Assembly: GCF_002355475.1 (NCBI RefSeq)
Contig: NZ_AP014862.1
Location: forward strand, 3,472,001-3,536,000
Length of the DNA stretch: 64,000 bases
From: Pseudomonas furukawaii
Lineage (GTDB): Bacteria; Pseudomonadota; Gammaproteobacteria; Pseudomonadales; Pseudomonadaceae
Direction of reading: 5' to 3'
Below are positions 1 to 64,000 of this stretch, piece by piece; positions within the stretch are counted from its first letter, which is position 1, and the number at the start of each line of letters is the position of its first letter. The notes beneath the pieces are model-generated. The model worked only from the letters and a program-made list of their open reading frames with translations, was not told where the DNA came from and did not search any database. Both the position numbers and the translations under genes were made by a program.

Positions 1-1
1 C

Positions 2-1072
2 GCCTCGCTGCTGCCGCAGCTGCTGGTGGGGCCCCTGGCGGGGGCGTGGATCGACCGGCATGACAAGCGCCGCCTGCTGATCGGCGTACAGGGTTTGCTG
101 GGGCTCCAGGCCATCGCCCTGACGGTGCTGACGGCGACCGGCCTGATCGGCCCGACGCTGATCGTCCTGATGGCGGCAGTCCTGGGGGTGCTGAATGCCT
201 TCGATACGCCGCTGCGGCAGTCGCTGCTCAGCCAGTTCGTCAGCGGCAAGGAGGACCTGCCCAACGCCCTGGCGCTGAACGCCATGCTGTTCAACGCTTC
301 GCGCTTCATCGGCCCGCCGCTGGCCGGCCTGCTGCTGGGGTTCACCAGTGAAGCCACCTGTTTCGCCCTCAATGCCCTCTCCTACCTGGGCCTGGCCGCC
401 GGGCTGCTGGTCATCCGCATGGCGCCCACGCCCCGGGCGGCCGGTTCCACCGGGGATGTGTTCCGCGAGGGGCTGACCTACGTCGCCGCCCAACCGCCCA
501 TTCGCCAGATGATGCTCAGCGTGCTGGTGGTCAACCTCACCGCCTCCAGCTACGCGGTGCTGCTGCCGGTGTTCGCCAAGGACATCTTCGCCGGCGACGC
601 CCGCACCCTGGGCTGGCTCTGGGGCGCCGCCGGCCTGGGGTCCCTGGTGGGAACCCTGCTGCTCGCCAACCGCCATGCCCTGACCAGCCTGGTCGGCACC
701 ATCCTGGCCTGCGCCCTGGCCGGCGGCGCCGGGTTGCTGGCCTTCGCCGCCAGCCAGCACCTGGCCCTGTCCCTGCTGGCCATGGCGGTGATCGGCTTCT
801 CCATCACCAACTGCAACGTCGGCACCAACATCCTCCTGCAGAGCCTCGCGCCGGAACGCCTGCGGGGTCGCGTGGTATCGCTCTACACCTCGACGCGCTT
901 CGGCTTCGACGCTATCGGCGGCCTGCTGGTGGGCATCCTCGCCGAGCAGGTTGGCGCGCCCTGGGCCATGGCCAGCGCCGGGTTCCTGCTGCTGGGCTAC
1001 TGCGCCTGGCTGCTGCCTCGGCAACGACGCCTGGCCCGGCAAGTCGCCGACGCACCCCGGGAGGACGGCTGA
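2..1072 (+). CDS. MFS exporter, 5' truncated by window edge
   Basis: The reading frame is open from base 2, so the true start lies upstream; about 356 residues are visible. The protein has repeated hydrophobic segments. The cytoplasmic loop after the second segment reads AGAWIDRHDKRRLL, the basic loop typical of the major facilitator superfamily. A RLRGRVVSLY stretch late in the protein resembles the EntS/MFS_3 group of exporters, which expel siderophores or drugs by proton antiport across the inner membrane. That group is an inference and the substrate cannot be read from the sequence. Stop at 1070-1072. A strong hairpin follows three bases later. The next gene is a LuxR-type regulator on the same strand after about 130 bp, probably a separate unit. 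Confidence 0.8.
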   Translation, partial: ASLLPQLLVGPLAGAWIDRHDKRRLLIGVQGLLGLQAIALTVLTATGLIGPTLIVLMAAVLGVLNAFDTPLRQSLLSQFVSGKEDLPNALALNAMLFNASRFIGPPLAGLLLGFTSEATCFALNALSYLGLAAGLLVIRMAPTPRAAGSTGDVFREGLTYVAAQPPIRQMMLSVLVVNLTASSYAVLLPVFAKDIFAGDARTLGWLWGAAGLGSLVGTLLLANRHALTSLVGTILACALAGGAGLLAFAASQHLALSLLAMAVIGFSITNCNVGTNILLQSLAPERLRGRVVSLYTSTRFGFDAIGGLLVGILAEQVGAPWAMASAGFLLLGYCAWLLPRQRRLARQVADAPREDG

Positions 1073-1074
1073 CC

Positions 1075-1100
1075 CGCCATCCTGCATCTGCAGGATGGCG
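1075..1100. other. Perfect hairpin after the MFS gene
   Basis: A ten-base-pair perfect stem (CGCCATCCTG / CAGGATGGCG) with a six-base loop CATCTG starts just after the stop codon. No T-run follows, so it is not a classical Rho-independent terminator; it may protect the 3' end of the mRNA or assist termination. Confidence 0.55.
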
Positions 1101-1202
1101 ACCCCGAGGCGCACGGCTCGATACTGCCCGGACCGCACCACGTTGCCCGTCACGGACAGGCGGGTGACCGAAGCATAACGAGGTCGCACCTGGGGGTTAT
1201 CC

Positions 1203-2171
1203 ATGAGCAGGATCGCCACTGAACTGCTGGACGCATTCAGCAGCACCACGCTGGAGCTGCAGCGCCTGGCCCGAGACACACCCATCGAACGCTTCCGCAG
1301 CCTGGCCCTGGCCGAACTCCAGCGCCTGTTGCCCTTCCACAAGGCCTGGTGGGGACGTTCGGCCATGAACGACGGTATTCCCGAGCCCCAGAGTTCCCAC
1401 CTGCACAACCTGCCGGCGCGCTACGTGACCGATTGGCAGCTTATCCGCCACGAGGACACCACCATCGACCGGGTCCACGCCAACCTGGGCCAGGCGGCCA
1501 TCGTCGACCTTCACGCCACGGACACCCCGCCCGGCCTGCGCTGGCTGGGGGAGCGCTACGGCATCGGCGAACTGCTCTGCATCGTTCACACCGATCCGGA
1601 GACCGCCCTCAGCGATCATCTGGCCCTGTACCGGAATCCGGGTGCACCCCGCTTCACCGGCCAGGACCGCTTGCTGATCAACCAGTTGATGCGTCACCTG
1701 GTAGTGGCGGTCTCCACCAACCAGATCCACACCCTCGCCAACCGGCGGGAGGGCCTGTCCAATCCCCGCAACCTGGCCCTGGCGATCTGCGACGCCCGAG
1801 GCATCCTGCACTGCGCCGAACGTGGCTTCGTCGAACTGCTGCTGAGCGAATGGCCGGACTGGACCGGCCCCCGGCTACCCATGTCGCTGGACCCGCTGGC
1901 CCCGCAGGACTGCCGGCTGCAGATCGAGGTGTCCGCCGCCGGCGATCTGCTGCTGGTCGCCGCCCGCAGCCTGGTTCCCTTGCAGCGGCTCAGCGCCCGC
2001 GAGAACGATGTGGCCCAGCGTTTCGGCGAAGGCATGACCTACAAGGAAATCGCCCGCGAACTGGGCGTGGCGCCCAATACCGTGCGCCACCACATCCGCA
2101 CCATCTATTCCAAGCTCGGCGTGAACGACAAGGCCCGCATCGCCCAGTTGCTCCACGCGCCGCCCGACTGA
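1203..2171 (+). CDS. LuxR-family transcriptional regulator
   Basis: The 322-residue protein ends in a GerE/LuxR helix-turn-helix (about residues 263-322: LSARENDVAQRF, MTYKEIARELGV, NTVRHHIRTIYSKLGV), the DNA-binding domain of this family. The roughly 250 residues before it match no sensor domain that I can name; there is no phospho-acceptor receiver signature and no obvious autoinducer-binding motif. It precedes an MFS permease by 37 bp and a histone-deacetylase-like enzyme on the same strand, so it plausibly controls that pair; this is inference from position. The chosen ATG has only a weak G-rich upstream sequence. Ligand and target are unknown. Confidence 0.85.
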   Translation: MSRIATELLDAFSSTTLELQRLARDTPIERFRSLALAELQRLLPFHKAWWGRSAMNDGIPEPQSSHLHNLPARYVTDWQLIRHEDTTIDRVHANLGQAAIVDLHATDTPPGLRWLGERYGIGELLCIVHTDPETALSDHLALYRNPGAPRFTGQDRLLINQLMRHLVVAVSTNQIHTLANRREGLSNPRNLALAICDARGILHCAERGFVELLLSEWPDWTGPRLPMSLDPLAPQDCRLQIEVSAAGDLLLVAARSLVPLQRLSARENDVAQRFGEGMTYKEIARELGVAPNTVRHHIRTIYSKLGVNDKARIAQLLHAPPD

Positions 2172-2208
2172 GCCCCGCTCCCCGCCCTTCCGACCCAGGA
2201 GCCCCGCC

Positions 2209-3369
2209 ATGGCCCGTTCCCCGTCCACGCCCCCGGCCCTGCTCGCCGCCATCGTCCTCTTCGCCGCCATCACTCCCGCCGTGCTGATGACCGCCCCGGC
2301 CCTGGCCGCCCAGCTCGCCAGCCAGTGGCAACTGAGCCCGGGGCAGATCGGCGACCTGTTTTCCGCCGAGCTGGGGGCCATGAGCCTGGCCACCCTGCCC
2401 GCCATCTGGTGGCTCAAGCGCGTGAACTGGCGCCTCGCGGCACTGCTGGCCGGGACCCTGTTCGTCACCGGCAACCTCGCCTCGGCCTGGGCGGAGGGTT
2501 ACACCACCCTGGTGATCCTTCGTTTCCTCACCGCCCTGGCGGGTGGCTCGCTGATGATCCTCTGCCTCTCCAGCGCCGCCACCACCGACAACCCCAGCCG
2601 GGTCTACGGCCTGTGGGTCATGGGCCAACTGGTGCTGGGCGCCATCGGACTGGCGCTGCTGCCGAAGCTGTTCGCCTCCCAGGGCCTCGCCTCCGGCTAC
2701 CTGCTGCTGGCGGCTCTCGGCCTGCTGGTGCTGCCCCTGGCCCGCGCCTTCCCGAGTGGTGCGCAATCACCGGCACAGGCTCGGAGCGAGGATTACGGCG
2801 CTCCCCCGCTCAGGGTGGGCCTCGGCATCCTGGGCCTGCTGGGCTTCTACATTGCGCTCTCCGGGGTCTGGACCTTCATCGGTGCCATGGGCGAGAGCGC
2901 CGGACTGGATGCCCAGGCCAATGGCAATGTCCTCGCCATCGCCACCCTGATGGGCATTCTCGGCGCCGTCATCGCGGCCGTGATCGGTGAACGCCTGCCC
3001 CGTGTGCCATCGCTCTGGCTCGGTTTCGGCCTGATGGCGCTGTCCACCCTGCTGCTGCTCGGGCAACCGCAACTGGCGCGCTTCGCCATCGCCGCCCTGG
3101 TGTTCAAGTTCACCTGGACCTATGTGCTGCCGTTCATCCTCGCCAGCCTCGCGGACCTGGACCCGAGCGGGCGCCTGATGAACCTCAGCAACCTGGTGAT
3201 CGGCGGCGGCCTCGCCCTGGGACCGGCCCTGGCCGGACGCCTGATCGAGCGCCAGGGCGGTTTCGACGGCCTGCTGCTGGCCGCAGCCGTCATCACGCTC
3301 CTGTCCCTGCTGGCCGTGCTCGGCAGCCGCGAGCGCGGCCGCGCGGTCGCGTCCTTCGATTCCCACTGA
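2209..3369 (+). CDS. MFS transporter
   Basis: A 386-residue integral membrane protein with about twelve hydrophobic segments and a short central hydrophilic loop (around residues 180-200), the normal layout and length for a major facilitator permease. An AGGAG ribosome-binding site lies about seven bases before the ATG. It is 15 bp from the downstream amidohydrolase gene, so the two are very likely cotranscribed, and the LuxR-type gene upstream may regulate them. The linkage suggests uptake or export of an acetylated amine or related substrate used by that enzyme, but no substrate-specific motif is visible. Confidence 0.82.
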   Translation: MARSPSTPPALLAAIVLFAAITPAVLMTAPALAAQLASQWQLSPGQIGDLFSAELGAMSLATLPAIWWLKRVNWRLAALLAGTLFVTGNLASAWAEGYTTLVILRFLTALAGGSLMILCLSSAATTDNPSRVYGLWVMGQLVLGAIGLALLPKLFASQGLASGYLLLAALGLLVLPLARAFPSGAQSPAQARSEDYGAPPLRVGLGILGLLGFYIALSGVWTFIGAMGESAGLDAQANGNVLAIATLMGILGAVIAAVIGERLPRVPSLWLGFGLMALSTLLLLGQPQLARFAIAALVFKFTWTYVLPFILASLADLDPSGRLMNLSNLVIGGGLALGPALAGRLIERQGGFDGLLLAAAVITLLSLLAVLGSRERGRAVASFDSH

Positions 3370-3384
3370 CCCGGAGTCCTCCCC

Positions 3385-4506
3385 ATGAGCCGCCGTACCG
3401 CGTTCCTGTTCGATGAACACTGCCTCTGGCACAGCGCCGCCCGCCTCCACGCCCTGACCCTGCCCGTGGGCGGCTGGGTGCAGCCCCCCGCCGCCGCCGG
3501 CCATGCCGAATCCCCGGAAACCAAGCGGCGCCTGAAGAGCCTGATGGATGTTTCCGGCCTGACCCGAGCCTTGCAGGTCAGCAGCGCCCCGCCCGCCGAT
3601 GAGGAAGACCTGCTGCGGGTTCACCCGTCCCATTACCTGGCACGCTTCAAGGCCCTCAGCGACGCCGGTGGCGGCGACCTGGGCGACGAGGCCTCGGTGG
3701 GCCCCGGCAGCTATGAGATCGCCAGGCTATCGGCGGGCCTGGCCCTGGCCGCCGTGGACACCGTGTTGAAAGGTGAGGCGGACAACGCCTACGCCCTGTC
3801 GCGACCGCCGGGCCACCACTGCCTCCCGGACCAGGCGATGGGCTTCTGCTTCCTGGCCAATATCGCCATCGCCATCGAGGCGGCCAAGGCACGCCACGGC
3901 CTGGGCAAGGTGGCGGTGATCGACTGGGACGTGCACCACGGCAACGGCACCCAGGCCATCTACTACCGGCGCCCCGACGTGCTGACCCTCTCCCTGCACC
4001 AGGACGGCTGCTTCCCGCCTGGCTACAGCGGCGCGGACGACCAGGGAGAAGGTGCGGGCCTGGGCGCCAACCTCAATATCCCGCTGCTGCCCGGCAGCGG
4101 CCACGCCGCCTACCTCGACGCCATGGAGCGCATCGTCATCCCGGCGCTGGAGCGCTTCCGGCCGGAACTGATAGTCGTCGCCTGCGGCTACGACGCCAAC
4201 GCCGTGGATCCACTGGCCCGCATGCTGCTGCACAGCGACAGCTTCCGCGCCATGACCCAGCGGCTGCGCGAGGCCGCCGAGCGGCTCTGCCAGGGGCGCC
4301 TGGTCATGGTGCATGAAGGCGGCTACGCCGAAGCCTACGTGCCCTTCTGCGGCCTGGCGGTGATGGAGGAACTCGCCGGCATCCGCACCGAGGTCGTCGA
4401 CCCGCTCCGCGACTTCATCGAGCTGCAACAACCCGGCGAGGCCCATCGCCGGTTGCAGAGCGAGCTGATCGGCGACCTGGCCCAAGCCTTTGGCCTGGCT
4501 GGCTGA
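3385..4506 (+). CDS. Histone-deacetylase-like amidohydrolase (acetylpolyamine type)
   Basis: The 373-residue protein has the hallmarks of the zinc-dependent arginase/deacetylase superfamily: RPPGHHC near residue 140 (tandem catalytic histidines), DWDVHHGNGTQ near 179-189 (zinc ligands Asp and His) and SLHQDGCFPPGYSG around 205-218. Bacterial members deacetylate acetylpolyamines, propionyl-lysine or other acylated amines in the cytoplasm. The length and the class II HDAC-like motif spacing fit the acetylpolyamine amidohydrolase/class II group. The gene follows the MFS permease by 15 bp, so import and deacetylation of one compound is a reasonable inference. It converges with the Bcr/CflA exporter downstream. 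Confidence 0.88.
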   Translation: MSRRTAFLFDEHCLWHSAARLHALTLPVGGWVQPPAAAGHAESPETKRRLKSLMDVSGLTRALQVSSAPPADEEDLLRVHPSHYLARFKALSDAGGGDLGDEASVGPGSYEIARLSAGLALAAVDTVLKGEADNAYALSRPPGHHCLPDQAMGFCFLANIAIAIEAAKARHGLGKVAVIDWDVHHGNGTQAIYYRRPDVLTLSLHQDGCFPPGYSGADDQGEGAGLGANLNIPLLPGSGHAAYLDAMERIVIPALERFRPELIVVACGYDANAVDPLARMLLHSDSFRAMTQRLREAAERLCQGRLVMVHEGGYAEAYVPFCGLAVMEELAGIRTEVVDPLRDFIELQQPGEAHRRLQSELIGDLAQAFGLAG

Positions 4507-4610
4507 ACCGCTCCGGGATGGCGACGCGTGGGCGTCACTGGGCCAGGGGTCAAGCGCACTGAGGATCCGGTACCTTGGACGCCGTGCGCGCGGTGCGCAC
4601 CGCCATCAGC

Positions 4611-5810
4611 TCAGGCCACCACCGCTTCGCGCCGCACGGCCAGGCGCAGGGAGAGGAAGGCACCCAGGCCACAGAGGGCGACAACCAGGCACATGGGCCA
4701 GGCCGATCCGTCGTGCAGCAGGCCCACGGCGCCGCTGGCCAGGGCGCCCAGGCCGAACTGGCCGGCCACCGCCAGGGCCGCGGCGGCACCGGCGCGCTGG
4801 GGGAACAGGGCCATCAGGCTGGCGATGGCGTTGGCGCCGAGCATCCCGGTGACGCTGACGTAGAGCAGCAACCCCAGGGCGACGCCCCACCAACCCAGCG
4901 CTGGCTGGGTCGCCGCCAGCAGCAGCCAGAGCCCGGCCAGGGCGGACACCACGGAGCCCCGACGCAACATGATCTCGGGCCCCAGTGGCCCCACCAGGCG
5001 AGCATTGAGGAAGGTGGCCACTATCACCCCGGCGATGTTGGCGCCGAACAGCAGGGCGTACTGCGACGGCGAAAATCCGAAGCGCTCGATGAAGACGAAC
5101 GGCGAGGCGGTGATGTAGGCGAACATGCCCGCGAAGGACAGCTCCATGCACAACATCAGCCCCACGGCGCGCGGCTGGCGAAGGATCGACAGGTAGGCCG
5201 CGAAGGCGCTGGCCAACGAGTGCCCGCGCGCTTCGCCCCGGTGGGTTTCCGGCACCCAGCACCACACCGCGAGGGCGCAGAGCGCAGCGAACCCCAGCAG
5301 GCCGACGAAGATCGAGCGCCAGCCCGCCAGCTGCATCAGCCAGCTGCCCAGCAGCGGCGCCACCAGGGTGGCGAGCATGGTCACCAGGTGCATCAGCGAC
5401 AGCACCCGCGCGGACTGCTGCAGGGGAAACAGGTCGCGCACGATGGTCCGCGCCAGCACCGAGGCCGCCGCACCGCCAAGGGCCTGCAGGCCGCGCCAGA
5501 GCAGCAGCTGGTCCGCGCTCCGCACCAGGGCGCAACCGAGGCTGGCGACGACGTAGAGGAGGATGCCGCCCAGCAGCAGCGGGCGCCGACCGTAGCGATC
5601 CGACAACGGGCCGTAGAACAGCATGCCGAGGCACAGCCCCACCAGGAACACGCTGATGCTGTGCTGCACCTGCCGTTCGCTGGCACCCAGTTCGCCCGCC
5701 AGGGTCGGCAGGCTGGGCAGGTACATGTCGATGGACAGCGGCGCGAAGGCCACCAGGGCCGCCAGCAGGACGATGAGGCCACGGCCTTTCGGCGCGAGAG
5801 GCTGGGTCAT
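4611..5810 (-). CDS. Bcr/CflA-family multidrug MFS exporter
   Basis: The protein has 399 residues from the chosen ATG (MTQPLAPKGRGL). It carries the family signature SIDMYLPSLPTLAGEL in the first membrane segment and GPLSDRYGRRPLLLGG in the loop between segments two and three. These are typical of Bcr/CflA drug:proton antiporters, which export bicyclomycin, chloramphenicol or similar compounds across the inner membrane. A longer reading frame extends upstream, but its extra residues are non-family-like, so the internal ATG is preferred. It is transcribed away from the TRAP genes' 3' end with a 60-bp gap and is probably an independent unit or the distal gene of that transcript. Confidence 0.88.
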   Translation of the reverse strand: MTQPLAPKGRGLIVLLAALVAFAPLSIDMYLPSLPTLAGELGASERQVQHSISVFLVGLCLGMLFYGPLSDRYGRRPLLLGGILLYVVASLGCALVRSADQLLLWRGLQALGGAAASVLARTIVRDLFPLQQSARVLSLMHLVTMLATLVAPLLGSWLMQLAGWRSIFVGLLGFAALCALAVWCWVPETHRGEARGHSLASAFAAYLSILRQPRAVGLMLCMELSFAGMFAYITASPFVFIERFGFSPSQYALLFGANIAGVIVATFLNARLVGPLGPEIMLRRGSVVSALAGLWLLLAATQPALGWWGVALGLLLYVSVTGMLGANAIASLMALFPQRAGAAAALAVAGQFGLGALASGAVGLLHDGSAWPMCLVVALCGLGAFLSLRLAVRREAVVA

Positions 5811-5870
5811 GGTTCGGTATCCACTCGGGAAGGATGCCGGCGGGCCGTGCACGACGGCCCGCCGGCAGGG

Positions 5871-7193
5871 TCAGAGACTGAGCAGCCAGAGGCAGATCCC
5901 CGGAAAGGCCACCAGCAGGACGATGCGCACCAGGTCCGAGGCGAGGAACGGCAGCACGCCCTTGGCCGTCTCCAGGTAGGGCACGTCGCGGGCCACCTTG
6001 TTGACGATGAACAGGTTCATCCCCAGGGGCGGGTGGATCAGGCCGATCTCCACCACCATCAGGGCGAGGATGCCGAACCAGATGGATTTCTGGACCTCGG
6101 TCATGCCGTAGAAGTCCAGCCCCATCACCACCGGGTAGAAGATCGGGATGGTCAGGAGGATCATCGCCAGTGAATCCATGACGCAGCCCAGCACCAGGTA
6201 CAGCAGGAGGATGGTGCAGAGCACCAGCATCGGCGCGAAGCCGCTCTGCTTGACCCACTCCGCCAGCTCCGTCGGCATCTGGGTCAGGGCCAAGCCGGAG
6301 TTCAGCAAGTCCGCCCCCAGCAGCACCAGGAAGATCATCGCCGTGGTCTCGGCGGTGCCCAAGAGGCTCAGGCGCATCCCCGTCCAGCGCATGCCCCCCT
6401 GGAACACGGCCAGCAGCCCGCAGGCCGCCGCACCGATGGAGGCCGCCTCGGTGGGGTTGGCCCAGCCGCCGTAGATGCCGACTATCACCACCACGAACAC
6501 CCCCAGCACCGGCAGCACCTGGAGGAACGCCTTGAAGCGCTCGGCGACGCTGGCCGGCTCGCTGTAGCGGTGGCCCTCCGGCTCTCGGGCGACCATCAGG
6601 CGCACCACGATCAAGTAGCCCAGGGCCGCCAGCAGGCCCGGCACCACAGCGGCGACGAACAGCTTGGCGATGGATTCCTGGGTCAGCACCGCATAGATGA
6701 TCAGCGGTACCGAAGGTGGAATCAGGATGCCCAGGGTGCCGCCCGCCGCCACTGTGGCGGTGGCCAGCCGCCCCGAATAGTTGTGCCGGCGCAGTTCCGG
6801 CAAGGCCACCTGGCTCATGGTGGCCGAGGTGGCCAGGGACGAGCCGCAGATAGCGCCGAAGCCGGCGCAGGCACCGATGGCCGACATGCCCAGGCCGCCG
6901 CGCAGGTGGCCGACGAAGGCCGCGGCGCAGCGGAAGATGGCGCGCGACAGGCCGCCGTGGGTGGCGAACTGCCCCATCAGCACGAACAGCGGAATCACCG
7001 CCAGGTCGTAGTTGGACAGGCGCGACCAGGCCAGGTTGTTGAGGCTGAACAGCAGCGCGGAGCCATCGCCCTGGTTCACCGCCAGAAAGCACAGGGCGCC
7101 GCCGACCATCATGGTCAGGCCGATATGCACCCGCAGTACCAGCAGGACGAAGGTGGCGGCCAGCGCCAGCAGGCCGAGACCGAGACCGCTCAT
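5871..7193 (-). CDS. dctM: TRAP transporter large permease (DctM-like)
   Basis: The 440-residue membrane protein is the large subunit of a tripartite ATP-independent periplasmic transporter. Recognisable stretches are FAAVGGIGACAGFGAICGSS-like glycine-rich segments, GGTLGILIPPSVPLIIYA, and IHPPLGMNLFIVN near the C-terminus; the GILIPPS motif is characteristic of DctM. The start is the ATG at 7193, overlapping the stop of the small permease gene by four bases (ATGA), so the two are translationally coupled. It forms a complex with DctQ in the inner membrane and uses the sodium gradient. It belongs to the operon whose promoter shares operators with the hpa operon, suggesting an aromatic acid substrate. 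Confidence 0.92.
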   Translation of the reverse strand: MSGLGLGLLALAATFVLLVLRVHIGLTMMVGGALCFLAVNQGDGSALLFSLNNLAWSRLSNYDLAVIPLFVLMGQFATHGGLSRAIFRCAAAFVGHLRGGLGMSAIGACAGFGAICGSSLATSATMSQVALPELRRHNYSGRLATATVAAGGTLGILIPPSVPLIIYAVLTQESIAKLFVAAVVPGLLAALGYLIVVRLMVAREPEGHRYSEPASVAERFKAFLQVLPVLGVFVVVIVGIYGGWANPTEAASIGAAACGLLAVFQGGMRWTGMRLSLLGTAETTAMIFLVLLGADLLNSGLALTQMPTELAEWVKQSGFAPMLVLCTILLLYLVLGCVMDSLAMILLTIPIFYPVVMGLDFYGMTEVQKSIWFGILALMVVEIGLIHPPLGMNLFIVNKVARDVPYLETAKGVLPFLASDLVRIVLLVAFPGICLWLLSL

Positions 7194-7720
7194 GGGCGTG
7201 GCTCCCCGGTCAGGCAATGGATGGTTCGGGCCGCGGCGGTGACCGCCAGCAGCGCCAGGCTGGGCACGATCAGGGTCAGGGGCAGCCACAGGGGAATGGA
7301 CAGCAGCGTGGAGACTTCGCCGTACTCGCGGCTCTCCAGTACCTGCAGGCCGGTGCGCCAGGCCAGCACCAGCGCCGCCAGCAGGCAGAGGCCGTGGGCG
7401 ATGGCGTCCAGCCAGGCCTGGGCCCGTGCCGGCAGCTTCAGGGTGAAGGCGTCCACCTTGATGTGCTGGCCACGCAGCTCGCACAGCGGCAGGAAGGCGG
7501 CGATGGCCACCGCCGCGCCGATCTCCATCAGTTCGATATCACCCTGGATGGGGGTGGCGAACAGCTTGCGGCCGATGATGGACACCAGGGACATGCCCAC
7601 CAGGGCGAGCAGGATCAGGCCACCGCCCAGGGCGAACCCCTGGGCGGTACGCAGCAGCGCGCGGCTGGCCAGGCCGGCCCCCTCGGCGGGGGCGTTGTCG
7701 AAGGAGAGGGACTCGTTCAT
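7190..7720 (-). CDS. dctQ: TRAP transporter small permease (DctQ-like)
   Basis: The 176-residue protein has four predicted membrane segments, the usual size for the small TRAP subunit. It includes the family-like stretch SIIGRKLFATPIQGDIELMEIG and the FLPLCELRGQHIKVD region that typifies DctQ. It lies between the binding protein and the large permease: six bases separate it from the dctP stop, and it overlaps dctM by four. DctQ bridges the periplasmic binding protein and DctM in the inner membrane. Identification is firm from the gene triplet and the motif; the transported compound is not determined by this subunit. Confidence 0.9.
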   Translation of the reverse strand: MNESLSFDNAPAEGAGLASRALLRTAQGFALGGGLILLALVGMSLVSIIGRKLFATPIQGDIELMEIGAAVAIAAFLPLCELRGQHIKVDAFTLKLPARAQAWLDAIAHGLCLLAALVLAWRTGLQVLESREYGEVSTLLSIPLWLPLTLIVPSLALLAVTAAARTIHCLTGEPRP

Positions 7721-7726
7721 CGGCGA

Positions 7727-8749
7727 TCACCGGGCGCTGGCGGAGAGCGTGCGAGCGCCCTCCAGCAGGGCCTTGCCATCCAGGCCCTTGCCGCTGGCGT
7801 CCGCCGCCCAGGCATCGGCCACCGGCGCGGCGGCCTGGCGCATGGCGTCGTAGGCGCGCTCGTCGATGCTCACCAGCTGCTCGACCGGGGTCTTCTCGCG
7901 GGCCGCGTCCAGGAACCTGTCCCAGGCCTGGGCGAAGCGCTCGTTCAGCGCCGGGCCGCTGTTGCGCTCGATGATGGCGCGCAGGTCCTCGGGCAGGCTG
8001 TCGAACTTGCGCGGGTTCATCAGCATGGCCAGCACGGTGTAGGAGAAGGCGGGCTGGCCGGCCGGGATGGTGGAGTGATGGTCGGTGACTTCATCCAGCT
8101 TGGTGGGCGGCACCACCTCCCAGGAGGCCAGGGCGCCGTCCACCACGCCCTTGGAAATGGACTCGGTCATCTGCGCCGGCGGCATGCTCACCGGCGTCGC
8201 CCCCAGGGCCTCCACCAACTTCGCCGCCGTCCGGCTGGAGGCCCGCAGCTTCAGGTCCTTGAGGTCTTCCAGGCGGGCCACGGGCTTGCCCCGGGTGTGG
8301 ATGTCCATGCCGCCGTCACCGTGGACGGACAGCACCTTGTAGCCCTTGAAGTCGTCCCTGGCGTACTGCTCGTAGTACTGCCAGATGATCGGATTGCTGG
8401 CCCTGGCCCCTGTCGGAAGCATGAAGGGCAGCTCCATGGCCTCGATGCGCGGGAACTTGCCCGCCGAATAGGCCGGCGCGGTCCAGACGATGTCGGCGAC
8501 CCCGTTGCGCGCCATGTCGGCCAGCTTGGCCGGCGTGCCTCCCAGCTGCATGGAGGGATAGAGCTGGCACTTCAACCGGCCGCCGGACTCCTCTCTCAGT
8601 TGCTCGCACCAGGGCTCGATGATGTTGCGCTGGGCGTTGGAATTGGCAGGCAGGAAGTGCGCGACCTTGAGGGTGTAGGTGGTTTCCGCGAAAGCTGCGG
8701 CCGACGTGCAGGTGGCAGCGAAGAGGACGGCGAGCGTGGACATCTTCAT
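7727..8749 (-). CDS. dctP: TRAP transporter periplasmic substrate-binding protein (DctP-like)
   Basis: The 340-residue protein starts with a Sec signal peptide (MKMSTLAVLFAATCTSAAAFA, cleaved after about residue 21). The mature part begins TYTLKVAHFLPANSNAQRN, typical of DctP/TRAP solute receptors. The motif GGDGGMDIHTRGKPV-like region (around 155-165) and RASSRTAAKLVEALGATPV (around 175-195) correspond to the substrate-binding cleft, where a conserved arginine holds the carboxylate. It binds a carboxylic acid in the periplasm and hands it to DctQM. The promoter upstream contains two copies of an operator shared with hpaG1, so 4-hydroxyphenylacetate or homoprotocatechuate is the likely ligand; that is inference. 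Confidence 0.9.
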   Translation of the reverse strand: MKMSTLAVLFAATCTSAAAFAETTYTLKVAHFLPANSNAQRNIIEPWCEQLREESGGRLKCQLYPSMQLGGTPAKLADMARNGVADIVWTAPAYSAGKFPRIEAMELPFMLPTGARASNPIIWQYYEQYARDDFKGYKVLSVHGDGGMDIHTRGKPVARLEDLKDLKLRASSRTAAKLVEALGATPVSMPPAQMTESISKGVVDGALASWEVVPPTKLDEVTDHHSTIPAGQPAFSYTVLAMLMNPRKFDSLPEDLRAIIERNSGPALNERFAQAWDRFLDAAREKTPVEQLVSIDERAYDAMRQAAAPVADAWAADASGKGLDGKALLEGARTLSASAR

Positions 8750-8816
8750 GGGGTGAGCCTCGTTGTTCTTGTACTCGGGTGCGCCGGCCAATCCGCTGTT
8801 CCGCATCGCCGGCGAT

Positions 8817-8855
8817 GATCTCGTTAACAGATTAAAGATCTCGTTAACACATTAA
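8817..8855 (-). promoter_or_regulatory. Two operator-like repeats upstream of dctP
   Basis: Two direct copies of GATCTCGTTAACANATTAA lie at 8817-8835 and 8837-8855, 70-110 bp before the dctP start. The second copy contains CGTTAACACATTAA, identical to 14 bases in front of hpaG1 at 10188-10201. The shared motif points to one trans-acting regulator for both operons. Confidence 0.6.
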
Positions 8856-9183
8856 TCTTTTGGTCGTCCCTGTCAACAACAGACAAGTCGCTCCAGCCGG
8901 CCAAAAAGGCCCGTTAATTCAAATTAAATATTTATTTCTCAATCACTTAACAATAGAAAAGAAAATCTTTGCGCAGCTCACAGCGCGGCTGCCCTGGCAG
9001 GCATACACAAGGAAGATGAGCATTAAAATGTTAACCAGATACTGACAGTCCGATCCTCCATCCGCTACGCCGTCGGCCCTGCGAACGGCCAACAGGAGAC
9101 GGAAGCAATGACTCCGCCTCCCGGGATTGGCCCCCCAAGGAACAGTCCGCATCGACCAATGCCAGGACACAGGCCGGCTCCGC
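8856..9183. other. Intergenic region between dctP promoter and hpaA 3' end
   Basis: This stretch of about 330 bp holds no supportable gene. The part from about 8910 to 9050 is much more AT-rich than the neighbourhood (runs such as AATTAAATATTTATTT). It may contain promoter or UP-like elements for the dctP transcript read leftwards. No clear terminator for hpaA was found. Confidence 0.4.
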
Positions 9184-10101
9184 TCAGCGCCAGGCCTCCT
9201 CCTTGTCCGCCGCCTTGCGCTGGCGGTATTCGCCGGGGCTCATGCCGGCGTTGCGGGCGAAGAAGCGGCTGAAGTAGGCCGGGTCCTTGAACCCCAGCAG
9301 GTAGCAGATCTCGTTGGCCGAACTGCCGGTGAACAGCAGCAGGCGCTTGGCCTCCTGCATCACCCGGTCGTGGATCAGGCGCTTGGACGGCAGGTCCGCC
9401 ACCCGACGGCAGATGTCGTTCAGCCGCGCCTCCGTCACCCCCATCTCGCTGGCGTACTGCGCAAGCGGCCAGTGCTCCGGGTAATGCGCCTCGATCAACG
9501 CATTGAAGCGGTGGAATACCTGCAGGTCCTCGTGCCGTGCCGGCTGGGCCTTCAGGGAGCGGGCGGAGAGCCGCAACAGGCTGATGAAGATCAGCCGGGT
9601 CAGGGCCGACAGCGCCTCGTCCCGCCCGGGGCGGTCGGCGGCGAACTCCGAGCGCAACTGGTCGAACAGCAGGTCCAGGCGCCGCACCTCCTCCTGCAAG
9701 GCCTCCCCCAGTTCGGCGAAGGCGACGCACACGGGGGCGATCTGCGGCCCCTCCGCCAGGCCTCGCTCGGCCTCCAGCAACGGCCAGACCAGTTGCTGGC
9801 GCACCGTCAGCACATGGCCGTCGGCGTCCTGCTCGGTGACGAAGGCGTGGGGAATGGTGGGCGGCGTGAGGAAGAACAGCGGCCCTTCCTGGCGGTACTG
9901 CTGCTCGTCCAGGTACACCCGCACGGCGCCGCTCTTCACGTAGTGCACCTGGAAGAAGCGGTCATGGCGGTGCACGGGCATGTTCCGGCCGAAGAAATCC
10001 GCCAGCTTGCCCAGGGCCTCGTAGTGCACCTCGGCGTCGGCGTAACGCTGGTCGTAGACCTGGCCGATGTTGATGTTGGGGATGGGTTGACGCTCTGCCA
10101 T
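9184..10101 (-). CDS. hpaA: HpaA, AraC-type activator of 4-hydroxyphenylacetate catabolism
   Basis: The 305-residue protein starts MAERQPIPNINIGQVYDQRY and has an N-terminal cupin-like sensing domain (FFGRNMPVHRHDRFFQVHYV around residues 37-56). The C-terminal AraC double helix-turn-helix (about 200-300) contains SANEICYLLGFKDPAYFSRF and the MSPGEYR end motif. Sequence and position match HpaA, the activator that responds to 4-hydroxyphenylacetate in enteric bacteria and pseudomonads. It is divergent from hpaG1, and the 166-bp intergenic region holds the palindromic operators. The ATG at 10101 is chosen; an upstream extension would run through the promoter region. Confidence 0.88.
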   Translation of the reverse strand: MAERQPIPNINIGQVYDQRYADAEVHYEALGKLADFFGRNMPVHRHDRFFQVHYVKSGAVRVYLDEQQYRQEGPLFFLTPPTIPHAFVTEQDADGHVLTVRQQLVWPLLEAERGLAEGPQIAPVCVAFAELGEALQEEVRRLDLLFDQLRSEFAADRPGRDEALSALTRLIFISLLRLSARSLKAQPARHEDLQVFHRFNALIEAHYPEHWPLAQYASEMGVTEARLNDICRRVADLPSKRLIHDRVMQEAKRLLLFTGSSANEICYLLGFKDPAYFSRFFARNAGMSPGEYRQRKAADKEEAWR

Positions 10102-10169
10102 GGCGACCTTTCTCCGCTGCTTTGCCCACCTTCGATGACGAAAGGCGACAGCGCAAGACTTGACGTTCA

Positions 10170-10203
10170 TTAACATGTTAAATATAACGTTAACACATTA
10201 ACG
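10170..10203. promoter_or_regulatory. Palindromic operators between hpaA and hpaG1
   Basis: TTAACATGTTAA (10170-10181) is a perfect 12-bp palindrome. CGTTAACACATTAACG (10188-10203) has perfect six-base arms around a four-base centre. Fourteen bases of the second are repeated in front of dctP. Such spacing suits a dimeric winged-helix repressor of MarR (HpaR) or GntR type; no such regulator gene lies nearby, so the protein acts in trans. Confidence 0.65.
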
Positions 10204-10267
10204 AGATCCTCGTTTCGGGTGACGCCCCATCTGGGCCCACCCGTTTTTTCTGCCACAGGAGACGACC

Positions 10268-10927
10268 ATGCGCCCCGCACTCGACCACGTCGCCACCGGC
10301 ACCCTGTTCGGCGTCGCGCTGAACTACCGGGGCCTGCTGGAGAGCCGTCTGGAGGAATTCCAGCAACCGCCCTACCAGAAGCCGCCGGTGAAGCCGGTGC
10401 TCTTCATCAAGACCCCGAACACCCGCAATGGCCATGGCCAGCCGGTGGTGTATCCCAAGGGCGTCGAGCGCCTGCAACCCGGCCCCGCCCTCGGCGTGGT
10501 GATCGGCAGGAACGCCAGCCGCGTCAGCGCCGCCGCCGCCATGGACCACGTGGCCGGCTACGTCATCGTCAATGAATTCAGCCTGCCGGAAGAGAGTTAC
10601 TACCGCCCGGCGGTCAAGGCCAAGTGCCGCGACGGCTTCTGCCCGATCGGCCCGGAATTCGTTCCCGCCGCCGAGGTGCGGGACCCGCACGCGCTGACGC
10701 TGAAGCTCTTCGTCAACGGCGAGCTGCGCCAGGAAAACACCACGGCGAACCTGGTGCGCGGCATCCCCCGACTGATCGAGGAAATCAGCGAGTTCATGAC
10801 CCTGCACGAGGGCGACGTGCTGATCACCGGCACCCCGGAAGGCCGTGTCGACGTGCAGCCGGGGGACCTGGTGGAAGTGGAAATCACCGGCCTCGGCCGC
10901 CTCGCCAACACCCTGGTCGCGGAATAA
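10268..10927 (+). CDS. hpaG1: HpaG1, isomerase/decarboxylase half
   Basis: The 219-residue protein belongs to the fumarylacetoacetate hydrolase fold (GVALNYRG near the start; EFMTLHEGDVLITGTPEGR around 172-190, which carries the conserved metal and substrate region). In enteric bacteria HpaG is a single two-domain enzyme that decarboxylates 5-oxopent-3-ene-1,2,5-tricarboxylate and isomerises the product. In pseudomonads the two halves are separate genes, as here. An AGGAG site precedes the ATG by six bases. It is first in the hpaG1-G2-E-D-F-H-I operon, ten bases before hpaG2. The cytoplasmic enzyme probably forms a complex or works in series with HpaG2. Confidence 0.88.
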   Translation: MRPALDHVATGTLFGVALNYRGLLESRLEEFQQPPYQKPPVKPVLFIKTPNTRNGHGQPVVYPKGVERLQPGPALGVVIGRNASRVSAAAAMDHVAGYVIVNEFSLPEESYYRPAVKAKCRDGFCPIGPEFVPAAEVRDPHALTLKLFVNGELRQENTTANLVRGIPRLIEEISEFMTLHEGDVLITGTPEGRVDVQPGDLVEVEITGLGRLANTLVAE

Positions 10928-10937
10928 GGAGCCCCCG

Positions 10938-11711
10938 ATGAAACACGCACGCATCCGTTTCCAGGGCGAAGTCCACGCCGTGACCGTCGAAGACGGCAAC
11001 GCCGTTCGCCTCGCCGATGGCCGCCTCTTGGCCGAGGACCAGGTCGAGTGGCTGCCGCCGGCCACCGGCAGCATGTTCGCCCTGGGCCTGAACTACGCCG
11101 ACCACGCCGCCGAGCTGGCCTTCAAGGCCCCCACCGAGCCCCTGGCCTTCATCAAGTCGCCGGGCACCTACACCGGCCACAACCAGGTCACCTGGCGCCC
11201 GGACAACGTCGCCTACATGCACTACGAGTGCGAGCTGGTGGCGGTGATCGGCAAGCCCGCGCGCAACGTGAAACGCGGGGACGCCCTCCAGTACCTGGCC
11301 GGCTACACCGTTTGCAACGACTACGCCATCCGCGATTTTCTCGAGAACTACTACCGCCCCAACCTGCGGGTGAAGAACCGCGACGCCACCACCCCGGTCG
11401 GCCCCTGGATAGTCGATGCCAGCGACGTGCCCGATCCCTCGAAGCTCAAGCTGCGCACCTGGGTCAACGGCGAGCTGAAGCAGGAAGGCACCACCGCGGA
11501 CATGATCTTCGACATCCCCTACCTCATCGAATACTTCTCCAGCTTCATGACCCTGCAGCCGGGCGACATGATCGCCACTGGCACGCCGGAAGGCCTGGCC
11601 GACGTGGTGCCCGGCGATGAAGTGGTGGTGGAAGTGGAAGGCGTGGGTCGCCTGGTCAACCGGATCGTCAGCGAAGCCGAGTTCTTCGCGTCCCGTAACA
11701 ACGAGGTTTGA
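10938..11711 (+). CDS. hpaG2: HpaG2, isomerase/decarboxylase half
   Basis: The 257-residue protein is the second fumarylacetoacetate-hydrolase-like half: FALGLNYADHAAEL (around 45-58), the divalent-metal region MHYECELVAVIGKPARNV (around 93-110) with its acidic ligands, and SSFMTLQPGDMIATGTPEGL (around 205-224). It handles the decarboxylation or isomerisation step after ring cleavage and dehydrogenation of homoprotocatechuate. It starts ten bases after hpaG1 and stops two bases before hpaE, so all three are cotranscribed. A longer in-frame extension upstream would overlap hpaG1 and is not preferred. Confidence 0.88.
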   Translation: MKHARIRFQGEVHAVTVEDGNAVRLADGRLLAEDQVEWLPPATGSMFALGLNYADHAAELAFKAPTEPLAFIKSPGTYTGHNQVTWRPDNVAYMHYECELVAVIGKPARNVKRGDALQYLAGYTVCNDYAIRDFLENYYRPNLRVKNRDATTPVGPWIVDASDVPDPSKLKLRTWVNGELKQEGTTADMIFDIPYLIEYFSSFMTLQPGDMIATGTPEGLADVVPGDEVVVEVEGVGRLVNRIVSEAEFFASRNNEV

Positions 11712-11713
11712 AC

Positions 11714-13174
11714 ATGATCAAGCACTGGATCAACGGCCAGGAAGTCGAAAGCAAAGAGACCTTCGTCAACTACAACCCGGCCACCATGGACCCCATTGGC
11801 GAAGTCGCCAGCGGGGGCGCCGAGGAAATCGCCGCCGCCGTGGCCGCCGCCAAGGCGGCCTTCCCCAAGTGGGCCAACACCCCAGCGAAAGAGCGCGCCA
11901 AGCTGATGCGCAAGCTGGGCGAGCTGATCGACCAGAACGTGCCGCACCTGGCCGAACTGGAGACCCTGGACACCGGCCTGCCGATCCACCAGACCAAGAA
12001 CGTGCTGATCCCCCGCGCGTCCCACAACTTCGAGTTCTTCGCCGAGGTCTGCACCCGCATGGACGGCCACAGCTACCCGGTGGACGACCAGATGCTCAAC
12101 TACACCCTCTACCAGCCGGTGGGCGTGTGCGGCCTGGTCTCGCCGTGGAACGTGCCGTTCATGACCGCCACCTGGAAGACCGCGCCCTGCCTGGCCCTGG
12201 GCAACACCGCGGTGCTGAAGATGAGCGAACTGTCGCCGCTGACCGCCAACGAACTGGGCCGCCTGGCCCTGGAAGCCGGTATCCCTAAAGGCGTGCTGAA
12301 CGTGGTGCAGGGCTTTGGGGCCACCGCCGGCGACGCCCTGGTCCGTCACCCCGACGTGCGCGCCATCTCCTTCACCGGCGGCACCGCCACCGGTCGCAAG
12401 ATCATGCAGACCGCCGGCCTGAAGAAATACTCCATGGAGCTGGGCGGCAAGTCGCCGGTGCTGATCTTCGATGACGCCGACCTCGAACGCGCCCTCGACG
12501 CCGCGCTGTTCACCATCTTCTCGCTGAACGGCGAGCGCTGCACCGCAGGCTCGCGCATCTTCATCCAGGAGAGCGTCTACGACCGCTTCGTCGCCGAGTT
12601 CGCCGCCCGCGCCAAACGGCTGATCGTCGGCGACCCGCAGGACCCGAAGACCCAGGTCGGCTCGATGATCACCCAGGCCCACTACGACAAGGTCACCGGC
12701 TACATTCGCATCGGCATCGAGGAAGGCGCCACCCTGCTGGCCGGCGGCCTGGAGCGCCCGGCGGGCCTGCCGGCGCATCTCGCCCGTGGCCAGTTCATCC
12801 AGCCCACGGTGTTCGCCGACGTGGACAACCGCATGCGCATCGCCCAGGAGGAAATCTTCGGCCCGGTGGTGTGCCTGATGAAGTTCAAGGACGAGGCCGA
12901 GGCGCTGCAACTGGCCAATGACACCGAGTACGGACTGGCCTCCTACATCTGGACCCAGGACATCGGCAAGGCCCACCGCCTGGCCCGTGGCATCGAAGCC
13001 GGCATGGTCTTCATCAACAGCCAGAACGTGCGCGACCTGCGCCAGCCGTTCGGCGGCGTGAAAGGCTCCGGCACCGGCCGCGAAGGTGGCCAGTACAGCT
13101 TCGAGGTCTTCGCCGAGATCAAGAACGTATGCCTCTCCATGGGGAGCCACCACATTCCCCGCTGGGGCCTTTGA
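11714..13174 (+). CDS. hpaE: HpaE, 5-carboxymethyl-2-hydroxymuconate semialdehyde dehydrogenase
   Basis: The 486-residue protein is a full-length NAD-dependent aldehyde dehydrogenase. The general-base glutamate is in MELGGKSP (Glu242) and the catalytic cysteine in GERCTAGSR (Cys276). The dinucleotide-binding region around 213-230 reads ISFTGGTATGRKIM. In this cluster it oxidises the semialdehyde produced by HpaD to 5-carboxymethyl-2-hydroxymuconate. The ATG at 11714 gives MIKHWINGQEV, the common start for the family; a TTG six bases earlier is less likely. A 119-bp gap with a hairpin separates it from hpaD, the largest gap in the operon. Confidence 0.93.
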   Translation: MIKHWINGQEVESKETFVNYNPATMDPIGEVASGGAEEIAAAVAAAKAAFPKWANTPAKERAKLMRKLGELIDQNVPHLAELETLDTGLPIHQTKNVLIPRASHNFEFFAEVCTRMDGHSYPVDDQMLNYTLYQPVGVCGLVSPWNVPFMTATWKTAPCLALGNTAVLKMSELSPLTANELGRLALEAGIPKGVLNVVQGFGATAGDALVRHPDVRAISFTGGTATGRKIMQTAGLKKYSMELGGKSPVLIFDDADLERALDAALFTIFSLNGERCTAGSRIFIQESVYDRFVAEFAARAKRLIVGDPQDPKTQVGSMITQAHYDKVTGYIRIGIEEGATLLAGGLERPAGLPAHLARGQFIQPTVFADVDNRMRIAQEEIFGPVVCLMKFKDEAEALQLANDTEYGLASYIWTQDIGKAHRLARGIEAGMVFINSQNVRDLRQPFGGVKGSGTGREGGQYSFEVFAEIKNVCLSMGSHHIPRWGL

Positions 13175-13254
13175 ATAGGCGCGCCCCGCTTGCCTTGGCG
13201 CGAGGGGCGCCGCATAACGATGACCGAGCGTGCACCGACAATCACAATGAACCC

Positions 13255-13276
13255 GAGCGCCTGACGGCAGGCGCTC
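13255..13276. other. Hairpin in the hpaE-hpaD gap
   Basis: A perfect nine-base-pair stem GAGCGCCTG / CAGGCGCTC with an ACGG loop lies 18 bp before the hpaD start. It has no T-run and sits inside the operon, so an mRNA-processing or stability role is likelier than termination. Confidence 0.5.
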
Positions 13277-13293
13277 CACTCGGAGTAACGACC

Positions 13294-14217
13294 ATGGGCA
13301 AACTCGCTCTGGCTGCCAAGATCACCCACGTACCCTCCATGTACCTGTCCGAACTGCCCGGCCCTCGCCAGGGCTTCCGCCAGGCCGCCATCGACGGGCA
13401 CATCGAGATCAGCCGCCGCTGCCGCGAACTGAACGTCGACACCATCGTGGTGTTCGATACCCACTGGCTGGTGAACGCCAACTACCACATCAACTGCGCG
13501 CAGCACTTCCAGGGCCTCTACACCAGCAACGAGCTGCCGCACTTCATCAGCAACATGGAGTACGCCTTCCCCGGCAACCCCGAACTGGGCCGTCTGCTGG
13601 CCGAGGAATGCAACCGCCTGGGCGTGGAGACCATGGCCCACGACGCCACCACCCTGGGCCCGGAGTACGGCACCCTGGTGCCCATGCGCTACATGAACGT
13701 CGACCAGCGCTTCAAGGTGGTTTCCGTCTCGGCGCTTTGCACGTCCCACTACCTGAACGACAGCGCACGCCTCGGCTGGGCCATGCGCAAGGCCGTGGAA
13801 GAACACTACGACGGCACCGTCGCCTTCCTCGCCAGCGGCTCGCTGTCCCACCGCTTCGCCCAGAACGGCCAGGCGCCGGAATTCGCCACCAAGGTCTGGA
13901 GCCCCTTCCTGGAGACCCTCGATCACCGCGTGGTGCAGATGTGGGAAGACGGCGAGTGGGACGCCTTCTGCGGCATGCTCCCGGAGTACGCGGTCAAGGG
14001 CCACGGCGAGGGCTTCATGCACGACACCGCCATGCTGCTGGGCGCTCTGGGCTGGTCGAAGTACGACGGCAAGGCCGAAGTCATCACGCCCTACTTCGGT
14101 TCCTCCGGCACCGGCCAGATCAACGCCCTCTTCCCGGTCACCCCGCAGGACGGCTCGGCGATTCCCGCCGCCCAGGCCTCCAACCCGGCCGGCGTGGCCT
14201 CCACCAGTCGCCTGTAA
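13294..14217 (+). CDS. hpaD: HpaD, homoprotocatechuate 2,3-dioxygenase (LigB type)
   Basis: The 307-residue protein resembles extradiol dioxygenases of the class III/LigB superfamily. It has FDTHWLVNANYHINC (around residues 52-66, with an iron-ligand histidine), a conserved LASGSLSHRF (about 180-190) and an acidic ligand region further on. It cleaves 3,4-dihydroxyphenylacetate next to the hydroxyl pair, giving the yellow 5-carboxymethyl-2-hydroxymuconate semialdehyde. The start gives MGKLALAAKITHVPSMYLSE, the typical N-terminus, behind a GGAG-like site. Eleven bases separate it from hpaF. This is the ring-opening step of the operon. Confidence 0.93.
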   Translation: MGKLALAAKITHVPSMYLSELPGPRQGFRQAAIDGHIEISRRCRELNVDTIVVFDTHWLVNANYHINCAQHFQGLYTSNELPHFISNMEYAFPGNPELGRLLAEECNRLGVETMAHDATTLGPEYGTLVPMRYMNVDQRFKVVSVSALCTSHYLNDSARLGWAMRKAVEEHYDGTVAFLASGSLSHRFAQNGQAPEFATKVWSPFLETLDHRVVQMWEDGEWDAFCGMLPEYAVKGHGEGFMHDTAMLLGALGWSKYDGKAEVITPYFGSSGTGQINALFPVTPQDGSAIPAAQASNPAGVASTSRL

Positions 14218-14228
14218 GGAGCATCGCC

Positions 14229-14639
14229 ATGCCTCATCTGGTCCTGCTCTACAGCCCCGACCTGGAACGCGACGCGGACATGGGCGGGCTCTGCCGCGCC
14301 CTGGCCGACTGCATGCTCGAACAACGGGACGACGCCGGCCGCCAGGTCTTCCCCACCGGCGGCACCCGGGTACTGGCCTACCCCGCCGCCCACGCGGCGA
14401 TCGCCGACGGCCAGGGCGACTACGGCTTCCTCTACGCCAACCTGCGCATGGGCGCCGGGCGCAGCCCGGCCGTGCACCAGCAGGTAGGCGAGGCGCTGCT
14501 GGCGGTGCTGCGCGGCCACCTCGACGCCCTGCTGGAGCGCCGTCCCATCGGCGTGACCCTGCAGATCGACGAAAGCCCGGGCCAGGTGTTCGACGCCAAG
14601 CACAGCAGCCTGCATCCCCTGTTCTCGAAGAATTCCTGA
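14229..14639 (+). CDS. hpaF: HpaF, 5-carboxymethyl-2-hydroxymuconate delta-isomerase
   Basis: The 136-residue protein begins [17 protein letters not shown]; the proline that becomes residue one after removal of methionine is the catalytic base in this tautomerase-superfamily enzyme. Length and the later [21 protein letters not shown] segment match the CHMI family. It isomerises the muconate produced by HpaE so that the HpaG proteins can decarboxylate it. It lies between hpaD (11 bp) and hpaH (7 bp). A shorter, diverged relative occurs at 31363-31719. Confidence 0.9.
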
Positions 14640-14646
14640 GGTCTCC

Positions 14647-15450
<804 letters not shown>

Positions 15451-15463
15451 ATCCAGCGCCGAT

Positions 15464-15490
15464 GGTGGATGGAAAAAAGCGCCATCCACC
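15464..15490. repeat. Palindromic repeat between hpaH and hpaI
   Basis: GGTGGATGG and CCATCCACC form a nine-base-pair stem around a short A-rich loop, followed by CTACG. The sequence resembles a dispersed pseudomonad intergenic palindrome (GGTGGATGGCGCTTTTT type). Inside an operon it may stabilise or process the transcript. Confidence 0.5.
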
Positions 15491-15528
15491 CTACGCCTCG
15501 ATCACCCAGTACGCCCCCGGAGCCTGCC

Positions 15529-16329
15529 ATGCAACTCCCGATCAATACCTTCAAGCAAGGCCTGCAATCGGGCCAACCCCAGATCGGCCTCTGGCTCGGC
15601 CTGGCCGACGCCTACTGCGCGGAGCTGGCGGCCAACGCCGGTTTCGACTGGCTGCTGCTGGACGGCGAGCACGCCCCCAACGACCTGCGCAGCCTGCTGG
15701 CCCAGTTGCAGGCCATCGCGCCCTACCCGGCCCAGCCGATCATCCGCCCGCCCATCGGCGATGCCGCGCTGATCAAGCAGTTGCTGGACATCGGCGCTCA
15801 GACCCTGCTGGTGCCCATGGTGGAATCCGCCGAGCAGGCCGCCGGGCTGGTGCGCGCCATGCGCTACCCACCCGCCGGCATTCGCGGTGTCGGCAGCGCC
15901 CTGGCCCGCGCCTCGCGCTGGAACAGCATCCCCGGTTACCTGGATCGCGCCGACGAACAGATGTGCCTGCTGGTGCAGATCGAGAACCTGGACGGCCTGG
16001 CCAACCTCGATGCCATCGCCGCCGTGGACGGGGTGGACGGCGTCTTCATCGGCCCGGCCGACCTTTCCGCCGCCATGGGCCATCGTGGCAACCCCGGCCA
16101 CCCGGAGGTGCAGGCGGCCATCGAGGACGCCATCCTGCGCATCCGCCAGGCCGGCAAGGCCGCCGGCATCCTCTCCGCCGACCAGGGACTGGCGCGGCGC
16201 TACCTCTCGCTTGGCGCCTCCTTCGTCGCCGTCGGCGTCGACACCACGGTGCTGATGCGTGGCCTGCAGACCCTCGCCGCCACCTTCAAGGACACCCCGG
16301 CGCCCGCAGCCGGTGGCGGCGTCTACTGA
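15529..16329 (+). CDS. hpaI: HpaI, 4-hydroxy-2-oxoheptane-1,7-dioate aldolase
   Basis: The 266-residue protein is a class II aldolase of the HpcH/HpaI family. It has [16 protein letters not shown] (around 36-51, with catalytic and metal-binding acids), [20 protein letters not shown] (around 100-119), and [18 protein letters not shown] (around 168-185). It splits 4-hydroxy-2-oxoheptanedioate into pyruvate and succinate semialdehyde, ending the pathway. The ATG at 15529 gives the usual [12 protein letters not shown]. It is the last gene of the operon; the next gene, gntK, follows after 163 bp and is functionally unrelated. Confidence 0.93.
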
Positions 16330-16492
16330 CCCAACGCCCGAAGGGCAACGCACCGACATCCCAGCCATGGGTACGTTGCCTCCTTCCCTGGTGACGCACC
16401 GAGGCGGCTCCAGCCTTTCGGATCAATTCCGCACACCGCAGATTTCCGCTCCATGGCCTAGCCTTTCAGGTAACAGCAGTGGAGATGGCCCC

Positions 16493-17014
16493 ATGTACCA
16501 GCCGATCAATGCCTTAGTGATCATGGGCGTCGCCGGCAGCGGCAAGTCCGCCGTGGCGCGTGCGCTGGAACTGCGCAGCGGCGCCCGGCTGATCGAGGGC
16601 GACGCCTTCCATCCCGACCGCAACATCCAGAAGATGAGCGCCGGCCAACCCCTCACCGACAAGGACCGCGCCGCCTGGCTCCATGCCCTGGAAAAGCGCC
16701 TGCGCCAGGCCTATGCCGCCGGCGAGCATCCCATCCTCACCTGCTCCGCCCTCAAGCGCGCCTACCGCGACGGCCTGCGCCAGGCCATTCCGGCCCTGGG
16801 CTTCGCCTACCTGGAACTCAGCCCCGAGGCGGCCGCCGAGCGCATGGCCCGTCGCCGGGGCCACTTCATGCCGGCCAGCCTGCTGGACAGCCAGTTCGCG
16901 GACCTGGAACCGCCCCGGGACGAACCCCTGACCCTGATTCTCGACGGTACCCAGGGCGTGGAAGCCCTCGCCGCCGAGATCCACCAGTGGTGGCAACACC
17001 ACGCCCCCGCCTGA
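16493..17014 (+). CDS. gntK: Gluconokinase (GntK type)
   Basis: The 173-residue protein starts MYQPINALVIMGVAGSGKSA, with a P-loop at residues 12-19. It then has IEGDAFHPDRNIQKMSAG (around 36-53), the substrate-binding segment of thermoresistant gluconokinases, and LTCSALKRAYRDGLR. It phosphorylates gluconate to 6-phosphogluconate with ATP, feeding the Entner-Doudoroff route that pseudomonads use for glucose. The length is normal. A GGAG site precedes the ATG by about six bases. It stands alone between the hpa operon and a helicase gene, whereas gntK in Pseudomonas is often linked to gntR or gntT; neither is here. Confidence 0.92.
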   Translation: MYQPINALVIMGVAGSGKSAVARALELRSGARLIEGDAFHPDRNIQKMSAGQPLTDKDRAAWLHALEKRLRQAYAAGEHPILTCSALKRAYRDGLRQAIPALGFAYLELSPEAAAERMARRRGHFMPASLLDSQFADLEPPRDEPLTLILDGTQGVEALAAEIHQWWQHHAPA

Positions 17015-17164
17015 CCACCGCGCCGCGCCGTCGATGGGTTTCACCTTTCGCTGCGCCCCCGCGCATTGGGCTCCCGCTCGGTCTGTCATCATTCCGCCAC
17101 CCTCCAGTCCCGGCGCGAAAACCCTTATCATCCGGCGCTTTGCCGTGGTCACAGGGATATCTCC

Positions 17165-19108
17165 ATGCTGTCTGCCGTTCGACGCTACAAGGCACTGCTG
17201 TCCGGCGCCCTGGCGCGTTACTTCCCTCACACCACCGAGTACCTGCGAGCCGAGCGGGAAGCCGCCGCGCAACTGCGCAAACCCCAGCCCCGGACGAAAA
17301 AGGCCGCCGGCGACAAAGCCAGGGCCAGCAAGCCGCGGACCCGGAAAGCCTCGGGCGACGACCCTGCCGATGCCGGCAAGCCGATTGACGACGGCATCTA
17401 CTCCAGCGCGCGCCTGAAAGTCAGCGAAGCCCAGGAGAAGGCCATGCGCGAGCGGGTCGCCCAGGCGGTCGCGGCCGGCGTGGTCAGTGCGCCATCCGAC
17501 GAGCAATGGGCGATGATCCTCGGCCGCGCGCCGCTCACCCGCATCTTCGCCGGCGCGGGATCGGGCAAGTCCACCACCCTGGTGCTGCGGGTGGTGTTCA
17601 TGCATTGCCACCTCAGCATCCCCCTGGATCGGCTGACGGTGATCTCCTTCACCAACGCCTCCTGTGCCGAACTCCGCGAGCAGCTCGCCCGGGTGCTCGG
17701 CTTCTGGCAGTACAGCTTCGAAGCCCCCCAGGCACGCCAGTGCGTACGCACCTTCCACTCGGCCATGGGCACCCTGGCCCGCGACCTGCTGGGGAACCCC
17801 CGCTGGTTCGAGCAACTGGACGACGTCGCCGGCGAACCGGACAACCCGCTGCTGGCCGGCCGCCTGCGCCCCGCGCAGCAGAGCTTGCTGAAGCAGGCCT
17901 ACGACACCTGCTACGCCGCCGAGCCGGGCTTTCGCCAGCGGGTCCATGCACTGCTGGACCTGCCGCCACCGCCCAGCGCGGAAGACGGCCAGCCGGCCCC
18001 CATCGGCCAGGCGCCGCTGGACGGCTTCAAGCTGGCCGGAGAGTTCACCCCTTTGCCGTTGTTCGAAGCCTTCCACGTCCAGGCCGGCTTCATGGAAAGC
18101 ATCGGCATCCGCCTCGACCGCCTGAAACCCAGGACGCTGGACTGCGCCCCACGGGAACGCACCTTCATCGAGGCGCTGCTGCTGTTCTGGAAGCAGTTCG
18201 AGCGCGAGCTGAAGGCCCAGGGGCTGATGACCTTCAACCTGGCCTTCCAGCGCCTCGGCGACGCCCTGGCCAAGGGCGATGGCATCCCCGGCGCGGCGCT
18301 CACGCCGTATGCCCACCTGCTGATCGACGAGTTCCAGGACATCTCGCCGCAGATCGTCCTGTGGCTGCAGGCCTTGCACCGCGAACTGGCGCGCCGCGGC
18401 GAAAAGGTCAGCCTGATGGCCATCGGTGACGACTGGCAGTCCATCTACGGCTGGCGAGGCAGCTCCCCGGAACTGTTCATGGACTTCGACCGGCACTTTC
18501 CCAGCACGGGCAAGTCCCGCAGGAGCGCGGTGCTGATGCTGGAGACCAACTACCGCTCCATCGAGCCCATCCTCCGCGACGGCGAGAAGGTGCTGGAAGG
18601 CGTGGCCTTCAAGCAGGCGAAGACGAGCCGGGCCTTCAAGACGGCGCAGCCTGGCGATCATGGCGTGAAACTGGTGAGCGGATTCGACCTGAAAGCCCGT
18701 CTGCCGGAGCTGCTGAAGGAGATCCAGGCCCAGTGCGCCGAGGTCACGGGGCGCCCCACTGTCGACCGCAACCCGGTGCTGCTGCTCGCCCGACGCAACG
18801 AGGTGCTGAAGCAGATCCAGTCCCGGCTCGACCCCAAGCTTCCGGTCAAGGCCTACAGCATCCACCGCGCCAAGGGCCTGCAGGGGGAAGTGGCGATCAT
18901 CGTCGACGACTGCCTGCCCCCGGAGAAGCACCCGCTGCGCAACGCCCTCTATGCGCACTCCGGCTTCTTCCGCAACAGCTACGACCAGGCCATGGCCGAC
19001 GAAAACCTGCGCCTGGCCTACGTGGCCATCACCCGTGGCGTGAGCCGGGTGATCTGGTACACGGCCAAGGTGCAGGGGGCGGTGGAGGCATTCAAGGGGC
19101 GCGCGTGA
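17165..19108 (+). CDS. UvrD/Rep-family (helicase IV-like) DNA helicase
   Basis: The 647-residue superfamily 1A helicase shows Walker A IFAGAGSGKSTT (around 128-139), Walker B LLIDEFQDIS (around 385-394), motif III AIGDDWQSIYGWRG (around 419-432), motif IV ETNYRS, SIHRAKGLQGEVAII (about 562-576) and motif VI AYVAITRG (around 618-625). The first 90 residues are basic and rich in Lys-Ala-Arg, probably a DNA-binding extension. It unwinds DNA 3' to 5'; the process it serves is unknown. The ATG at 17165 is preferred. The sparse neighbourhood (gntK and a unique 303-aa gene) does not indicate a defence operon. Confidence 0.88.
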   Translation: MLSAVRRYKALLSGALARYFPHTTEYLRAEREAAAQLRKPQPRTKKAAGDKARASKPRTRKASGDDPADAGKPIDDGIYSSARLKVSEAQEKAMRERVAQAVAAGVVSAPSDEQWAMILGRAPLTRIFAGAGSGKSTTLVLRVVFMHCHLSIPLDRLTVISFTNASCAELREQLARVLGFWQYSFEAPQARQCVRTFHSAMGTLARDLLGNPRWFEQLDDVAGEPDNPLLAGRLRPAQQSLLKQAYDTCYAAEPGFRQRVHALLDLPPPPSAEDGQPAPIGQAPLDGFKLAGEFTPLPLFEAFHVQAGFMESIGIRLDRLKPRTLDCAPRERTFIEALLLFWKQFERELKAQGLMTFNLAFQRLGDALAKGDGIPGAALTPYAHLLIDEFQDISPQIVLWLQALHRELARRGEKVSLMAIGDDWQSIYGWRGSSPELFMDFDRHFPSTGKSRRSAVLMLETNYRSIEPILRDGEKVLEGVAFKQAKTSRAFKTAQPGDHGVKLVSGFDLKARLPELLKEIQAQCAEVTGRPTVDRNPVLLLARRNEVLKQIQSRLDPKLPVKAYSIHRAKGLQGEVAIIVDDCLPPEKHPLRNALYAHSGFFRNSYDQAMADENLRLAYVAITRGVSRVIWYTAKVQGAVEAFKGRA

Positions 19109-19230
19109 GCCAGCGACGGCGTCGCACGGCCAGCCGCCCCTGGCGCCCGGAATGACCTTGGCTACACTCCCAGCTCGCCCCTCGTCGCTCGACCGAGGGC
19201 AGATCACTCGCCGCCGGACAGGGAGAAGCC

Positions 19231-20142
19231 ATGGCCATCTACACCCGGGAAAGCCTCTCGCAGGAAGTGAAGCCCCGCTGGTCCGTCATCACCTCGCCAC
19301 TGGTCAAACCGGACTGGTACGTCCTGGGCACCCAGGAGCAGGAAATCGACGAGGCCTGGGCGCTGTATTCCAACACCAGGGGCAGCCTGCTCTCCGAACT
19401 CCTGCTGGGCGACATGAAGCTCCGCTCCCAGGTGGAAATCCTGAAGAACTTCGGCACCACCTCCGGCACCGCCACGACCATGGAACGAGGCACCCTGTTC
19501 GAGGCGGGTTCGAGCACCAGGACCATCTCCTCCGCTACCGTGCAGACGTCCGTCAAGCAGTTGCTTCGCCAGAACCAGGCCATGTCCGGAACGGCACAGG
19601 GGGCCATTACGCCGCTGCCCAAGGAGATCGTGGCCGACACGGGCCAGCATTTGCGCAAGGGCAGCGTGCTCAACGATGGCTGGTGGTGGCCCTTCAAGAA
19701 CGACGCCTGGATCCTGGGTGGAGTCCACGGGTTGAAACGGTTTCATCTGGCACTTGCGACCGTTCCTGACGAGTTGCTCTGGGACAAGGCTTCCAAGCGC
19801 CCGCGCGTTCTCGGGAGGGAGCTCCTGGGCCTGCATCTCGCGGGCTACAAGCTGATCGGCCTGCCGGCATGGACCATCAAGAAGACCTGGAATGCCTGGG
19901 GAAAGGAACAGAGCTCGACGACGCCCGTTTCGGCCAAGACCATCCGGGAGTCCATCGGCTTCGTGTTCGCCCCCACGTCAAAGGTAACCGCCGAGAGCCT
20001 GACCTTTACCGGCTATCAGGAGGCGATCAACGCCCTGACCGGCATCGATGACATCAAGAACACCATCCTGAATGAAGCGGAAGCCATCGCCTTCGATGCC
20101 TACGACTTCGACAAGGTGGTTGCACCGCCCGCCACGCTGTAA
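19231..20142 (+). CDS. Unrecognised 303-aa protein
   Basis: I do not recognise this protein. It begins MAIYTRESLSQEVKPRWSVI, without a signal peptide. A Ser/Thr-rich segment (about 75-105) precedes a Trp-rich patch NDGWWWPFKND (around 148-158) and a hydrophobic stretch AGYKLIGLPAWTIKK (about 204-218). The C-terminus is mixed alpha/beta in composition and acidic. Codon usage resembles its neighbours, so it is likely real. It sits between a helicase gene and an oppositely oriented MFS gene, so function cannot be inferred from context. A GGGAG site lies about eight bases before the ATG. Confidence 0.7.
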   Translation: MAIYTRESLSQEVKPRWSVITSPLVKPDWYVLGTQEQEIDEAWALYSNTRGSLLSELLLGDMKLRSQVEILKNFGTTSGTATTMERGTLFEAGSSTRTISSATVQTSVKQLLRQNQAMSGTAQGAITPLPKEIVADTGQHLRKGSVLNDGWWWPFKNDAWILGGVHGLKRFHLALATVPDELLWDKASKRPRVLGRELLGLHLAGYKLIGLPAWTIKKTWNAWGKEQSSTTPVSAKTIRESIGFVFAPTSKVTAESLTFTGYQEAINALTGIDDIKNTILNEAEAIAFDAYDFDKVVAPPATL

Positions 20143-20313
20143 GCGCGCCAAAGGCCGTGTCACCGGACACCGCCGGCACCCTCCGGTGGGTTTCACGCGG
20201 ATGCGCTCGCACCTCGGGGGCTGCGGGACCAGAGGCGAAACCTCGGCGGCGGAGGTACGAGCCCGGCGTGGCCGGGCCGATACCGGGAAAGTGGGCGTCC
20301 GTGCCCGGGAGCC

Positions 20314-21618
20314 TCAGGAGAGTTGCCGCTCAGGCGTGCCCCCGGCGAGGGCCTTCTTTTCCAGTTGGGTGTAGACCACAAGGGTCAGCACCACGCCGGT
20401 GGCCAGCACGGCGGAAAGGAAGTACAGCCCCGACGCCAGGCTGCCGGTGTATTCCTTCAGCGCGCCGATGCCGAACGGCCCTATGTAGCCACCCAGGTTG
20501 CCGAAGGAGTTGATCAGGGCGATGCCGGCCGCCGCGCTGGCGCCTGTCAGGAAGCGTCCCGGCAACACCCAGAAGATCGCCGTGGTGGAGAACAGGCAGA
20601 AGGCGACCAGGCTCAGTGCCGCCAGTTGCAGCACGGGCGAACTCAGCCAGGCACTGAGGAACAGGCCGATGGCGCCGAGCACATAGAGCACCGTCAGGTG
20701 GCCGTAGCGATCATTGAGGCGGTCCGAACTGCGCGGCACCAGGAGCAGGCCGATCACCCCGAAACAATAAGGCACCGAGGAGATGAAGCCGGTAGCCAGG
20801 TCGCTGCCGCCGAACTGGTGCACCAGGGTCGGCAGCCACAAACCCAGGCCGTAGATGCTGAGGGTACCCGGCAGGTACAGCAGCGCCAGTAGCAGCACGC
20901 GGCGATCGGTCAGGGCCCGCAACGGGTTGGCGTGCTCGGTCTGGCCATATTCCCGGCGATCCTTCTCCAGTTCGACGCTGAGCCACTGGCGATCGGAATC
21001 CGACAGCCAGCGAGCATCCCTTGGCGTGTCCGGCAGGTACTTCAGCGTCGGCCAGGCCAGCAGCACGGCCGGTACGCCGATGAGGATGAAGAGCCACTGC
21101 CAGCCGGTCAGCCCACCGAGGCCGTTCAGACCCAGCAACGCTCCCGCCAGCGGCCCGGTGACCATCAGCGCAATGGGCTGGGAAAGGATGAACAGCCCCA
21201 GCACCTTGCCGCGATGACGCACGGGGTACCAGCGGGTGATGTAGTAGAGCACCCCGGGGAAGAAGCCGGCCTCCGCCGCCCCCAGCAGGAAGCGCATGAC
21301 GTAGAAGCTGTAGGCGCCCTGGATCAGCGACATGCCCACCGTGATGGCGCCCCAGGTGATGAGGATGCGGGCGAACCAGCGCCGTGCGCCGTAGCGCTCC
21401 AGCAACAGGTTGCTGGGTACTTCGAAGATGAAATAGCCGATGAAGAAGAGGCCGGCGCCAAAGCCATAGGCCAGGTCGCTGATGCCCAGGTCGGCGTTCA
21501 TGTGCAGCTTGGCGAAACCCACGGCCGAACGATCGATGTAGGCGACGAGGTAGAGCAGGATCAGGAAGGGAATCAACCTGAGCGTGAGCGTGCGAATGAT
21601 CCGAGCTTCCGGATTCAT
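20314..21618 (-). CDS. MFS sugar-acid/anion:cation symporter (ACS family)
   Basis: The 434-residue permease begins MNPEARIIRTLTLRLIPFLI and contains YIDRSAVGFAKLHMNADLGIS and FEVPSNLLLERYGARRWFARI. These are signatures of the anion:cation symporter family, which takes up galactonate, tartrate, glucarate or similar acids. It is divergent from the IlvD/Edd-type dehydratase gene across a 192-bp region that carries a likely operator, so it probably imports the acid that enzyme dehydrates. The ATG at 21618 is chosen; upstream in-frame codons extend into the promoter region and lack hydrophobic character. Confidence 0.88.
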   Translation of the reverse strand: MNPEARIIRTLTLRLIPFLILLYLVAYIDRSAVGFAKLHMNADLGISDLAYGFGAGLFFIGYFIFEVPSNLLLERYGARRWFARILITWGAITVGMSLIQGAYSFYVMRFLLGAAEAGFFPGVLYYITRWYPVRHRGKVLGLFILSQPIALMVTGPLAGALLGLNGLGGLTGWQWLFILIGVPAVLLAWPTLKYLPDTPRDARWLSDSDRQWLSVELEKDRREYGQTEHANPLRALTDRRVLLLALLYLPGTLSIYGLGLWLPTLVHQFGGSDLATGFISSVPYCFGVIGLLLVPRSSDRLNDRYGHLTVLYVLGAIGLFLSAWLSSPVLQLAALSLVAFCLFSTTAIFWVLPGRFLTGASAAAGIALINSFGNLGGYIGPFGIGALKEYTGSLASGLYFLSAVLATGVVLTLVVYTQLEKKALAGGTPERQLS

Positions 21619-21709
21619 GGCGGTTCTCCAGCTTGTTGTTTTTATGGGTCGGTTGTCTCGGTCCGGAGAATGACAGGCACCCCTCTCGGCCAAGTGATCG
21701 AGACAATAT

Positions 21710-21718
21710 AGTAATACT
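21710..21718. promoter_or_regulatory. Palindromic operator candidate in the MFS-dehydratase promoter
   Basis: AGTAATACT is an inverted repeat (AGTA/TACT) inside an AT-rich block between the divergent permease and dehydratase genes. FadR-type GntR regulators often bind such short palindromes. The regulator at 23648-24370 is the natural candidate; this is inference. Confidence 0.4.
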
Positions 21719-21810
21719 TTTTGACGATCAACTATTTAAAAACACACGAACAGGCGGTAGATTCAGCATCACCCCAACGCAATAGTCATACAATAAGAGT
21801 TGACCGTGCC

Positions 21811-23550
21811 ATGAACGAAAAGAAAACCCCGCTCCGCTCCGCCCAGTGGTTCGGCACTGCCGACAAGAACGGCTTCATGTACCGCAGCTGGATGAAGAAC
21901 CAGGGCATCCCGGATCACGCATTCCAGGGCAAGCCTATCATCGGCATCTGCAACACCTGGTCCGAGCTGACGCCCTGCAACGCCCACTTCCGCAAGATCG
22001 CCGAGCACGTGAAGAAAGGCGTGCTGGAGGCCGGCGGCTTCCCGGTGGAGTTCCCGGTCTTCTCCAGCGGCGAATCCAACCTGCGCCCCACCGCCATGCT
22101 CACCCGCAACCTGGCGAGCATGGACGTTGAAGAAGCCATCCGCGGAAACCCGGTGGACGCCGTGGTGCTGCTCACCGGCTGCGACAAGACCACCCCCGCG
22201 CTGCTCATGGGGGCGGCCAGCTGCGACGTGCCGGCCATCGTCGTCACCGGTGGCCCCATGCTCAACGGCAAGCACAAGGGCAAGGACATCGGCTCCGGCA
22301 CCGTGGTCTGGCAGATGCACGAGGCCTACAAGGGCGGCCAGATCAGCCTGGACGAATTCCTCTCCGCCGAGGCCGGCATGTCCCGCTCGGCGGGCACCTG
22401 CAACACCATGGGCACCGCCTCCACCATGGCCTGCATGGCCGAGGCCCTGGGCACTTCCCTGCCCCACAATGCCGCGATCCCGGCGGTGGACTCGCGCCGC
22501 TACGTGCTGGCCCACCTGTCCGGCATGCGCATCGTCGACATGGTCCACGAGGACCTGCGCCTGTCGAAGATCCTCACCCGCGAAGCCTTCGAGAACGCCA
22601 TCAGGGTCAATGCCGCCATCGGCGGTTCCACCAACGCCGTGATCCACCTGAAAGCCATCGCCGGACGCATCGGCGTCGACCTGGACCTGGAAGACTGGAC
22701 CCGCATCGGCAAGGGCACCCCCACGGTGGTGGACCTGCAGCCCTCGGGCCGCTTCCTGATGGAGGATTTCTACTATGCCGGCGGGCTGCCCGCGGTGATC
22801 CGCCGCCTTGGCGAGGCCGGCCTGCTGCCCAACCCGGAGGCGCTGACCGCCAACGGCAAGAGCCTCTGGAGCAATTGCCAGGCCGCACCGCAGTACAACG
22901 ACGAGGTGATCCGTCCGCTGGACAAGCCCCTGGTGGAAGACGGCGGCCTGTGCATCCTGCGCGGCAACCTGTCGCCGCGCGGCGCGGTACTCAAGCCCTC
23001 CGCCGCTACCCCTGCACTGATGCAGCACCGTGGCCGCGCCGTGGTCTTCGAGAACTTCGACGACTACAAGGCGCGCATCGCCGACCCGGACCTGGACGTG
23101 GACGAGACCTGCGTGCTGGTGCTGAAGAACGCCGGGCCCAAGGGTTACCCGGGCATGGCCGAAGTGGGCAACATGGGCCTGCCGCCCAAGGTGCTGGCCA
23201 AGGGCATCACCGACATGGTGCGCATTTCCGACGCCCGCATGAGCGGCACCGCCTACGGCACCGTGGTATTGCACGTGGCGCCGGAAGCGGCCGCCGGTGG
23301 TCCCCTCGCGGCGGTGAGGAATGGCGACTACATCGAACTGGATTGCGCCAACGGCCGCCTGCATCTGGACATCAGCGACGAGGAACTGGCCGGCCGCCTG
23401 GCCGACCTCGAGCCCGACACCAGCGCGAAGCTCTTCGACAGCGGTTATGCCCGCCTCTACGTTGACCACGTGATGCAGGCCGACCAGGGCTGCGACTTCG
23501 ACTTCCTCGTGGGCTGCCGCGGCCACGCCGTGCCGCGCCACTCCCACTGA
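21811..23550 (+). CDS. IlvD/Edd-family sugar-acid dehydratase, L-arabonate type
   Basis: The 579-residue protein is a full-length member of the IlvD/Edd iron-sulfur dehydratases. Cys47 (GICNTW), Cys124 (LTGCDKTTP) and Cys197 (AGTCNTMGTA) are in the positions that bind the cluster. The motif SARMSGTAYGTVVLHVAPEA-like C-terminal segment (RISDARMSGTAYGT) is the substrate region. Its start MNEKKTPLRSAQWFG fits L-arabonate/pentonate dehydratases better than IlvD proper. It would convert an aldonate to its 2-keto-3-deoxy acid. With the AraD1-like and semialdehyde dehydrogenase genes at 27.6-30.3 kb it makes a non-phosphorylative route to 2-oxoglutarate. Galactarate or xylonate remain possible substrates. 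Confidence 0.85.
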   Translation: MNEKKTPLRSAQWFGTADKNGFMYRSWMKNQGIPDHAFQGKPIIGICNTWSELTPCNAHFRKIAEHVKKGVLEAGGFPVEFPVFSSGESNLRPTAMLTRNLASMDVEEAIRGNPVDAVVLLTGCDKTTPALLMGAASCDVPAIVVTGGPMLNGKHKGKDIGSGTVVWQMHEAYKGGQISLDEFLSAEAGMSRSAGTCNTMGTASTMACMAEALGTSLPHNAAIPAVDSRRYVLAHLSGMRIVDMVHEDLRLSKILTREAFENAIRVNAAIGGSTNAVIHLKAIAGRIGVDLDLEDWTRIGKGTPTVVDLQPSGRFLMEDFYYAGGLPAVIRRLGEAGLLPNPEALTANGKSLWSNCQAAPQYNDEVIRPLDKPLVEDGGLCILRGNLSPRGAVLKPSAATPALMQHRGRAVVFENFDDYKARIADPDLDVDETCVLVLKNAGPKGYPGMAEVGNMGLPPKVLAKGITDMVRISDARMSGTAYGTVVLHVAPEAAAGGPLAAVRNGDYIELDCANGRLHLDISDEELAGRLADLEPDTSAKLFDSGYARLYVDHVMQADQGCDFDFLVGCRGHAVPRHSH

Positions 23551-23647
23551 GCCTTCGGGCGCCGGCTCCCCGGCGCCCCGCTCTGCCGAACGCGGCCAGG
23601 GAGCGATGCTATGATGCGCGGCATCATTTCGGACCTGCGCTTCTCCC

Positions 23648-24370
23648 ATGGATTACCAGACACCCAAGCCCCGCAAGAGCATGCACGCCCGCATCGTCCA
23701 GGAACTGGGCATGCACATCGTTTCCGGCCGCTTCAAGCCCGAGGAAAAGCTTCCCCTGGAAGCCACGCTCTGTGAGGAATACAAGGTCAGTCGACCGGTA
23801 TTGCGGGAAGCCACACGCGTGCTGACCGCCAAGGGTCTCGTGTATTCCAGGCCCCGCGTGGGCACCGTCGTGCGTCCGCGCAACGAGTGGCACCTGCTGG
23901 ACCCGGACGTCCTCTACTGGCTGGTGCAGAGCACGCCCCAGAGCGAGTTCTTCAACACCCTGGTGGGCGTGCGGCGGATCCTCGAACCGGAGATCGCCGC
24001 CCTGGCCGCGACCACCGCGACGGACGAGGACATCGCCGCCATCGAGGACGCCTACCAGCGCATGGAAGCCGCCCAGACCCGCGAGCAGATGCTGCAGCCG
24101 GACCTGGATTTCCACCGCGCCATCGCCGAGGCCACCCACAACGACCTGCTGGCCTACATGTGCAACATGCTCTCGCTGCCCCTGCGCGAATCCATCACCG
24201 TCACCAACCTGCGACCCAATACCCAGCAGCTCAGCCTGCCGCGCCACAAGGCCATCCTCACCGCCATCAAGAATCGCGACGCCCTCGGCGCCCGGCATGC
24301 CTCCCTGGTGCAGCTGGACGACACCCGCGTCGCCCTCGATACCGTGATGAACGAACTGACGCCGCTCTGA
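23648..24370 (+). CDS. GntR-family (FadR subfamily) regulator
   Basis: The 240-residue protein has an N-terminal winged helix-turn-helix (about 10-75: GRFKPEEKLPLEATLCEEYKVSRPVLREATRVLTAKGLV). The helical FCD effector domain follows, with the FHRAIAEATHNDLL metal-binding segment (around 158-171). FadR-type regulators with an FCD domain commonly sense carboxylates such as galactonate or 2-keto acids. It follows the dehydratase by 97 bp on the same strand and probably represses the dehydratase and the divergent permease until the sugar acid appears. The ATG at 23648 yields MDYQTPKPRKSMHARIV. Confidence 0.9.
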   Translation: MDYQTPKPRKSMHARIVQELGMHIVSGRFKPEEKLPLEATLCEEYKVSRPVLREATRVLTAKGLVYSRPRVGTVVRPRNEWHLLDPDVLYWLVQSTPQSEFFNTLVGVRRILEPEIAALAATTATDEDIAAIEDAYQRMEAAQTREQMLQPDLDFHRAIAEATHNDLLAYMCNMLSLPLRESITVTNLRPNTQQLSLPRHKAILTAIKNRDALGARHASLVQLDDTRVALDTVMNELTPL

Positions 24371-24422
24371 GGGGCGTCGCGCCCGGCAGGGAACTTGCCG
24401 TGAGGGGCGGGCCCGGGCCTTT

Positions 24423-24439
24423 CCCGGATTTCATCCGGG
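24423..24439. repeat. Short REP-like palindrome
   Basis: CCCGGAT and ATCCGGG flank a TTC loop, followed by GCTAC. This matches the common pseudomonad intergenic palindrome of the GTAGCCCGGAT type. It sits between the GntR gene and the PHA synthase gene, where it may act on the 3' end of the gntR mRNA. Confidence 0.55.
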
Positions 24440-24641
24440 CTACCTACCTCAGCCAGGCGCTGCCCCCACAGGGGTCCCTCCAGCTTGGCCCTCGTACGAA
24501 CGGCCCCTCGTCGGCAAGGCCGGCCCCTGTCATGAAATGAAAACCCGCTGTCGCGCCATGCGATGTGGCCGGGCACCCTCGCGACCTAGAGTCGGCGCCC
24601 TCCCCCAATGGCAGGGCCCCGGGCCCGACACGAGCGTCGCG

Positions 24642-26396
24642 ATGAGCAGATCCCCCCGTACCAGACAGTCCGCGTCCCGCAAACGCCCCCAGGACGAATC
24701 GTCCGCGACCGCCGAACAGGAACTGATCGGCACCGCCAGCCACCAGACGCTCGCCGGCGCCCCCCTGGTCGGCGTGCGCGGCGCGGACCTGGCCGGTTCC
24801 GCCGCGACCCTGCTCAAGGGCGTGGTCAAGTCGCCCCTCCAGGCCGGCAGGCACCTGGGGGATTACCTGAAGGCCCTGGGCGGCATCCTCGACGGCACGT
24901 CCACCCTGGAACCGCCCCCCAAGGACAAGCGCTTCGCCGACCCCGCCTGGCAATCCAATCCCTTCCTTCGCGCCCTGCTGCAGAGCTACCTGGCCGGCCG
25001 CGAGGAGCTGGAGCGCTTCATCGACTCCACCGACCTGGCGCCCCTGGAGAAGAACCGTGCGCGCTTCGTCGCCTCGCTGCTGGCCGATGCGCTGGCGCCC
25101 AGCAACTCGCCACTGACCAACCCGGCGGCGCTGCGCAAGCTGGTGGACACCGGAGGCATGAGCCTGGCGCGGGGCCTGCGCCACTTCACCCGCGACCTGC
25201 TGCACAACCGGGGACTTCCGACCCAGGTAGACAGCTCGCCCTTCACCCTGGGCGAGAACATCGCCAGCGCCAGGGGCGAGGTAGTGTTCCGCAACGAGAT
25301 GTTCGAGCTGCTGCAGTTCGCCCCGACCACGGGAACCGTCTACGGACGGCCGCTGGTGATGTCGCCGCCGCAGATCAACAAGTACTACGCCATCGACCTG
25401 TCGCCGGAGAAGAGCCTGGTCCGCTGGATCCAGGACAGCGGCGTGAACCTCTTCGTCATCAGCTGGCGCAACCCCACCCGCGAGCACCGCGACTGGGGGC
25501 TCTCCGACTACGCCCTCTGCCTGGACCAGGCCGTCGAAGTGGCCCGAAGCATCACCGGCAGCCCTGACGTGAACATGTGGGGCTCCTGCTCCGGCGGCAT
25601 CACCCTGGCGGCCTACCTGGGCTGGCTGGCGGCACGGGGCGAAGGGCACAAGGTGGCCAACACCTGCTGGGCGGTGTGCGTACTGGACATGCCCTCGGCC
25701 CTGGACGACACCACCCTCGGCCTGTTCACCAGCCCCGCCGCCTTGCGCGCGGCCAAGGCCAGCTCGCGGCGCAAGGGCGTGCTCAGCGGCCAGGACATGG
25801 CCCGCATGTTCGCCTGGATGCGCCCCAACGACCTGATCTGGAACTACTGGGTCAACAACTACCTGCTGGGCAACAGCCCGCCCGCCTTCGACATCCTCGC
25901 CTGGAACAACGACACCACGCGGCTGCCGGCGCAACTCCACGCCGACTACCTCGACCTGGTGCAGCAGAATCCCTACAGCAACCCGGGCAGCCTGGAAATC
26001 GCCGGCGAAGCCATCGACATGAGCCGCGTGCAGGTGGGTGCCTACGTGGTGGGTGGCACCACCGACCACATCACCCCCTGGCAGGGCTGCTACCGCACCG
26101 CGCGCCTGTTCGGCGCCGACGCCACCTACGTCCTCTCCAATGCCGGCCACTTGCAGAGCCTGGTCAACCCACCCGGCAATCCCCGGTCCTTCTACTACGC
26201 GGCGCCGGCCCGGGAGGACGACCCGCAGACCTGGCTGCAGAACGCCGGTGAGCGCCAGTCGGGCAGTTGGTGGCCCCATTGGCGCACCTGGATCCAGGCG
26301 CGCTCGGGGGATAGCCGGCCGGCGCCGAAGAAGTTGGGCTCGCGCAAGTACCCGCCCCTCTGCCCCGCTCCGGGAACCTATGTAAGGGAGCACTGA
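24642..26396 (+). CDS. phaC: Class II polyhydroxyalkanoate synthase, orphan paralogue
   Basis: The 584-residue protein matches medium-chain-length PHA synthases along its length: VVFRNEMFELLQF, PPQINKYYAIDLSPEKSL, DMARMFAWMRPNDLIWNYWV. The lipase-like box is WGSCSGGI with nucleophile Cys316; Asp475 (TTDHITPW) and His503 (AGHLQS) complete the triad. It polymerises 3-hydroxyacyl-CoA on granule surfaces. The N-terminal 35 residues are Ser/Arg-rich and unlike the usual PhaC1 start. No phaZ, phaD or phasin gene lies beside it, so it is not the standard phaC1ZC2D cluster; it looks like an extra synthase copy. The start is the ATG at 24642. Confidence 0.92.
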   Translation: MSRSPRTRQSASRKRPQDESSATAEQELIGTASHQTLAGAPLVGVRGADLAGSAATLLKGVVKSPLQAGRHLGDYLKALGGILDGTSTLEPPPKDKRFADPAWQSNPFLRALLQSYLAGREELERFIDSTDLAPLEKNRARFVASLLADALAPSNSPLTNPAALRKLVDTGGMSLARGLRHFTRDLLHNRGLPTQVDSSPFTLGENIASARGEVVFRNEMFELLQFAPTTGTVYGRPLVMSPPQINKYYAIDLSPEKSLVRWIQDSGVNLFVISWRNPTREHRDWGLSDYALCLDQAVEVARSITGSPDVNMWGSCSGGITLAAYLGWLAARGEGHKVANTCWAVCVLDMPSALDDTTLGLFTSPAALRAAKASSRRKGVLSGQDMARMFAWMRPNDLIWNYWVNNYLLGNSPPAFDILAWNNDTTRLPAQLHADYLDLVQQNPYSNPGSLEIAGEAIDMSRVQVGAYVVGGTTDHITPWQGCYRTARLFGADATYVLSNAGHLQSLVNPPGNPRSFYYAAPAREDDPQTWLQNAGERQSGSWWPHWRTWIQARSGDSRPAPKKLGSRKYPPLCPAPGTYVREH

Positions 26397-26534
26397 GGCG
26401 CCAAGCGGCAGACACAGCCCGTCTCCCGGCTTTCGCTGTCGCTTGCGCGGCAGCGGGGCGATACCATGCCCGCCTGCACACACCTCGCGAGGCCGGCGAC
26501 CTACCCGGCCTCCCCCGTTCATCACGGAGCGTTC

Positions 26535-26693
26535 ATGGGAGTCCCGAGCCTGGCGCCGTCCCCGCTGCATCCCGGTCAGGCCAGGCCTGTCGACGGGCTG
26601 CCGGGCCTGTGCCACCACACCAATGTCCTGCCACTGGCCCTCGAATACGGCGAGGCCCGGCTGCGGCGCCGGGAGGAACAGGGCCGATGCTGA
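26535..26693 (+). CDS. Possible 52-aa small protein coupled to the TlpA-like gene
   Basis: A short frame beginning MGVPSLAPSPLHPGQARPVD has a GGAG site five bases before its ATG. It ends with a TGA that overlaps the next gene's ATG (ATGCTGA), an arrangement typical of translational coupling. I do not recognise the product, and its Pro/Arg-rich composition could equally come from non-coding GC-rich DNA. It may be a leader peptide or only a chance frame. Confidence 0.25.
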   Translation: MGVPSLAPSPLHPGQARPVDGLPGLCHHTNVLPLALEYGEARLRRREEQGRC

Positions 26694-27517
26694 CCCTCAA
26701 CCTTGGCCCTCTGGCCCTTGCCCTGCCCCACGTACTGATCCTCGGCAGTTTGTTGCTCGCCTCCCTGGCTGGCTGGTGGACGGGCAGGCGCAGCGGACAG
26801 AACCCCGAACGCTGGCTGTTCCGCCTGCTGCTGGCGGCGCTGCTGGTGGCACGGCTGGCCTTCGTGGTCACCTACATCGAGCATTTCCAGGCCGAGCCCT
26901 GGCGCATCATCGATATCCGCGACGGCGGTTTCATCGCCTGGCCGGGCGTGATTGCCGCGCTATCCCTGGGAGCTCTGCTGCTCTGGCGTCGGACCGAGCT
27001 GCGCAAACCGCTGGGCATCGCCCTGGTGGTGGGATTCGCCAGCTGGGGCCTGGGCCAGCTCACCTTGCAGGCGTTCGAGCGGGGCACCCGCCTGCCGGAG
27101 CTGGTCCTGCGCGACCGCGCCGGCCGTCCCGTCGCCCTGGAAAGCCATCTGGGCCGTCCCTTGGTGGTGAACCTCTGGGCCACCTGGTGCCCGCCCTGCC
27201 GGCGGGAGATGCCGGTACTGGCCGAGGCCCAGTCCGCGCATCCCGAAACGCGCTTCCTGTTCGTCAACCAGGGTGAGTCGGCGGAGGAGGTCCAGCGCTT
27301 CCTGGAAAGCCACGGCCTGTCCCTGGACGCTGTCCTGCTGGACAGCGGCGCGCGCCTCGGCCAGCAGGTGGGTTCCATGGCCCTTCCCACCACTCTCTTC
27401 TACGACGCCGAGGGCCGCCAGGTCGGCAGCCACCTCGGCGAACTCTCGCGGGCGAGCCTGGCCCGTGCCCTGGAATCCCTGGACACGCGCGCCAGGCCCG
27501 GCACCGCGCCCCCGTAG
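26687..27517 (+). CDS. TlpA-like membrane thiol-disulfide oxidoreductase
   Basis: The 276-residue protein has a membrane part of about four hydrophobic segments (residues 1-125, MLTLNLGPLALALPHVLIL onwards), reminiscent of the prolipoprotein diacylglyceryl transferase fold. A TlpA/ResA thioredoxin domain with active site ATWCPPCRREMPVL (Cys168 and Cys171) follows, facing the periplasm. The cis-proline region SMALPTTLFYD lies around residue 228. Such proteins reduce periplasmic disulfides, often for cytochrome c or copper-protein maturation. It lies between the PHA synthase and a REP pair and has no obvious functional link to the surrounding sugar-acid genes. Confidence 0.85.
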   Translation: MLTLNLGPLALALPHVLILGSLLLASLAGWWTGRRSGQNPERWLFRLLLAALLVARLAFVVTYIEHFQAEPWRIIDIRDGGFIAWPGVIAALSLGALLLWRRTELRKPLGIALVVGFASWGLGQLTLQAFERGTRLPELVLRDRAGRPVALESHLGRPLVVNLWATWCPPCRREMPVLAEAQSAHPETRFLFVNQGESAEEVQRFLESHGLSLDAVLLDSGARLGQQVGSMALPTTLFYDAEGRQVGSHLGELSRASLARALESLDTRARPGTAPP

Positions 27518-27572
27518 GAGCGGGCTCGCCCGCGAACCCGTCCGCGCGATTCGCCGGCAAGCCGGCTCCTAC
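27514..27572. repeat. Inverted REP pair
   Basis: GTAGGAGCGGGCTCGCCCGC and, inverted, GCCGGCAAGCCGGCTCCTAC flank a short spacer. This is the classic pseudomonad REP palindrome doublet. It sits between the convergent TlpA-like and dehydrogenase genes and probably blocks 3' exonucleases from both mRNAs. Confidence 0.85.
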
Positions 27573-27582
27573 AGGGTGAAGC

Positions 27583-29163
27583 TCAGAGCGGCTCCCGCGT
27601 GCTCACCCCGTCCACCAGCCGCTGGATACCCAGCGGGTTGGCGTTCTTCAGGGCATCCGGCAGCAGCGCGTCCGGGTAGTTCTGGTAGCACACCGGGCGC
27701 AGGAAGCGGTCGATGGCGAGGCTTCCCACCGAAGTGCCACGGGCATCGGAGGTGGCGGGATAGGGTCCACCATGGACCATGGCATCGCACACCTCCACGC
27801 CGGTGGGATACCCGTTGAGCAACAGTCGGCCAGCCTTCTGCTCCAGCAGCGCCGTCAGGCCGCCGAAGGTCGCGAGGTCCGCCGGTTCGGCGATCAGGGT
27901 GGCGGTCAGCTGCCCCCGCAGCCCATGCAGGGCGCGGCTGAGCTCGTCCTGGTCGGCCACCTCGACCACCACGGTGGCCGGGCCGAAGACCTCCTCCTGC
28001 AACAGCTCGTCGCCATCCAGCAGCAGCCTCGCATCGGCCTTGAACAGCTGGGGATGGGCCTGACCACCCTCCTGCCTCGAACCGGCCAGGTGCGAGATGC
28101 CCGGGTGCCGGTGCAGGTGTTCCAGACCCTGGCAGTAGCTCTTCAGGCCGCCGGCATTGAGCAGGGTCTGGCCCGGCTGGTCACCCATGATGGCGGCGAA
28201 GCGCTGGAGAAAGGCGGTGAACGCCGGCGAGCGGATGCCGATCACCAGGCCGGGGTTGGTGCAGAACTGCCCGGCGCCCAGGGTGACGGACGCGGCCAGT
28301 TCGGCGGCCACCTGCTCGCCACGGACCGCGAGGGCCTCGGGCAGGAGCAGTACGGGGTTGATGCTGCTCATTTCCGCGAATACCGGGATGGGCTGCGGCC
28401 GCGCCGCCGCCATGTCGCAGAGCGCGCGGCCGCCGCGCAGGGAGCCGGTGAAGCCGACCGCCTGGATCGCGGGGTGCTTGACCAGCCATTCACCGACCCC
28501 GCCACCGAAGATCATGTTGAATACGCCGGCCGGCATGGCGGTCTTCTCCGCCGCGCGAACGATGGCGTCGGCGACCCATTCGGCGGTGGCCATATGGCCG
28601 CTGTGGGCCTTGAACACCACCGGGCAACCGGCGGCCAGCGCGGCAGCGGTGTCGCCGCCGGCGGTGGAGAACGCCAGGGGAAAGTTGCTGGCCCCGAACA
28701 CCGCCACCGGGCCGACGCCCATGCGGCACTGGCGCAGGTCCGGACGCGGCAGCGGCTTGCGCTCCGGCAGGGCGCGGTCGATACGGGCGCCGAGGAAATC
28801 ACCACGACGCAGCACGGTCGCGAACAGGCGCATCTGGCCACTGGTGCGGCCGCGCTCGCCCTGGATGCGCGCGGCCGGCAGCGCGGTTTCGCGGCAGACG
28901 GTGGCGATGAAATCGTCGCCCAGGGCATCCAGTTCATCGGCGATGGCATCGAGGAACTCGGCACGGCGGACGGCGGACAGGCTGCGGAAAGACGGATAGG
29001 CCGCCTCGGCGGCACGGGCGGCGGCGTCCACTTCCGCCTCGGTGGCCTGGTGGAAGGCAAAGGGCAGCGCCTCGCCGCTGGTGGCGTCGAAGCTCTGCAG
29101 GGTAAGGGTGCCGGCGGCGCTGCGGCCGCCCGCGATGAAGTTGAAACCGGTGATGACGGTCAT
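27583..29163 (-). CDS. 2-oxoglutarate-semialdehyde (2,5-dioxovalerate) dehydrogenase
   Basis: The 526-residue protein is an aldehyde dehydrogenase of the ketoglutarate-semialdehyde class. Signs of this class are the variant VFGASNFPLAFSTAGGDTA (around 148-166), GFTGSLRGGRAL (around 235-246), and catalytic Cys301 in GAGQFCTNPG. It oxidises 2-oxoglutarate semialdehyde, the last step in non-phosphorylative arabinose, xylose or glucarate degradation, yielding 2-oxoglutarate. The ATG at 29163 (MTVITGFNFIAGGRSAAGT) is the family-like start; a longer frame upstream is discarded. The gene runs parallel to the AraD1-like gene with a gap of 133 bp, so the two are likely one unit. Confidence 0.9.
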   Translation of the reverse strand: MTVITGFNFIAGGRSAAGTLTLQSFDATSGEALPFAFHQATEAEVDAAARAAEAAYPSFRSLSAVRRAEFLDAIADELDALGDDFIATVCRETALPAARIQGERGRTSGQMRLFATVLRRGDFLGARIDRALPERKPLPRPDLRQCRMGVGPVAVFGASNFPLAFSTAGGDTAAALAAGCPVVFKAHSGHMATAEWVADAIVRAAEKTAMPAGVFNMIFGGGVGEWLVKHPAIQAVGFTGSLRGGRALCDMAAARPQPIPVFAEMSSINPVLLLPEALAVRGEQVAAELAASVTLGAGQFCTNPGLVIGIRSPAFTAFLQRFAAIMGDQPGQTLLNAGGLKSYCQGLEHLHRHPGISHLAGSRQEGGQAHPQLFKADARLLLDGDELLQEEVFGPATVVVEVADQDELSRALHGLRGQLTATLIAEPADLATFGGLTALLEQKAGRLLLNGYPTGVEVCDAMVHGGPYPATSDARGTSVGSLAIDRFLRPVCYQNYPDALLPDALKNANPLGIQRLVDGVSTREPL

Positions 29164-29296
29164 GCTCGTCTCCCTGGCCTTGTGGGTTGAGGAATGGCCA
29201 CCGCGAACGGCAGCCGAAAAAGGAGGAGTCGCGCCCGGCATGTGCCTCCTGGGCCCACGTCTGATGGGCGCGCGGTCGCCCCCAAGGGCGACGGTT

Positions 29297-30292
29297 TCAG
29301 AGGCTGCGCACGGCGCCGGGCGCCAGGTGTTCCGGGTCCAGTGCGATGCCGTTGACCAGAGGAGCGCCGAACTCGGGCATCTCGATCTCGAACCGGTCGC
29401 CCGGCCGGGCCTGGATGCCATCGGCGAAGGACAGGGTCGCGGTGCCGAAGTAATGCACGTGGACATCCCCCGGCCGCAGGAACTGGGCGTACTTGAAGTG
29501 GTGGTACTCCAGGTTCTCCAGGCTGTGGCACATGTTGTCCTCGCCGGAGAGGAACTCCTTCTCCCAGATCACCTCGCCCGCCCGGCGAATACGGCTCTTG
29601 CCCGCGAGGTGCGCGGGAAGCTCGCCGACCCGCAACTCGGGTCCATAGGCGCAGAAGCGCAACTTGGAGTGGGCCAGGTACAGGTAACTGCGGCGCTCCA
29701 GCACGTGGTCGGAGAACTCGTTGCCCAGGGCGTAGCCCAGGCGATAGGGCCGGCCGTCCGCGCCGATGACGTAGAGCCCCACCAGTTCGGGCTCCTCCCC
29801 GGCATCCTCGGCGAAGGCCGGCAGGGGGAAGTCGGCACCCGGGCGGACGACGATGCCGCCGTCTCCCTTGTAGAACCACTCCGGCTGCGCACCGACCTTG
29901 CCGGCACCGGGTTTTCCGCCTTCCACGCCCCACTTGAACATGCGCATGGTGTCGGTCAGGGTCGCGTCGTCCTGGGCCTTCTGCTGGTGCATCCTGTCGC
30001 GGGTGGAGGCGCTGCCCAGGTGGGTCAGGCCGGTGCCGCTGACCAGGCAATGGGCCGGGTCCGGGTGGTCCAGCGGCGGCAGCACGCGGCCGGTTTCCAG
30101 CAGTTCGCGGTAGGCCGGGCCGGGCTCGGTGCCACGGGCCAGCACTTCGTCCCGGAGGTTGCGGCCGGCGGCGATGGCGTCCAGGGCCAGGGCACGGGTG
30201 CTGGTGGCGTTGCGCACCCGTTGCACCTGCTCGCCCTCGATCAGGCCCACCTGACGCAGGCCCTCGGCGGTCTCGAACTGGATCAGTCTCAT
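29297..30292 (-). CDS. AraD1/GguC-like protein, fumarylacetoacetate hydrolase superfamily
   Basis: The 331-residue protein starts MRLIQFETAEGLRQVGLIEG. It contains VSGTGLTHLGSASTRDRMH (around 84-102), EWFYKGDGGIVVRPG (around 136-150) and LGYALGNEFSDHVLERRSYLYLAHSKL, the patterns of the AraD1 (GguC) family. These enzymes dehydrate L-2-keto-3-deoxyarabonate to 2-oxoglutarate semialdehyde, the step between the dehydratase at 21811 and the dehydrogenase at 27583. It is divergent from a LysR gene, 103 bp apart, which probably controls it. Function is assigned by family and context. Confidence 0.82.
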   Translation of the reverse strand: MRLIQFETAEGLRQVGLIEGEQVQRVRNATSTRALALDAIAAGRNLRDEVLARGTEPGPAYRELLETGRVLPPLDHPDPAHCLVSGTGLTHLGSASTRDRMHQQKAQDDATLTDTMRMFKWGVEGGKPGAGKVGAQPEWFYKGDGGIVVRPGADFPLPAFAEDAGEEPELVGLYVIGADGRPYRLGYALGNEFSDHVLERRSYLYLAHSKLRFCAYGPELRVGELPAHLAGKSRIRRAGEVIWEKEFLSGEDNMCHSLENLEYHHFKYAQFLRPGDVHVHYFGTATLSFADGIQARPGDRFEIEMPEFGAPLVNGIALDPEHLAPGAVRSL

Positions 30293-30395
30293 GGCGGTGA
30301 CTCTCGTTGCGGGGTGTTGCCGGGGACTTTACGAATCCCCCGGGGGCCTGCCTAATGACGGCTTCTGATCCCGTGATAACCAACAGTCATCCCCC

Positions 30396-31337
30396 ATGAT
30401 CGCCTCCCTCCCCGCCCTGGTATCCCGCCTGCGCCTGAAGCAGTTACGGCTCCTCATCGCCCTGGACGAGCAGGGTTCGCTGCACAAGGCCGCCGAGCAG
30501 GTGGCCATCACCCAGCCGGGCGCCACCAAGGCCTTGAACGAGATCGAGGCGGCCTTCGGCATGCGACTGTTCAACCGCACCAGCCAGGGCCTGGAAGCCA
30601 ACGACCTGGGACGTTGCGCCATCCGCTACGCGCGGCTGATCCATACCGACCTGGCGCACCTGCGGGAAGAGATGATCGGCATTCTCCAGGGCCAGGGCGG
30701 GCGTCTCTCGGTGGGTGTCGTCATGGGTGCGGTGCCGCTGCTGGTGCGCAGCCTGGCGCGGCTGCAACAGGCCCAGCCGGAGCTGTCGGTGGAGGTGGTG
30801 GAGGACACCAGCGCGCGGTTGCTCGGGTTGATCGACCAGGGCCGCCTGGACCTGGCCATCTGCCGCACCAGCGTCAGCCCGAGGCCGGATGCCTACGACT
30901 GCCACGAGCTGTACCAGGAACGCTTGCGGGTCGTCGCCAACCCGGCCCATCCCCAGGTTTCGGCGGAGCGGCTGGAGCTGCGGGACCTGGCCGACAGCCG
31001 CTGGGTGGTCTACCCGGCCAACATGCCCATGCGCCTGGTGCTGGAGCGTGAATTCAGCCAGGCGGGCCTGGACTTTCCGCGTTATCCCCTGGAGACCGCC
31101 TCCACCTTCACCACCCTGATGCTGCTGCGGCAGGAGCGCGACCTGGTGGCGCTGATGCCCCGGGAAGTGGCGGAGGTGGCCATCGACACCGGCAGCGTGG
31201 CCGCCCTGCCCCTGCAACTGCGCTCCCGCAGCGAACCCTTCTCCCTGGTCAGCCGCCGAGGCGCGCCGCTGTCGGCGCCGGCGCGATTGCTGAGCCAGGC
31301 CCTGGAATCCGAAAGCACCGCCCCATCCGGCGACTGA
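30396..31337 (+). CDS. LysR-family regulator
   Basis: The 313-residue protein has the LysR winged helix-turn-helix at residues 10-70 (LRLKQLRLLIALDEQGSLHKAAEQVAITQPGATKALNEIE) and a periplasmic-binding-protein-like effector domain from about 95. Overall it resembles GbpR-type regulators of sugar-binding and sugar-acid genes. It is divergent from the AraD1-like gene and followed 25 bp later by a CHMI-like gene. The intergenic region before it (30293-30395) should hold its T-N11-A site. Effector unknown; a sugar acid or its 2-keto product is most likely. Confidence 0.88.
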   Translation: MIASLPALVSRLRLKQLRLLIALDEQGSLHKAAEQVAITQPGATKALNEIEAAFGMRLFNRTSQGLEANDLGRCAIRYARLIHTDLAHLREEMIGILQGQGGRLSVGVVMGAVPLLVRSLARLQQAQPELSVEVVEDTSARLLGLIDQGRLDLAICRTSVSPRPDAYDCHELYQERLRVVANPAHPQVSAERLELRDLADSRWVVYPANMPMRLVLEREFSQAGLDFPRYPLETASTFTTLMLLRQERDLVALMPREVAEVAIDTGSVAALPLQLRSRSEPFSLVSRRGAPLSAPARLLSQALESESTAPSGD

Positions 31338-31362
31338 CTCGCCCCGACCACAGGACCTCGAC

Positions 31363-31719
31363 ATGCCCCATCTCGTCATCGAATACAGCGCCAACCTCCA
31401 CGGCTTCGACGCCGCCACCACCCTCGCCGCCTGCAATGGCTTCCTCGCCGACACCGGCCACTTCGGCGAGGCCGATATCAAGAGCCGCGTGGTGCGCCAC
31501 GAGCACTTCCTGGTGGGCACCCGGGCCGAGGGCCGGGGCTTCGTCCATGCCACCTTGTGGTTGCTTTCCGGCCGGCCCGAAAACGTCAAGCAGGCCCTAT
31601 CCCGTGGGGTGCTGGAGGCCCTGCAAGCCAGTTTCGCGAAGCCTGAGGGCATGGACGTCCAGCTCAGCGTGCAGCTGCAGGACATGGAGCGCTCGACCTA
31701 CGCCAAGGCGTTTCTCTAG
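31363..31719 (+). CDS. 5-carboxymethyl-2-hydroxymuconate isomerase-like protein
   Basis: The 118-residue protein begins MPHLVIEYSANLHGFDAATT, preserving the catalytic N-terminal proline and the Ile-Glu-Tyr-Ser stretch of the CHMI tautomerase family. It is shorter than HpaF at 14229 and differs through most of its length, so it is a paralogue rather than a recent copy. It follows a LysR regulator of the sugar-acid region by 25 bp. Its substrate may be a keto-enol sugar-acid intermediate instead of an aromatic ring-cleavage product; that is inference. Confidence 0.75.
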   Translation: MPHLVIEYSANLHGFDAATTLAACNGFLADTGHFGEADIKSRVVRHEHFLVGTRAEGRGFVHATLWLLSGRPENVKQALSRGVLEALQASFAKPEGMDVQLSVQLQDMERSTYAKAFL

Positions 31720-31783
31720 GCTGCAGGGGAAGCCGCCTCCAGGCGGGATTGGCGGTCGTCCTGCGTAGCGGGCCAGGCTTTCC

Positions 31784-32881
31784 TCATCTCGCCCCGGCCC
31801 GCTTCAGGCAGTTCTGGTAGCGCCCGTCCACCCGCGTGGCGAACCAGGCGGTCGTCAGCTTGCGGGTGATCTTCGGGCTTTTCAGGTCGATTCCGGGCAT
31901 GGCTTCCCGGGGTTGGCGCCGCCCCTGTTGACGGTCCGCCAGCGCGAAAACGCGCTCATGGAGATCGGTCTCCTCGAAATCCAGGCTGTCGCCCTTGAGG
32001 AGATCGCGGCGGATGGCGGAATCGCTCATGTCCAGTTGCCTTTTCAGGGCACGCACCGCCAGTTCGGTGGCGCCGGCCTTGCTGGAGCCATGGATCACCA
32101 GGTCGCCGTCCAGGGCCAGTTCGATGCCCGAGACACGGCTCACCGCCTGCTGGAAGGCGGCGTTGCGACTGGCGTACCAGCCGGCATTGAAGTCGGCGAA
32201 GCGATAGAGCGGCTTGCTGTAATGGGCCGGGTAGCCCAGCAGGTGGGCGATGCCGAAATAGAGGCCGCCGCGCCGGGTGAACACCTCCTGGCGAACGGTG
32301 CCCGACACCGGATAGGGATACTCCCTGGCATTGGCTTCGGCGAAGGCGATGCTGACCTGCATCGGGCCACCGGTGTGTACCGGGTTGAAGGTGCCGAACA
32401 GCCGCTGACCCAGGGGCACCATGCCGATGAAGTCGTCGAAGATGGCACTCAGTTCCTTTTCCGTACGCGCTCCAGCCAGCCGCTGCTGGTAGGTCTTGCC
32501 ATTGGGTGACTTGAGCCCCAGGGCGGCATTCACCAGGAGGGCCGGCACGTGCAGGCGGCCGGCGCGCCGCTGGATCTCGTCCCGGGCGATCCGGCCCAGC
32601 CCCGGGACCGGCGGGTCCACCTGGTAGGTGGATTCCTGCTCGATCACCGCCAGGACCGCGCAGAGGTTGCTGTCGCTGGGGGCGATGTCACGGGCGGTGA
32701 AGGCCGCCTGGATATCGGCGGCCCAGCCCTGGCGATCCGGCACCTTGGCCGGTATCAGGCGAACCAGCTTGGCGCGCACTTCGGACGGCGTCGGCACCGT
32801 CTCCCGTGGGCCCTGGGTGCCGCAGGCGGCGAGCGCCAGCAGCGCGGCGAGGATGGCGAAGCGGGAGGCGTAATGGGTCAT
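31784..32881 (-). CDS. DUF1615-type lipoprotein
   Basis: The 365-residue protein starts MTHYASRFAILAALLALAAC, a lipoprotein signal peptide whose LAAC box places the lipidated cysteine near residue 20. The mature part (SNLCAVLAVIEQESTYQVDP, PLGQRLFGTFNPVHTGGPMQVS, GGLYFGIAHLLGYPAHYS) looks like the DUF1615 family, which has lysozyme/transglycosylase-like features such as the ESTYQ motif after a helix. It may act on peptidoglycan from the outer membrane, but this is only suggested by similarity. The longer frame upstream gives a basic, non-signal N-terminus and is rejected. It is monocistronic. Confidence 0.8.
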   Translation of the reverse strand: MTHYASRFAILAALLALAACGTQGPRETVPTPSEVRAKLVRLIPAKVPDRQGWAADIQAAFTARDIAPSDSNLCAVLAVIEQESTYQVDPPVPGLGRIARDEIQRRAGRLHVPALLVNAALGLKSPNGKTYQQRLAGARTEKELSAIFDDFIGMVPLGQRLFGTFNPVHTGGPMQVSIAFAEANAREYPYPVSGTVRQEVFTRRGGLYFGIAHLLGYPAHYSKPLYRFADFNAGWYASRNAAFQQAVSRVSGIELALDGDLVIHGSSKAGATELAVRALKRQLDMSDSAIRRDLLKGDSLDFEETDLHERVFALADRQQGRRQPREAMPGIDLKSPKITRKLTTAWFATRVDGRYQNCLKRAGAR

Positions 32882-32996
32882 GAAGCGGCGGTCCTGGAAA
32901 CTCCTGGCGCGAAACATGGCATGAAAGGCCGTCGCAGTGGGAGCGGATTCGCGATGCAGGACGCAACCCCGTCGCAATGGGTTTCGGGCGCTGTAG

Positions 32997-33065
32997 TCAA
33001 GTCGCAGGCGTGAGCTCGCGGGCGAAGCGCTCCGCGACGATGCCCCGGGTGAGGACGTAGCTCAT
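32997..33065 (-). pseudogene. Possible 3' remnant of a lost gene
   Basis: On the minus strand, 22 codons ending in TGA (MSYVLTRGIVAERFARELTP and two more) have nearly all third positions G or C, as the coding genes here do. There is no ribosome-binding site and the frame closes immediately upstream. It may be the surviving tail of a deleted gene, or chance. Confidence 0.2.
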
Positions 33066-33375
33066 CGCGGCAAAAAGTCCAGCATTCTGAACACCCGTAT
33101 TAGATAGTGAACCTGAAAATATTTTTCACTTGACGAATAAAGGGTTATCTATCAAACACTTAGCAAAAATTATCCGATAAAAATCGGCCATTATTCTTTA
33201 CGTTTTTCGTCGGCCTCGTTTGACATATTTAACGGCTCTGGCAGGCTATATCTCAGGCCTCGACCGGCGATCGCACCGTCGATCACCGGCAGTGCTCGGG
33301 GCCTCAGGTAGCGCCAACACCTCTCTGGCGCGCCTGCACAACAACGATAGGCTGAGCCCTGTCCCAAGGTGAAAT
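33066..33375. other. AT-rich promoter region before the amidotransferase gene
   Basis: No gene is supportable here. Bases from about 33095 to 33250 are strikingly AT-rich for this window, with TTGACG near 33133 and TTGACA near 33222 as possible -35 elements and nearby TATAT sequences. No spacing is ideal. It is probably the promoter and control region for the downstream PuuD-like gene. Confidence 0.4.
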
Positions 33376-34191
33376 ATGTCCAACAGCAACATTGGCAATA
33401 AGAAACAGACCACTCGTAAACCGGTCGTCCTGATGTCCATGGGCGCCCAGGAACGCAAGGGCCACGACTACCAAGTGATGACCCACAAATACATCACCCC
33501 GCTGGTAGAAATCTCCGAATGCGTGCCGGTCCTCGTACCCACCTGCTGCGGTATCGAAGACCTCGAGCAGTACCTCGACATGGCTGACGGCCTGTACCTC
33601 ACCGGTGCCGGCAGCAACATCGACCCGACCCTCTACGGCCAGGAAAACCTGACCCCGGAAAAGGGCCAGGACAAGGATCGCGACAACTTCGACCTGCCCC
33701 TGATCCGTGCCGCCATCGCCCGTGGCCTGCCCATCTTCGGCATCTGCCGTGGCATGCAGGAAATCAACGTGGCCCTGGGTGGCGACATGCACCAGAAGCT
33801 CTATGCCGAACCCGGCTTCAACGACCACCGCGAGAACCCGGAAGACCCGGTCGCCGTGCAGTACGCCCCCGTCCACAGCGTGCGCGTCCAGGCCAACAGC
33901 TGGCTGCACAAGACCCTGGGCACCGACACCATCCAGGTGAACTCGCTGCATGGCCAGGGCCTCAAGACCCTGGGCAAGGGCATCGAAGCCATCGCCCATG
34001 CCGAAGACGGCCTGGTGGAAGCCATCCATGCACCGAGCCTCTCCCCCTTCCTCTTCGCGGTGCAATGGCACCCGGAATGGCAGGCGGCGCAGAACCCCGA
34101 CTCGGTGAAGATCTTCCAGGCCTTCGGCGAAGCCTGTCGCAGGCAGGTGGAGGGCAAGGCCCGGGGAAAGACCTTCCATAACGCGGCCTGA
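33376..34191 (+). CDS. Class I glutamine amidotransferase, PuuD-like gamma-glutamyl-GABA hydrolase
   Basis: The 271-residue protein carries the nucleophile elbow FGICRGMQEINVALGG (Cys124) and the catalytic His232-x-Glu234 in VQWHPEWQ, the triad of class I glutaminases. The YQVMTHKYITPLVEI N-terminus and GGDMHQKLYAEPGF match the PuuD/peptidase C26 family. These hydrolyse gamma-glutamyl-gamma-aminobutyrate in putrescine degradation via glutamylated intermediates. No other puu/spu gene is adjacent. A strong Rho-independent terminator follows, so it is a single-gene transcript with an AT-rich promoter. Confidence 0.87.
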   Translation: MSNSNIGNKKQTTRKPVVLMSMGAQERKGHDYQVMTHKYITPLVEISECVPVLVPTCCGIEDLEQYLDMADGLYLTGAGSNIDPTLYGQENLTPEKGQDKDRDNFDLPLIRAAIARGLPIFGICRGMQEINVALGGDMHQKLYAEPGFNDHRENPEDPVAVQYAPVHSVRVQANSWLHKTLGTDTIQVNSLHGQGLKTLGKGIEAIAHAEDGLVEAIHAPSLSPFLFAVQWHPEWQAAQNPDSVKIFQAFGEACRRQVEGKARGKTFHNAA

Positions 34192-34252
34192 TCGGCGGCG
34201 GATGACAGCGCTCCAGGAGCCCGGCGACCCGCCGTATGCTGTTCACATGAAG

Positions 34253-34291
34253 AACGCCGTTTTTCCTTCAGCAGGAAAGCGGCGTTTTTTT
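34253..34291 (+). terminator. Rho-independent terminator after the PuuD-like gene
   Basis: AACGCCG and CGGCGTT close a stem that is extended by TTTCC/GGAAA pairs, followed directly by a run of seven T. It lies about 60 bp after the stop codon and ends the amidotransferase transcript before the oppositely oriented YeeE/YedE gene. Confidence 0.9.
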
Positions 34292-34328
34292 GATTCTGCG
34301 TGATCCTGGGAGCAAGCTCGCTCCTGCA

Positions 34329-35261
34329 TCAGCGGTTGAGGCCCCAGCGACTCGCCAGCCACAAGGCGGACAGCGCCACCCCGCACATGCAGGCGAAAGC
34401 CAGCCAGGCGTTGGGCCAGAGCAGCGGCATGCCGAACAGGATCAGGCTGTCGTTGCCCCCGGGCACCAGGCTGGAACCCAGCCCCATCAGCACACCACCG
34501 ACAAGACACCTGAGCACCATCAGAGGACGCGGCCAGCGATGCTGCCAGAGACCAGCAGTCCAGCCCCCCAGCAGGGCACCGGCGAACAGCGCAGGCAACA
34601 GCAATCCCCGCAGCCCCAGTTCCATGAAGCGACCGGTGGCCAGTTCCGCGAGGATGTCCGTGTAGGCCCAGGCTCCGACGCAGACGAACAGCAGCAGGAA
34701 ACTCACACCGATGACGAGGGTGGCGTGATGGGGCGACCAGGCACTGGCGGCGACGTTGCCGTTGTAGCGATTCCAGACCAGCCAGCCCAGGCGCGCCACC
34801 AGCACCGCGATGATGAGCGGAACCAGGGCGATGGGCACCTGCCGCAGCCACTCGGGAATCGCCACCGGCATGGCGTCCATTCCCAGCCCCGGCCCGGCGA
34901 GGGCGAACCCCGCGAGAAAGCCCGGAGGCGTCGCCAGCCAGGCCCACTGGCCGGAGCCGATGCGCGCCACCACGCCGAAGGCGCAGCCTCCGTTGATGAA
35001 GGCCCCAAGCCCCAGCAAGGCACCGCCCAGCGCCGCGTACCCGTGCAACGGGTAGCCCATGGGCACCTCGGGCAGACGGTCGAACGCCCGCAGGAGGACG
35101 AAGCCGCCCAGCACCCAGAGGGAGGTTTCCAGCAACGCCCTCAGGCGATCCCAGCGGTGCTTCTGCACCACCTCCTCCAGGGCGGCCACCAGGCAGGTGC
35201 CGCCACGCTGCACGGCAAACCCCATGAGCAGCGCCAGGGCCACGCTCGCCAGCAGGATCAT
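34329..35261 (-). CDS. YeeE/YedE-family membrane transporter
   Basis: The 310-residue membrane protein has about nine hydrophobic segments. It contains GFAVQRGGTCLVAALEEVV near the start and LGAFINGGCAFGVVARIGSGQWAW around residues 85-105. The paired cysteines in these motifs define the sulfur-transport YeeE/YedE (TsuA-like) family, which brings thiosulfate or related sulfur species through the inner membrane. A third motif, GGVLMGLGSSLVPGGNDSLIL, lies near the end. It is a single long form; a split two-gene form of the same superfamily occurs at 52840-53693. No partner tusA-like gene is adjacent. Confidence 0.85.
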   Translation of the reverse strand: MILLASVALALLMGFAVQRGGTCLVAALEEVVQKHRWDRLRALLETSLWVLGGFVLLRAFDRLPEVPMGYPLHGYAALGGALLGLGAFINGGCAFGVVARIGSGQWAWLATPPGFLAGFALAGPGLGMDAMPVAIPEWLRQVPIALVPLIIAVLVARLGWLVWNRYNGNVAASAWSPHHATLVIGVSFLLLFVCVGAWAYTDILAELATGRFMELGLRGLLLPALFAGALLGGWTAGLWQHRWPRPLMVLRCLVGGVLMGLGSSLVPGGNDSLILFGMPLLWPNAWLAFACMCGVALSALWLASRWGLNR

Positions 35262-35371
35262 GCCTTGGTTCCCCCGTTCATACCGGGCCAGTTCCGAAAG
35301 CTTAGCGAAGGCTTCATGCTCATTCGCGGAAAACCCGGGATGATCCGCCCATCACATACAGGAGCACTCAA

Positions 35372-35857
35372 TTGACCCTCTCGATCCGCCCCGCCCGCGC
35401 CGAAGACGCCCAGCAGATCCTCGACTTCATCATCGAGCTGGCGATCTACGAGAAGGCCGGCCATGAAGTCATCGCCAGCGTCGAGGACATCCGCCGCACC
35501 CTGTTCGCCGAGAACGCCCCCTCCCGGGCGCTGATCTGCCTGAAGGACGACCGCCCCATCGGCTATGCCGTCTACTTCTACAGCTACTCCACCTGGCTGG
35601 GACGCAACGGCATCTACCTGGAAGACCTCTACATCACCCCGGACCAGCGCGGCTCGGGTGCCGGCCGCCGCCTGCTGCGGGAAATCGCCCGGGAGGCCCG
35701 CGCCAACGATTGCGGCCGCCTGGAATGGAGCGTGCTGGACTGGAACCAGCCGGCCATCGACTTCTACCGTTCCATCGGCGCGCTGCCCCAGGACGAGTGG
35801 GTGCGCTACCGCCTGGACGGCGAGGCCCTGCAGCGATTCGCGGAAGGCGCCGACTGA
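35372..35857 (+). CDS. GNAT-family N-acetyltransferase with TTG start
   Basis: The 161-residue protein has the acetyl-CoA-binding motif A LEDLYITPDQRGSGAGRRLLREI (around 86-108) and the NQPAIDFYRSIGA motif B (around 128-140), typical of GNATs. The overall sequence resembles the diamine/thialysine acetyltransferase group. The start is TTG, chosen because AGGAG lies eight bases upstream and no better ATG exists; the protein then begins MTLSIRPARAEDAQQI, the usual GNAT N-terminus. The substrate is unknown; amines such as polyamines are plausible. The gene stands between a YeeE/YedE gene on the opposite strand and a PLD-like gene. Confidence 0.88.
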   Translation: MTLSIRPARAEDAQQILDFIIELAIYEKAGHEVIASVEDIRRTLFAENAPSRALICLKDDRPIGYAVYFYSYSTWLGRNGIYLEDLYITPDQRGSGAGRRLLREIAREARANDCGRLEWSVLDWNQPAIDFYRSIGALPQDEWVRYRLDGEALQRFAEGAD

Positions 35858-35912
35858 CAGACGGGGCTGACACGCCCCGCGCGGGCTCCGCACGGACCCG
35901 CAAAGGACTATT

Positions 35913-35938
35913 CAGGCAGTGGTTTATCCCACTGCCTG
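35913..35938. other. Perfect hairpin upstream of the PLD-like gene
   Basis: CAGGCAGTGG and CCACTGCCTG form a perfect ten-base-pair stem with a TTTATC loop, about 45 bp before the PLD-like start. There is no following T-run on the plus strand. It may end the GNAT transcript or regulate the PLD-like gene. Confidence 0.5.
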
Positions 35939-35983
35939 TGCGAAAATGACGCAATTGCAAGAAATGATGTCGCTGGAGACTGT

Positions 35984-36934
35984 ATGGAAATTCTGGATTA
36001 CGAAGACAGCCTTGAGACCTATCTGGGCGACCTTGGCGGAAGGAAGATCACGATAGTTTCAGCCTTCGCAAGCGGCACCGAAGCCCTGATCGATCAGATG
36101 ATCGAGAACGACAACCAACTGGACATCCTGGTGGGGACCATCAGTTCCCTGACCTCCCCGGACTTCATCGAGCACTGCCTCAACGAGGCGAACCCCGCGC
36201 TGCAGCTCACCGTCGACTTCCGCAGCCAGGCCAGCGTGAACTGGAAGCTCTACCTGGTGGAGCCGGACACCGTCATCCTCGGCAGCGCCAACCTGACCCA
36301 GGTGGGCGTGAGCCTGGTGCGCGACACCGCCACCGTGATCACCGACGCCGCCCTGTACGACGCCTACCTGGCCCGGGTGCAGGCCCTCAAGGCCGTGGAT
36401 GGCGTGATGCCCTGCGTCGCCTCCCAGGCCTTCGAGGATGCCCTGGACGTCTACAGGCAGAGCCACCGCCGCATGCAAGCCGGCCTGGCGCGCACCGCCG
36501 AGTACCTGGACAGCGAAGGCTGGCTGGGAGACGACATCAACCAGAGCATCCCGCTGTTCATCTGGTACAGCGACCACTCCGAACAGTCCGAGGAGGAGGC
36601 CCGCGAGCACCTCAAGGCCAGCAGCGACGGCGTGGCCTGGGACGACGTCCGCGAGTTCTTCACCTACGAATGCGCCGAAGGCGCCCTGCCCTACGAGGAA
36701 GGCGACGTGGTGCTGACGGCACGCTGCAATGGCTCGCACATCGGCTTCTACACCTTCGACCGCATCCTCTACCGCGACGGCACCTACTACATCTACTCCT
36801 ATCGCAAGAAGCGCTACACCCAGCCCTTCCGGCTGGACGGCGACAAGGAACTGCTCAAGGAGTCCATTCCGTCCTGGTACGAGGACGGCCGCACCGAGAT
36901 CAACCGCGCCGACATCCTCCGCATCCTGCCCTGA
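35984..36934 (+). CDS. PLD-like protein with degenerate HKD motif
   Basis: The 316-residue protein has the core of a phospholipase D/endonuclease fold: SVNWKLYLVEPDTVILGSAN (around 85-104), then LTQVGVSLVRDTATVI. In active members the first motif reads His-x-Lys; here the AAC codon gives Asn in place of His, while the lysine and the GSANLT segment are intact. It therefore either is inactive or uses another residue. The C-terminal 150 residues form an unrecognised domain rich in Tyr and acidic residues. Stop at 36932-36934. The gene converges on zapA; the MITE-like element lies between. Function unknown. Confidence 0.7.
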   Translation: MEILDYEDSLETYLGDLGGRKITIVSAFASGTEALIDQMIENDNQLDILVGTISSLTSPDFIEHCLNEANPALQLTVDFRSQASVNWKLYLVEPDTVILGSANLTQVGVSLVRDTATVITDAALYDAYLARVQALKAVDGVMPCVASQAFEDALDVYRQSHRRMQAGLARTAEYLDSEGWLGDDINQSIPLFIWYSDHSEQSEEEAREHLKASSDGVAWDDVREFFTYECAEGALPYEEGDVVLTARCNGSHIGFYTFDRILYRDGTYYIYSYRKKRYTQPFRLDGDKELLKESIPSWYEDGRTEINRADILRILP

Positions 36935-36937
36935 TGC

Positions 36938-36947
36938 CAACAAAAAG
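36938..36947. repeat. Left target-site duplication of the MITE-like element
   Basis: CAACAAAAAG here is repeated exactly at 37472-37481, directly outside the terminal inverted repeats of the element in between. The right copy is the U-tract of the zapA terminator, so the left copy is its duplicate. Confidence 0.75.
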
Positions 36948-37471
36948 GTTCTTCGCAGATTATCGGGGAAGGGACTTGCTCAAGCCGGATTGTCGAACCG
37001 GCGTCAGGTTTTGTGGGGGCTCGGCTCATTTCCGCGCAGGCTGCGAGTTGCTGTTTCGCCCTCCCGGGCGAGTCCCTTTCTCAATCGCCGAAAGGAACCA
37101 AAGGGCTTGCCCCTGCATCCGGCCCGGCTTCGCCGGGTCCCCTCGCTGCATCGCCGCTACGGGGGCACGGCGCGAGGGGCCATCCATGGCCCCACACGCC
37201 TCTCGCGGCATCCATGCCGCTCGTCCCCCTGCACGACGACTCCGCTCGGCCTCCTGACGGGGCACTTCGCGCGGCGTCATCGTCTTCGCCTGGTTTCAGA
37301 TCGGTTTCGGCAGCAGGATGACTTGTCCCCTGCCGGCGCGAGTCACCCCTCTCCTCTTCTGGGAGAGGGGCGGGGGAGAGGGCGGTATCCGCAGACTGGG
37401 AGTGGGTCAGGGCGCCACGCAGAATCGCCAATCCAGTGTGAACAGGATTTCCCCGATAATCCGCGATGAAC
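36948..37471. mobile_element. MITE-like element (about 524 bp) inserted in the zapA terminator
   Basis: The element is bounded by 23-bp terminal inverted repeats (36948-36970 and 37449-37471; both contain GATTATCGGGGAA read inwards) that differ at two positions. Exact 10-bp direct repeats CAACAAAAAG lie immediately outside. This is the structure left by a transposase that makes a 10-bp target duplication. No transposase gene is inside. The interior is GC-rich and includes CGCCGAAAGGAACCAAAGGG, similar to a block common in pseudomonad and xanthomonad intergenic repeats. Removing the element and one direct repeat restores a compact shared 3' region between the PLD-like gene and zapA. Confidence 0.7.
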
Positions 37472-37481
37472 CAACAAAAAG
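37472..37481. repeat. Right target-site duplication
   Basis: Exact copy of the 10-bp CAACAAAAAG at 36938. Read on the minus strand it is the end of the zapA terminator stem plus its T-run. Confidence 0.75.
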
Positions 37482-37510
37482 CCCCCTCACCCGGAATGGG
37501 CGGAGGGGGC
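37472..37510 (-). terminator. zapA Rho-independent terminator
   Basis: On the minus strand GCCCCCTC pairs with GAGGGGGC around a loop, followed by TTTTTG. It lies about 30 bp after the zapA stop. The T-run is the target site of the MITE-like element, whose insertion left the terminator intact. Confidence 0.85.
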
Positions 37511-37538
37511 CTTGCATGACTCCGGGCATCCGTCGGAC

Positions 37539-37838
37539 TCAGCCGTTCTGGGCACCCAGCTGTTCGCGAATGCGCCGGTTGAGGGTCGCCAGTCGCCGGG
37601 CGACGGCGTCGGTGTCCGTCGGGGTATCGTCAGCGTTCAACTGACGCGCGCAAAGGTTGAGCGCGGAAAGCACCACCAGCTCGTTGCTGGTGACGTAGGG
37701 GAATTTCTTCTTGTTGGCGGCGATCTCCGCCTGCAGCATCGCTGCCGCATCCTGCAGCACCTGCTCTTCGCCGGCCGGTGCCTTGATGTTGTACTCGCGC
37801 CCCAGGATGCGCAGTACCCGGACACCATCGGTACTCAT
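37539..37838 (-). CDS. zapA: Cell division protein ZapA
   Basis: The 99-residue protein reads VRVLRILGREYNIKAPAGEE at its start, the beta-strand core that binds FtsZ. A long C-terminal coiled coil (about 60-95, LATLNRRIREQL) mediates tetramerisation. ZapA bundles FtsZ filaments at the division ring. Its start overlaps the stop of the upstream TIGR02449-type gene by four bases (ATGA), so the pair is translationally coupled. In pseudomonads this pair is usually next to the 6S RNA gene and the ubiH/pepP genes; neither is present here, which is unusual. Confidence 0.92.
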   Translation of the reverse strand: MSTDGVRVLRILGREYNIKAPAGEEQVLQDAAAMLQAEIAANKKKFPYVTSNELVVLSALNLCARQLNADDTPTDTDAVARRLATLNRRIREQLGAQNG

Positions 37839-38065
37839 GCGCTAACGCGGCTCTCGCTGACGCGGCGGACCAGGGCCTGCAGGCGTTCGGCGGTGGCGCT
37901 GTGCTTCTCTTCCTGTTCCATCACGGCCAGTTGCAGGGAATCGTTCTCCTCGCGAGCCTTGCGCAGTTCGGCGCGGATACGGGCGTTGTCTTCGGTGATG
38001 GCCTGATTCTGCTGCAGCAGTTCGCTGACGAGCTCTTCGAGCTGTACCAGAGTGTTATCCAGCAT
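37835..38065 (-). CDS. ZapB-like coiled-coil protein (TIGR02449 type)
   Basis: The 76-residue protein begins MLDNTLVQLEELVSELLQQN and is almost wholly heptad-like (LxxLxxEL...), as expected for a short parallel coiled coil. This small family always precedes zapA in pseudomonads and resembles ZapB in size and structure, so it probably joins ZapA at the division ring. It is the first gene of the two-gene operon, and its promoter region faces polB across 224 bp. Confidence 0.85.
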   Translation of the reverse strand: MLDNTLVQLEELVSELLQQNQAITEDNARIRAELRKAREENDSLQLAVMEQEEKHSATAERLQALVRRVSESRVSA

Positions 38066-38289
38066 GGTGGTCTCCGTGGCAGGTATGAAAAGGCCGGGGA
38101 GGATAAAGAAAAACCGCCCTTGCGGCCAGGGAAATCAAGGTACTTCGGACAAAATGTATACTGTCAATTCAATGGCTTAGAACAGGTTCTTCAGGCACTT
38201 TGAACAATATTGAAACCACCCTGTCCAAGGCGCGCCGACACGCCATGCCGGGTAGAATCCGCCAGTGAGACAGGCTCGGGGTTGAAGCA

Positions 38290-40653
38290 GTGGAGTTGAA
38301 TCGAGGGTTCGTCCTGACCCGGCATTGGCGGGATACGCCGGAAGGCACCGAAGTGGACTTCTGGCTCTCCACCGACCAGGGCCCGGTACGGGTACGCCTG
38401 CCGCTGCAGACGTCGGTCGCCTTCATTCCCGCCGCACAGCGGACTCGCGCCGAGGCCCTGATCGCCGGTGAGCGCGATGCCGAACTGCGCCCCCTGTCCC
38501 TCGCCGACTTCCAGCATCGGCCGGTGCTGGGCCTCTACTGCCGCCAGCACCGCCAGCTGATGCGCCTGGAGAAGGCGCTGCGCAAGGCCGGGGTCGAGGT
38601 CTACGAAGCCGATATCCGTCCGCCCGAGCGCTACCTCATGGAGCGCTTCATCACCGCCCCGGTGCAGTTCGACGGCACCCTCGACGCCGACGGCCTGGTG
38701 CGGGACGCCCAGCTGAGGCCCCTCGATGGCTACCGTCCACAGCTGCGCCTGGCGTCCCTGGACATCGAGACCAGCGAACGCGGCGAACTCTATTCCATCG
38801 CCCTGGAAGGCTGCGGCCAGCGCCAGGTCTACATGCTCGGCCCGGCCAATGGCGACGCCGGCAACCTGGACTTCCAGCTGGAATACCACGACAGCCGCGC
38901 CGACCTGCTGGAGGCCCTGAACCGCTGGCTGGCCGAGCACGATCCGGACGCCATCATCGGCTGGAACCTGGTGCAGTTCGACCTGCGGGTCCTGCAGGCC
39001 CACGCCGAGAAGCTCAAGGTCCCGCTGCGCCTGGGCCGGGGCGGCGACCCCATGGGCTGGCGGGAGCACGGCAGCGGCAACCAGCACTTCTTCGCGGAAG
39101 CCGCCGGCCGCCTGATCATCGACGGCATCGAGGCCCTGCGCTCGGCCACCTGGAGCTTCCCCTCCTTCAGCCTGGAAAACGTCGCCCAGACCCTGCTGGG
39201 CGAAGGCAAGGCCATCGACACGCCCTACCAGCGCATGGACGAGATCAACCGCATGTTCGCCGAGGACAAGCCCGCCCTGGCGCGCTACAACCTCAAGGAC
39301 TGCGAACTGGTCACCCGCATCTTCGACAAGACCGGGCTGCTGGGCTTCCTCCTGGAGCGCGCCACCGTCACCGGGCTGCCGGTGGACCGCAGCGGCGGCT
39401 CGGTGGCGGCCTTCACCCACCTCTACATGCCGCTGATGCACCGCCAGGGCTTCGTCGCCCCCAACCTGGGCGACAAGCAACCGGAGGCCAGCCCCGGCGG
39501 CTTCGTCATGGACTCGCGCCCGGGGCTCTACGAGTCGGTGCTGGTGCTCGACTACAAGAGCCTCTACCCGTCCATCATCCGCAGCTTCCTGATCGACCCG
39601 GTGGGCCTGATCGAAGGCCTGCGCCAGCCGGACGACCAGCACTCGGTACCGGGCTTCCGGGGCGCGCGCTTCTCCCGCACCCGGCACAGCCTGCCGTCCA
39701 TCGTCGAGAAGGTCTGGCAGGGCCGGGAAGCGGCCAAGCGCGAGGGCAACAAGGCCCTGTCCCAGGCCCTGAAGATCATCATGAACGCCTTCTACGGCGT
39801 CCTGGGTTCCAGCGGTTGCCGCTTCTTCGATCCGCGCCTGGCCTCCTCCATCACCCTGCGCGGCCACGAGATCATGCGGCGCACCCGCGAACTGATCGAG
39901 GCCGAAGGCTACGCGGTGATCTACGGCGACACCGACTCCACCTTCGTCTGGCTCAAACGCCCCCACGCCGAAGAAGACGCCGCCCGCATCGGCCGCGCCC
40001 TGGTTCAGCGGGTGAACCAGTGGTGGCGCGAGCACCTGGCCCGGGAGTACGGCCTGGACAGCGCCCTCGAACTGCAGTTCGAGACCCACTACCAGCGCTT
40101 CCTCATGCCCACCATCCGGGGCGCCGAGGAAGGCAGCAAGAAGCGCTACGCCGGGCTGGTGGTGCGCCCCGACGGCAGCCGGGAGATGGTCTACAAGGGG
40201 CTGGAAACCGTGCGCACCGACTGGTCGCCCCTGGCCCAGCGCTTCCAGCAGGAGCTCTACCAGCTGATCTTCGACCGCGAGCCCTACCAGGACTATGTGC
40301 GCGACTACGTGGCCCGCACCCTGTCAGGGGAGCTGGACGAGTTGCTGGTCTACCGCAAGCGCCTGCGCCGGCAGCTGGAGGACTACACCCGCAACGTCCC
40401 GCCCCATGTCCGCGCCGCGCGCATGGCGGACGACTACAACGACCGCCAGGGCCGGCCGCGCCAGTACCAGAACGGCGGCTGGATCAGCTACCTGATCACC
40501 CTGAACGGCCCAGAACCCCTGGAAAACCGTCGCTCCGCCATCGACTACGACCACTACCTCACCCGCCAGCTGCAGCCGGTGGCCGATGCCATCCTGCCTT
40601 TCGTGGGCGATGACTTCGCCTCGCTGATCGACAGGCAGATGGCCCTGTTCTGA
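38290..40653 (+). CDS. polB: DNA polymerase II (PolB)
   Basis: The 787-residue protein is a family B polymerase with an intact 3'-5' exonuclease: [11 protein letters not shown] (Exo I, about residue 157) and [14 protein letters not shown] (Exo II, about 222-235). The polymerase motifs are [14 protein letters not shown] (motif A, about 420-433), [11 protein letters not shown] (motif B) and [10 protein letters not shown] (motif C, about 544-553). It restarts replication and performs translesion synthesis after DNA damage. The start is GTG ([15 protein letters not shown]). A TACTGT half-site occurs about 130 bp upstream, but the second half of a LexA box is not recognisable, so SOS control is uncertain. 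Confidence 0.95.
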
Positions 40654-40668
40654 GGGCATCGGCGGCAT

Positions 40669-40935
40669 TCACCGCAGCCTCGTCGTGCGAACCGGCTGGA
40701 ACCTTGGAAACCAGGTCCCGAGGACACGGGCATCAGTCACCGCCTCAGCCGGTGACCATTCCAATGCCCGGGGCGCCCTTCGCCACTCCCCCGGGCGCTG
40801 TCCGGAACCCTGCCCCGCCGCCAGCTCAGCGCCCAGCAGGGTCATCAGGAACAGCCAGATGCAGGCGCCGATAAGCGGCCAGCGACCGGTCCGGCTCAAG
40901 GACCGGGCCCGAGGGGAAGGCAGGCGAATGCTCAT
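40669..40935 (-). CDS. Small membrane or exported hypothetical protein
   Basis: The 88-residue product has an Arg-rich N-terminus (MSIRLPSPRARSLSRTGRW) and a single hydrophobic segment PLIGACIWLFLMTLLGAELA (around 20-39). A polar tail without recognised motifs follows. GGGAG lies about six bases before the ATG. It could be an inner-membrane anchored or secreted protein. It converges on polB with a 15-bp gap. I do not recognise it; being short and GC-rich, it may not be a gene. Confidence 0.45.
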   Translation of the reverse strand: MSIRLPSPRARSLSRTGRWPLIGACIWLFLMTLLGAELAAGQGSGQRPGEWRRAPRALEWSPAEAVTDARVLGTWFPRFQPVRTTRLR

Positions 40936-40993
40936 AACACACTCCCGGCCAGCAGCATTCGACACCCGGGGCTCCGGCTAACGATCCGGCGCT

Positions 40994-41028
40994 GGCGATA
41001 TAAGCCCTGATGAAAAGGCTATATCGCC
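40994..41028. other. Long hairpin at the start of the nas leader region
   Basis: GGCGATATAAGCC and GGCTATATCGCC pair over 12 bases with one bulged A around a ten-base loop. Read on either strand it is a strong hairpin without a T-run. It lies about 310 bp before the nitrate reductase start and may be a protein-binding inverted repeat in the promoter. Confidence 0.45.
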
Positions 41029-41196
41029 GCCTCCGGATGCGACGGTCACCCATCGGCCCCCTCGGCCACTCGGCGCTTCGCCGAATACGAGGTGCCCTGG
41101 ATCGACCAGCACCACCTTGGGGCAGCCCGCACTCCGATCGCCATATATCCGTGCACGGCGCCGCCCCGCCCCGACCGCTCCCAACGCCCGCCCGGC

Positions 41197-41324
41197 GCGC
41201 CAGCAGCGACCTGGCGCAAGCTGGCCTGGCCCTTGCTAAAGGAACCCCAAGGCAGCCAATGGCGGTTGCCACACCCACGACAAAGACGCCGTGTCCCCTC
41301 ATTCGAGGGGCGCGGCGTTTTTGC
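41197..41324 (+). promoter_or_regulatory. ANTAR (NasT-type) two-hairpin antitermination leader
   Basis: Three consecutive hairpins lie in front of the nitrate reductase gene. The first (41197-41217) has stem GCGCCAG/CTGGCGC and loop CAGCGAC, which contains the AnnGnn hexaloop AGCGAC. The second (41251-41270) has stem GGCAGCC/GGTTGCC and hexaloop AATGGC, with A at position one and G at four. The third (41286-41324) is a terminator: ACGCCG...CGGCGT with a T-run ending 15 bases before the start codon. This is the layout of NasT-controlled nas leaders, where NasT binds the paired hexaloops and prevents terminator formation when nitrate is present. The nasST genes are not in the window. Confidence 0.75.
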
Positions 41325-41339
41325 TTTCCGGAGGCTGCT

Positions 41340-44300
41340 GTGACCGAGACAACCATTCGAAGCGTGTGCCCTTACTGCGGCGTCGGCTGCGGCATCCTCA
41401 TGCAGGTGGCACAGGGGCGCGTGGTGAAGGTCTCCGGCGACAAAGGGCACCCGGCCAATTTCGGCCGACTCTGCACCAAGGGCAGCACCAGCCTCCAGGC
41501 CATCACCGACTCCGGGCGCATGGAACACGCCTACCTGCGCGACGACCGCTCCCACGACCCGGTGCAGACGCCCATGGCCAGCGCCATCGCCGCCACCGCC
41601 TCGCGCCTTCGCGGCATCCTCGACGCGCACGGGCCGGACGCGATCGCCTTCTACGTCTCCGGGCAGATGTCCCTGGAGGCCCAGTACCTGGTGAACAAGC
41701 TGGCCAAGGGCTTCATCGGCACCAACCAGGTCGAGTCCAACTCGCGCCTGTGCATGGCCAGCGCCGGCAGCGGCTACAAGCTGTCGCTGGGGTCCGACGG
41801 CCCGCCCGGGTCCTATGAGGATTTCGACCGCGCCGACCTGTTCTTCGTCATCGGCGCCAACATGGCCGACTGCCACCCCATCCTCTTCCTGCGGATGATG
41901 GACCGGGTCAAGGCCGGGGCGAAGCTGATCGTCGTCGACCCCCGACGCAACGCCACGGCCGACAAGGCCGACCTCTTCCTGCAGATCCGCCCGGGCACCG
42001 ACCTGGCCCTGCTCAACGGCCTGCTGCACCTGCTCCACGCCAATTGCCACACCGACCCGGCCTTCATCGCCGAATTCACCGAGGGCTGGGACGCGATGCC
42101 GGACTTCCTCGCCGACTACAGCCCGGAGCGGGTGGCGGCACTCACCGGCCTCGACGAAGCCGCCATCCGCCAGGCCGCACGCTGGATCGGCGAGGCCGGT
42201 GACTGGATGAGTTGCTGGACCATGGGCCTGAACCAGAGCACCCACGGCACCTGGAACACCAACGCCCTGTGCAACCTGCACCTGGCCACCGGCGCGATCT
42301 GCCGCCCCGGCAGCGGTCCCTTCTCCCTCACCGGCCAGCCCAACGCCATGGGCGGTCGGGAAATGGGCTACATGGGCCCCGGCCTGCCCGGCCAGCGCAG
42401 CGTGCTGGCGGAGGACGACCGCGCCTTCGTCGAGCGGGCCTGGGGCGTGCAGCCGGGAACCCTGCACACCCGCCTGGGCGGCGGCACCATCGCCCTCTAC
42501 GACGACATGGCCGCCGGCAAGGTGAAGGCCTGCTGGATCATCTGCACCAACCCGGTGGCCAGCGTGGCCAACCGCAGCAAGGTGATCGAGGGACTCCAGG
42601 CCGCCGAACTGGTGATCACCCAGGACGCCTACCTCGACACCGAGACCAACCGCTACGCCGACATCCTCCTGCCCGGCGCCCTCTGGGCCGAGGCCGAGGG
42701 CGTGATGATCAACTCCGAGCGCAACCTGACCCTCATGCAGCAGGCCGTCGAGCCCCCCGGCGAGGCCATGGCGGACTGGCGCATCATCGCCGAGGTGGCC
42801 TGCGCCATGGGCTTCGCCGAGGCGTTCAGCTACACCTCGGTGGACCAGGTGTTCGACGAGATCAAGGCCTTCCACAACCCCGGGACCGGGTACGACATCC
42901 GTGGCGCCAGCCATGACCGCCTGCGCCGGGGCCCGTTGCAATGGCCCTGCGCCGATGAGGAAAGTCCCGACCGCCAGCCGATCCGCTACCTCAACGACGG
43001 CGTCAGCCAGTCCCTGCGCCTGCGCGAAGATGGCGGCCTCCCGCGCCTCAGCTTCGCCACCGCCAGCGGCAAGGGCCGGTTCTTCCCCCGGCCGCACCTG
43101 GACCCTGGCGAAATGCCGGACGCGGACTTTCCCTTCGTGCTCAACACCGGGCGCCTGCAGCACCAGTGGCACACCCTGACCAAGACCGGAAAGATCGCCA
43201 CCCTCAACAAGCTCAACCCCGGCCCCTTCGTCGAAGTACACCCCGACGACGCCGAAGCCCTGGGCGTGCGCGACCGGGACCACCTGGAGATCCGCTCACG
43301 GCGCGGCCACGCGGTGCTGCCGGTGGTGGTCACCGATCGCGTGCTGCCCGGCGGCTGCTTCGCCCCCTTTCACTGGAACGATGTGTTCGGCGACAACCTG
43401 GCGATCAATGCCGTGACCAGCGACGCCATCGACCCCATCTCGCAGCAGCCGGAATTCAAGTTCTGCGCCGTCAGCCTGCGCCGCGTCGACCTGATCGAAC
43501 ACCGTTTCCTGGAGACGTCCGCCGCCGAAGACGCTCCGCCCCCCGCTTCCCAGCTCCAAGAGGCCTCTTCCATGTCGCGTATCGAAGCCTTCGCCGCCCT
43601 GGTCGGTGTCGGAACCGGCACCCCGCCCCCGCTGAACGAGCGCGAGCGCACCTACATGGCCGGATTCGTCAGCGGCCTGCGCGCCAGCCCCGCCGGCGGC
43701 GTTCCCAGCCTGCCCGCCCACGCCCCCTTGGGCGAAACCACGCGGCTCTGGCTGGACGGCATGCTCGCCGGCGTCTTCAGTCGCCTGGACCCCGTGCCCC
43801 CCCGCGCGGACCAGCCGGCGACCGCCGATGCCACCCCGGTGACCCTGCTCTGGGCCTCCCAGACCGGCACGGTGGAGAGCCTGGCCGAACGCTTCGCCGC
43901 GCGCCTGTCCGACTCCGGCTTCGCCGTGCGTCTCGCGCCCATGGCGGACGTGCCCGTGGCCGAACTGGCCGACACCGACAACCTGGTGCTGCTCACCAGC
44001 ACCTTCGGCGACGGCGACGCACCGGACAACGGCCAGGCCTTCTGGGATGCCCTCAAGGCCAGCCAGGAACGCCTGGAACCCTTGCGCTACGCGGTGCTGG
44101 CCCTCGGCGATCCCAACTACGACCAGTTCTGCCAGCATGGCCGCAACCTCGACCAGCGCCTGGCGGAGCTGGGCGCCACCCGCCTCTGCGAGCGCCGGGA
44201 TTGCGACACCGATTTCGAGGATAGCGCCGAGGCCTGGCTGGCGGACCTGCTGGCCGCCCTGCGGCCGGGAACCGACGCCCCGGCGCCCGCAGCGGTGGAA

Positions 44301-45416
44301 TCCACCCCGGCCGCGGCCAGCAGGGAGCGGCCCTTCGCCTCGCGCCTGACGACCAACCTGCGCCTGAACCCGGCCGGCGCCAGCAAGGACACCCGGATGT
44401 TCGCCCTGCAACTGGGGGATTCGGGACTGACCTATGAAGCCGGTGACGCCCTCGGGGTCTGGCCGCGCAACTGCCCGGAGCTGGTGGAGGAAGTCCTGCA
44501 ACTGGCGCGCCTCGACGGCGAACAGCCGGTCAGCGTCGCCAAAGTGGGCGATGTGCCCCTGCGGGAAGCCCTCAGCCGCCACTACGAGATCGCCCGCCCC
44601 AGCCAGGAAGCCCTGGCGCTGATCGCCGAACGCAGCGGCGACGCCGACCTCCGGGCACTGCTCGGCCCGCGCAAGGACGAACTCAAGGACTGGCTCTGGG
44701 GGCGCCAACTCGCCGACGTGCTCCAGGCCTGCCCCACCGCCCTGTCCGCCGACGACCTGCTGGGCAGCCTCAAACGCCTGCAACCTCGGCTCTACTCCAT
44801 CGCCTCCAGCCCCAAGGCCCACCCGGACGAAGTCCACCTGACCGTGTCAGCGGTGCGCTACGGCCGGCGCAAGGGCGTCGCCTCCACCTTCCTCGCCGAC
44901 CGCGCCGACGGCGGCGACGTCCCGGTATTCGTGCAGCCGTCCCGGCACTTCCGCCTGCCGGAAGACAATGACCTGCCCGTGGTGATGATCGGTCCGGGCA
45001 CCGGCATCGCCCCCTTCCGGGGCTTCCTCCAGGAGCGCCGCGCCCGGGGCGCCCGGGGCCGCAACTGGCTGTTCTTCGGGGAGCAGCACGCCGCCACCGA
45101 CTTCTACTACCGCGACGAGCTGGGCGCCCTGCAGCAGGACGGTCTGCTCACCCACCTGAGCCTCGCGTTCTCCCGCGACCAGGCGGAGAAGATCTACGTG
45201 CAGCACCGCATCCGCGAACAGGGCGCCGAGCTCTGGCGCTGGCTGCAAAACGGCGCCCACCTCTACATCTGCGGCGATGCCAGCCGCATGGCGAAGGACG
45301 TGGACCTGGCACTGCGCGACCTGGCCCGGCAGCACGGCGGCCTCGACGACGACCGCGCCGCCGAATACCTGCAAGACCTCGCCCGGCAGAAGCGCTACCT
45401 GCGGGACGTGTATTGA
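41340..45416 (+). CDS. nasA: Assimilatory nitrate reductase fused to CysJ-like flavoprotein
   Basis: The 1358-residue fusion starts with GTG behind GGAGG. Residues 1-740 are a molybdopterin oxidoreductase: the 4Fe-4S site [12 protein letters not shown] (Cys10, 13, 17; fourth Cys near residue 46 in RLCTKGS), then SRLCMASAG and FHWNDVFGD. The C-terminal half is a flavodoxin domain ([15 protein letters not shown], about 837), a CysJ-type FAD domain ([12 protein letters not shown], about 1150) and an NADPH domain ([18 protein letters not shown], about 1219). Electrons would pass from NADPH through FAD and FMN to molybdenum to reduce nitrate to nitrite in the cytoplasm. Nitrite reductase genes are not adjacent. 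It converges on metE across the repeat array. Confidence 0.93.
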
Positions 45417-45421
45417 TCGGC

Positions 45422-46971
45422 GCGGACGGGGACAGGGCGCCGGCGCAGGCTGTAGGGTGCGCTGCGCGCACCGCGATCACGGCTTCGAGGTTTCCCGGTG
45501 CGCACGGGGCACCCTACGGATGAGGTACGCGCTCCGGGCCGCCGCAGGGTGCATTGCCCTCAGGCGAACTCGGCCCGCAGTTGCTGGGCCGCCGCCACAG
45601 GCCGTAGGGTGCGCTGCGCGCACCGCGATCGCGGCTTCGAGGTTTCCCGGTGCGCACGGCGCACCCTACGGATGAGGTACGCGCTCCGGGCCGCCGCAGG
45701 GTGCATTGCCCTCAGGCGAACTCGGCCCGCAGCGGACGGGGACAGGACGCCGGCGCAGGCTGTAGGGTGCGCTGCGCGCACCGCGATCGCGGCTTCGAGG
45801 TTTCCCGGTGCGCACGGCGCACCCTACGGATGAGGTACGCGCTCCGGGCCGCCGCAGGGTGCATTGCCCTCAGGCGAACTCGGCCCGCAGCGGACGGGGA
45901 CAGGGCGCCGGCGCAGGCTGTAGGGTGCGCTGCGCGCACCGCGATCACGGCTTCGAGGTTTCCCGGTGCGCACGGCGCACCCTACGGATGAGGTACGCGC
46001 TCCGGGCCGCCGTAGGGTGCATTGCCCTCAGGCGAACTCGGCCCGCAGTTGCTGGGCCGCCGCCACAGGCCGTAGGGTGCGCTGCGCGCACCGCGATCGC
46101 GGCTTCGAGGTTTCCCGGTGCGCACGGCGCACCCTACGGATGAGGTACGCGCTCCGGGCCGCCGTAGGGTGCATTGCCCTCAGGCGAACTCGGCCCGCAG
46201 TGGACGGGGACAGGGCGCCGGCACAGGCTGTAGGGTGCGCTGCGCGCACCGCGATCGCGGCTTCGAGGTTTCCCGGTGCGCACGGCGCACCCTACGGATG
46301 AGGTACGCGCTCCGGGCCGCCGCAGGGTGCATTGCCCTCAGGCGAACTCGGCCCGCAGCGGACGGGGACAGGGCGCCGGCGCAGGCTGTAGGGTGCGCTG
46401 CGCGCACCGCGATCACGGCTTCGAGGTTTCCCGGTGCGCACGGCGCACCCTACGGATGAGGTACGCGCTCCGGGCCGCCGCAGGGTGCATTGCCCTCAGG
46501 CGAACTCGGCCCGCAGCGGACGGGGACCGGGGCGCCGGCGCAGGCTGTAGGGTGCGCTGCGCGCACCGCGATCACGGCTTCGAGGTTTCCCGGTGCGCAC
46601 GGCGCACCCTACGGATGAGGTACGCGCTCCGGGCCGCCGCAGGGTGCATTGCCCTCAGGCGAACTCGGCCCGCAGCGGACGGGGACCGGGGCGCCGGCGC
46701 AGGCTGTAGGGTGCGCTGCGCGCACCGCGATCGCGGCTTCGAGGTTTCCCGGTGCGCACGGCGCACCCTACGGATCAGGTACGCGCTCCGGGCCGCCGTA
46801 GGGTGCATTGCCCTCAGGCGAACTCGGCCCGCAGCGGACGGGGACAGAGCGCCGGCGCAGGCTGTAGGGTGCGCTGCGCGCACCGCGATCGCGGCTTCGA
46901 GGTTTCCCGGTGCGCACGGCGCACCCTACGGATCAGGTACGCGCTCCGGGCCGCCGTAGGGTGCATTGCCC
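45422..46971. repeat. Tandem array of ten units carrying metE-tail copies and hairpins
   Basis: Ten tandem units start at GTAGGGTGCGC positions 45452, 45604, 45762, 45920, 46072, 46230, 46388, 46547, 46706 and 46864. Each has two roughly 22-bp inverted arms (GTAGGGTGCGCTGCG... and ...CGGCGCACCCTAC) around a 22-base loop, then GGATGAGGTACGCGCTCC and CTCAGGCGAACTCGGCCCGC. The last of these is the 3' end of metE, including its stop. Unit ends are of two kinds. Most join the metE tail to CGGACGGGGACAGG, the sequence found just after the nitrate reductase stop. Two join a longer metE tail to the palindrome. Units 1-3 and 4-6 share a higher-order pattern. The frames inside are not a gene. Confidence 0.95.
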
Positions 46972-49293
46972 TCAGGCGAACTCGGCCCGCAGTTGCTGGG
47001 CCGCCGCCACCATGTTCACCAGGGCCGCCTCGGTTTCCGGCCAGGCGCGGGTCTTCAGGCCGCAGTCCGGATTGACCCACAGGCGTTCCACCGGCACCCG
47101 CTGCGCAGCCTTGCGCAGGAGCTTGACCATTTCCTCCTTGCCCGGCACACGCGGCGAGTGGATGTCATAGACGCCCGGGCCGATCTCGTTCGGGTAGGCG
47201 AAGGCCTCGAAGGCGTCCAGCAACTCCATGTCCGAGCGGGAGGTCTCGATGGTGATCACATCGGCGTCCATGGCCGCGATGGACTCGATCACATCGTTGA
47301 ACTCGCTGTAGCACATGTGGGTGTGGATCTGGGTCTCGTCCCGCACCCCGCTGGCGGTCAGGCGGAAGGCTTCGGCAGCCCAGTCCAGGTACCCCTGCCA
47401 CTCGGCCTGGCGCAGCGGCAGGCCCTCGCGGAAGGCGGCTTCGTCGATCTGCACGATGCGGATACCGGCGGCCTCCAGGTCCAGCACCTCGTCGCGTATG
47501 GCCAGCGCCAGTTGCCTGGCCTGCACTTCACGGGGCAGGTCCTCGCGGGGGAAGGACCACATCAGCATGGTCACCGGGCCGGTCAGCATGCCCTTCATCC
47601 ACTTTGCGGTCAGGCCCTGGGCATAGGTGATCCACTCCACCGTCATGGCCTTGGGACGGCTCAGGTCACCGACGATCACCGCCGGTTTCACGCAGCGGGA
47701 GCCGTAGCTCTGGACCCAGCCGAAGCGGGTGAAGGCGTAGCCGTCCAGTTGCTCGGCGAAGTACTCGACCATGTCGTTGCGTTCGGCTTCGCCGTGGACC
47801 AATACGTCCAGCCCCAGCTTCTCCTGCACCTCCACCGCGTGGCGGATCTCGCTGTGCATGGCCTCGGTGTACTCCGCCTCGGACAACCGGCCCTGCCTGA
47901 ACGCCTGCCGTGCCAGGCGAATGGCCGGGGTCTGCGGGAAGGAACCGATGGTGGTGGTGGGGAACAGCGGCAGGTAGAGGCCGTTCCGCTGGCTGGCGAT
48001 GCGCGTGGCGAAGGGCGACGGACGCTGGCTGTCCTGCGGCTTCAGGGCCGCCACACGGGCCTGCACGGCCGGATTGTGGATACGGGGCGACGCGGCACGG
48101 CTGGCCTGCACGGCGCGGCTCGCGGCCAGGGCGGCGAGCACGTCCGGGGCTTCCGGCTCGCTCAGGGCACGGGCCAGTACCGCGACCTCCTCGCACTTCT
48201 GCACGGCGAAGGCCAGCCAGCTCTTCAGCTCAGCGTCCAACTGGTCTTCGCGGGCCAGGTCCACCGGGCTGTGCAGCAGCGAGCACGACGGCGCCACCCA
48301 GAGGCGATCGCCAAGACGGTCGTGGGCGTGGCGCAGCACCTCCAGGGCCTTCTCCAGGTCGCAGCGCCAGACGTTGCGGCCGTTCACCAGGCCCAGCGAC
48401 AGCACCTTGTAGGCCGGCAGGCGGTCGAGGATGGTCGGGTACTGCTCGGGCGCGCGCACCAGGTCGATGTGCAGGCCATCCACCGGCAGGCCGGCGGCCA
48501 GGCCGAGGTTGTCCTCCAGCCCGCCGAAATAGGTGGCCACCAGCTTCTTCAGCGGCTCCTTCTGCAGCAGGTTGTAGCCGCGCTCGAAGGCGTTCTTCCA
48601 GTCCTGGGGCAGGTCCAGCGCCAGGATCGGCTCGTCGATCTGCACCCACTCCACGCCCTGGGCGGCCAGGCGCTGGAAGATCTGCCCGTAGAGCGGCAGC
48701 AGGCGCTCCAGCAGCTCGAGTTTGTCGAATTCGGCGCCCTTGGCCTTGCCCAGCCAGAGGTAGGTCAGCGGGCCGATCACCACGGGCTTGGCCTTATGGC
48801 CGAGGGCCTGGGCCTCTTCGACCTCTTCGAAGAGTTGCTCCCAGCTCAGGGCGAAGGTCTGGTCGGCGGTGAACTCCGGGACCAGGTAGTGGTAGTTGGT
48901 GTCGAACCACTTGGTTAGCTCCTGCGCGAGAAGCGGCTGGGCGTGGGCACCGCCGCAGCAGCTGTCGCCGCCTTTCGCCCCAAGGGTGCCACGGGCCATG
49001 GCGAACAGGGTCTGCAGGGTCGGCCCGGCCTCGCCCTGGCCACGGAAGCGCTCGGGGATGACGCCGAAGGTCAGGGAATGGGTCAGTACCTGGTCGTACC
49101 AGGCGAAGTCGCCGACCGGCAGCAGCTCGATGCCGGCGTCCTTCTGCACTTGCCAGTGCCGGGCGCGCAGCTCGCGGCCGACGGCGCGCAGGCCCGCTTC
49201 GTCCAGCTCGCCTTTCCAGAAGGCCTCCTGAGCCTTCTTCAGCTCGCGGTCACCGCCGATACGGGGGAAGCCAAGGTTATGTGCCAGTGCCAT
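46972..49293 (-). CDS. metE: Cobalamin-independent methionine synthase
   Basis: The 773-residue protein is full length. The N-terminal beta-alpha barrel begins [20 protein letters not shown], a conserved pterin-binding start; the C-terminal barrel has [15 protein letters not shown] and the zinc ligands in THMCYSEF and NPDCGLKTR. It transfers a methyl group from 5-methyltetrahydrofolate-triglutamate to homocysteine in the cytoplasm. The final codons (QLRAEFA and stop) are copied repeatedly in the downstream array. There is no room for a cobalamin riboswitch upstream (147 bp to the oprC stop); a TTGAG-N5-CTCAA inverted repeat is present instead. The start ATG at 49293 has AGGAG upstream. Confidence 0.96.
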
Positions 49294-49363
49294 GGGATAG
49301 AGCTCCTTTCAATTCGTGGCGACATTGTCCGGAGCCCCTGAGCATGAAACAAACTCAATGTAT

Positions 49364-49378
49364 TTGAGATGAACTCAA
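49364..49378 (-). promoter_or_regulatory. MetR-like inverted repeat upstream of metE
   Basis: TTGAG and CTCAA flank ATGAA about 70 bp before the metE start. MetR boxes are TGAA-N5-TTCA-like, so this is a possible site for MetR, which activates metE with homocysteine. No metR gene is adjacent. The match is approximate. Confidence 0.4.
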
Positions 49379-49440
49379 GTTCCATTCATGTTGAACGACC
49401 AGGGGACGAATGCCCCCGGCCCAGGGCAAGGCCGCCCGGA

Positions 49441-51564
49441 TCAGAAGCTGAAGTCCAGCCGGGTCCAGAGGGTTCGCCCCGGCTCGTTGATCGCCACCGG
49501 ATCGGCCGGGAAGCCGAAGCCGGCGTCGCCCGCGAGGTTGAGGTGCTCGGCGTAGGTCTTGTCGAAGAGGTTGTCGACTCCGGCGCTGACCTTGAGCTCC
49601 TTGCTCAGGCGGTACGCGGCGTTGGCCGAGACCACGCCGAAGCCGGCACTCTTGTCGAAGTCCTGGCCCACCACATTGCCCTGGCCCTCGGCCACGCGGT
49701 TCTGCGCCGCCACCAGGCGCCAGAGGGCACCGGCGCTCCAGTCGCCCTGCTCGAAGGTCAGGCCGAGGCGGCCTTCCAGCGGCGGCATCTGCGGCAACGC
49801 CTTGCCATCGGAGCTGTTCTTGCCCCAGGCGTAGGCCAGGGTCGCGTCGGTCCTCCAGTTGGGGGCGAAGCGCCAGGCCGCACCCAGTTCGCCGCCCATG
49901 ATGCGCGCGTCGATGTTCTCGGCCCGGGAGGTGGCGCCCATCATCCCCGGGCTGTAGGTGAAGAGGATGTAGTCGCGCACCTGGCCGAGGTAGCCGGAGG
50001 CCCAGGCCTCCAGGTTCTCGCCGCTGTACTGCACGCCAAGGTCCAGCTGGGTGGTTTTCTCCGGCTTCACCCCATCGAAGGCGTTGGCGGCGCTGGCCGG
50101 TCCCCGCTTCGGTGAGAACAGCTCCCAGTAGTCAGGGAAGCGCTGTACGTGGCCCAGGCCGGCGTAAAGGGTCGTGGGGGACTCCGCCAGGTCGTGCTCG
50201 TAGCGGAGGAAGCCGCTGGGCAGGGTGTCGGCGCGGGTTTCGCCGGCGGTGGGGTTGGGCATGGCCATCATGCCGGTGGTTTCGCGAAAGTCCTTGGCCG
50301 AGGAACGGTCCAGGCGCGCACCAGCGATGGCGCGGTTGCGCGGGGCCAGGTACCAGGTGGACTCGGCGAAGGCGCCGTAGCTGTGGAACACCGCGTCCTT
50401 GTCCCAGGCGAACTGGTCGGCGTCGGTGTAGGTGCCGCTTATCATGTCGTAGCGGGAGCTGCGCTCGCGGTGCTCGCTGCGCAGGGCGTCGACCCCGGCC
50501 ACCAGCTCCACGTCGGTCCACTTGAAGGTGGCGGCGACGCGCCCGCCAAGGGTGCGGCGGTCGACGGCGGAGGCCATCGGCATGGGCATCATGCTGGTGG
50601 GATCGGGGTTGCGCAGGCGGAAGTTGTCCATCACATGGTCGGCGTAGTTGTAGTAGACCTGCGCCTCCAGCTTGTCGAGCACTTCACTTATGTTGTTGCG
50701 CTCGAAGCGCAGGCCGAGGCTTTCCCGCAGGAACTGGCTGCCGTCCATGCCGCGCCCGGCGTAGCGGGCCTCGCCGTTGCCACGGCCGGCCGTGAGCTCC
50801 ACCAGGGTATCGGCATCCGGGGTCCAGCCCAGCGCCAGGTCGCCGTTCCACTTGCTCCAGCGCGACGGCAGGGTGTTCCCGCTGCCGTCCTCGTAGTCGT
50901 CGGCCTGGGCCTGGTTGCCCACCAGCCGCAGGTAGCCCTGCTCGCCACCGACGGCGCCGTCCAGCACCTTGTCGAAGCGGCCATTGGAGCCGGCCAGGAC
51001 GCTGCCGCGCAGGCGACCGCCCAGTTCGCTGAAGGATTCCGGCTCCCGCTCGAACAGCACGGTGCCTGCGGAGGCGCCCGGCCCCCAGAGCACGGTCTGC
51101 GGGCCCTTGATCACGGTGAGCTTGTCGAAGGTCTCCGGCGAGATGTAGGAGCTGGGGGCGTCCATGCGGAACGGACAGGCGCCGATCATCAGACCGCCAT
51201 TGGTGCGCAGGTTGAGCCGCGAACCGAGCATGCCACGCAGCACCGGATCGCTGTTGCTGCCGCCGTTGCGCACGGCGGAGAAGCCGGGAATGGTCTTCAG
51301 GTAATCGGCGGCATCGCTGGCGGGCACCGGCTGGCGCGGTTGCCTGGGATCGGTCACCACGGTCAGCGGCGAGCTCTGCTGGACGGCGGTGATGACGGTG
51401 GCGTCGATCTCCTCCGGCTGCTCCTGCGCCAGTGCCTGGCCGGCCAGGGCAAGGCCGAGGAACAGGGCGAAGCCGCGACGCCAGCGCAGGCGGGCATCGG
51501 CAAGGGAGAAACGGAGGGCGTGCGGGCGCGCGTCGGCGCGACCTTGTTGGATGGACAGTGTCAT
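49441..51564 (-). CDS. oprC: TonB-dependent copper receptor OprC
   Basis: The 707-residue outer membrane receptor has a long N-terminal export segment (RRGFALFLGLALAGQALAQE), a plug domain (DYLKTIPGFSAVRNGGSNSD, SRLNLRTNGG) and a 22-strand barrel ending in the C-terminal aromatic LWTRLDFSF. The motif GACPFRMDAP in the plug (near residue 130) matches the Cys/Met copper site described in OprC. It brings copper across the outer membrane using TonB energy. The two upstream DUF2946 genes are in the same orientation, as in the PA3788-PA3790 neighbourhood of P. aeruginosa. The ATG at 51564 is chosen; longer frames include non-signal residues. Confidence 0.92.
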   Translation of the reverse strand: MTLSIQQGRADARPHALRFSLADARLRWRRGFALFLGLALAGQALAQEQPEEIDATVITAVQQSSPLTVVTDPRQPRQPVPASDAADYLKTIPGFSAVRNGGSNSDPVLRGMLGSRLNLRTNGGLMIGACPFRMDAPSSYISPETFDKLTVIKGPQTVLWGPGASAGTVLFEREPESFSELGGRLRGSVLAGSNGRFDKVLDGAVGGEQGYLRLVGNQAQADDYEDGSGNTLPSRWSKWNGDLALGWTPDADTLVELTAGRGNGEARYAGRGMDGSQFLRESLGLRFERNNISEVLDKLEAQVYYNYADHVMDNFRLRNPDPTSMMPMPMASAVDRRTLGGRVAATFKWTDVELVAGVDALRSEHRERSSRYDMISGTYTDADQFAWDKDAVFHSYGAFAESTWYLAPRNRAIAGARLDRSSAKDFRETTGMMAMPNPTAGETRADTLPSGFLRYEHDLAESPTTLYAGLGHVQRFPDYWELFSPKRGPASAANAFDGVKPEKTTQLDLGVQYSGENLEAWASGYLGQVRDYILFTYSPGMMGATSRAENIDARIMGGELGAAWRFAPNWRTDATLAYAWGKNSSDGKALPQMPPLEGRLGLTFEQGDWSAGALWRLVAAQNRVAEGQGNVVGQDFDKSAGFGVVSANAAYRLSKELKVSAGVDNLFDKTYAEHLNLAGDAGFGFPADPVAINEPGRTLWTRLDFSF

Positions 51565-51619
51565 GGTTCTTCCAGAATCGGTTATCAGGCGGCCCCTTTC
51601 GGGGCGGTCGGTCGGCGAA

Positions 51620-52009
51620 TCAGGAAGTCGTTGGGGGCGCACGGGGACGCGCGCCGGGAAACAGGGCCGGCTCGCCGGGGCGACCCAGGCGCAGCGTGCG
51701 CGGCGGCTCGACAGCGGACAGGAAGCTCCAGGCGAGCGCCAGCGTCGAACCGCCCAGGCCTGGGCTGGTGGCCAGGAGGGAGCAGTAACCGCAGGCGTCC
51801 AGCGCGGAGGCCGGTCCGTGATGGGCGGGAGCCCTGGGCGCTGGCGGGCCGTCATCATGGTCACAGGCCAGTTCGGCGACCCAGTGCGGCAAGGAAGGCT
51901 CGGCGGCGCGAACCTGGGACACCAGGGCGCCGACATAGATCGCCAGCATCGCGAACAGCGCCAACCAGGCGCCAAGCCGCTGAGCGGGTGTACGAGAGCA
52001 CCGGGTCAT
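51620..52009 (-). CDS. DUF2946-family protein
   Basis: The 129-residue protein has one N-terminal membrane segment (LGAWLALFAMLAIYVGALVSQV, about residues 12-33). A polar stretch follows with CDHDDG and then the DUF2946 core ACGYCSLLATSPGLGG (paired cysteines) before a second hydrophobic segment. The family is found next to copper receptors, and the cysteine and histidine residues could bind copper in the periplasm or inner membrane; this is inference. It lies 55 bp before oprC and is probably cotranscribed. Confidence 0.8.
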   Translation of the reverse strand: MTRCSRTPAQRLGAWLALFAMLAIYVGALVSQVRAAEPSLPHWVAELACDHDDGPPAPRAPAHHGPASALDACGYCSLLATSPGLGGSTLALAWSFLSAVEPPRTLRLGRPGEPALFPGARPRAPPTTS

Positions 52010-52282
52010 GGAACCCGGGCCCCGCCATGCGAACACGGACGGCCGCTCGACCACCGCTCGCTCGCGCGGAACAGACCGGTGGCGATAGCGATCCACTCCT
52101 TGAACATCAAGACGAAACTCCTGCACCGGTGGCACCCATTCTTTCGCGATCTGGAGGGGAAACAGGGCAACCCGTCACCCCGAGCAAGTGAACCCGATCA
52201 GCGAACCCCTTGAATTAGGATCTGTACGAAAACAGCGGGACCCGTCGCGCCGGCCGCAAGGGCACTGGGCGCGATGGAGGGC

Positions 52283-52663
52283 TTAGTGCAGGGGAGAAGC
52301 GCGGGGATTGGCCGAAGGCCAGAGATAACGCGGAGGCGCCTTGCGGCGGGATTCGAGGACAGGCGGCCGGGCATCGCGGACGCCCAGCAGCCAGGCCAAT
52401 ATGAACAGCGCGGCGATGCCGAGGATGACGGTGCCGCAGACCGGGCACTTCAGGGCGGCGGAGAAGGCCGACGCGGTGCTGCCTCCCAGATCGCCGTCCA
52501 GGGCGAATCCCGTCGAGTCGGTGGCGCAGAAGGCACCGCCCAGGCCACTCAGCTCCAATCCCATGGCCTGGCCATGGTGCAAGCCGCAGGCGAACAGATT
52601 GAACAGGACGCAGGCATAGAGCATCCAGGCAATCAGCGAGCGGTCTTGGCGGCTTGTTTTCAT
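52283..52663 (-). CDS. DUF2946-like membrane protein
   Basis: The 126-residue protein begins MKTSRQDRSLIAWMLYACVLFNLFACGLHHGQAMG. A membrane helix is followed by the His-His pair, then FCATDSTGF, and LKCPVCGTVILGIAALFILAWLLG, where a CPVC motif precedes a second helix. Paired cysteines next to membrane helices recall the DUF2946 family and suggest copper binding. It is upstream of the first DUF2946 gene with a gap of about 270 bp in the same orientation, so the three genes form a copper-uptake module. Confidence 0.75.
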   Translation of the reverse strand: MKTSRQDRSLIAWMLYACVLFNLFACGLHHGQAMGLELSGLGGAFCATDSTGFALDGDLGGSTASAFSAALKCPVCGTVILGIAALFILAWLLGVRDARPPVLESRRKAPPRYLWPSANPRASPLH

Positions 52664-52839
52664 GGGCGGCGACTCTAGCACCGGGCCATCACGCCTGGAA
52701 GCCGCAAGCGGCTGCGGTGAGTTGCCGCACACGCCAGGGCCGTCAGGGCCCGTGGGAACTGCCAGCCCGTGCGTCGCGGGAGTCCGGGGCAGGCTGGCCA
52801 CCCGGACGGATTTCGCATCGCCCTGCCCCGCCGGGACGA

Positions 52840-53256
52840 TCAGGCGCCCCGCCGCTCCAGGCCGCTGTAGAGGAACATGCCGGCGACCATGGCCAGCACG
52901 AACAGCCAGGCCTGCCAGTGACCGGTGAAGAGCAGGACCAGGCCCGGCCCCGGGCAGAGCCCGGCAATCCCCCAGCCCACGCCGAACAGCAGGCTGCCGC
53001 CGATCAGGCGGCGATCCAGCTGGCGATTGGCGGGCAACTGCATCGACGCCCCCAGCCAGGACGTTCGCCGCCCACGGGCCAGGGTGAAGGCCGGGAAGGC
53101 CACGGCAATGGCGCCGCCCATCACCAGGGCCAGAGACGGGTCCCAGGCGCCGGCAAGGTCGAGGAAAGCCAGGACCTTGCCCGGGTCGGCCATGCCGGCC
53201 AGCAGCAGACCCAGGCCGAACAGCAACCCGGCGAGGAAAGCGCTCAGGCGTCTCAT
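52840..53256 (-). CDS. YeeE/YedE half-transporter, second subunit
   Basis: The 138-residue membrane protein starts MRRLSAFLAGLLFGLGLLLAGMADPGKVLAFLDLAG, the GMADPxKVxxFLD motif of the DUF6691 branch, and has GVGWGIAGLCPGPGLVLL (cysteine at about 110). With the upstream 146-residue gene it corresponds to one complete YeeE/YedE transporter split in two, as in PmpA/PmpB persulfide-type importers. It overlaps the upstream gene by four bases. Its role is movement of a sulfur species across the inner membrane; direction and ligand are uncertain. Confidence 0.85.
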   Translation of the reverse strand: MRRLSAFLAGLLFGLGLLLAGMADPGKVLAFLDLAGAWDPSLALVMGGAIAVAFPAFTLARGRRTSWLGASMQLPANRQLDRRLIGGSLLFGVGWGIAGLCPGPGLVLLFTGHWQAWLFVLAMVAGMFLYSGLERRGA

Positions 53257-53693
53257 GGCGTACCTCCCAGCAGGTGACGCAGCACCAGCACCGTCAGGAA
53301 ACCGGTGGACATGAAGGCCAGGGTGGCCGCCAGCGACCGGGGCGACAGTCGCGCCAGGCCGCAGACGCCATGGCCACTGGTGCAGCCGGAGCCGTAGCGG
53401 GTGCCGACGCCCACCAGCAACCCGGCCAGCACCAGCGCCGGCCAGCCCGCGTCGAAGCGCACGGTCGGCTCACCCCGCAGCAGGATCCAGGGCAACGGCG
53501 CCACCACCAGGCCGAGGAGGAACAGGGCTTTTTCGTCAAGACCGTCGCCGCTGCGCTGCAGCAGGCTTCCCAGCAATCCGCTGATGCCGGCGATACGGCC
53601 GTTGGCGAGTATGAAGAGGCTGGCGGACAGGCCGATCAGGGCTCCACCCGCCAGGGCGCTCCAGGGCGTGAACGCCTGCCAGTCGATGGTCAC
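53253..53693 (-). CDS. YeeE/YedE half-transporter, first subunit
   Basis: The 146-residue membrane protein contains GGALIGLSASLFILANGRIAG near the start and GVGTRYGSGCTSGHGVCGLARLSPRSL (about 90-116). The paired Cys in GCTSGHGVCG is the sulfur-species pore motif of the family. It is the upstream partner of the 138-residue gene and overlaps it by four bases. The promoter at 53740-53755 carries a perfect CsoR-type palindrome, so expression probably responds to persulfide or copper through a regulator elsewhere in the genome. Confidence 0.85.
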   Translation of the reverse strand: MTIDWQAFTPWSALAGGALIGLSASLFILANGRIAGISGLLGSLLQRSGDGLDEKALFLLGLVVAPLPWILLRGEPTVRFDAGWPALVLAGLLVGVGTRYGSGCTSGHGVCGLARLSPRSLAATLAFMSTGFLTVLVLRHLLGGTP

Positions 53694-53739
53694 GGTGATT
53701 CCTTGGCTGCAAAGCCGGTGGGGATGACAGCGCGATCAT

Positions 53740-53755
53740 ATACCCCTGGGGGTAT
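53740..53755 (-). promoter_or_regulatory. CsoR/CstR-type operator
   Basis: ATACCCCTGGGGGTAT has perfect seven-base arms (ATACCCC/GGGGTAT) around TG. This is the form of operators for CsoR-family repressors that sense copper, formaldehyde or persulfide. It lies 47 bp before the YeeE/YedE pair. No csoR, frmR or cstR gene is in the window. Confidence 0.7.
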
Positions 53756-54057
53756 TATTGAACAGACGGTATCCGACTGGACGGCTCCACGGCACCGCCC
53801 TTGGGAGGGCGTGCGCCGGCGGTGTGGACGCTTGTGGCGGAACGCGCACCCTCCTGGTGCGTCCAGACTGTGTAGCCCGGTGCCACTGCCGTTACGCCTG
53901 GTAATGTCGCGCGCACGTCACCCGGCATGGCGCCGAGCATTAATCGACATAAATCGATGTTTAAACTGACATGGCGCGACAATTGCTTACATTTATGCGA
54001 CCTAAGCGGATAGATATCGGCTTAGAACCGACAGAAGCTCAACAAAGGTTGCCGCAA
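53756..54057. other. Promoter region of the polyamine-binding protein gene
   Basis: About 300 bp without a supportable gene. CTGACA near 53966 with an ACATTT about 17 bases on is a possible -35/-10 pair, placing transcription start close to 54000, just inside a longer in-frame extension of the next gene. The rest shows no clear operator. Confidence 0.35.
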
Positions 54058-55161
54058 TTGATCAAGACCACTTTCCCCCGCCTGCTGGGCGCCACCCTCT
54101 GCGGTGTCCTGGCCACCAGCGCACTGGCAGTAGAAGAACGGACCCTGCGCGTCTACAACTGGTTCGACTACATCACCCCGCAGACCCTGGAGAACTTCAA
54201 GAAGGAGAACGGCGCCAAGCTGGTCTACGACATCTTCGACACCAACGAGGCCCTGGAAGCCAAGCTGCTCACCGGCAACTCCGGCTATGACGTGGTGGTG
54301 CCGTCCAACGTCTTCCTCGCCAAGCAGATCCAGGCCGATGTCTTCCAGCCCCTGGACCGCGGCAAGCTGCCCAACTGGAACCACCTGGACCCGCAGCTGA
54401 TGAAGCTGATCGAGGCCAACGACCCGGGCAACCGCTTCGCCGTGCCCTACATGTACGGGACCGTGCTGATCGGCTTCAACCCGGAGAAGGTGAAGGCCGC
54501 CCTGGGCGAGAACGCCCCGGTGGACAGCTGGGACCTGATTTTCAAGGAAGAGAACATCGCCAAGCTCAAGCAGTGCGGCGTGGCGCTGCTGGACTCGCCG
54601 TCGGAGATCATGCCCATCGCCCTGCACTACCTGGGCCTGGACCCCAACAGCAACACCGCGAAGGACTACGACAAGGCCGGTGATCTGCTGCAGAAAATCC
54701 GCCCCAGCGTCGCCTACTTCCACTCCTCCAAGTACATGGCCGACATCGCCAACGGTGACATCTGCGTGGCCGTGGGCTACTCCGGCAGCTTTTCCCAGGC
54801 CGCCAACCGCGCCAAGGAAGCCGGCAACGGCGTGGTGGTGGACATGCGCCTGCCCAAGGAAGGCGCGCCCATCTGGTTCGACATGCTGGCCATCCCGAAG
54901 GGCGCCAAGAACCCGGATGACGCCCACGCCTTCATCAACTACCTGCTGCAACCCCAGGTGATCGCGCCGGTCAGCGACTTCGTCGGCTACCCCAACCCGA
55001 ACAAGGACGCCACCGAACTGGTCGCCCCGGCGATCCGTAACAACCCCAACCTCTACCCCACGGCGGAAGCCCAGAAGACCCTGTACACCCTGGTGCCCCT
55101 GGAACGCGGCGCCGAACGCGCCCGCACCCGCGCCTGGACCCGGCTGAAGTCGGGGACCTGA
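54058..55161 (+). CDS. Polyamine ABC transporter substrate-binding protein (PotF/Spu-like)
   Basis: From a TTG at 54058 the 367-residue protein starts MIKTTFPRLLGATLCGVLATSALA, a Sec signal peptide, then ERTLRVYNWFDYITPQTLENF, the typical mature start of PotD/PotF. Other landmarks are YDVVVPSNVFLAKQI, GVALLDSPSEIMP and GYSGSFSQAANRA, all from the polyamine-binding cleft. The long upstream extension would put 30 residues before the signal peptide, so the TTG is preferred. It binds putrescine or spermidine in the periplasm. The transporter's membrane and ATPase genes are absent, so this is an orphan receptor. Confidence 0.85.
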   Translation: MIKTTFPRLLGATLCGVLATSALAVEERTLRVYNWFDYITPQTLENFKKENGAKLVYDIFDTNEALEAKLLTGNSGYDVVVPSNVFLAKQIQADVFQPLDRGKLPNWNHLDPQLMKLIEANDPGNRFAVPYMYGTVLIGFNPEKVKAALGENAPVDSWDLIFKEENIAKLKQCGVALLDSPSEIMPIALHYLGLDPNSNTAKDYDKAGDLLQKIRPSVAYFHSSKYMADIANGDICVAVGYSGSFSQAANRAKEAGNGVVVDMRLPKEGAPIWFDMLAIPKGAKNPDDAHAFINYLLQPQVIAPVSDFVGYPNPNKDATELVAPAIRNNPNLYPTAEAQKTLYTLVPLERGAERARTRAWTRLKSGT

Positions 55162-55168
55162 CCCCCTC

Positions 55169-55233
55169 GTAGGGTGCGCTGCGCGCACCAACAGACCCTG
55201 CGCCGTCATCGCGGTGCGCATGGCGAACCCTAC
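55169..55233. repeat. Solitary palindrome of the metE-array family
   Basis: GTAGGGTGCGCTGCGCGCACC and, inverted, GGTGCGCATGGCGAACCCTAC share their arms with the units of the array at 45.4-47.0 kb. Here the loop differs and the element is single. It shows that the array's hairpin is a dispersed genomic repeat. Confidence 0.75.
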
Positions 55234-55385
55234 GGGATGGCGATTCAGGGCGCTGGTGTCGATGCCCCACTACAAGCAAGGGCTCACCGCGCCATGTGAT
55301 TCCGGAACCGACTGACGGCAAGTGCCGCCGGAGAGGGGCTGGCCCCATTTCGGCACCTGGGGTCGGGATTGCCCTGCGGCCAGGA

Positions 55386-55410
55386 ACAAAATGCCCGCCA
55401 TGAGGCGGGC
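55386..55410 (-). terminator. Terminator of the 69-aa gene
   Basis: On the minus strand GCCCGCC and GGCGGGC pair with a TCAT loop, followed by ATTTTG. It lies 29 bp after the stop of the small gene at 55439-55648. Confidence 0.75.
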
Positions 55411-55438
55411 CAAGGGAGCATGGAGCGGGTGAGCGGGG

Positions 55439-55648
55439 TCAGGCCAGCAGGCTATCCGTGTCAGCGTGACGGCGGCGCATTTCCAGTTGCCAGATCGCCT
55501 GGCTGGCGCCGGCGGCTTCGCGGGAGGTGAAGGGACCGGAGCGCATCACCCCGTCCACTACCACGAACCAGCAGGCTATATGCCCGGCAGCCCGGAGCGA
55601 CTCGGGAACCGCCGTACCAACCAGGGACATCACATCGACGTGGGACAT
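55439..55648 (-). CDS. Conserved-looking 69-aa protein
   Basis: The product starts MSHVDVMSLVGTAVPESLRA and has ACWFVVVDGVMRSGPFTSRE in the middle, a mixed beta-alpha pattern without a signal peptide. AAGGAGGTG lies seven bases before the ATG, a near-perfect ribosome-binding site, which decides this start over a longer frame reaching 55849. A terminator follows. I do not recognise the family. The gene is downstream of the candidate small RNA, which could also be its attenuated leader. Confidence 0.6.
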   Translation of the reverse strand: MSHVDVMSLVGTAVPESLRAAGHIACWFVVVDGVMRSGPFTSREAAGASQAIWQLEMRRRHADTDSLLA

Positions 55649-55845
55649 GGCCACACCTCCTTCGCTTTGCATGGTGACAAGGCTATGGGTTGCGGCCATC
55701 CGATAGAAATCAGTTGCTTCGATAGTGGCTATCCATAACGGCAATCGTGACGCGATTGACGCACTGGACAGCACGAGGGGGCCTTCGTCGGCCAGGCACT
55801 GGAGATCCTCGATGAAGTCAAGGTCATCCTCCGCCTCGCCTGACG

Positions 55846-56034
55846 GCAAAAGCCCCCTGCCCGCTCACGCGGACAGGGGGCCATGCCGGCACCACTCCCC
55901 AGAACACATTGCGACTTGTGGCCCCGGCCCTATCGGAAAGGTCCGAATGAGGCCTGAGCATTCCTGAGGGTGGGACCATCCCAGCCAGGCGGGCTTTCCT
56001 CGGGATCCTCAGAGGGCTTGCTTTTCCCCGAATG
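55846..56034 (-). ncRNA. Candidate small RNA or attenuated leader
   Basis: On the minus strand, TTGTTA (56069-56064) and TATCGT (56046-56041) are separated by 17 bases, a good sigma-70 promoter. About 190 bases later comes a strong hairpin (GCCCCCTG.CCGC / GCGG.CAGGGGGC, 55852-55881) and four T, a Rho-independent terminator. No convincing frame fills the interval, which folds into several short hairpins such as TCGGA-CCTT-TCCGA. It may be a stand-alone sRNA or a terminated 5' leader of the 69-aa gene downstream. Confidence 0.4.
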
Positions 56035-56119
56035 CGCCCTACGATAAACACAATTTGAACAATTAACAAACACGATAAGTGAACAGAAGGCGATTCATTC
56101 CGTCATTAAGATTCGCGGC

Positions 56120-56497
56120 ATGAATACGCTTGGAACGCGCATTGCGCATTACAGAAAGCTGAAAGGACTCTCTCAGCAGGCCCTGGCCAACGAGTGCGGG
56201 TGGGAATCCCAGTCCCGGATCGGCAACTACGAACGGGACACTCGCGAACCTTCGTTCGACGACCTCCGGCGGATCGCCAAGGCATTGGGGGTCAGCCTCA
56301 ATGACCTGCTCACGCCCGCCATGCAGATCGCCGAATCGGAAGAAGGTCGCTACGACCCGGAAGAAAGACTCAGCCCCCGCTCCCGCCAGGTACTGGATCG
56401 CCTGACCCTCGCCGCCAGCCAGGGGCGCCTGGTGGAACAGGACCTGATCCTCCTGGAACAGATCGCCCGGCGCCTGGAAAAACCACAGGACGAATGA
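56120..56497 (+). CDS. XRE-family transcriptional regulator
   Basis: The 125-residue protein has a Cro/cI helix-turn-helix at residues 5-60 (GTRIAHYRKLKGLSQQALANE, SRIGNYERDTREPSFDDLRRIAKALGVSLNDLL). A C-terminal helical segment follows, likely for dimerisation. It is divergent from the candidate small RNA and from the 69-aa gene, and their promoters overlap, so it may regulate them as well as itself. Its ribosome-binding site is weak, and the upstream region is AT-rich. No prophage genes are adjacent. Confidence 0.88.
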   Translation: MNTLGTRIAHYRKLKGLSQQALANECGWESQSRIGNYERDTREPSFDDLRRIAKALGVSLNDLLTPAMQIAESEEGRYDPEERLSPRSRQVLDRLTLAASQGRLVEQDLILLEQIARRLEKPQDE

Positions 56498-56589
56498 TCA
56501 CCAGAGTGCCCCGAAGCCCCGCCATGCGGGGCTTTTCGCGTTCAGGCGCAGGTGTATAGTCGAAGGCCCGGCCTCCCGAGAGCGGTCCC

Positions 56590-57255
56590 ATGGCTGCTTC
56601 CAACTCCGGTATCTCCCGTCGCCAGGTCCTCTCGGCCTTTGCCAGCCTCGTCCTGGGACTGGCCGCTGGCGATGCCCTGGCGACCCGCCTCGACGTCACC
56701 CTGCGCCCGCGCCACCTCCACGCCAAGGTGCTCAACCGGGACCGCTATCTGCGCCTTGAACGCCCCGCCGCCAGCGAGGTGGCCACCTTCTGCTACTTCC
56801 GCAAGGGCAAGGGCTGGGACCTGGAAGGCTACCGCCAGGGCTGCCATATCCTGCGGGATGTGAAGTACCGGAAGATGGTGAAGGTCAACGTGCGCCTGCT
56901 GGACCTGCTGTTCCTGATCCAGGCCTGGCTGCGGATCAACAAGCTGCCCACCCGCATCCTGGTCAACAGCGGCTATCGCACGCCCCAGCACAACGCCAGC
57001 CTGGAAGGCGCCGCCCGGCATTCCCTGCACATCCGTGGCATGGCCGCCGATATCCGCATCCCGGGCGTCAGCGTCGAGCGACTGGGCAAGCTGGTGCACT
57101 CACTGGGCGCTGGCGGTGTCGGCTTCTATCCCTCGAAGGGCTTCATCCACGTGGACGTGGGGCGCGTGCGCACCTGGCGCGTAGCGGCGCTGATGGAACC
57201 CGGACAGGAGGAATGGGCCCTGGCCGTGCTGGACCAGGGCCCGGACTTCGCCTGA
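56590..57255 (+). CDS. Tat-exported M15/DUF882 peptidase-like protein (MepK/YcbK type)
   Basis: The 221-residue protein has a twin-arginine signal (SGISRRQVLSAFASLVLGLAAGDALA). It then has the zinc-peptidase pattern: VNSGYRTPQHNASL (around 124-137), HSLHIRGMAADIRI (about 141-154) and GVGFYPSKGFIHVDVG, with the His/Asp/His zinc ligands. E. coli MepK (YcbK) of this family cuts peptidoglycan cross-links in the periplasm. The gene follows the XRE regulator by 92 bp on the same strand and converges with the acidic zinc-ribbon gene. The ATG at 56590 places the RR motif at residues 10-11. Confidence 0.83.
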   Translation: MAASNSGISRRQVLSAFASLVLGLAAGDALATRLDVTLRPRHLHAKVLNRDRYLRLERPAASEVATFCYFRKGKGWDLEGYRQGCHILRDVKYRKMVKVNVRLLDLLFLIQAWLRINKLPTRILVNSGYRTPQHNASLEGAARHSLHIRGMAADIRIPGVSVERLGKLVHSLGAGGVGFYPSKGFIHVDVGRVRTWRVAALMEPGQEEWALAVLDQGPDFA

Positions 57256-57257
57256 GC

Positions 57258-57464
57258 TCAGTCGAAATCGGCGCAATCGGCGCAGACGAACTGGCCGCGC
57301 CGGTCGGTGCGCTCGGTCAGCTCGCCGCAGTAATCACAGGCGCCTTCGGGCTGATCCAAGGACTCCCCGTCCTCGTCGTCGAAGTCGTCTTCGCCATCGA
57401 AGTCGTCGTCGTTGTCCAGCAGGTGGTCATGCTCGGGTTCGTGAAGGTCGAGATCGTCGTCCAT
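57258..57464 (-). CDS. Acidic zinc-ribbon small protein
   Basis: The 68-residue protein starts MDDDLDLHEPEHDHLLDNDD and is extremely acidic over its first 40 residues. It ends in a zinc ribbon GACDYCGEL...FVCADCADFD with two CxxC pairs. The family role is unknown; the acidic stretch could mimic nucleic acid or bind metal. The ATG at 57464 gives this compact product, while the longer upstream frame is compositionally unlike it. It ends two bases before the peptidase gene's stop, so the two converge tightly. Confidence 0.7.
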   Translation of the reverse strand: MDDDLDLHEPEHDHLLDNDDDFDGEDDFDDEDGESLDQPEGACDYCGELTERTDRRGQFVCADCADFD

Positions 57465-57887
57465 CGGGCTTGCCGCTATACGTGGGGAGTGGAGAGGCGG
57501 CGGACTATAACGCCGCCCGGTAACCCGCGCCACGACCGTTGGTGAAGTCACGTCCACCCCGCGCCCCATCCTCCCGGGAGGGCGGCCGTACATACCTGAT
57601 GGGTTTCGCTTCGCTCTACGCCATCCTACGGCGGTGCGTGCATTCGGTGTCGGCTCCACCCGCGCGGGAAGCTCGGCGTTCGGAGAAGCCATCGAATCGG
57701 CCTTTGGCCAGAGGCTGGCATTTAGTTGCTTGCGATTCGGAAAACCGATCCCCCAGAACAAGACACGTCTTATTTACTCCACACCGCCTACCTGCCTAGC
57801 GTCGCCGTTCGAGTGGGCATCATCTCGCTTGCCCCTTCGGCTGCCAGCACGGAGCTGTTCGCGCAAGCCTCTGGATAGGGAGTAGGT
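57465..57887. other. Intergenic region before the T6SS cargo genes
   Basis: About 420 bp without a supportable gene. It contains a pseudomonad-type repeat at 57598-57630 (GATGGG...CCATCCTACG). Near 57760-57785 it has an AT-rich stretch (TCTTATTTACTCC) that may be the promoter of the PAAR-lipase gene. Confidence 0.4.
57598..57630. repeat. Dispersed pseudomonad palindrome
   Basis: GATGG and CCATC arms surround GTTTCGCTTCGCTCTACG, followed by CTACGG. The layout matches a common Pseudomonas intergenic repeat (GATGGGTTTCGC...CCATCCTACG). Confidence 0.5.
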
Positions 57888-59735
57888 ATGGCAATCGGGT
57901 ATTTCATTCGCCGTGGCGACAAGACCACCTGTGGCGGCGTTGTCCTGGAAGCGGACACCCAAGTCATGATGTTCGGCATCGCGCATGCTCGCCAGGGCGA
58001 CCGGGTTTCCTGTGGCAAGGATGGGAAGACCTACCTGATCCTCGGCGGGGTTCCGTTCATCAAGAGCCACGGGCGGATAGTGGCGGGCACCCTGCACAGC
58101 ATCAGCGGCTGCCCCTGCAAGGCCAGGCTGATTCCCTCCTTGTACAGCGCCACCTACCAGTCGGATGAAGGTGCGGCCAAGCCAACCAGCAGCCCCGCCG
58201 CAGTCCGCATGCCGCTTGCAGCCGCGCCCCTGGCCAAGCCACCGAATCCGGCGCCCAGACGCTTTCTTGAAGAAGAGGAGGAAGAGGAGGAGCTGGACGA
58301 AGCCGGCATCGTGTTGCACCTGGGGCTGTTCTTCGACGGCACCGGTAACAACCGGGCCAACAGCGAGGCAGCGGCGGGCTGCTATGCCGTCAACGTCGGC
58401 ATGACCGAAGACATCGCCGAGGACATTCGCCAGCACTGCGCCACCTATGGCTACGATGGCCAGGGCAACTCGCCGGACAACAGCTACGGCAATGACCTCA
58501 GCAATATCGCCCGGCTGTATGAGCTGTATCCGGATAATGCCGATGAACGTTTGTCGCCAAATGCGGAAGAAGCCTATCTGAAGGTTTATCTGGAAGGCAT
58601 TGGCACCACCAGCGGCCAGGCGGACTCCCTCTACAGCCAGGCCACTGGTCGAGGCAGTACGGGAATAGCGGCTCGAGTCAAGGAAGCACCGGGACTGGTG
58701 CTGAGGCAGTTGCGCCTGTTGCGAGACAACAACCCCGGCCTGAAGATCCGCCGGATCGAGATCGACCTGTTCGGCTTCAGCCGGGGAGCGGCGGCCGCCC
58801 GGCATTGCGCCAATGACCTGCTCACGGGGGCCGGCAGCCTATTGGCCCGTGCCTTGCCGGCAGGCTCACCCTTGTTGGTACCCAGCTTCTCCTGGCGCCA
58901 CCCGACCGACTTCCTGCTGAACTTCATCGGCCTGTTCGATACCGTACCCGGCATCGTCTCGCCGCTCCGCGGGGACTTCAGTGCCAGCAATGCCCGCAAC
59001 GAGGGGCTGGACCTGGGCCTGGCCCCCGACTGCGCACGCCAGGTGGCGCAACTGGTGGCCCACCACGAGTACCGCCATAACTTCTCCCTGGTTCGAACTG
59101 ACCGCGATATCGCAATGCCGGGCAGCCATTCGGACATTGGCGGCGGCTACCTGCCCCTGGCCACCGAGAAATTGCTGCTGAGCCGGCCCGACACCAGCCT
59201 GAGCCCCGAACAGCTTGCCGATGAACGAAGCGACGCCTATTGGCGTACCCGCATGCGCCTGAGTCAGGAGGGACGTCACTGGAAACTTGCGGTCCCCCCG
59301 GAGGGGCTCAAGATCGTGACCTGGTCGGTGCCAGGCCTTTATCGCGAGCGCGACGAGCCGAGGAAAAAACGCGTGTATGCCGCAGTCAGCGGCGAACGGC
59401 AGGTGCGCGGCGAGCTGTCACGGGTGTACCTGCGCATCATGCGTGAACTGGCGGTGCGTGCCGGGGTTGCATTCGCCCCCATCGACCCTGAAGACAACCG
59501 CACAGCCGTGCCGTCGGAACTCGAGTCGATTGCCGCCAAACTGCAAGCCTTTGCCTTGGGCGAGACGGTGACGCCCAACCTGAGCAACGCCGAACTTGAC
59601 CTGCTCCATCGGCACTACATCCACCTTTCCGCCCACTGGAATGCCGCCAAAGGCTGGAAAAACAGTGATCTGGAGACGGTGTTCATCAATCGACCCACCA
59701 AGGACGGCAAACGTGTCATTCATCCCAATGCCTGA
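57888..59735 (+). CDS. PAAR-DUF2235 (Tle1-like) type VI secretion lipase effector
   Basis: The 615-residue protein is a fusion. Residues 1-90 form a PAAR-like spike cap (TTCGGVVLEADTQVMMF, ARQGDRVSCGKDG). An acidic linker (EEEEEEELDEAG, about 125-140) leads into a DUF2235 alpha/beta hydrolase: LFFDGTGNNRAN (about 147), LFGFSRGAAAARHC with nucleophile Ser298, and GSHSDIGGGYLP with Asp416. Such enzymes are Tle1-type phospholipases delivered by the type VI system into rival cells. Its stop overlaps the start of a lipoprotein gene by eight bases. No vgrG or chaperone is nearby, so this is an orphan cargo module. Confidence 0.88.
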   Translation: MAIGYFIRRGDKTTCGGVVLEADTQVMMFGIAHARQGDRVSCGKDGKTYLILGGVPFIKSHGRIVAGTLHSISGCPCKARLIPSLYSATYQSDEGAAKPTSSPAAVRMPLAAAPLAKPPNPAPRRFLEEEEEEEELDEAGIVLHLGLFFDGTGNNRANSEAAAGCYAVNVGMTEDIAEDIRQHCATYGYDGQGNSPDNSYGNDLSNIARLYELYPDNADERLSPNAEEAYLKVYLEGIGTTSGQADSLYSQATGRGSTGIAARVKEAPGLVLRQLRLLRDNNPGLKIRRIEIDLFGFSRGAAAARHCANDLLTGAGSLLARALPAGSPLLVPSFSWRHPTDFLLNFIGLFDTVPGIVSPLRGDFSASNARNEGLDLGLAPDCARQVAQLVAHHEYRHNFSLVRTDRDIAMPGSHSDIGGGYLPLATEKLLLSRPDTSLSPEQLADERSDAYWRTRMRLSQEGRHWKLAVPPEGLKIVTWSVPGLYRERDEPRKKRVYAAVSGERQVRGELSRVYLRIMRELAVRAGVAFAPIDPEDNRTAVPSELESIAAKLQAFALGETVTPNLSNAELDLLHRHYIHLSAHWNAAKGWKNSDLETVFINRPTKDGKRVIHPNA

Positions 59736-60381
59736 ACGCCACTGGCTGCTGGCCTTCAGCCTGACCTGGTTCCTGGCCGGCTGCGCCACGGGAGCAAACA
59801 AGCTGCCCTACGATGCCTGGTTCCTGGGCTTCTTCGCGCCCAACTACATGGAAGTCTGGATCGAGACCGCCGATGCGGTGGACATCCGGGACCGGGTGTT
59901 TCGCCGGGCCATGAGCGGCATGGCGGCGATCCAGACTCCCAGGAACCTCCAGGGCGACCCTACCGGCTGGCCGGAGCGGCCTGGAGGCGGGACAAGCAAG
60001 CGCGTTATCGGTGCCGACTTGCCACGACTGATCTATGTGCGCTGGCAGTCACTGGTCGAGCCGCAGACCTACGAGGCTTACATCGTCATCCCCGAGGCCA
60101 CCCGACAGGCCATGCTCAAGGGGGAGCGGGCTTACTGCCGGGCCGATGACCAGTGGATCACGGACTATCGAGATATGTTGTCCATTGGCCTCGCGCCGGG
60201 TGGCATCGCCAAGGCATGGATCAGAGGCCCCTGCCTTTCTCCAATCGAGGTGACGCGGGTCGAGGGGAAGGTGGTGAAGAAAGGCCCCTACGACGGGACA
60301 TCCAGCGGCAAACATAGGCCCCTTTCCGAAGCATCAAATGCCTACATCGAAAAGTACGGCATCCCGTACGGTTCGTGGTGA
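59728..60381 (+). CDS. DUF2931-like lipoprotein, T6SS immunity candidate, copy 1
   Basis: The 217-residue protein begins MPERHWLLAFSLTWFLAGCATG, a lipoprotein signal with LAGC. The mature part (KLPYDAWFLGFFAPNYMEVWIETADAVDIRDRVFRRAMSG) resembles the DUF2931 group found beside PAAR/DUF2235 effectors. It would sit in the periplasm on the membrane and neutralise the lipase there. It overlaps the effector stop by eight bases and the next copy by one base, so all three are one operon. It is clearly homologous over its whole length to the following gene. Confidence 0.82.
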   Translation: MPERHWLLAFSLTWFLAGCATGANKLPYDAWFLGFFAPNYMEVWIETADAVDIRDRVFRRAMSGMAAIQTPRNLQGDPTGWPERPGGGTSKRVIGADLPRLIYVRWQSLVEPQTYEAYIVIPEATRQAMLKGERAYCRADDQWITDYRDMLSIGLAPGGIAKAWIRGPCLSPIEVTRVEGKVVKKGPYDGTSSGKHRPLSEASNAYIEKYGIPYGSW

Positions 60382-61037
60382 TGCGTATGTGCCACTGGCT
60401 GCTGGCCTTCAGCCTGTCCTTGCTCCTGGCCGGCTGCGCCACGGGAGCAAACAAGCTGCCCTACGATGCCTGGTTCCTGGGCTTCGGTACCCCCAACTAC
60501 ATGGAAGTCTGGATCGAGACCGCCGATGCGGTGGACATCCGGGACCGGGTGTTTCATCGGGCCATGGGCGGTATCGCTTCGACCCAGAGCCCGAAGGACC
60601 TCCAGAAGGAGCCCGCAGGTTGGCCCGAGCGTCCTGGCGGTGGAGCTGGCAAGCATGTACGGGGTGCCGACCTGCCGCGTCTGCTCTATGTGCGCTGGCA
60701 ATCACTGGTCGAGCCGCAGACCTATGAAGCCTACATCGCCATCCCTGAGGCCACCCGGGAGGCCATGCTCAAGGGGGAACGTACCTTCTGCTCGTTCGAT
60801 GGCAAGTGGATTACGGGCTATCGCGAGACACTCACCGTCGGTCTGGCTCCTGGTGGGATCGCCAAGGTCTGGCTCATGGGGCCTTGCCTGCATCCAATCG
60901 AGGTGACACGGGTCGAGGGGAAGGTGGTGAAGCTGGGACCATCAGGTGGCCAAACAGAGGGGCGATACGCATTGCCGCTGGAACCTGAGTCAAAGGCCTA
61001 CATCGAGAAGTACGGCATCCCGTTCGGTTCGTGGTAG
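60381..61037 (+). CDS. DUF2931-like lipoprotein, T6SS immunity candidate, copy 2
   Basis: The 218-residue tandem paralogue of the previous gene has the same signal layout (HWLLAFSLSLLLAGCATGANK) and the identical block KLPYDAWFLGF, then NYMEVWIETADAVDIRDRVF. Differences concentrate in the middle (STQSPKDLQKEPAG) and in the C-terminal third. The start is the ATG overlapping the first copy's TGA; two GTG codons just before are alternatives. Duplication of immunity genes commonly follows changes in the effector or acquisition of a second one. It is the last gene of the operon. Confidence 0.82.
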   Translation: MRMCHWLLAFSLSLLLAGCATGANKLPYDAWFLGFGTPNYMEVWIETADAVDIRDRVFHRAMGGIASTQSPKDLQKEPAGWPERPGGGAGKHVRGADLPRLLYVRWQSLVEPQTYEAYIAIPEATREAMLKGERTFCSFDGKWITGYRETLTVGLAPGGIAKVWLMGPCLHPIEVTRVEGKVVKLGPSGGQTEGRYALPLEPESKAYIEKYGIPFGSW

Positions 61038-61826
61038 TGCCTGGGGGCCTCCGAATGCTGGTATCGGGCCCGAGATAGCCACGCCCCAGGGCGTGGCCTG
61101 CCAAGTTCAAACGAACCACACGCACTCGGCCCGGGCGGCGAGCGCGCCCGGCCTTCGCCGTTGCGGGGTTGATAGGTGACCCTCGGGGTCATGCCGGCTC
61201 CCTCCTGTCATCCGGTAGGCGCGGCGCGTTCCTCGGCCGCGTCTCGGTCGATGGGCTGACGCTGACGGCAGCCATCGGCCAATTGTCTGTGGGTGACGGT
61301 CCAGCGAGCTGTCGGCAAGGGATGCGCGGCAGGCGGGAACCGGACGAGCCCGGGACGGAACCCGGAACGCCGCTGCGCCAACACCCGCCATCCAGCCAGG
61401 TTCGCCCTGCCCTTCGTGGACCCGGGCGCCCCTGTGCCTCAACGCTGGATTCCCTGCCTGAACCCGGAGCAAGACGGCCTCGCGCGCCCCTTTCCCACCG
61501 CCGCAACGCCGCGCCGCTCAAGGGCCCGCCTGCCTCATCGACTGCTTCGCCACCCGCGCCACATTCACCAGGGAGGACCGTCCGGGGAGGTCGCCCTGGT
61601 CGGTCCGATCACGGGCCGTATCGGCCTCCTCACCCGGAGGACTCCCGATGGCGAACTCGCGCCCGGGCACCTGCGGATGGGCACTTGATTAAGCGCTCAG
61701 GCACCCGGCCCTCTACTTCCTTGTCCATGCTCACTCCTGCACTATTTCAGAACGCTTACGTTGAATAACCATCTGCGTTGCACTCTATGCGACGCACAAG
61801 GTTGCTGAAATCAGCCGGAGTCCGAA
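61038..61826. other. Long intergenic region after the immunity genes
   Basis: Nearly 790 bp without a convincing gene. Frames of 100-200 codons exist but have arbitrary composition and no recognised motifs. A short perfect palindrome CACGCC...GGCGTG lies at about 61080-61096. The stretch from 61680 to 61830 is AT-richer and probably holds the promoter of the HTH gene. It could be the remains of further effector or immunity genes. Confidence 0.4.
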
Positions 61827-62096
61827 GTGCAAAGGGAAAACGACATTACTCGTGAAGACTCACGAACAATCAGGGACAGAATAATCGCGCTCTGGGTAAC
61901 GAAAGGTCTGAGCGCAAGGGATTTAGAGAAAGCGACCGACGTAGATCGAACCAAGTGGTACGCCCTCCGCAATGGTCGCCGACGCGCCAACGAAGAAGAC
62001 ATCATGGCGCTCGTCAAAGTCTTTCCCGAACACGCGCTCTGGCTGGTCAGCGGCGAAACCGCTTCGGAAGCGGGCCAGACCAGCCCGGAAGCCTGA
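61827..62096 (+). CDS. Small HTH DNA-binding protein, GTG start
   Basis: The 89-residue protein contains a helix-turn-helix (KGLSARDLEKATDVDRTKWYALRNGRRRANEEDIMALVKVFP). It ends ALWLVSGETASEAGQTSPE, a tail that recurs in a family of pseudomonad Cro-like regulators. The start is GTG with GGAG eight bases upstream. Its base composition is less GC-rich than its neighbours, in keeping with a transferred or phage-related origin. It converges on the AraC gene after 12 bp. Target unknown. Confidence 0.75.
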   Translation: MQRENDITREDSRTIRDRIIALWVTKGLSARDLEKATDVDRTKWYALRNGRRRANEEDIMALVKVFPEHALWLVSGETASEAGQTSPEA

Positions 62097-62107
62097 ATCG
62101 CCCCGTC

Positions 62108-63154
62108 CTAGCCCGCCACCAACCCCGTGCGATACCGCCCCGGGCTCATGCCGGTCCACTGGCGGAACGCCCGGTGGAAAGCACTGGGCTCCTGGAAGCC
62201 GCAGCGGATGGCGATCTCGGTGATGCTCAGCGAGCTGTCGTTGAGGTAGTCGAAGGCCAGCGCCTTGCGCACCTCGTGCTTGATGGCCTGGTAGGAAAAC
62301 CCCTCGCGCTCCAGCTGGCGGCGAAAGGCCGACTCGCTCATGGCCACCTGGCCCGCCATCTGGGTCTGGGACGGCCAGTCCAGTTCGGGCGAGGACTTGA
62401 GCCGACGATAGACGTCCGCCGCCAGTCCCGAGCGATTGCGAAAACGCACCACCACGCCCTCCGGCGCATGGCGCAGGAACTGCTTGAGCTGGGCGAAGTT
62501 GCGGATCAGAGGCAGGCTCAACTGGGCGGCGCTGAACGCCACCTCGGTGCGTTCCGCGTTGAACTGGATCCAGGGTCCCCAGAGCAGCGGCTCGGCGCCG
62601 TGAGGCGGCTGCGGATGGCCGAACCGGGTGTGGTCGAGGTTGAGCCGGCGCCCCACCAGCCAGCAGGCGACGCCGATCACCATGCTCAGGTAGATCTCCT
62701 CCGCCACACCACGAATCGCCGGGTCCTGGATACGGTTCTCCAGCACGATGGCGGCGCGGTTGCCGCGAGTTTCCAACTCCGCGCGAATATCCCCGAGGAA
62801 CAGGTTGAAGCCCGCCAGGCACTGGCGCAGCGCCCGCCCCAGGTCCGGCTCGTGAAGCACGCTGCGGCAGATCATGGCGAAGGTGCCTCGGGGCATGCCA
62901 CGGGAGTCGAAGGCGAAGAACTCGTCGCCCAGTTCCTCGGTCAGCAGCAGCCACAGGCGCGTCACCGACTCGGCCGGCACGCGGCGGCGCGGCTCATCCA
63001 GCCAGGCGGGGTCGATCCCGGCCTCCCGCAGCACCGCCTCGGCGCGCGCGGGCCGCCCGGCCAGCCGGTGGACCGCCGCTTTCACAAAATAGGCGGCCAC
63101 GGAATCACTCTTTCGGACGGTGCGTGCTTCAGAGTTGCCCGTCATCTTGTCCAT
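62108..63154 (-). CDS. AraC-family regulator with arabinose-binding-type N-domain
   Basis: The 348-residue protein ends in a typical AraC double helix-turn-helix (SLSITEIAIRCGFQEPSAFHRAFRQWTGMSPGRYR, about 305-340). The N-terminal 200 residues (LLLTEELGDEFFAFDSRGMPRGTFAMICRSVL) match the sensory domain found in OruR/ArgR-like and fatty-acid or amino-acid-responsive regulators. It is divergent from the thiolase gene across 103 bp and very likely controls it, perhaps in response to a ketogenic substrate. The ligand cannot be read from the sequence. Confidence 0.88.
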   Translation of the reverse strand: MDKMTGNSEARTVRKSDSVAAYFVKAAVHRLAGRPARAEAVLREAGIDPAWLDEPRRRVPAESVTRLWLLLTEELGDEFFAFDSRGMPRGTFAMICRSVLHEPDLGRALRQCLAGFNLFLGDIRAELETRGNRAAIVLENRIQDPAIRGVAEEIYLSMVIGVACWLVGRRLNLDHTRFGHPQPPHGAEPLLWGPWIQFNAERTEVAFSAAQLSLPLIRNFAQLKQFLRHAPEGVVVRFRNRSGLAADVYRRLKSSPELDWPSQTQMAGQVAMSESAFRRQLEREGFSYQAIKHEVRKALAFDYLNDSSLSITEIAIRCGFQEPSAFHRAFRQWTGMSPGRYRTGLVAG

Positions 63155-63257
63155 CGTCGGTCATGTCCAAATTCGTCATCCGATACTGCGCAATTCCGGC
63201 ATAGGGCGAAGAGGCCCTTGCCCCTAGACTCACGCCATCCCTCCAGGAGCCTTTCGG

Positions 63258-64000
63258 ATGAACACACCTGAAGTTTTCGTTGTCAGCGCGGTCCGTACCG
63301 CCATCGGTACTTACGGCGGCACCCTGAAAGACGTTCCGCCGGCGCAACTCGCCACATTGGTCGCCCGCACCGCCCTCGACCGCGCCAACTGCGCGCCGGA
63401 GCAGGTGGGCCACGTGGTGTACGGCAACGTCATTCCTAGCACACCCAAGGACGCCTATATAAGCCGCGTCGCCGCCCTGCAGGCGGGCATTCCCAAGGAA
63501 ACCCCGGCCTTCACCGTCAACCGCCTGTGCGGCTCGGGCCTGCAGGCCATCGTCAGCGCCGCCCAGTGCCTGATGCTGGGCGATGCCCGCGTCGCCCTGG
63601 CCGGTGGTGCCGAGAACATGAGCATGTCGCCCTACCTGGTGCAGACCGCCCGCTGGGGCGCGCGCATGGGCGACAGCAAGATGCTCGACTTCATGCTCGG
63701 CGCCCTGCAGGACCCCCTGCACGGCATCCACATGGGCATCACCGCCGAGAACGTCGCCAAGCTGCACGGCATCACCCGCGAGGACCAGGACGCCCTGGCC
63801 CTGCAGAGCCAGCAGCGCGCCGCCCGCGCCATCGCCGAGGGCCGCTTCGCCGGCCAGATCGTTCCGGTGGAAATCAAGACCCGCAAGGGCACCAGCCTGT
63901 TCGAGGTGGATGAGCACGTCCGCGCCGAGGCGACCCTGGAGTCCCTGGCGAAGATGAAGCCGGCCTTCACCGAAGACGGCACCGTCACCGCCGGCAACGC
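63258..64000 (+). CDS. Acetyl-CoA acetyltransferase (thiolase), 3' truncated by window edge
   Basis: About 247 residues are visible: EVFVVSAVRTAIGTYGG at the start, NRLCGSGLQAIVSAAQ with nucleophile Cys91, and LAGGAENMSMSPY around residues 114-126. This is the N-terminal half of a biosynthetic-type thiolase (AtoB/PhaA class) which joins or splits acetyl-CoA and acyl-CoA. The C-terminal Cys and His are beyond the window. It is divergent from an AraC-type regulator, the usual arrangement when a thiolase belongs to an inducible catabolic operon. AGGAG lies about ten bases before the ATG. Confidence 0.9.
   Translation, partial: MNTPEVFVVSAVRTAIGTYGGTLKDVPPAQLATLVARTALDRANCAPEQVGHVVYGNVIPSTPKDAYISRVAALQAGIPKETPAFTVNRLCGSGLQAIVSAAQCLMLGDARVALAGGAENMSMSPYLVQTARWGARMGDSKMLDFMLGALQDPLHGIHMGITAENVAKLHGITREDQDALALQSQQRAARAIAEGRFAGQIVPVEIKTRKGTSLFEVDEHVRAEATLESLAKMKPAFTEDGTVTAGN

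Follow-up and report, generated by a model that had tools for sequence, protein, structure and literature searches.

We report that the interval between metE and its convergent neighbour in Pseudomonas furukawaii carries a 1.57 kb tandem array of ten units, each built around a REPIN (two inverted REP sequences with their GTAG ends outward), and that copies of the metE 3' end with its stop codon lie at the junctions between the units. The array has very probably arisen from a single REPIN through illegitimate duplications that took the metE tail along, together with homologous amplification. The window analysed is a stretch of 64,000 nucleotides (contig NZ_AP014862.1, positions 3,472,001 to 3,536,000), and the features discussed are listed in Table 1.

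The original prediction of ten tandem units between convergent genes was confirmed by TRF, which gave 10.0 copies with a period of 158, 95% matches and a score of 2837, and by the unit alignment, where all ten units are distinct in sequence with 1-12 substitutions between pairs. Unit lengths range from 152 to 159 bp, the start-to-start spacings being, in order, 152, 158, 158, 152, 158, 158, 159, 159 and 158. The predicted start (45422) stands and the predicted end (46971) does not, TRF placing it at 46992; the final 21 nt of the array are the native metE 3' end, and the ten units therefore represent one native interval and nine copies, joined at nine junctions. A genome search with a single unit as query (40 of the 105 candidates scored) recovered the other nine units, and elsewhere in the genome the best matches span the REPIN and little more (query positions 18-101 or 31-119 of 158). 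The recurrence within the array is far above chance. Copy-number errors often arise from tandem repeats, and an assembly artefact would here mean a repeat that was collapsed or over-expanded, but this is highly improbable given that every unit differs from the others, that variants are common to neighbouring units (8/9 and 9/10), and that the genome consists of two contigs and is 100% complete. The exact unit count could still be wrong.

Table 1. The metE-side array, its flanking genes and other arrays of the same REP (window positions unless a chromosome, C1, or a locus is named)
Feature	Coordinates	Strand	Details
Fusion gene, molybdopterin oxidoreductase part and CysJ-like flavoprotein part	41340..45416	+	stop 45414-45416
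metE, cobalamin-independent methionine synthase	46972..49293	-	TIGR01371, 1095.8 bits (cut-off 929.95)
Tandem array, ten units	45422..46992	.	TRF and unit alignment
Unit 1	45422..45580	.	native left end; metE tail copy at its end
Unit 1 REPIN	45452..45517		REP + 45452-45472; REP - 45497-45517 (one change)
Unit 2	45581..45732	.	entry by type-B junction, 39 nt metE, join 5-6 nt to the left of GTAG
Unit 3	45733..45890	.	entry by type-A junction
Unit 4	45891..46048	.	entry by type-A junction; second 468-bp block copy begins
Unit 5	46049..46200	.	entry by type-B junction
Unit 6	46201..46358	.	entry by type-A junction, T instead of C
Unit 7	46359..46516	.	entry by type-A junction
Unit 8	46517..46675	.	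entry by type-A junction; 1-nt insertion common to unit 9
Unit 9	46676..46834	.	entry by type-A junction
Unit 10	46835..46992	.	final 21 nt = native metE 3' end
Array, same chromosome	C1, about 500490-501360		11.2 x 78 bp; convergent genes either side
Array, same chromosome	C1, about 5415645-5416250		5.6 x 103 bp; convergent genes either side
Relatives' array L192			3.1 x 103 bp
Relatives' array L193			5.0 x 104 bp
Relatives' array L194			3.3 x 93 bp
Relatives' array L195			2.5 x 101 bp
Relatives' array L196 (G024, another genus)	2047-2572 of locus		3.6 x 171 bp
Relatives' array L197 (G005)	990-1384 of locus		2.6 x 150 bp; begins directly at own RAYT stop

A long inverted repeat had been predicted in each unit and is indeed present, while its membership of a dispersed REPIN family, the RAYT and two further arrays had been overlooked. 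The REP consists of GTAG and the stem-loop GGTGCGC-NNN-GCGCACC, with a 7-bp stem and a 3-nt loop. Each unit carries GTAGGGTGCGCTGCGCGCACC and, 24 nt on and inverted, GTAGGGTGCGCCGTGCGCACC (changed at one position in unit 1), and with this pair in all ten units the array holds 20 REP matches (≤1 mismatch). In the folds of unit 4 both REPs form a joint hairpin. We thus find what characterizes REPINs, i.e. GTAG with a palindrome, an inverted close pair, a dispersed and mainly extragenic distribution and an adjoining RAYT with the same REP, and also what characterizes a tandem REPIN cluster, i.e. near-identical REPINs head to tail with flanking DNA.

The own genome has 106 REP matches (50 + 56; ≤1 mismatch), and with the same setting REPs were detected in 16 of the 18 genus genomes, the own included, the search finding none in G002 and G011; a reversed-pattern control gave 0 matches in all 18. 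The exact string GTAGGGTGCGC was not found in PMC3733652 or in the other literature text searched, as far as these sources were accessible, and for Haemophilus influenzae a passage of PMC2817692 gives a REP that resembles it, GTAGGGTGGGC.... Among 34 non-array REP clusters none lies wholly within a predicted gene, and the overlap with a gene end seen in a few is at most 16 nt; 10 are located between convergent, 23 between codirectional and one between divergent genes (a rough gene-finder script gave 11/22/1, and L211, beside a RAYT gene that the script missed, was reassigned to codirectional by hand). Divergent sites are scarce (1/34 clusters vs 9/50 gene pairs of the window, p 0.044, as judged with the rough gene finder). 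The window also has a lone REPIN of this family at 55169-55233, about 6 kb past the metE start.

The family is linked to a RAYT transposase gene on the same chromosome (G000:C1:3143798-3144394), which encodes 199 aa, has a REPIN just upstream and scores 193.4 bits against NCBIfam REP_Tyr_transpos (NF047646, cut-off 80); its comparison with E. coli TnpArep (4er8) gave an E value of 1.2e-42. In the own genome there are three PF01797 matches, and the protein search gave seven, one of which is a short fragment. This search returned 82 matches in 18 genomes, and 30 loci were fetched. All seven RAYTs of the clade (at least 67% identity; the own L040/L151 and six from relatives) carry the REP in their flanks (≤2 mismatches), in three cases (L155-L157) as the variant GTAGGGTGTGC, vs 0/23 of the other fetched RAYT loci for a REP of the GTAGGGTGCGC family (≤2 mismatches), which corresponds to a Fisher p of 4.9e-7 with the kinship of the genomes ignored. 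REP number follows the RAYT clade only loosely, as G007 has 157 REP matches and no clade RAYT among the fetched loci. Two side observations concern RAYT surroundings: G013 has three REPs beside its RAYT (L154, L182), outside the array set described below, and at 1228-2396 of L038 (G000:C1:984590-987910) a RAYT-like reading frame that contains an in-frame TAG lies among clustered REPs of a second family (GTAGGAGC...), mostly with 74-bp spacing.

The nine junctions are of two kinds, one of which joins the metE tail to the sequence directly past the stop of the left gene, as had been predicted. Of this kind (type A) there are seven, six with 21 nt of metE, corresponding to six sense codons and the stop (LRAEFA + stop), and one (after 46200) with 22 nt, where T replaces the usual C. 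The two type-B junctions, after units 1 and 4, hold 39 nt of metE, i.e. twelve sense codons and the stop, joined 5-6 nt left of the GTAG of a REP. The predicted presence of metE tails with their stop in the units thus holds for nine copied tails, 21-22 nt in seven and 39 nt in two cases, and the metE 3' end is their source. The overlap at the junctions is 0-2 nt at seven of the nine; a 1-nt insertion disturbs the count on entry into units 8 and 9. The two type-B junctions apart, metE sequence past 22 nt is confined to the native gene and, as no other source of the longer tail was seen, at least two separate illegitimate joins are needed, in agreement with the duplication events that had been proposed.

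Moreover, the units are related in a way that supports the unequal exchange suggested earlier. A three-unit block of 468 bp is present twice, as units 1-3 and as units 4-6 (99% identity over 300 nt between the sequences from 45422 and 45890), as a block duplication or unequal exchange would produce. In the alignment, units 4, 5, 9 and 10 go together at column 125 and units 1, 4, 7 and 8 at column 59; both columns cut across the blocks, and exchange or conversion between units must therefore be assumed.

For the left-hand gene the NCBIfam matches to cysJ (590.3 bits), Fdh-alpha (535.0) and NasC (443.3) are all below the cut-offs, while that to sulfite reductase subunit alpha (NF004859, 438.0 bits) is above its cut-off of 432. 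The profile evidence for the nitrate reductase of the original prediction is weak, and with the matches to cysJ, Fdh-alpha and NasC all below the curated cut-offs the name is plausible from the build of the gene but putative.

Comparison with relatives, which had been suggested as a check on copy number, showed no such array at metE in the loci examined. No REP (≤2 mismatches) was found at any of 19 relatives' metE loci with flanks of up to 1.5 kb (15 from the genus; L024 and L027 are shorter, G007 has a match for which no locus was fetched, and G012 has no metE match), nor at 12 relatives' loci of the left-hand gene. In a wider set of at least 80 metE loci, two (L047 and L054) have a REP, in both cases upstream of metE, and none has one at the metE 3' end (≤2 mismatches); the best identity among the matches listed is 89%, and the own or very near genomes may be omitted from this set. 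The left-hand protein gave one weak match (29.9% over 117 aa) in 40 metE loci (these 19 and 21 of the wider set). Six relatives (G004, G006, G010, G011, G014 and G016) have the two genes on a common contig, and there they are 217 kb to 3.6 Mb apart. With the genes apart and metE free of REPs, the neighbourhood and the array appear particular to this lineage among those seen. A state with a single REPIN, as expected for the ancestor, was not found among the relatives' loci examined.

Arrays of this REP also occur at other sites, on the same chromosome and in relatives (Table 1); the set comprises at least six arrays in relatives and at least nine in all, gathered from matches and not from a census. 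Of the 18 genomes, only three (the own one, G013 and G006) gave matches in the exact-pattern searches, which are blind to units as long as the metE-side ones, and since several relatives' genomes are in many contigs, arrays there may be collapsed or cut. L198, with two REPINs 141 bp apart and no tandem array of a GTAGGGTGCGC-family REP, was left out. L196 is an independent case of copying of a gene tail with its stop: the same 18 nt, closing with the stop codon of the upstream gene, occur at 2047 (native), 2208, 2379 and 2550. In L195 an apparent gene start (putative, read by eye) is repeated, with the native one at 1993 and copies at 2094 and 2195. The 103-bp array at L007:2146-2752 has in each unit one REP and a second palindrome, CCCTCTCCCTCCGGGAGAGGG. 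With frames assigned by codon-position composition, five of the nine arrays are located between convergent and four between codirectional genes, and none between divergent genes. Most of the other arrays are not whole unit multiples, and one simple duplication model can therefore not fit all.

For the metE-side array we infer the following history. At the outset the interval between the left-hand gene and metE would have held just one REPIN, belonging to the GTAGGGTGCGC REP family, and an illegitimate tandem duplication with near-zero junction homology would have copied the whole interval and the terminal 21 nt of metE. Another illegitimate join, at a point 5-6 nt to the left of the GTAG in a REP, would have taken 39 nt of metE, and homologous misalignment (unequal exchange, or slippage on the long hairpins) may then have raised the number of units to ten, the three-unit block of 468 bp being duplicated in the same homologous phase.

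Alternatively, the RAYT itself might have made the units, by nicking single-stranded REPs near CT or CA and rejoining them to a nearby 3' end. The link between the RAYT clade and the REP is in keeping with this, and TnpAREP cleaves between C and T, one enzyme also between C and A, 5' or 3' of the REP (passages of PMC8266576); as judged by eye, the type-A junction falls between C and T on the metE coding strand and the type-B junction between C and A, close left of GTAG. However, dinucleotide agreement at two junctions is weak evidence, and the other arrays, again by eye, share no junction rule: L006 has about 10 bp of imperfect homology and L192 homology at the REP head, while L007 and L197 show no clear pattern. 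We consider it unlikely that the units were made in this way, and prefer illegitimate duplication followed by homologous amplification.

It had also been proposed that the hairpins act as a mutual barrier to transcription or degradation, which our data do not support. An array under selection for such a role would end or protect the transcripts of both convergent genes, or, in a variant, serve like E. coli BIME-2 as a gyrase binding site, at the point where positive supercoils converge. A long REPIN hairpin folds in each unit, the neighbours are convergent, as in five of the nine arrays with none divergent, and passages of PMC2817692 report that BIME-2 binds gyrase and that REPs help Rho-dependent termination. 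Against this, no intrinsic-terminator-like site (GC-rich hairpin and T run) was found in 45300-47100, where shuffles gave 0.6, and folding is only moderately beyond that of shuffled sequences. Specifically, unit 4 folds at -87.2 kcal/mol as plus-strand RNA (shuffles -76.6, z -2.63), at -81.2 kcal/mol as minus-strand RNA (z -2.40) and at -47.3 kcal/mol as DNA (z -1.91). Furthermore, the share of arrays in a convergent setting (5/9) does not differ from that of the non-array clusters (10/34; Fisher p 0.24), and no REP was found at metE in the 19 relatives' loci. Taken together, we regard the barrier and its gyrase variant, even jointly, as quite improbable, and a mild influence on the 3' ends of the mRNAs, or on supercoiling between the convergent genes, as possible. 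Most likely the array has no role of its own and is a by-product of a REPIN at the 3' end of a gene, tolerated because both genes stay whole.

In Pseudomonas fluorescens SBW25 tandem REPIN clusters "including the flanking sequences" have been described (passages of Bertels and Rainey 2011, PMC3116915), and for GTAG-type REPs passages of Di Nocera et al. 2013 (PMC3733652) describe large clusters in which singletons or dimers are repeated in tandem together with flanking DNA, and place REPs chiefly between convergent and between unidirectional genes, with overlaps into coding regions possible. The metE-side array is therefore a long case of a known kind. It resembles the SBW25 clusters, as characterized in the passages of PMC3116915, in that the genome has RAYT genes for its REP groups. 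The largest SBW25 cluster in these passages has four REPINs and one REP over 700 bp, whereas the metE-side array spans 1.57 kb with ten REPINs, has junctions of two kinds and a three-unit block, and carries a coding tail in every unit. Judged by sequence alone, it is also similar to E. coli BIME-2 in being composed of several intergenic tandem units of alternating REPs, but its units carry gene-tail sequence, unlike BIME-2, and its REP stem is plain where that of E. coli is bulged (passages of PMC8266576). The passages of PMC3116915 make no mention of gene tails, and no REPIN array with gene tails was found in the titles and abstracts of the literature searched; the copied gene end is an unusual detail, absent from the literature passages on such arrays.

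For tandem REPIN clustering Bertels and Rainey infer "a second mechanism" (passages of PMC3116915). The array retains traces of its history in its two junction kinds, the block duplication and ten distinguishable units, with a linked RAYT in the genome. That RAYT nicking at REPINs at gene 3' ends actively builds tandem arrays which capture tails and stops is a rather doubtful idea; if true, REPIN families would have a second, array-building mode of amplification that yields length-variable loci at gene ends. The metE-side array and L196 provide concrete loci for separating array formation by recombination from that by RAYT.
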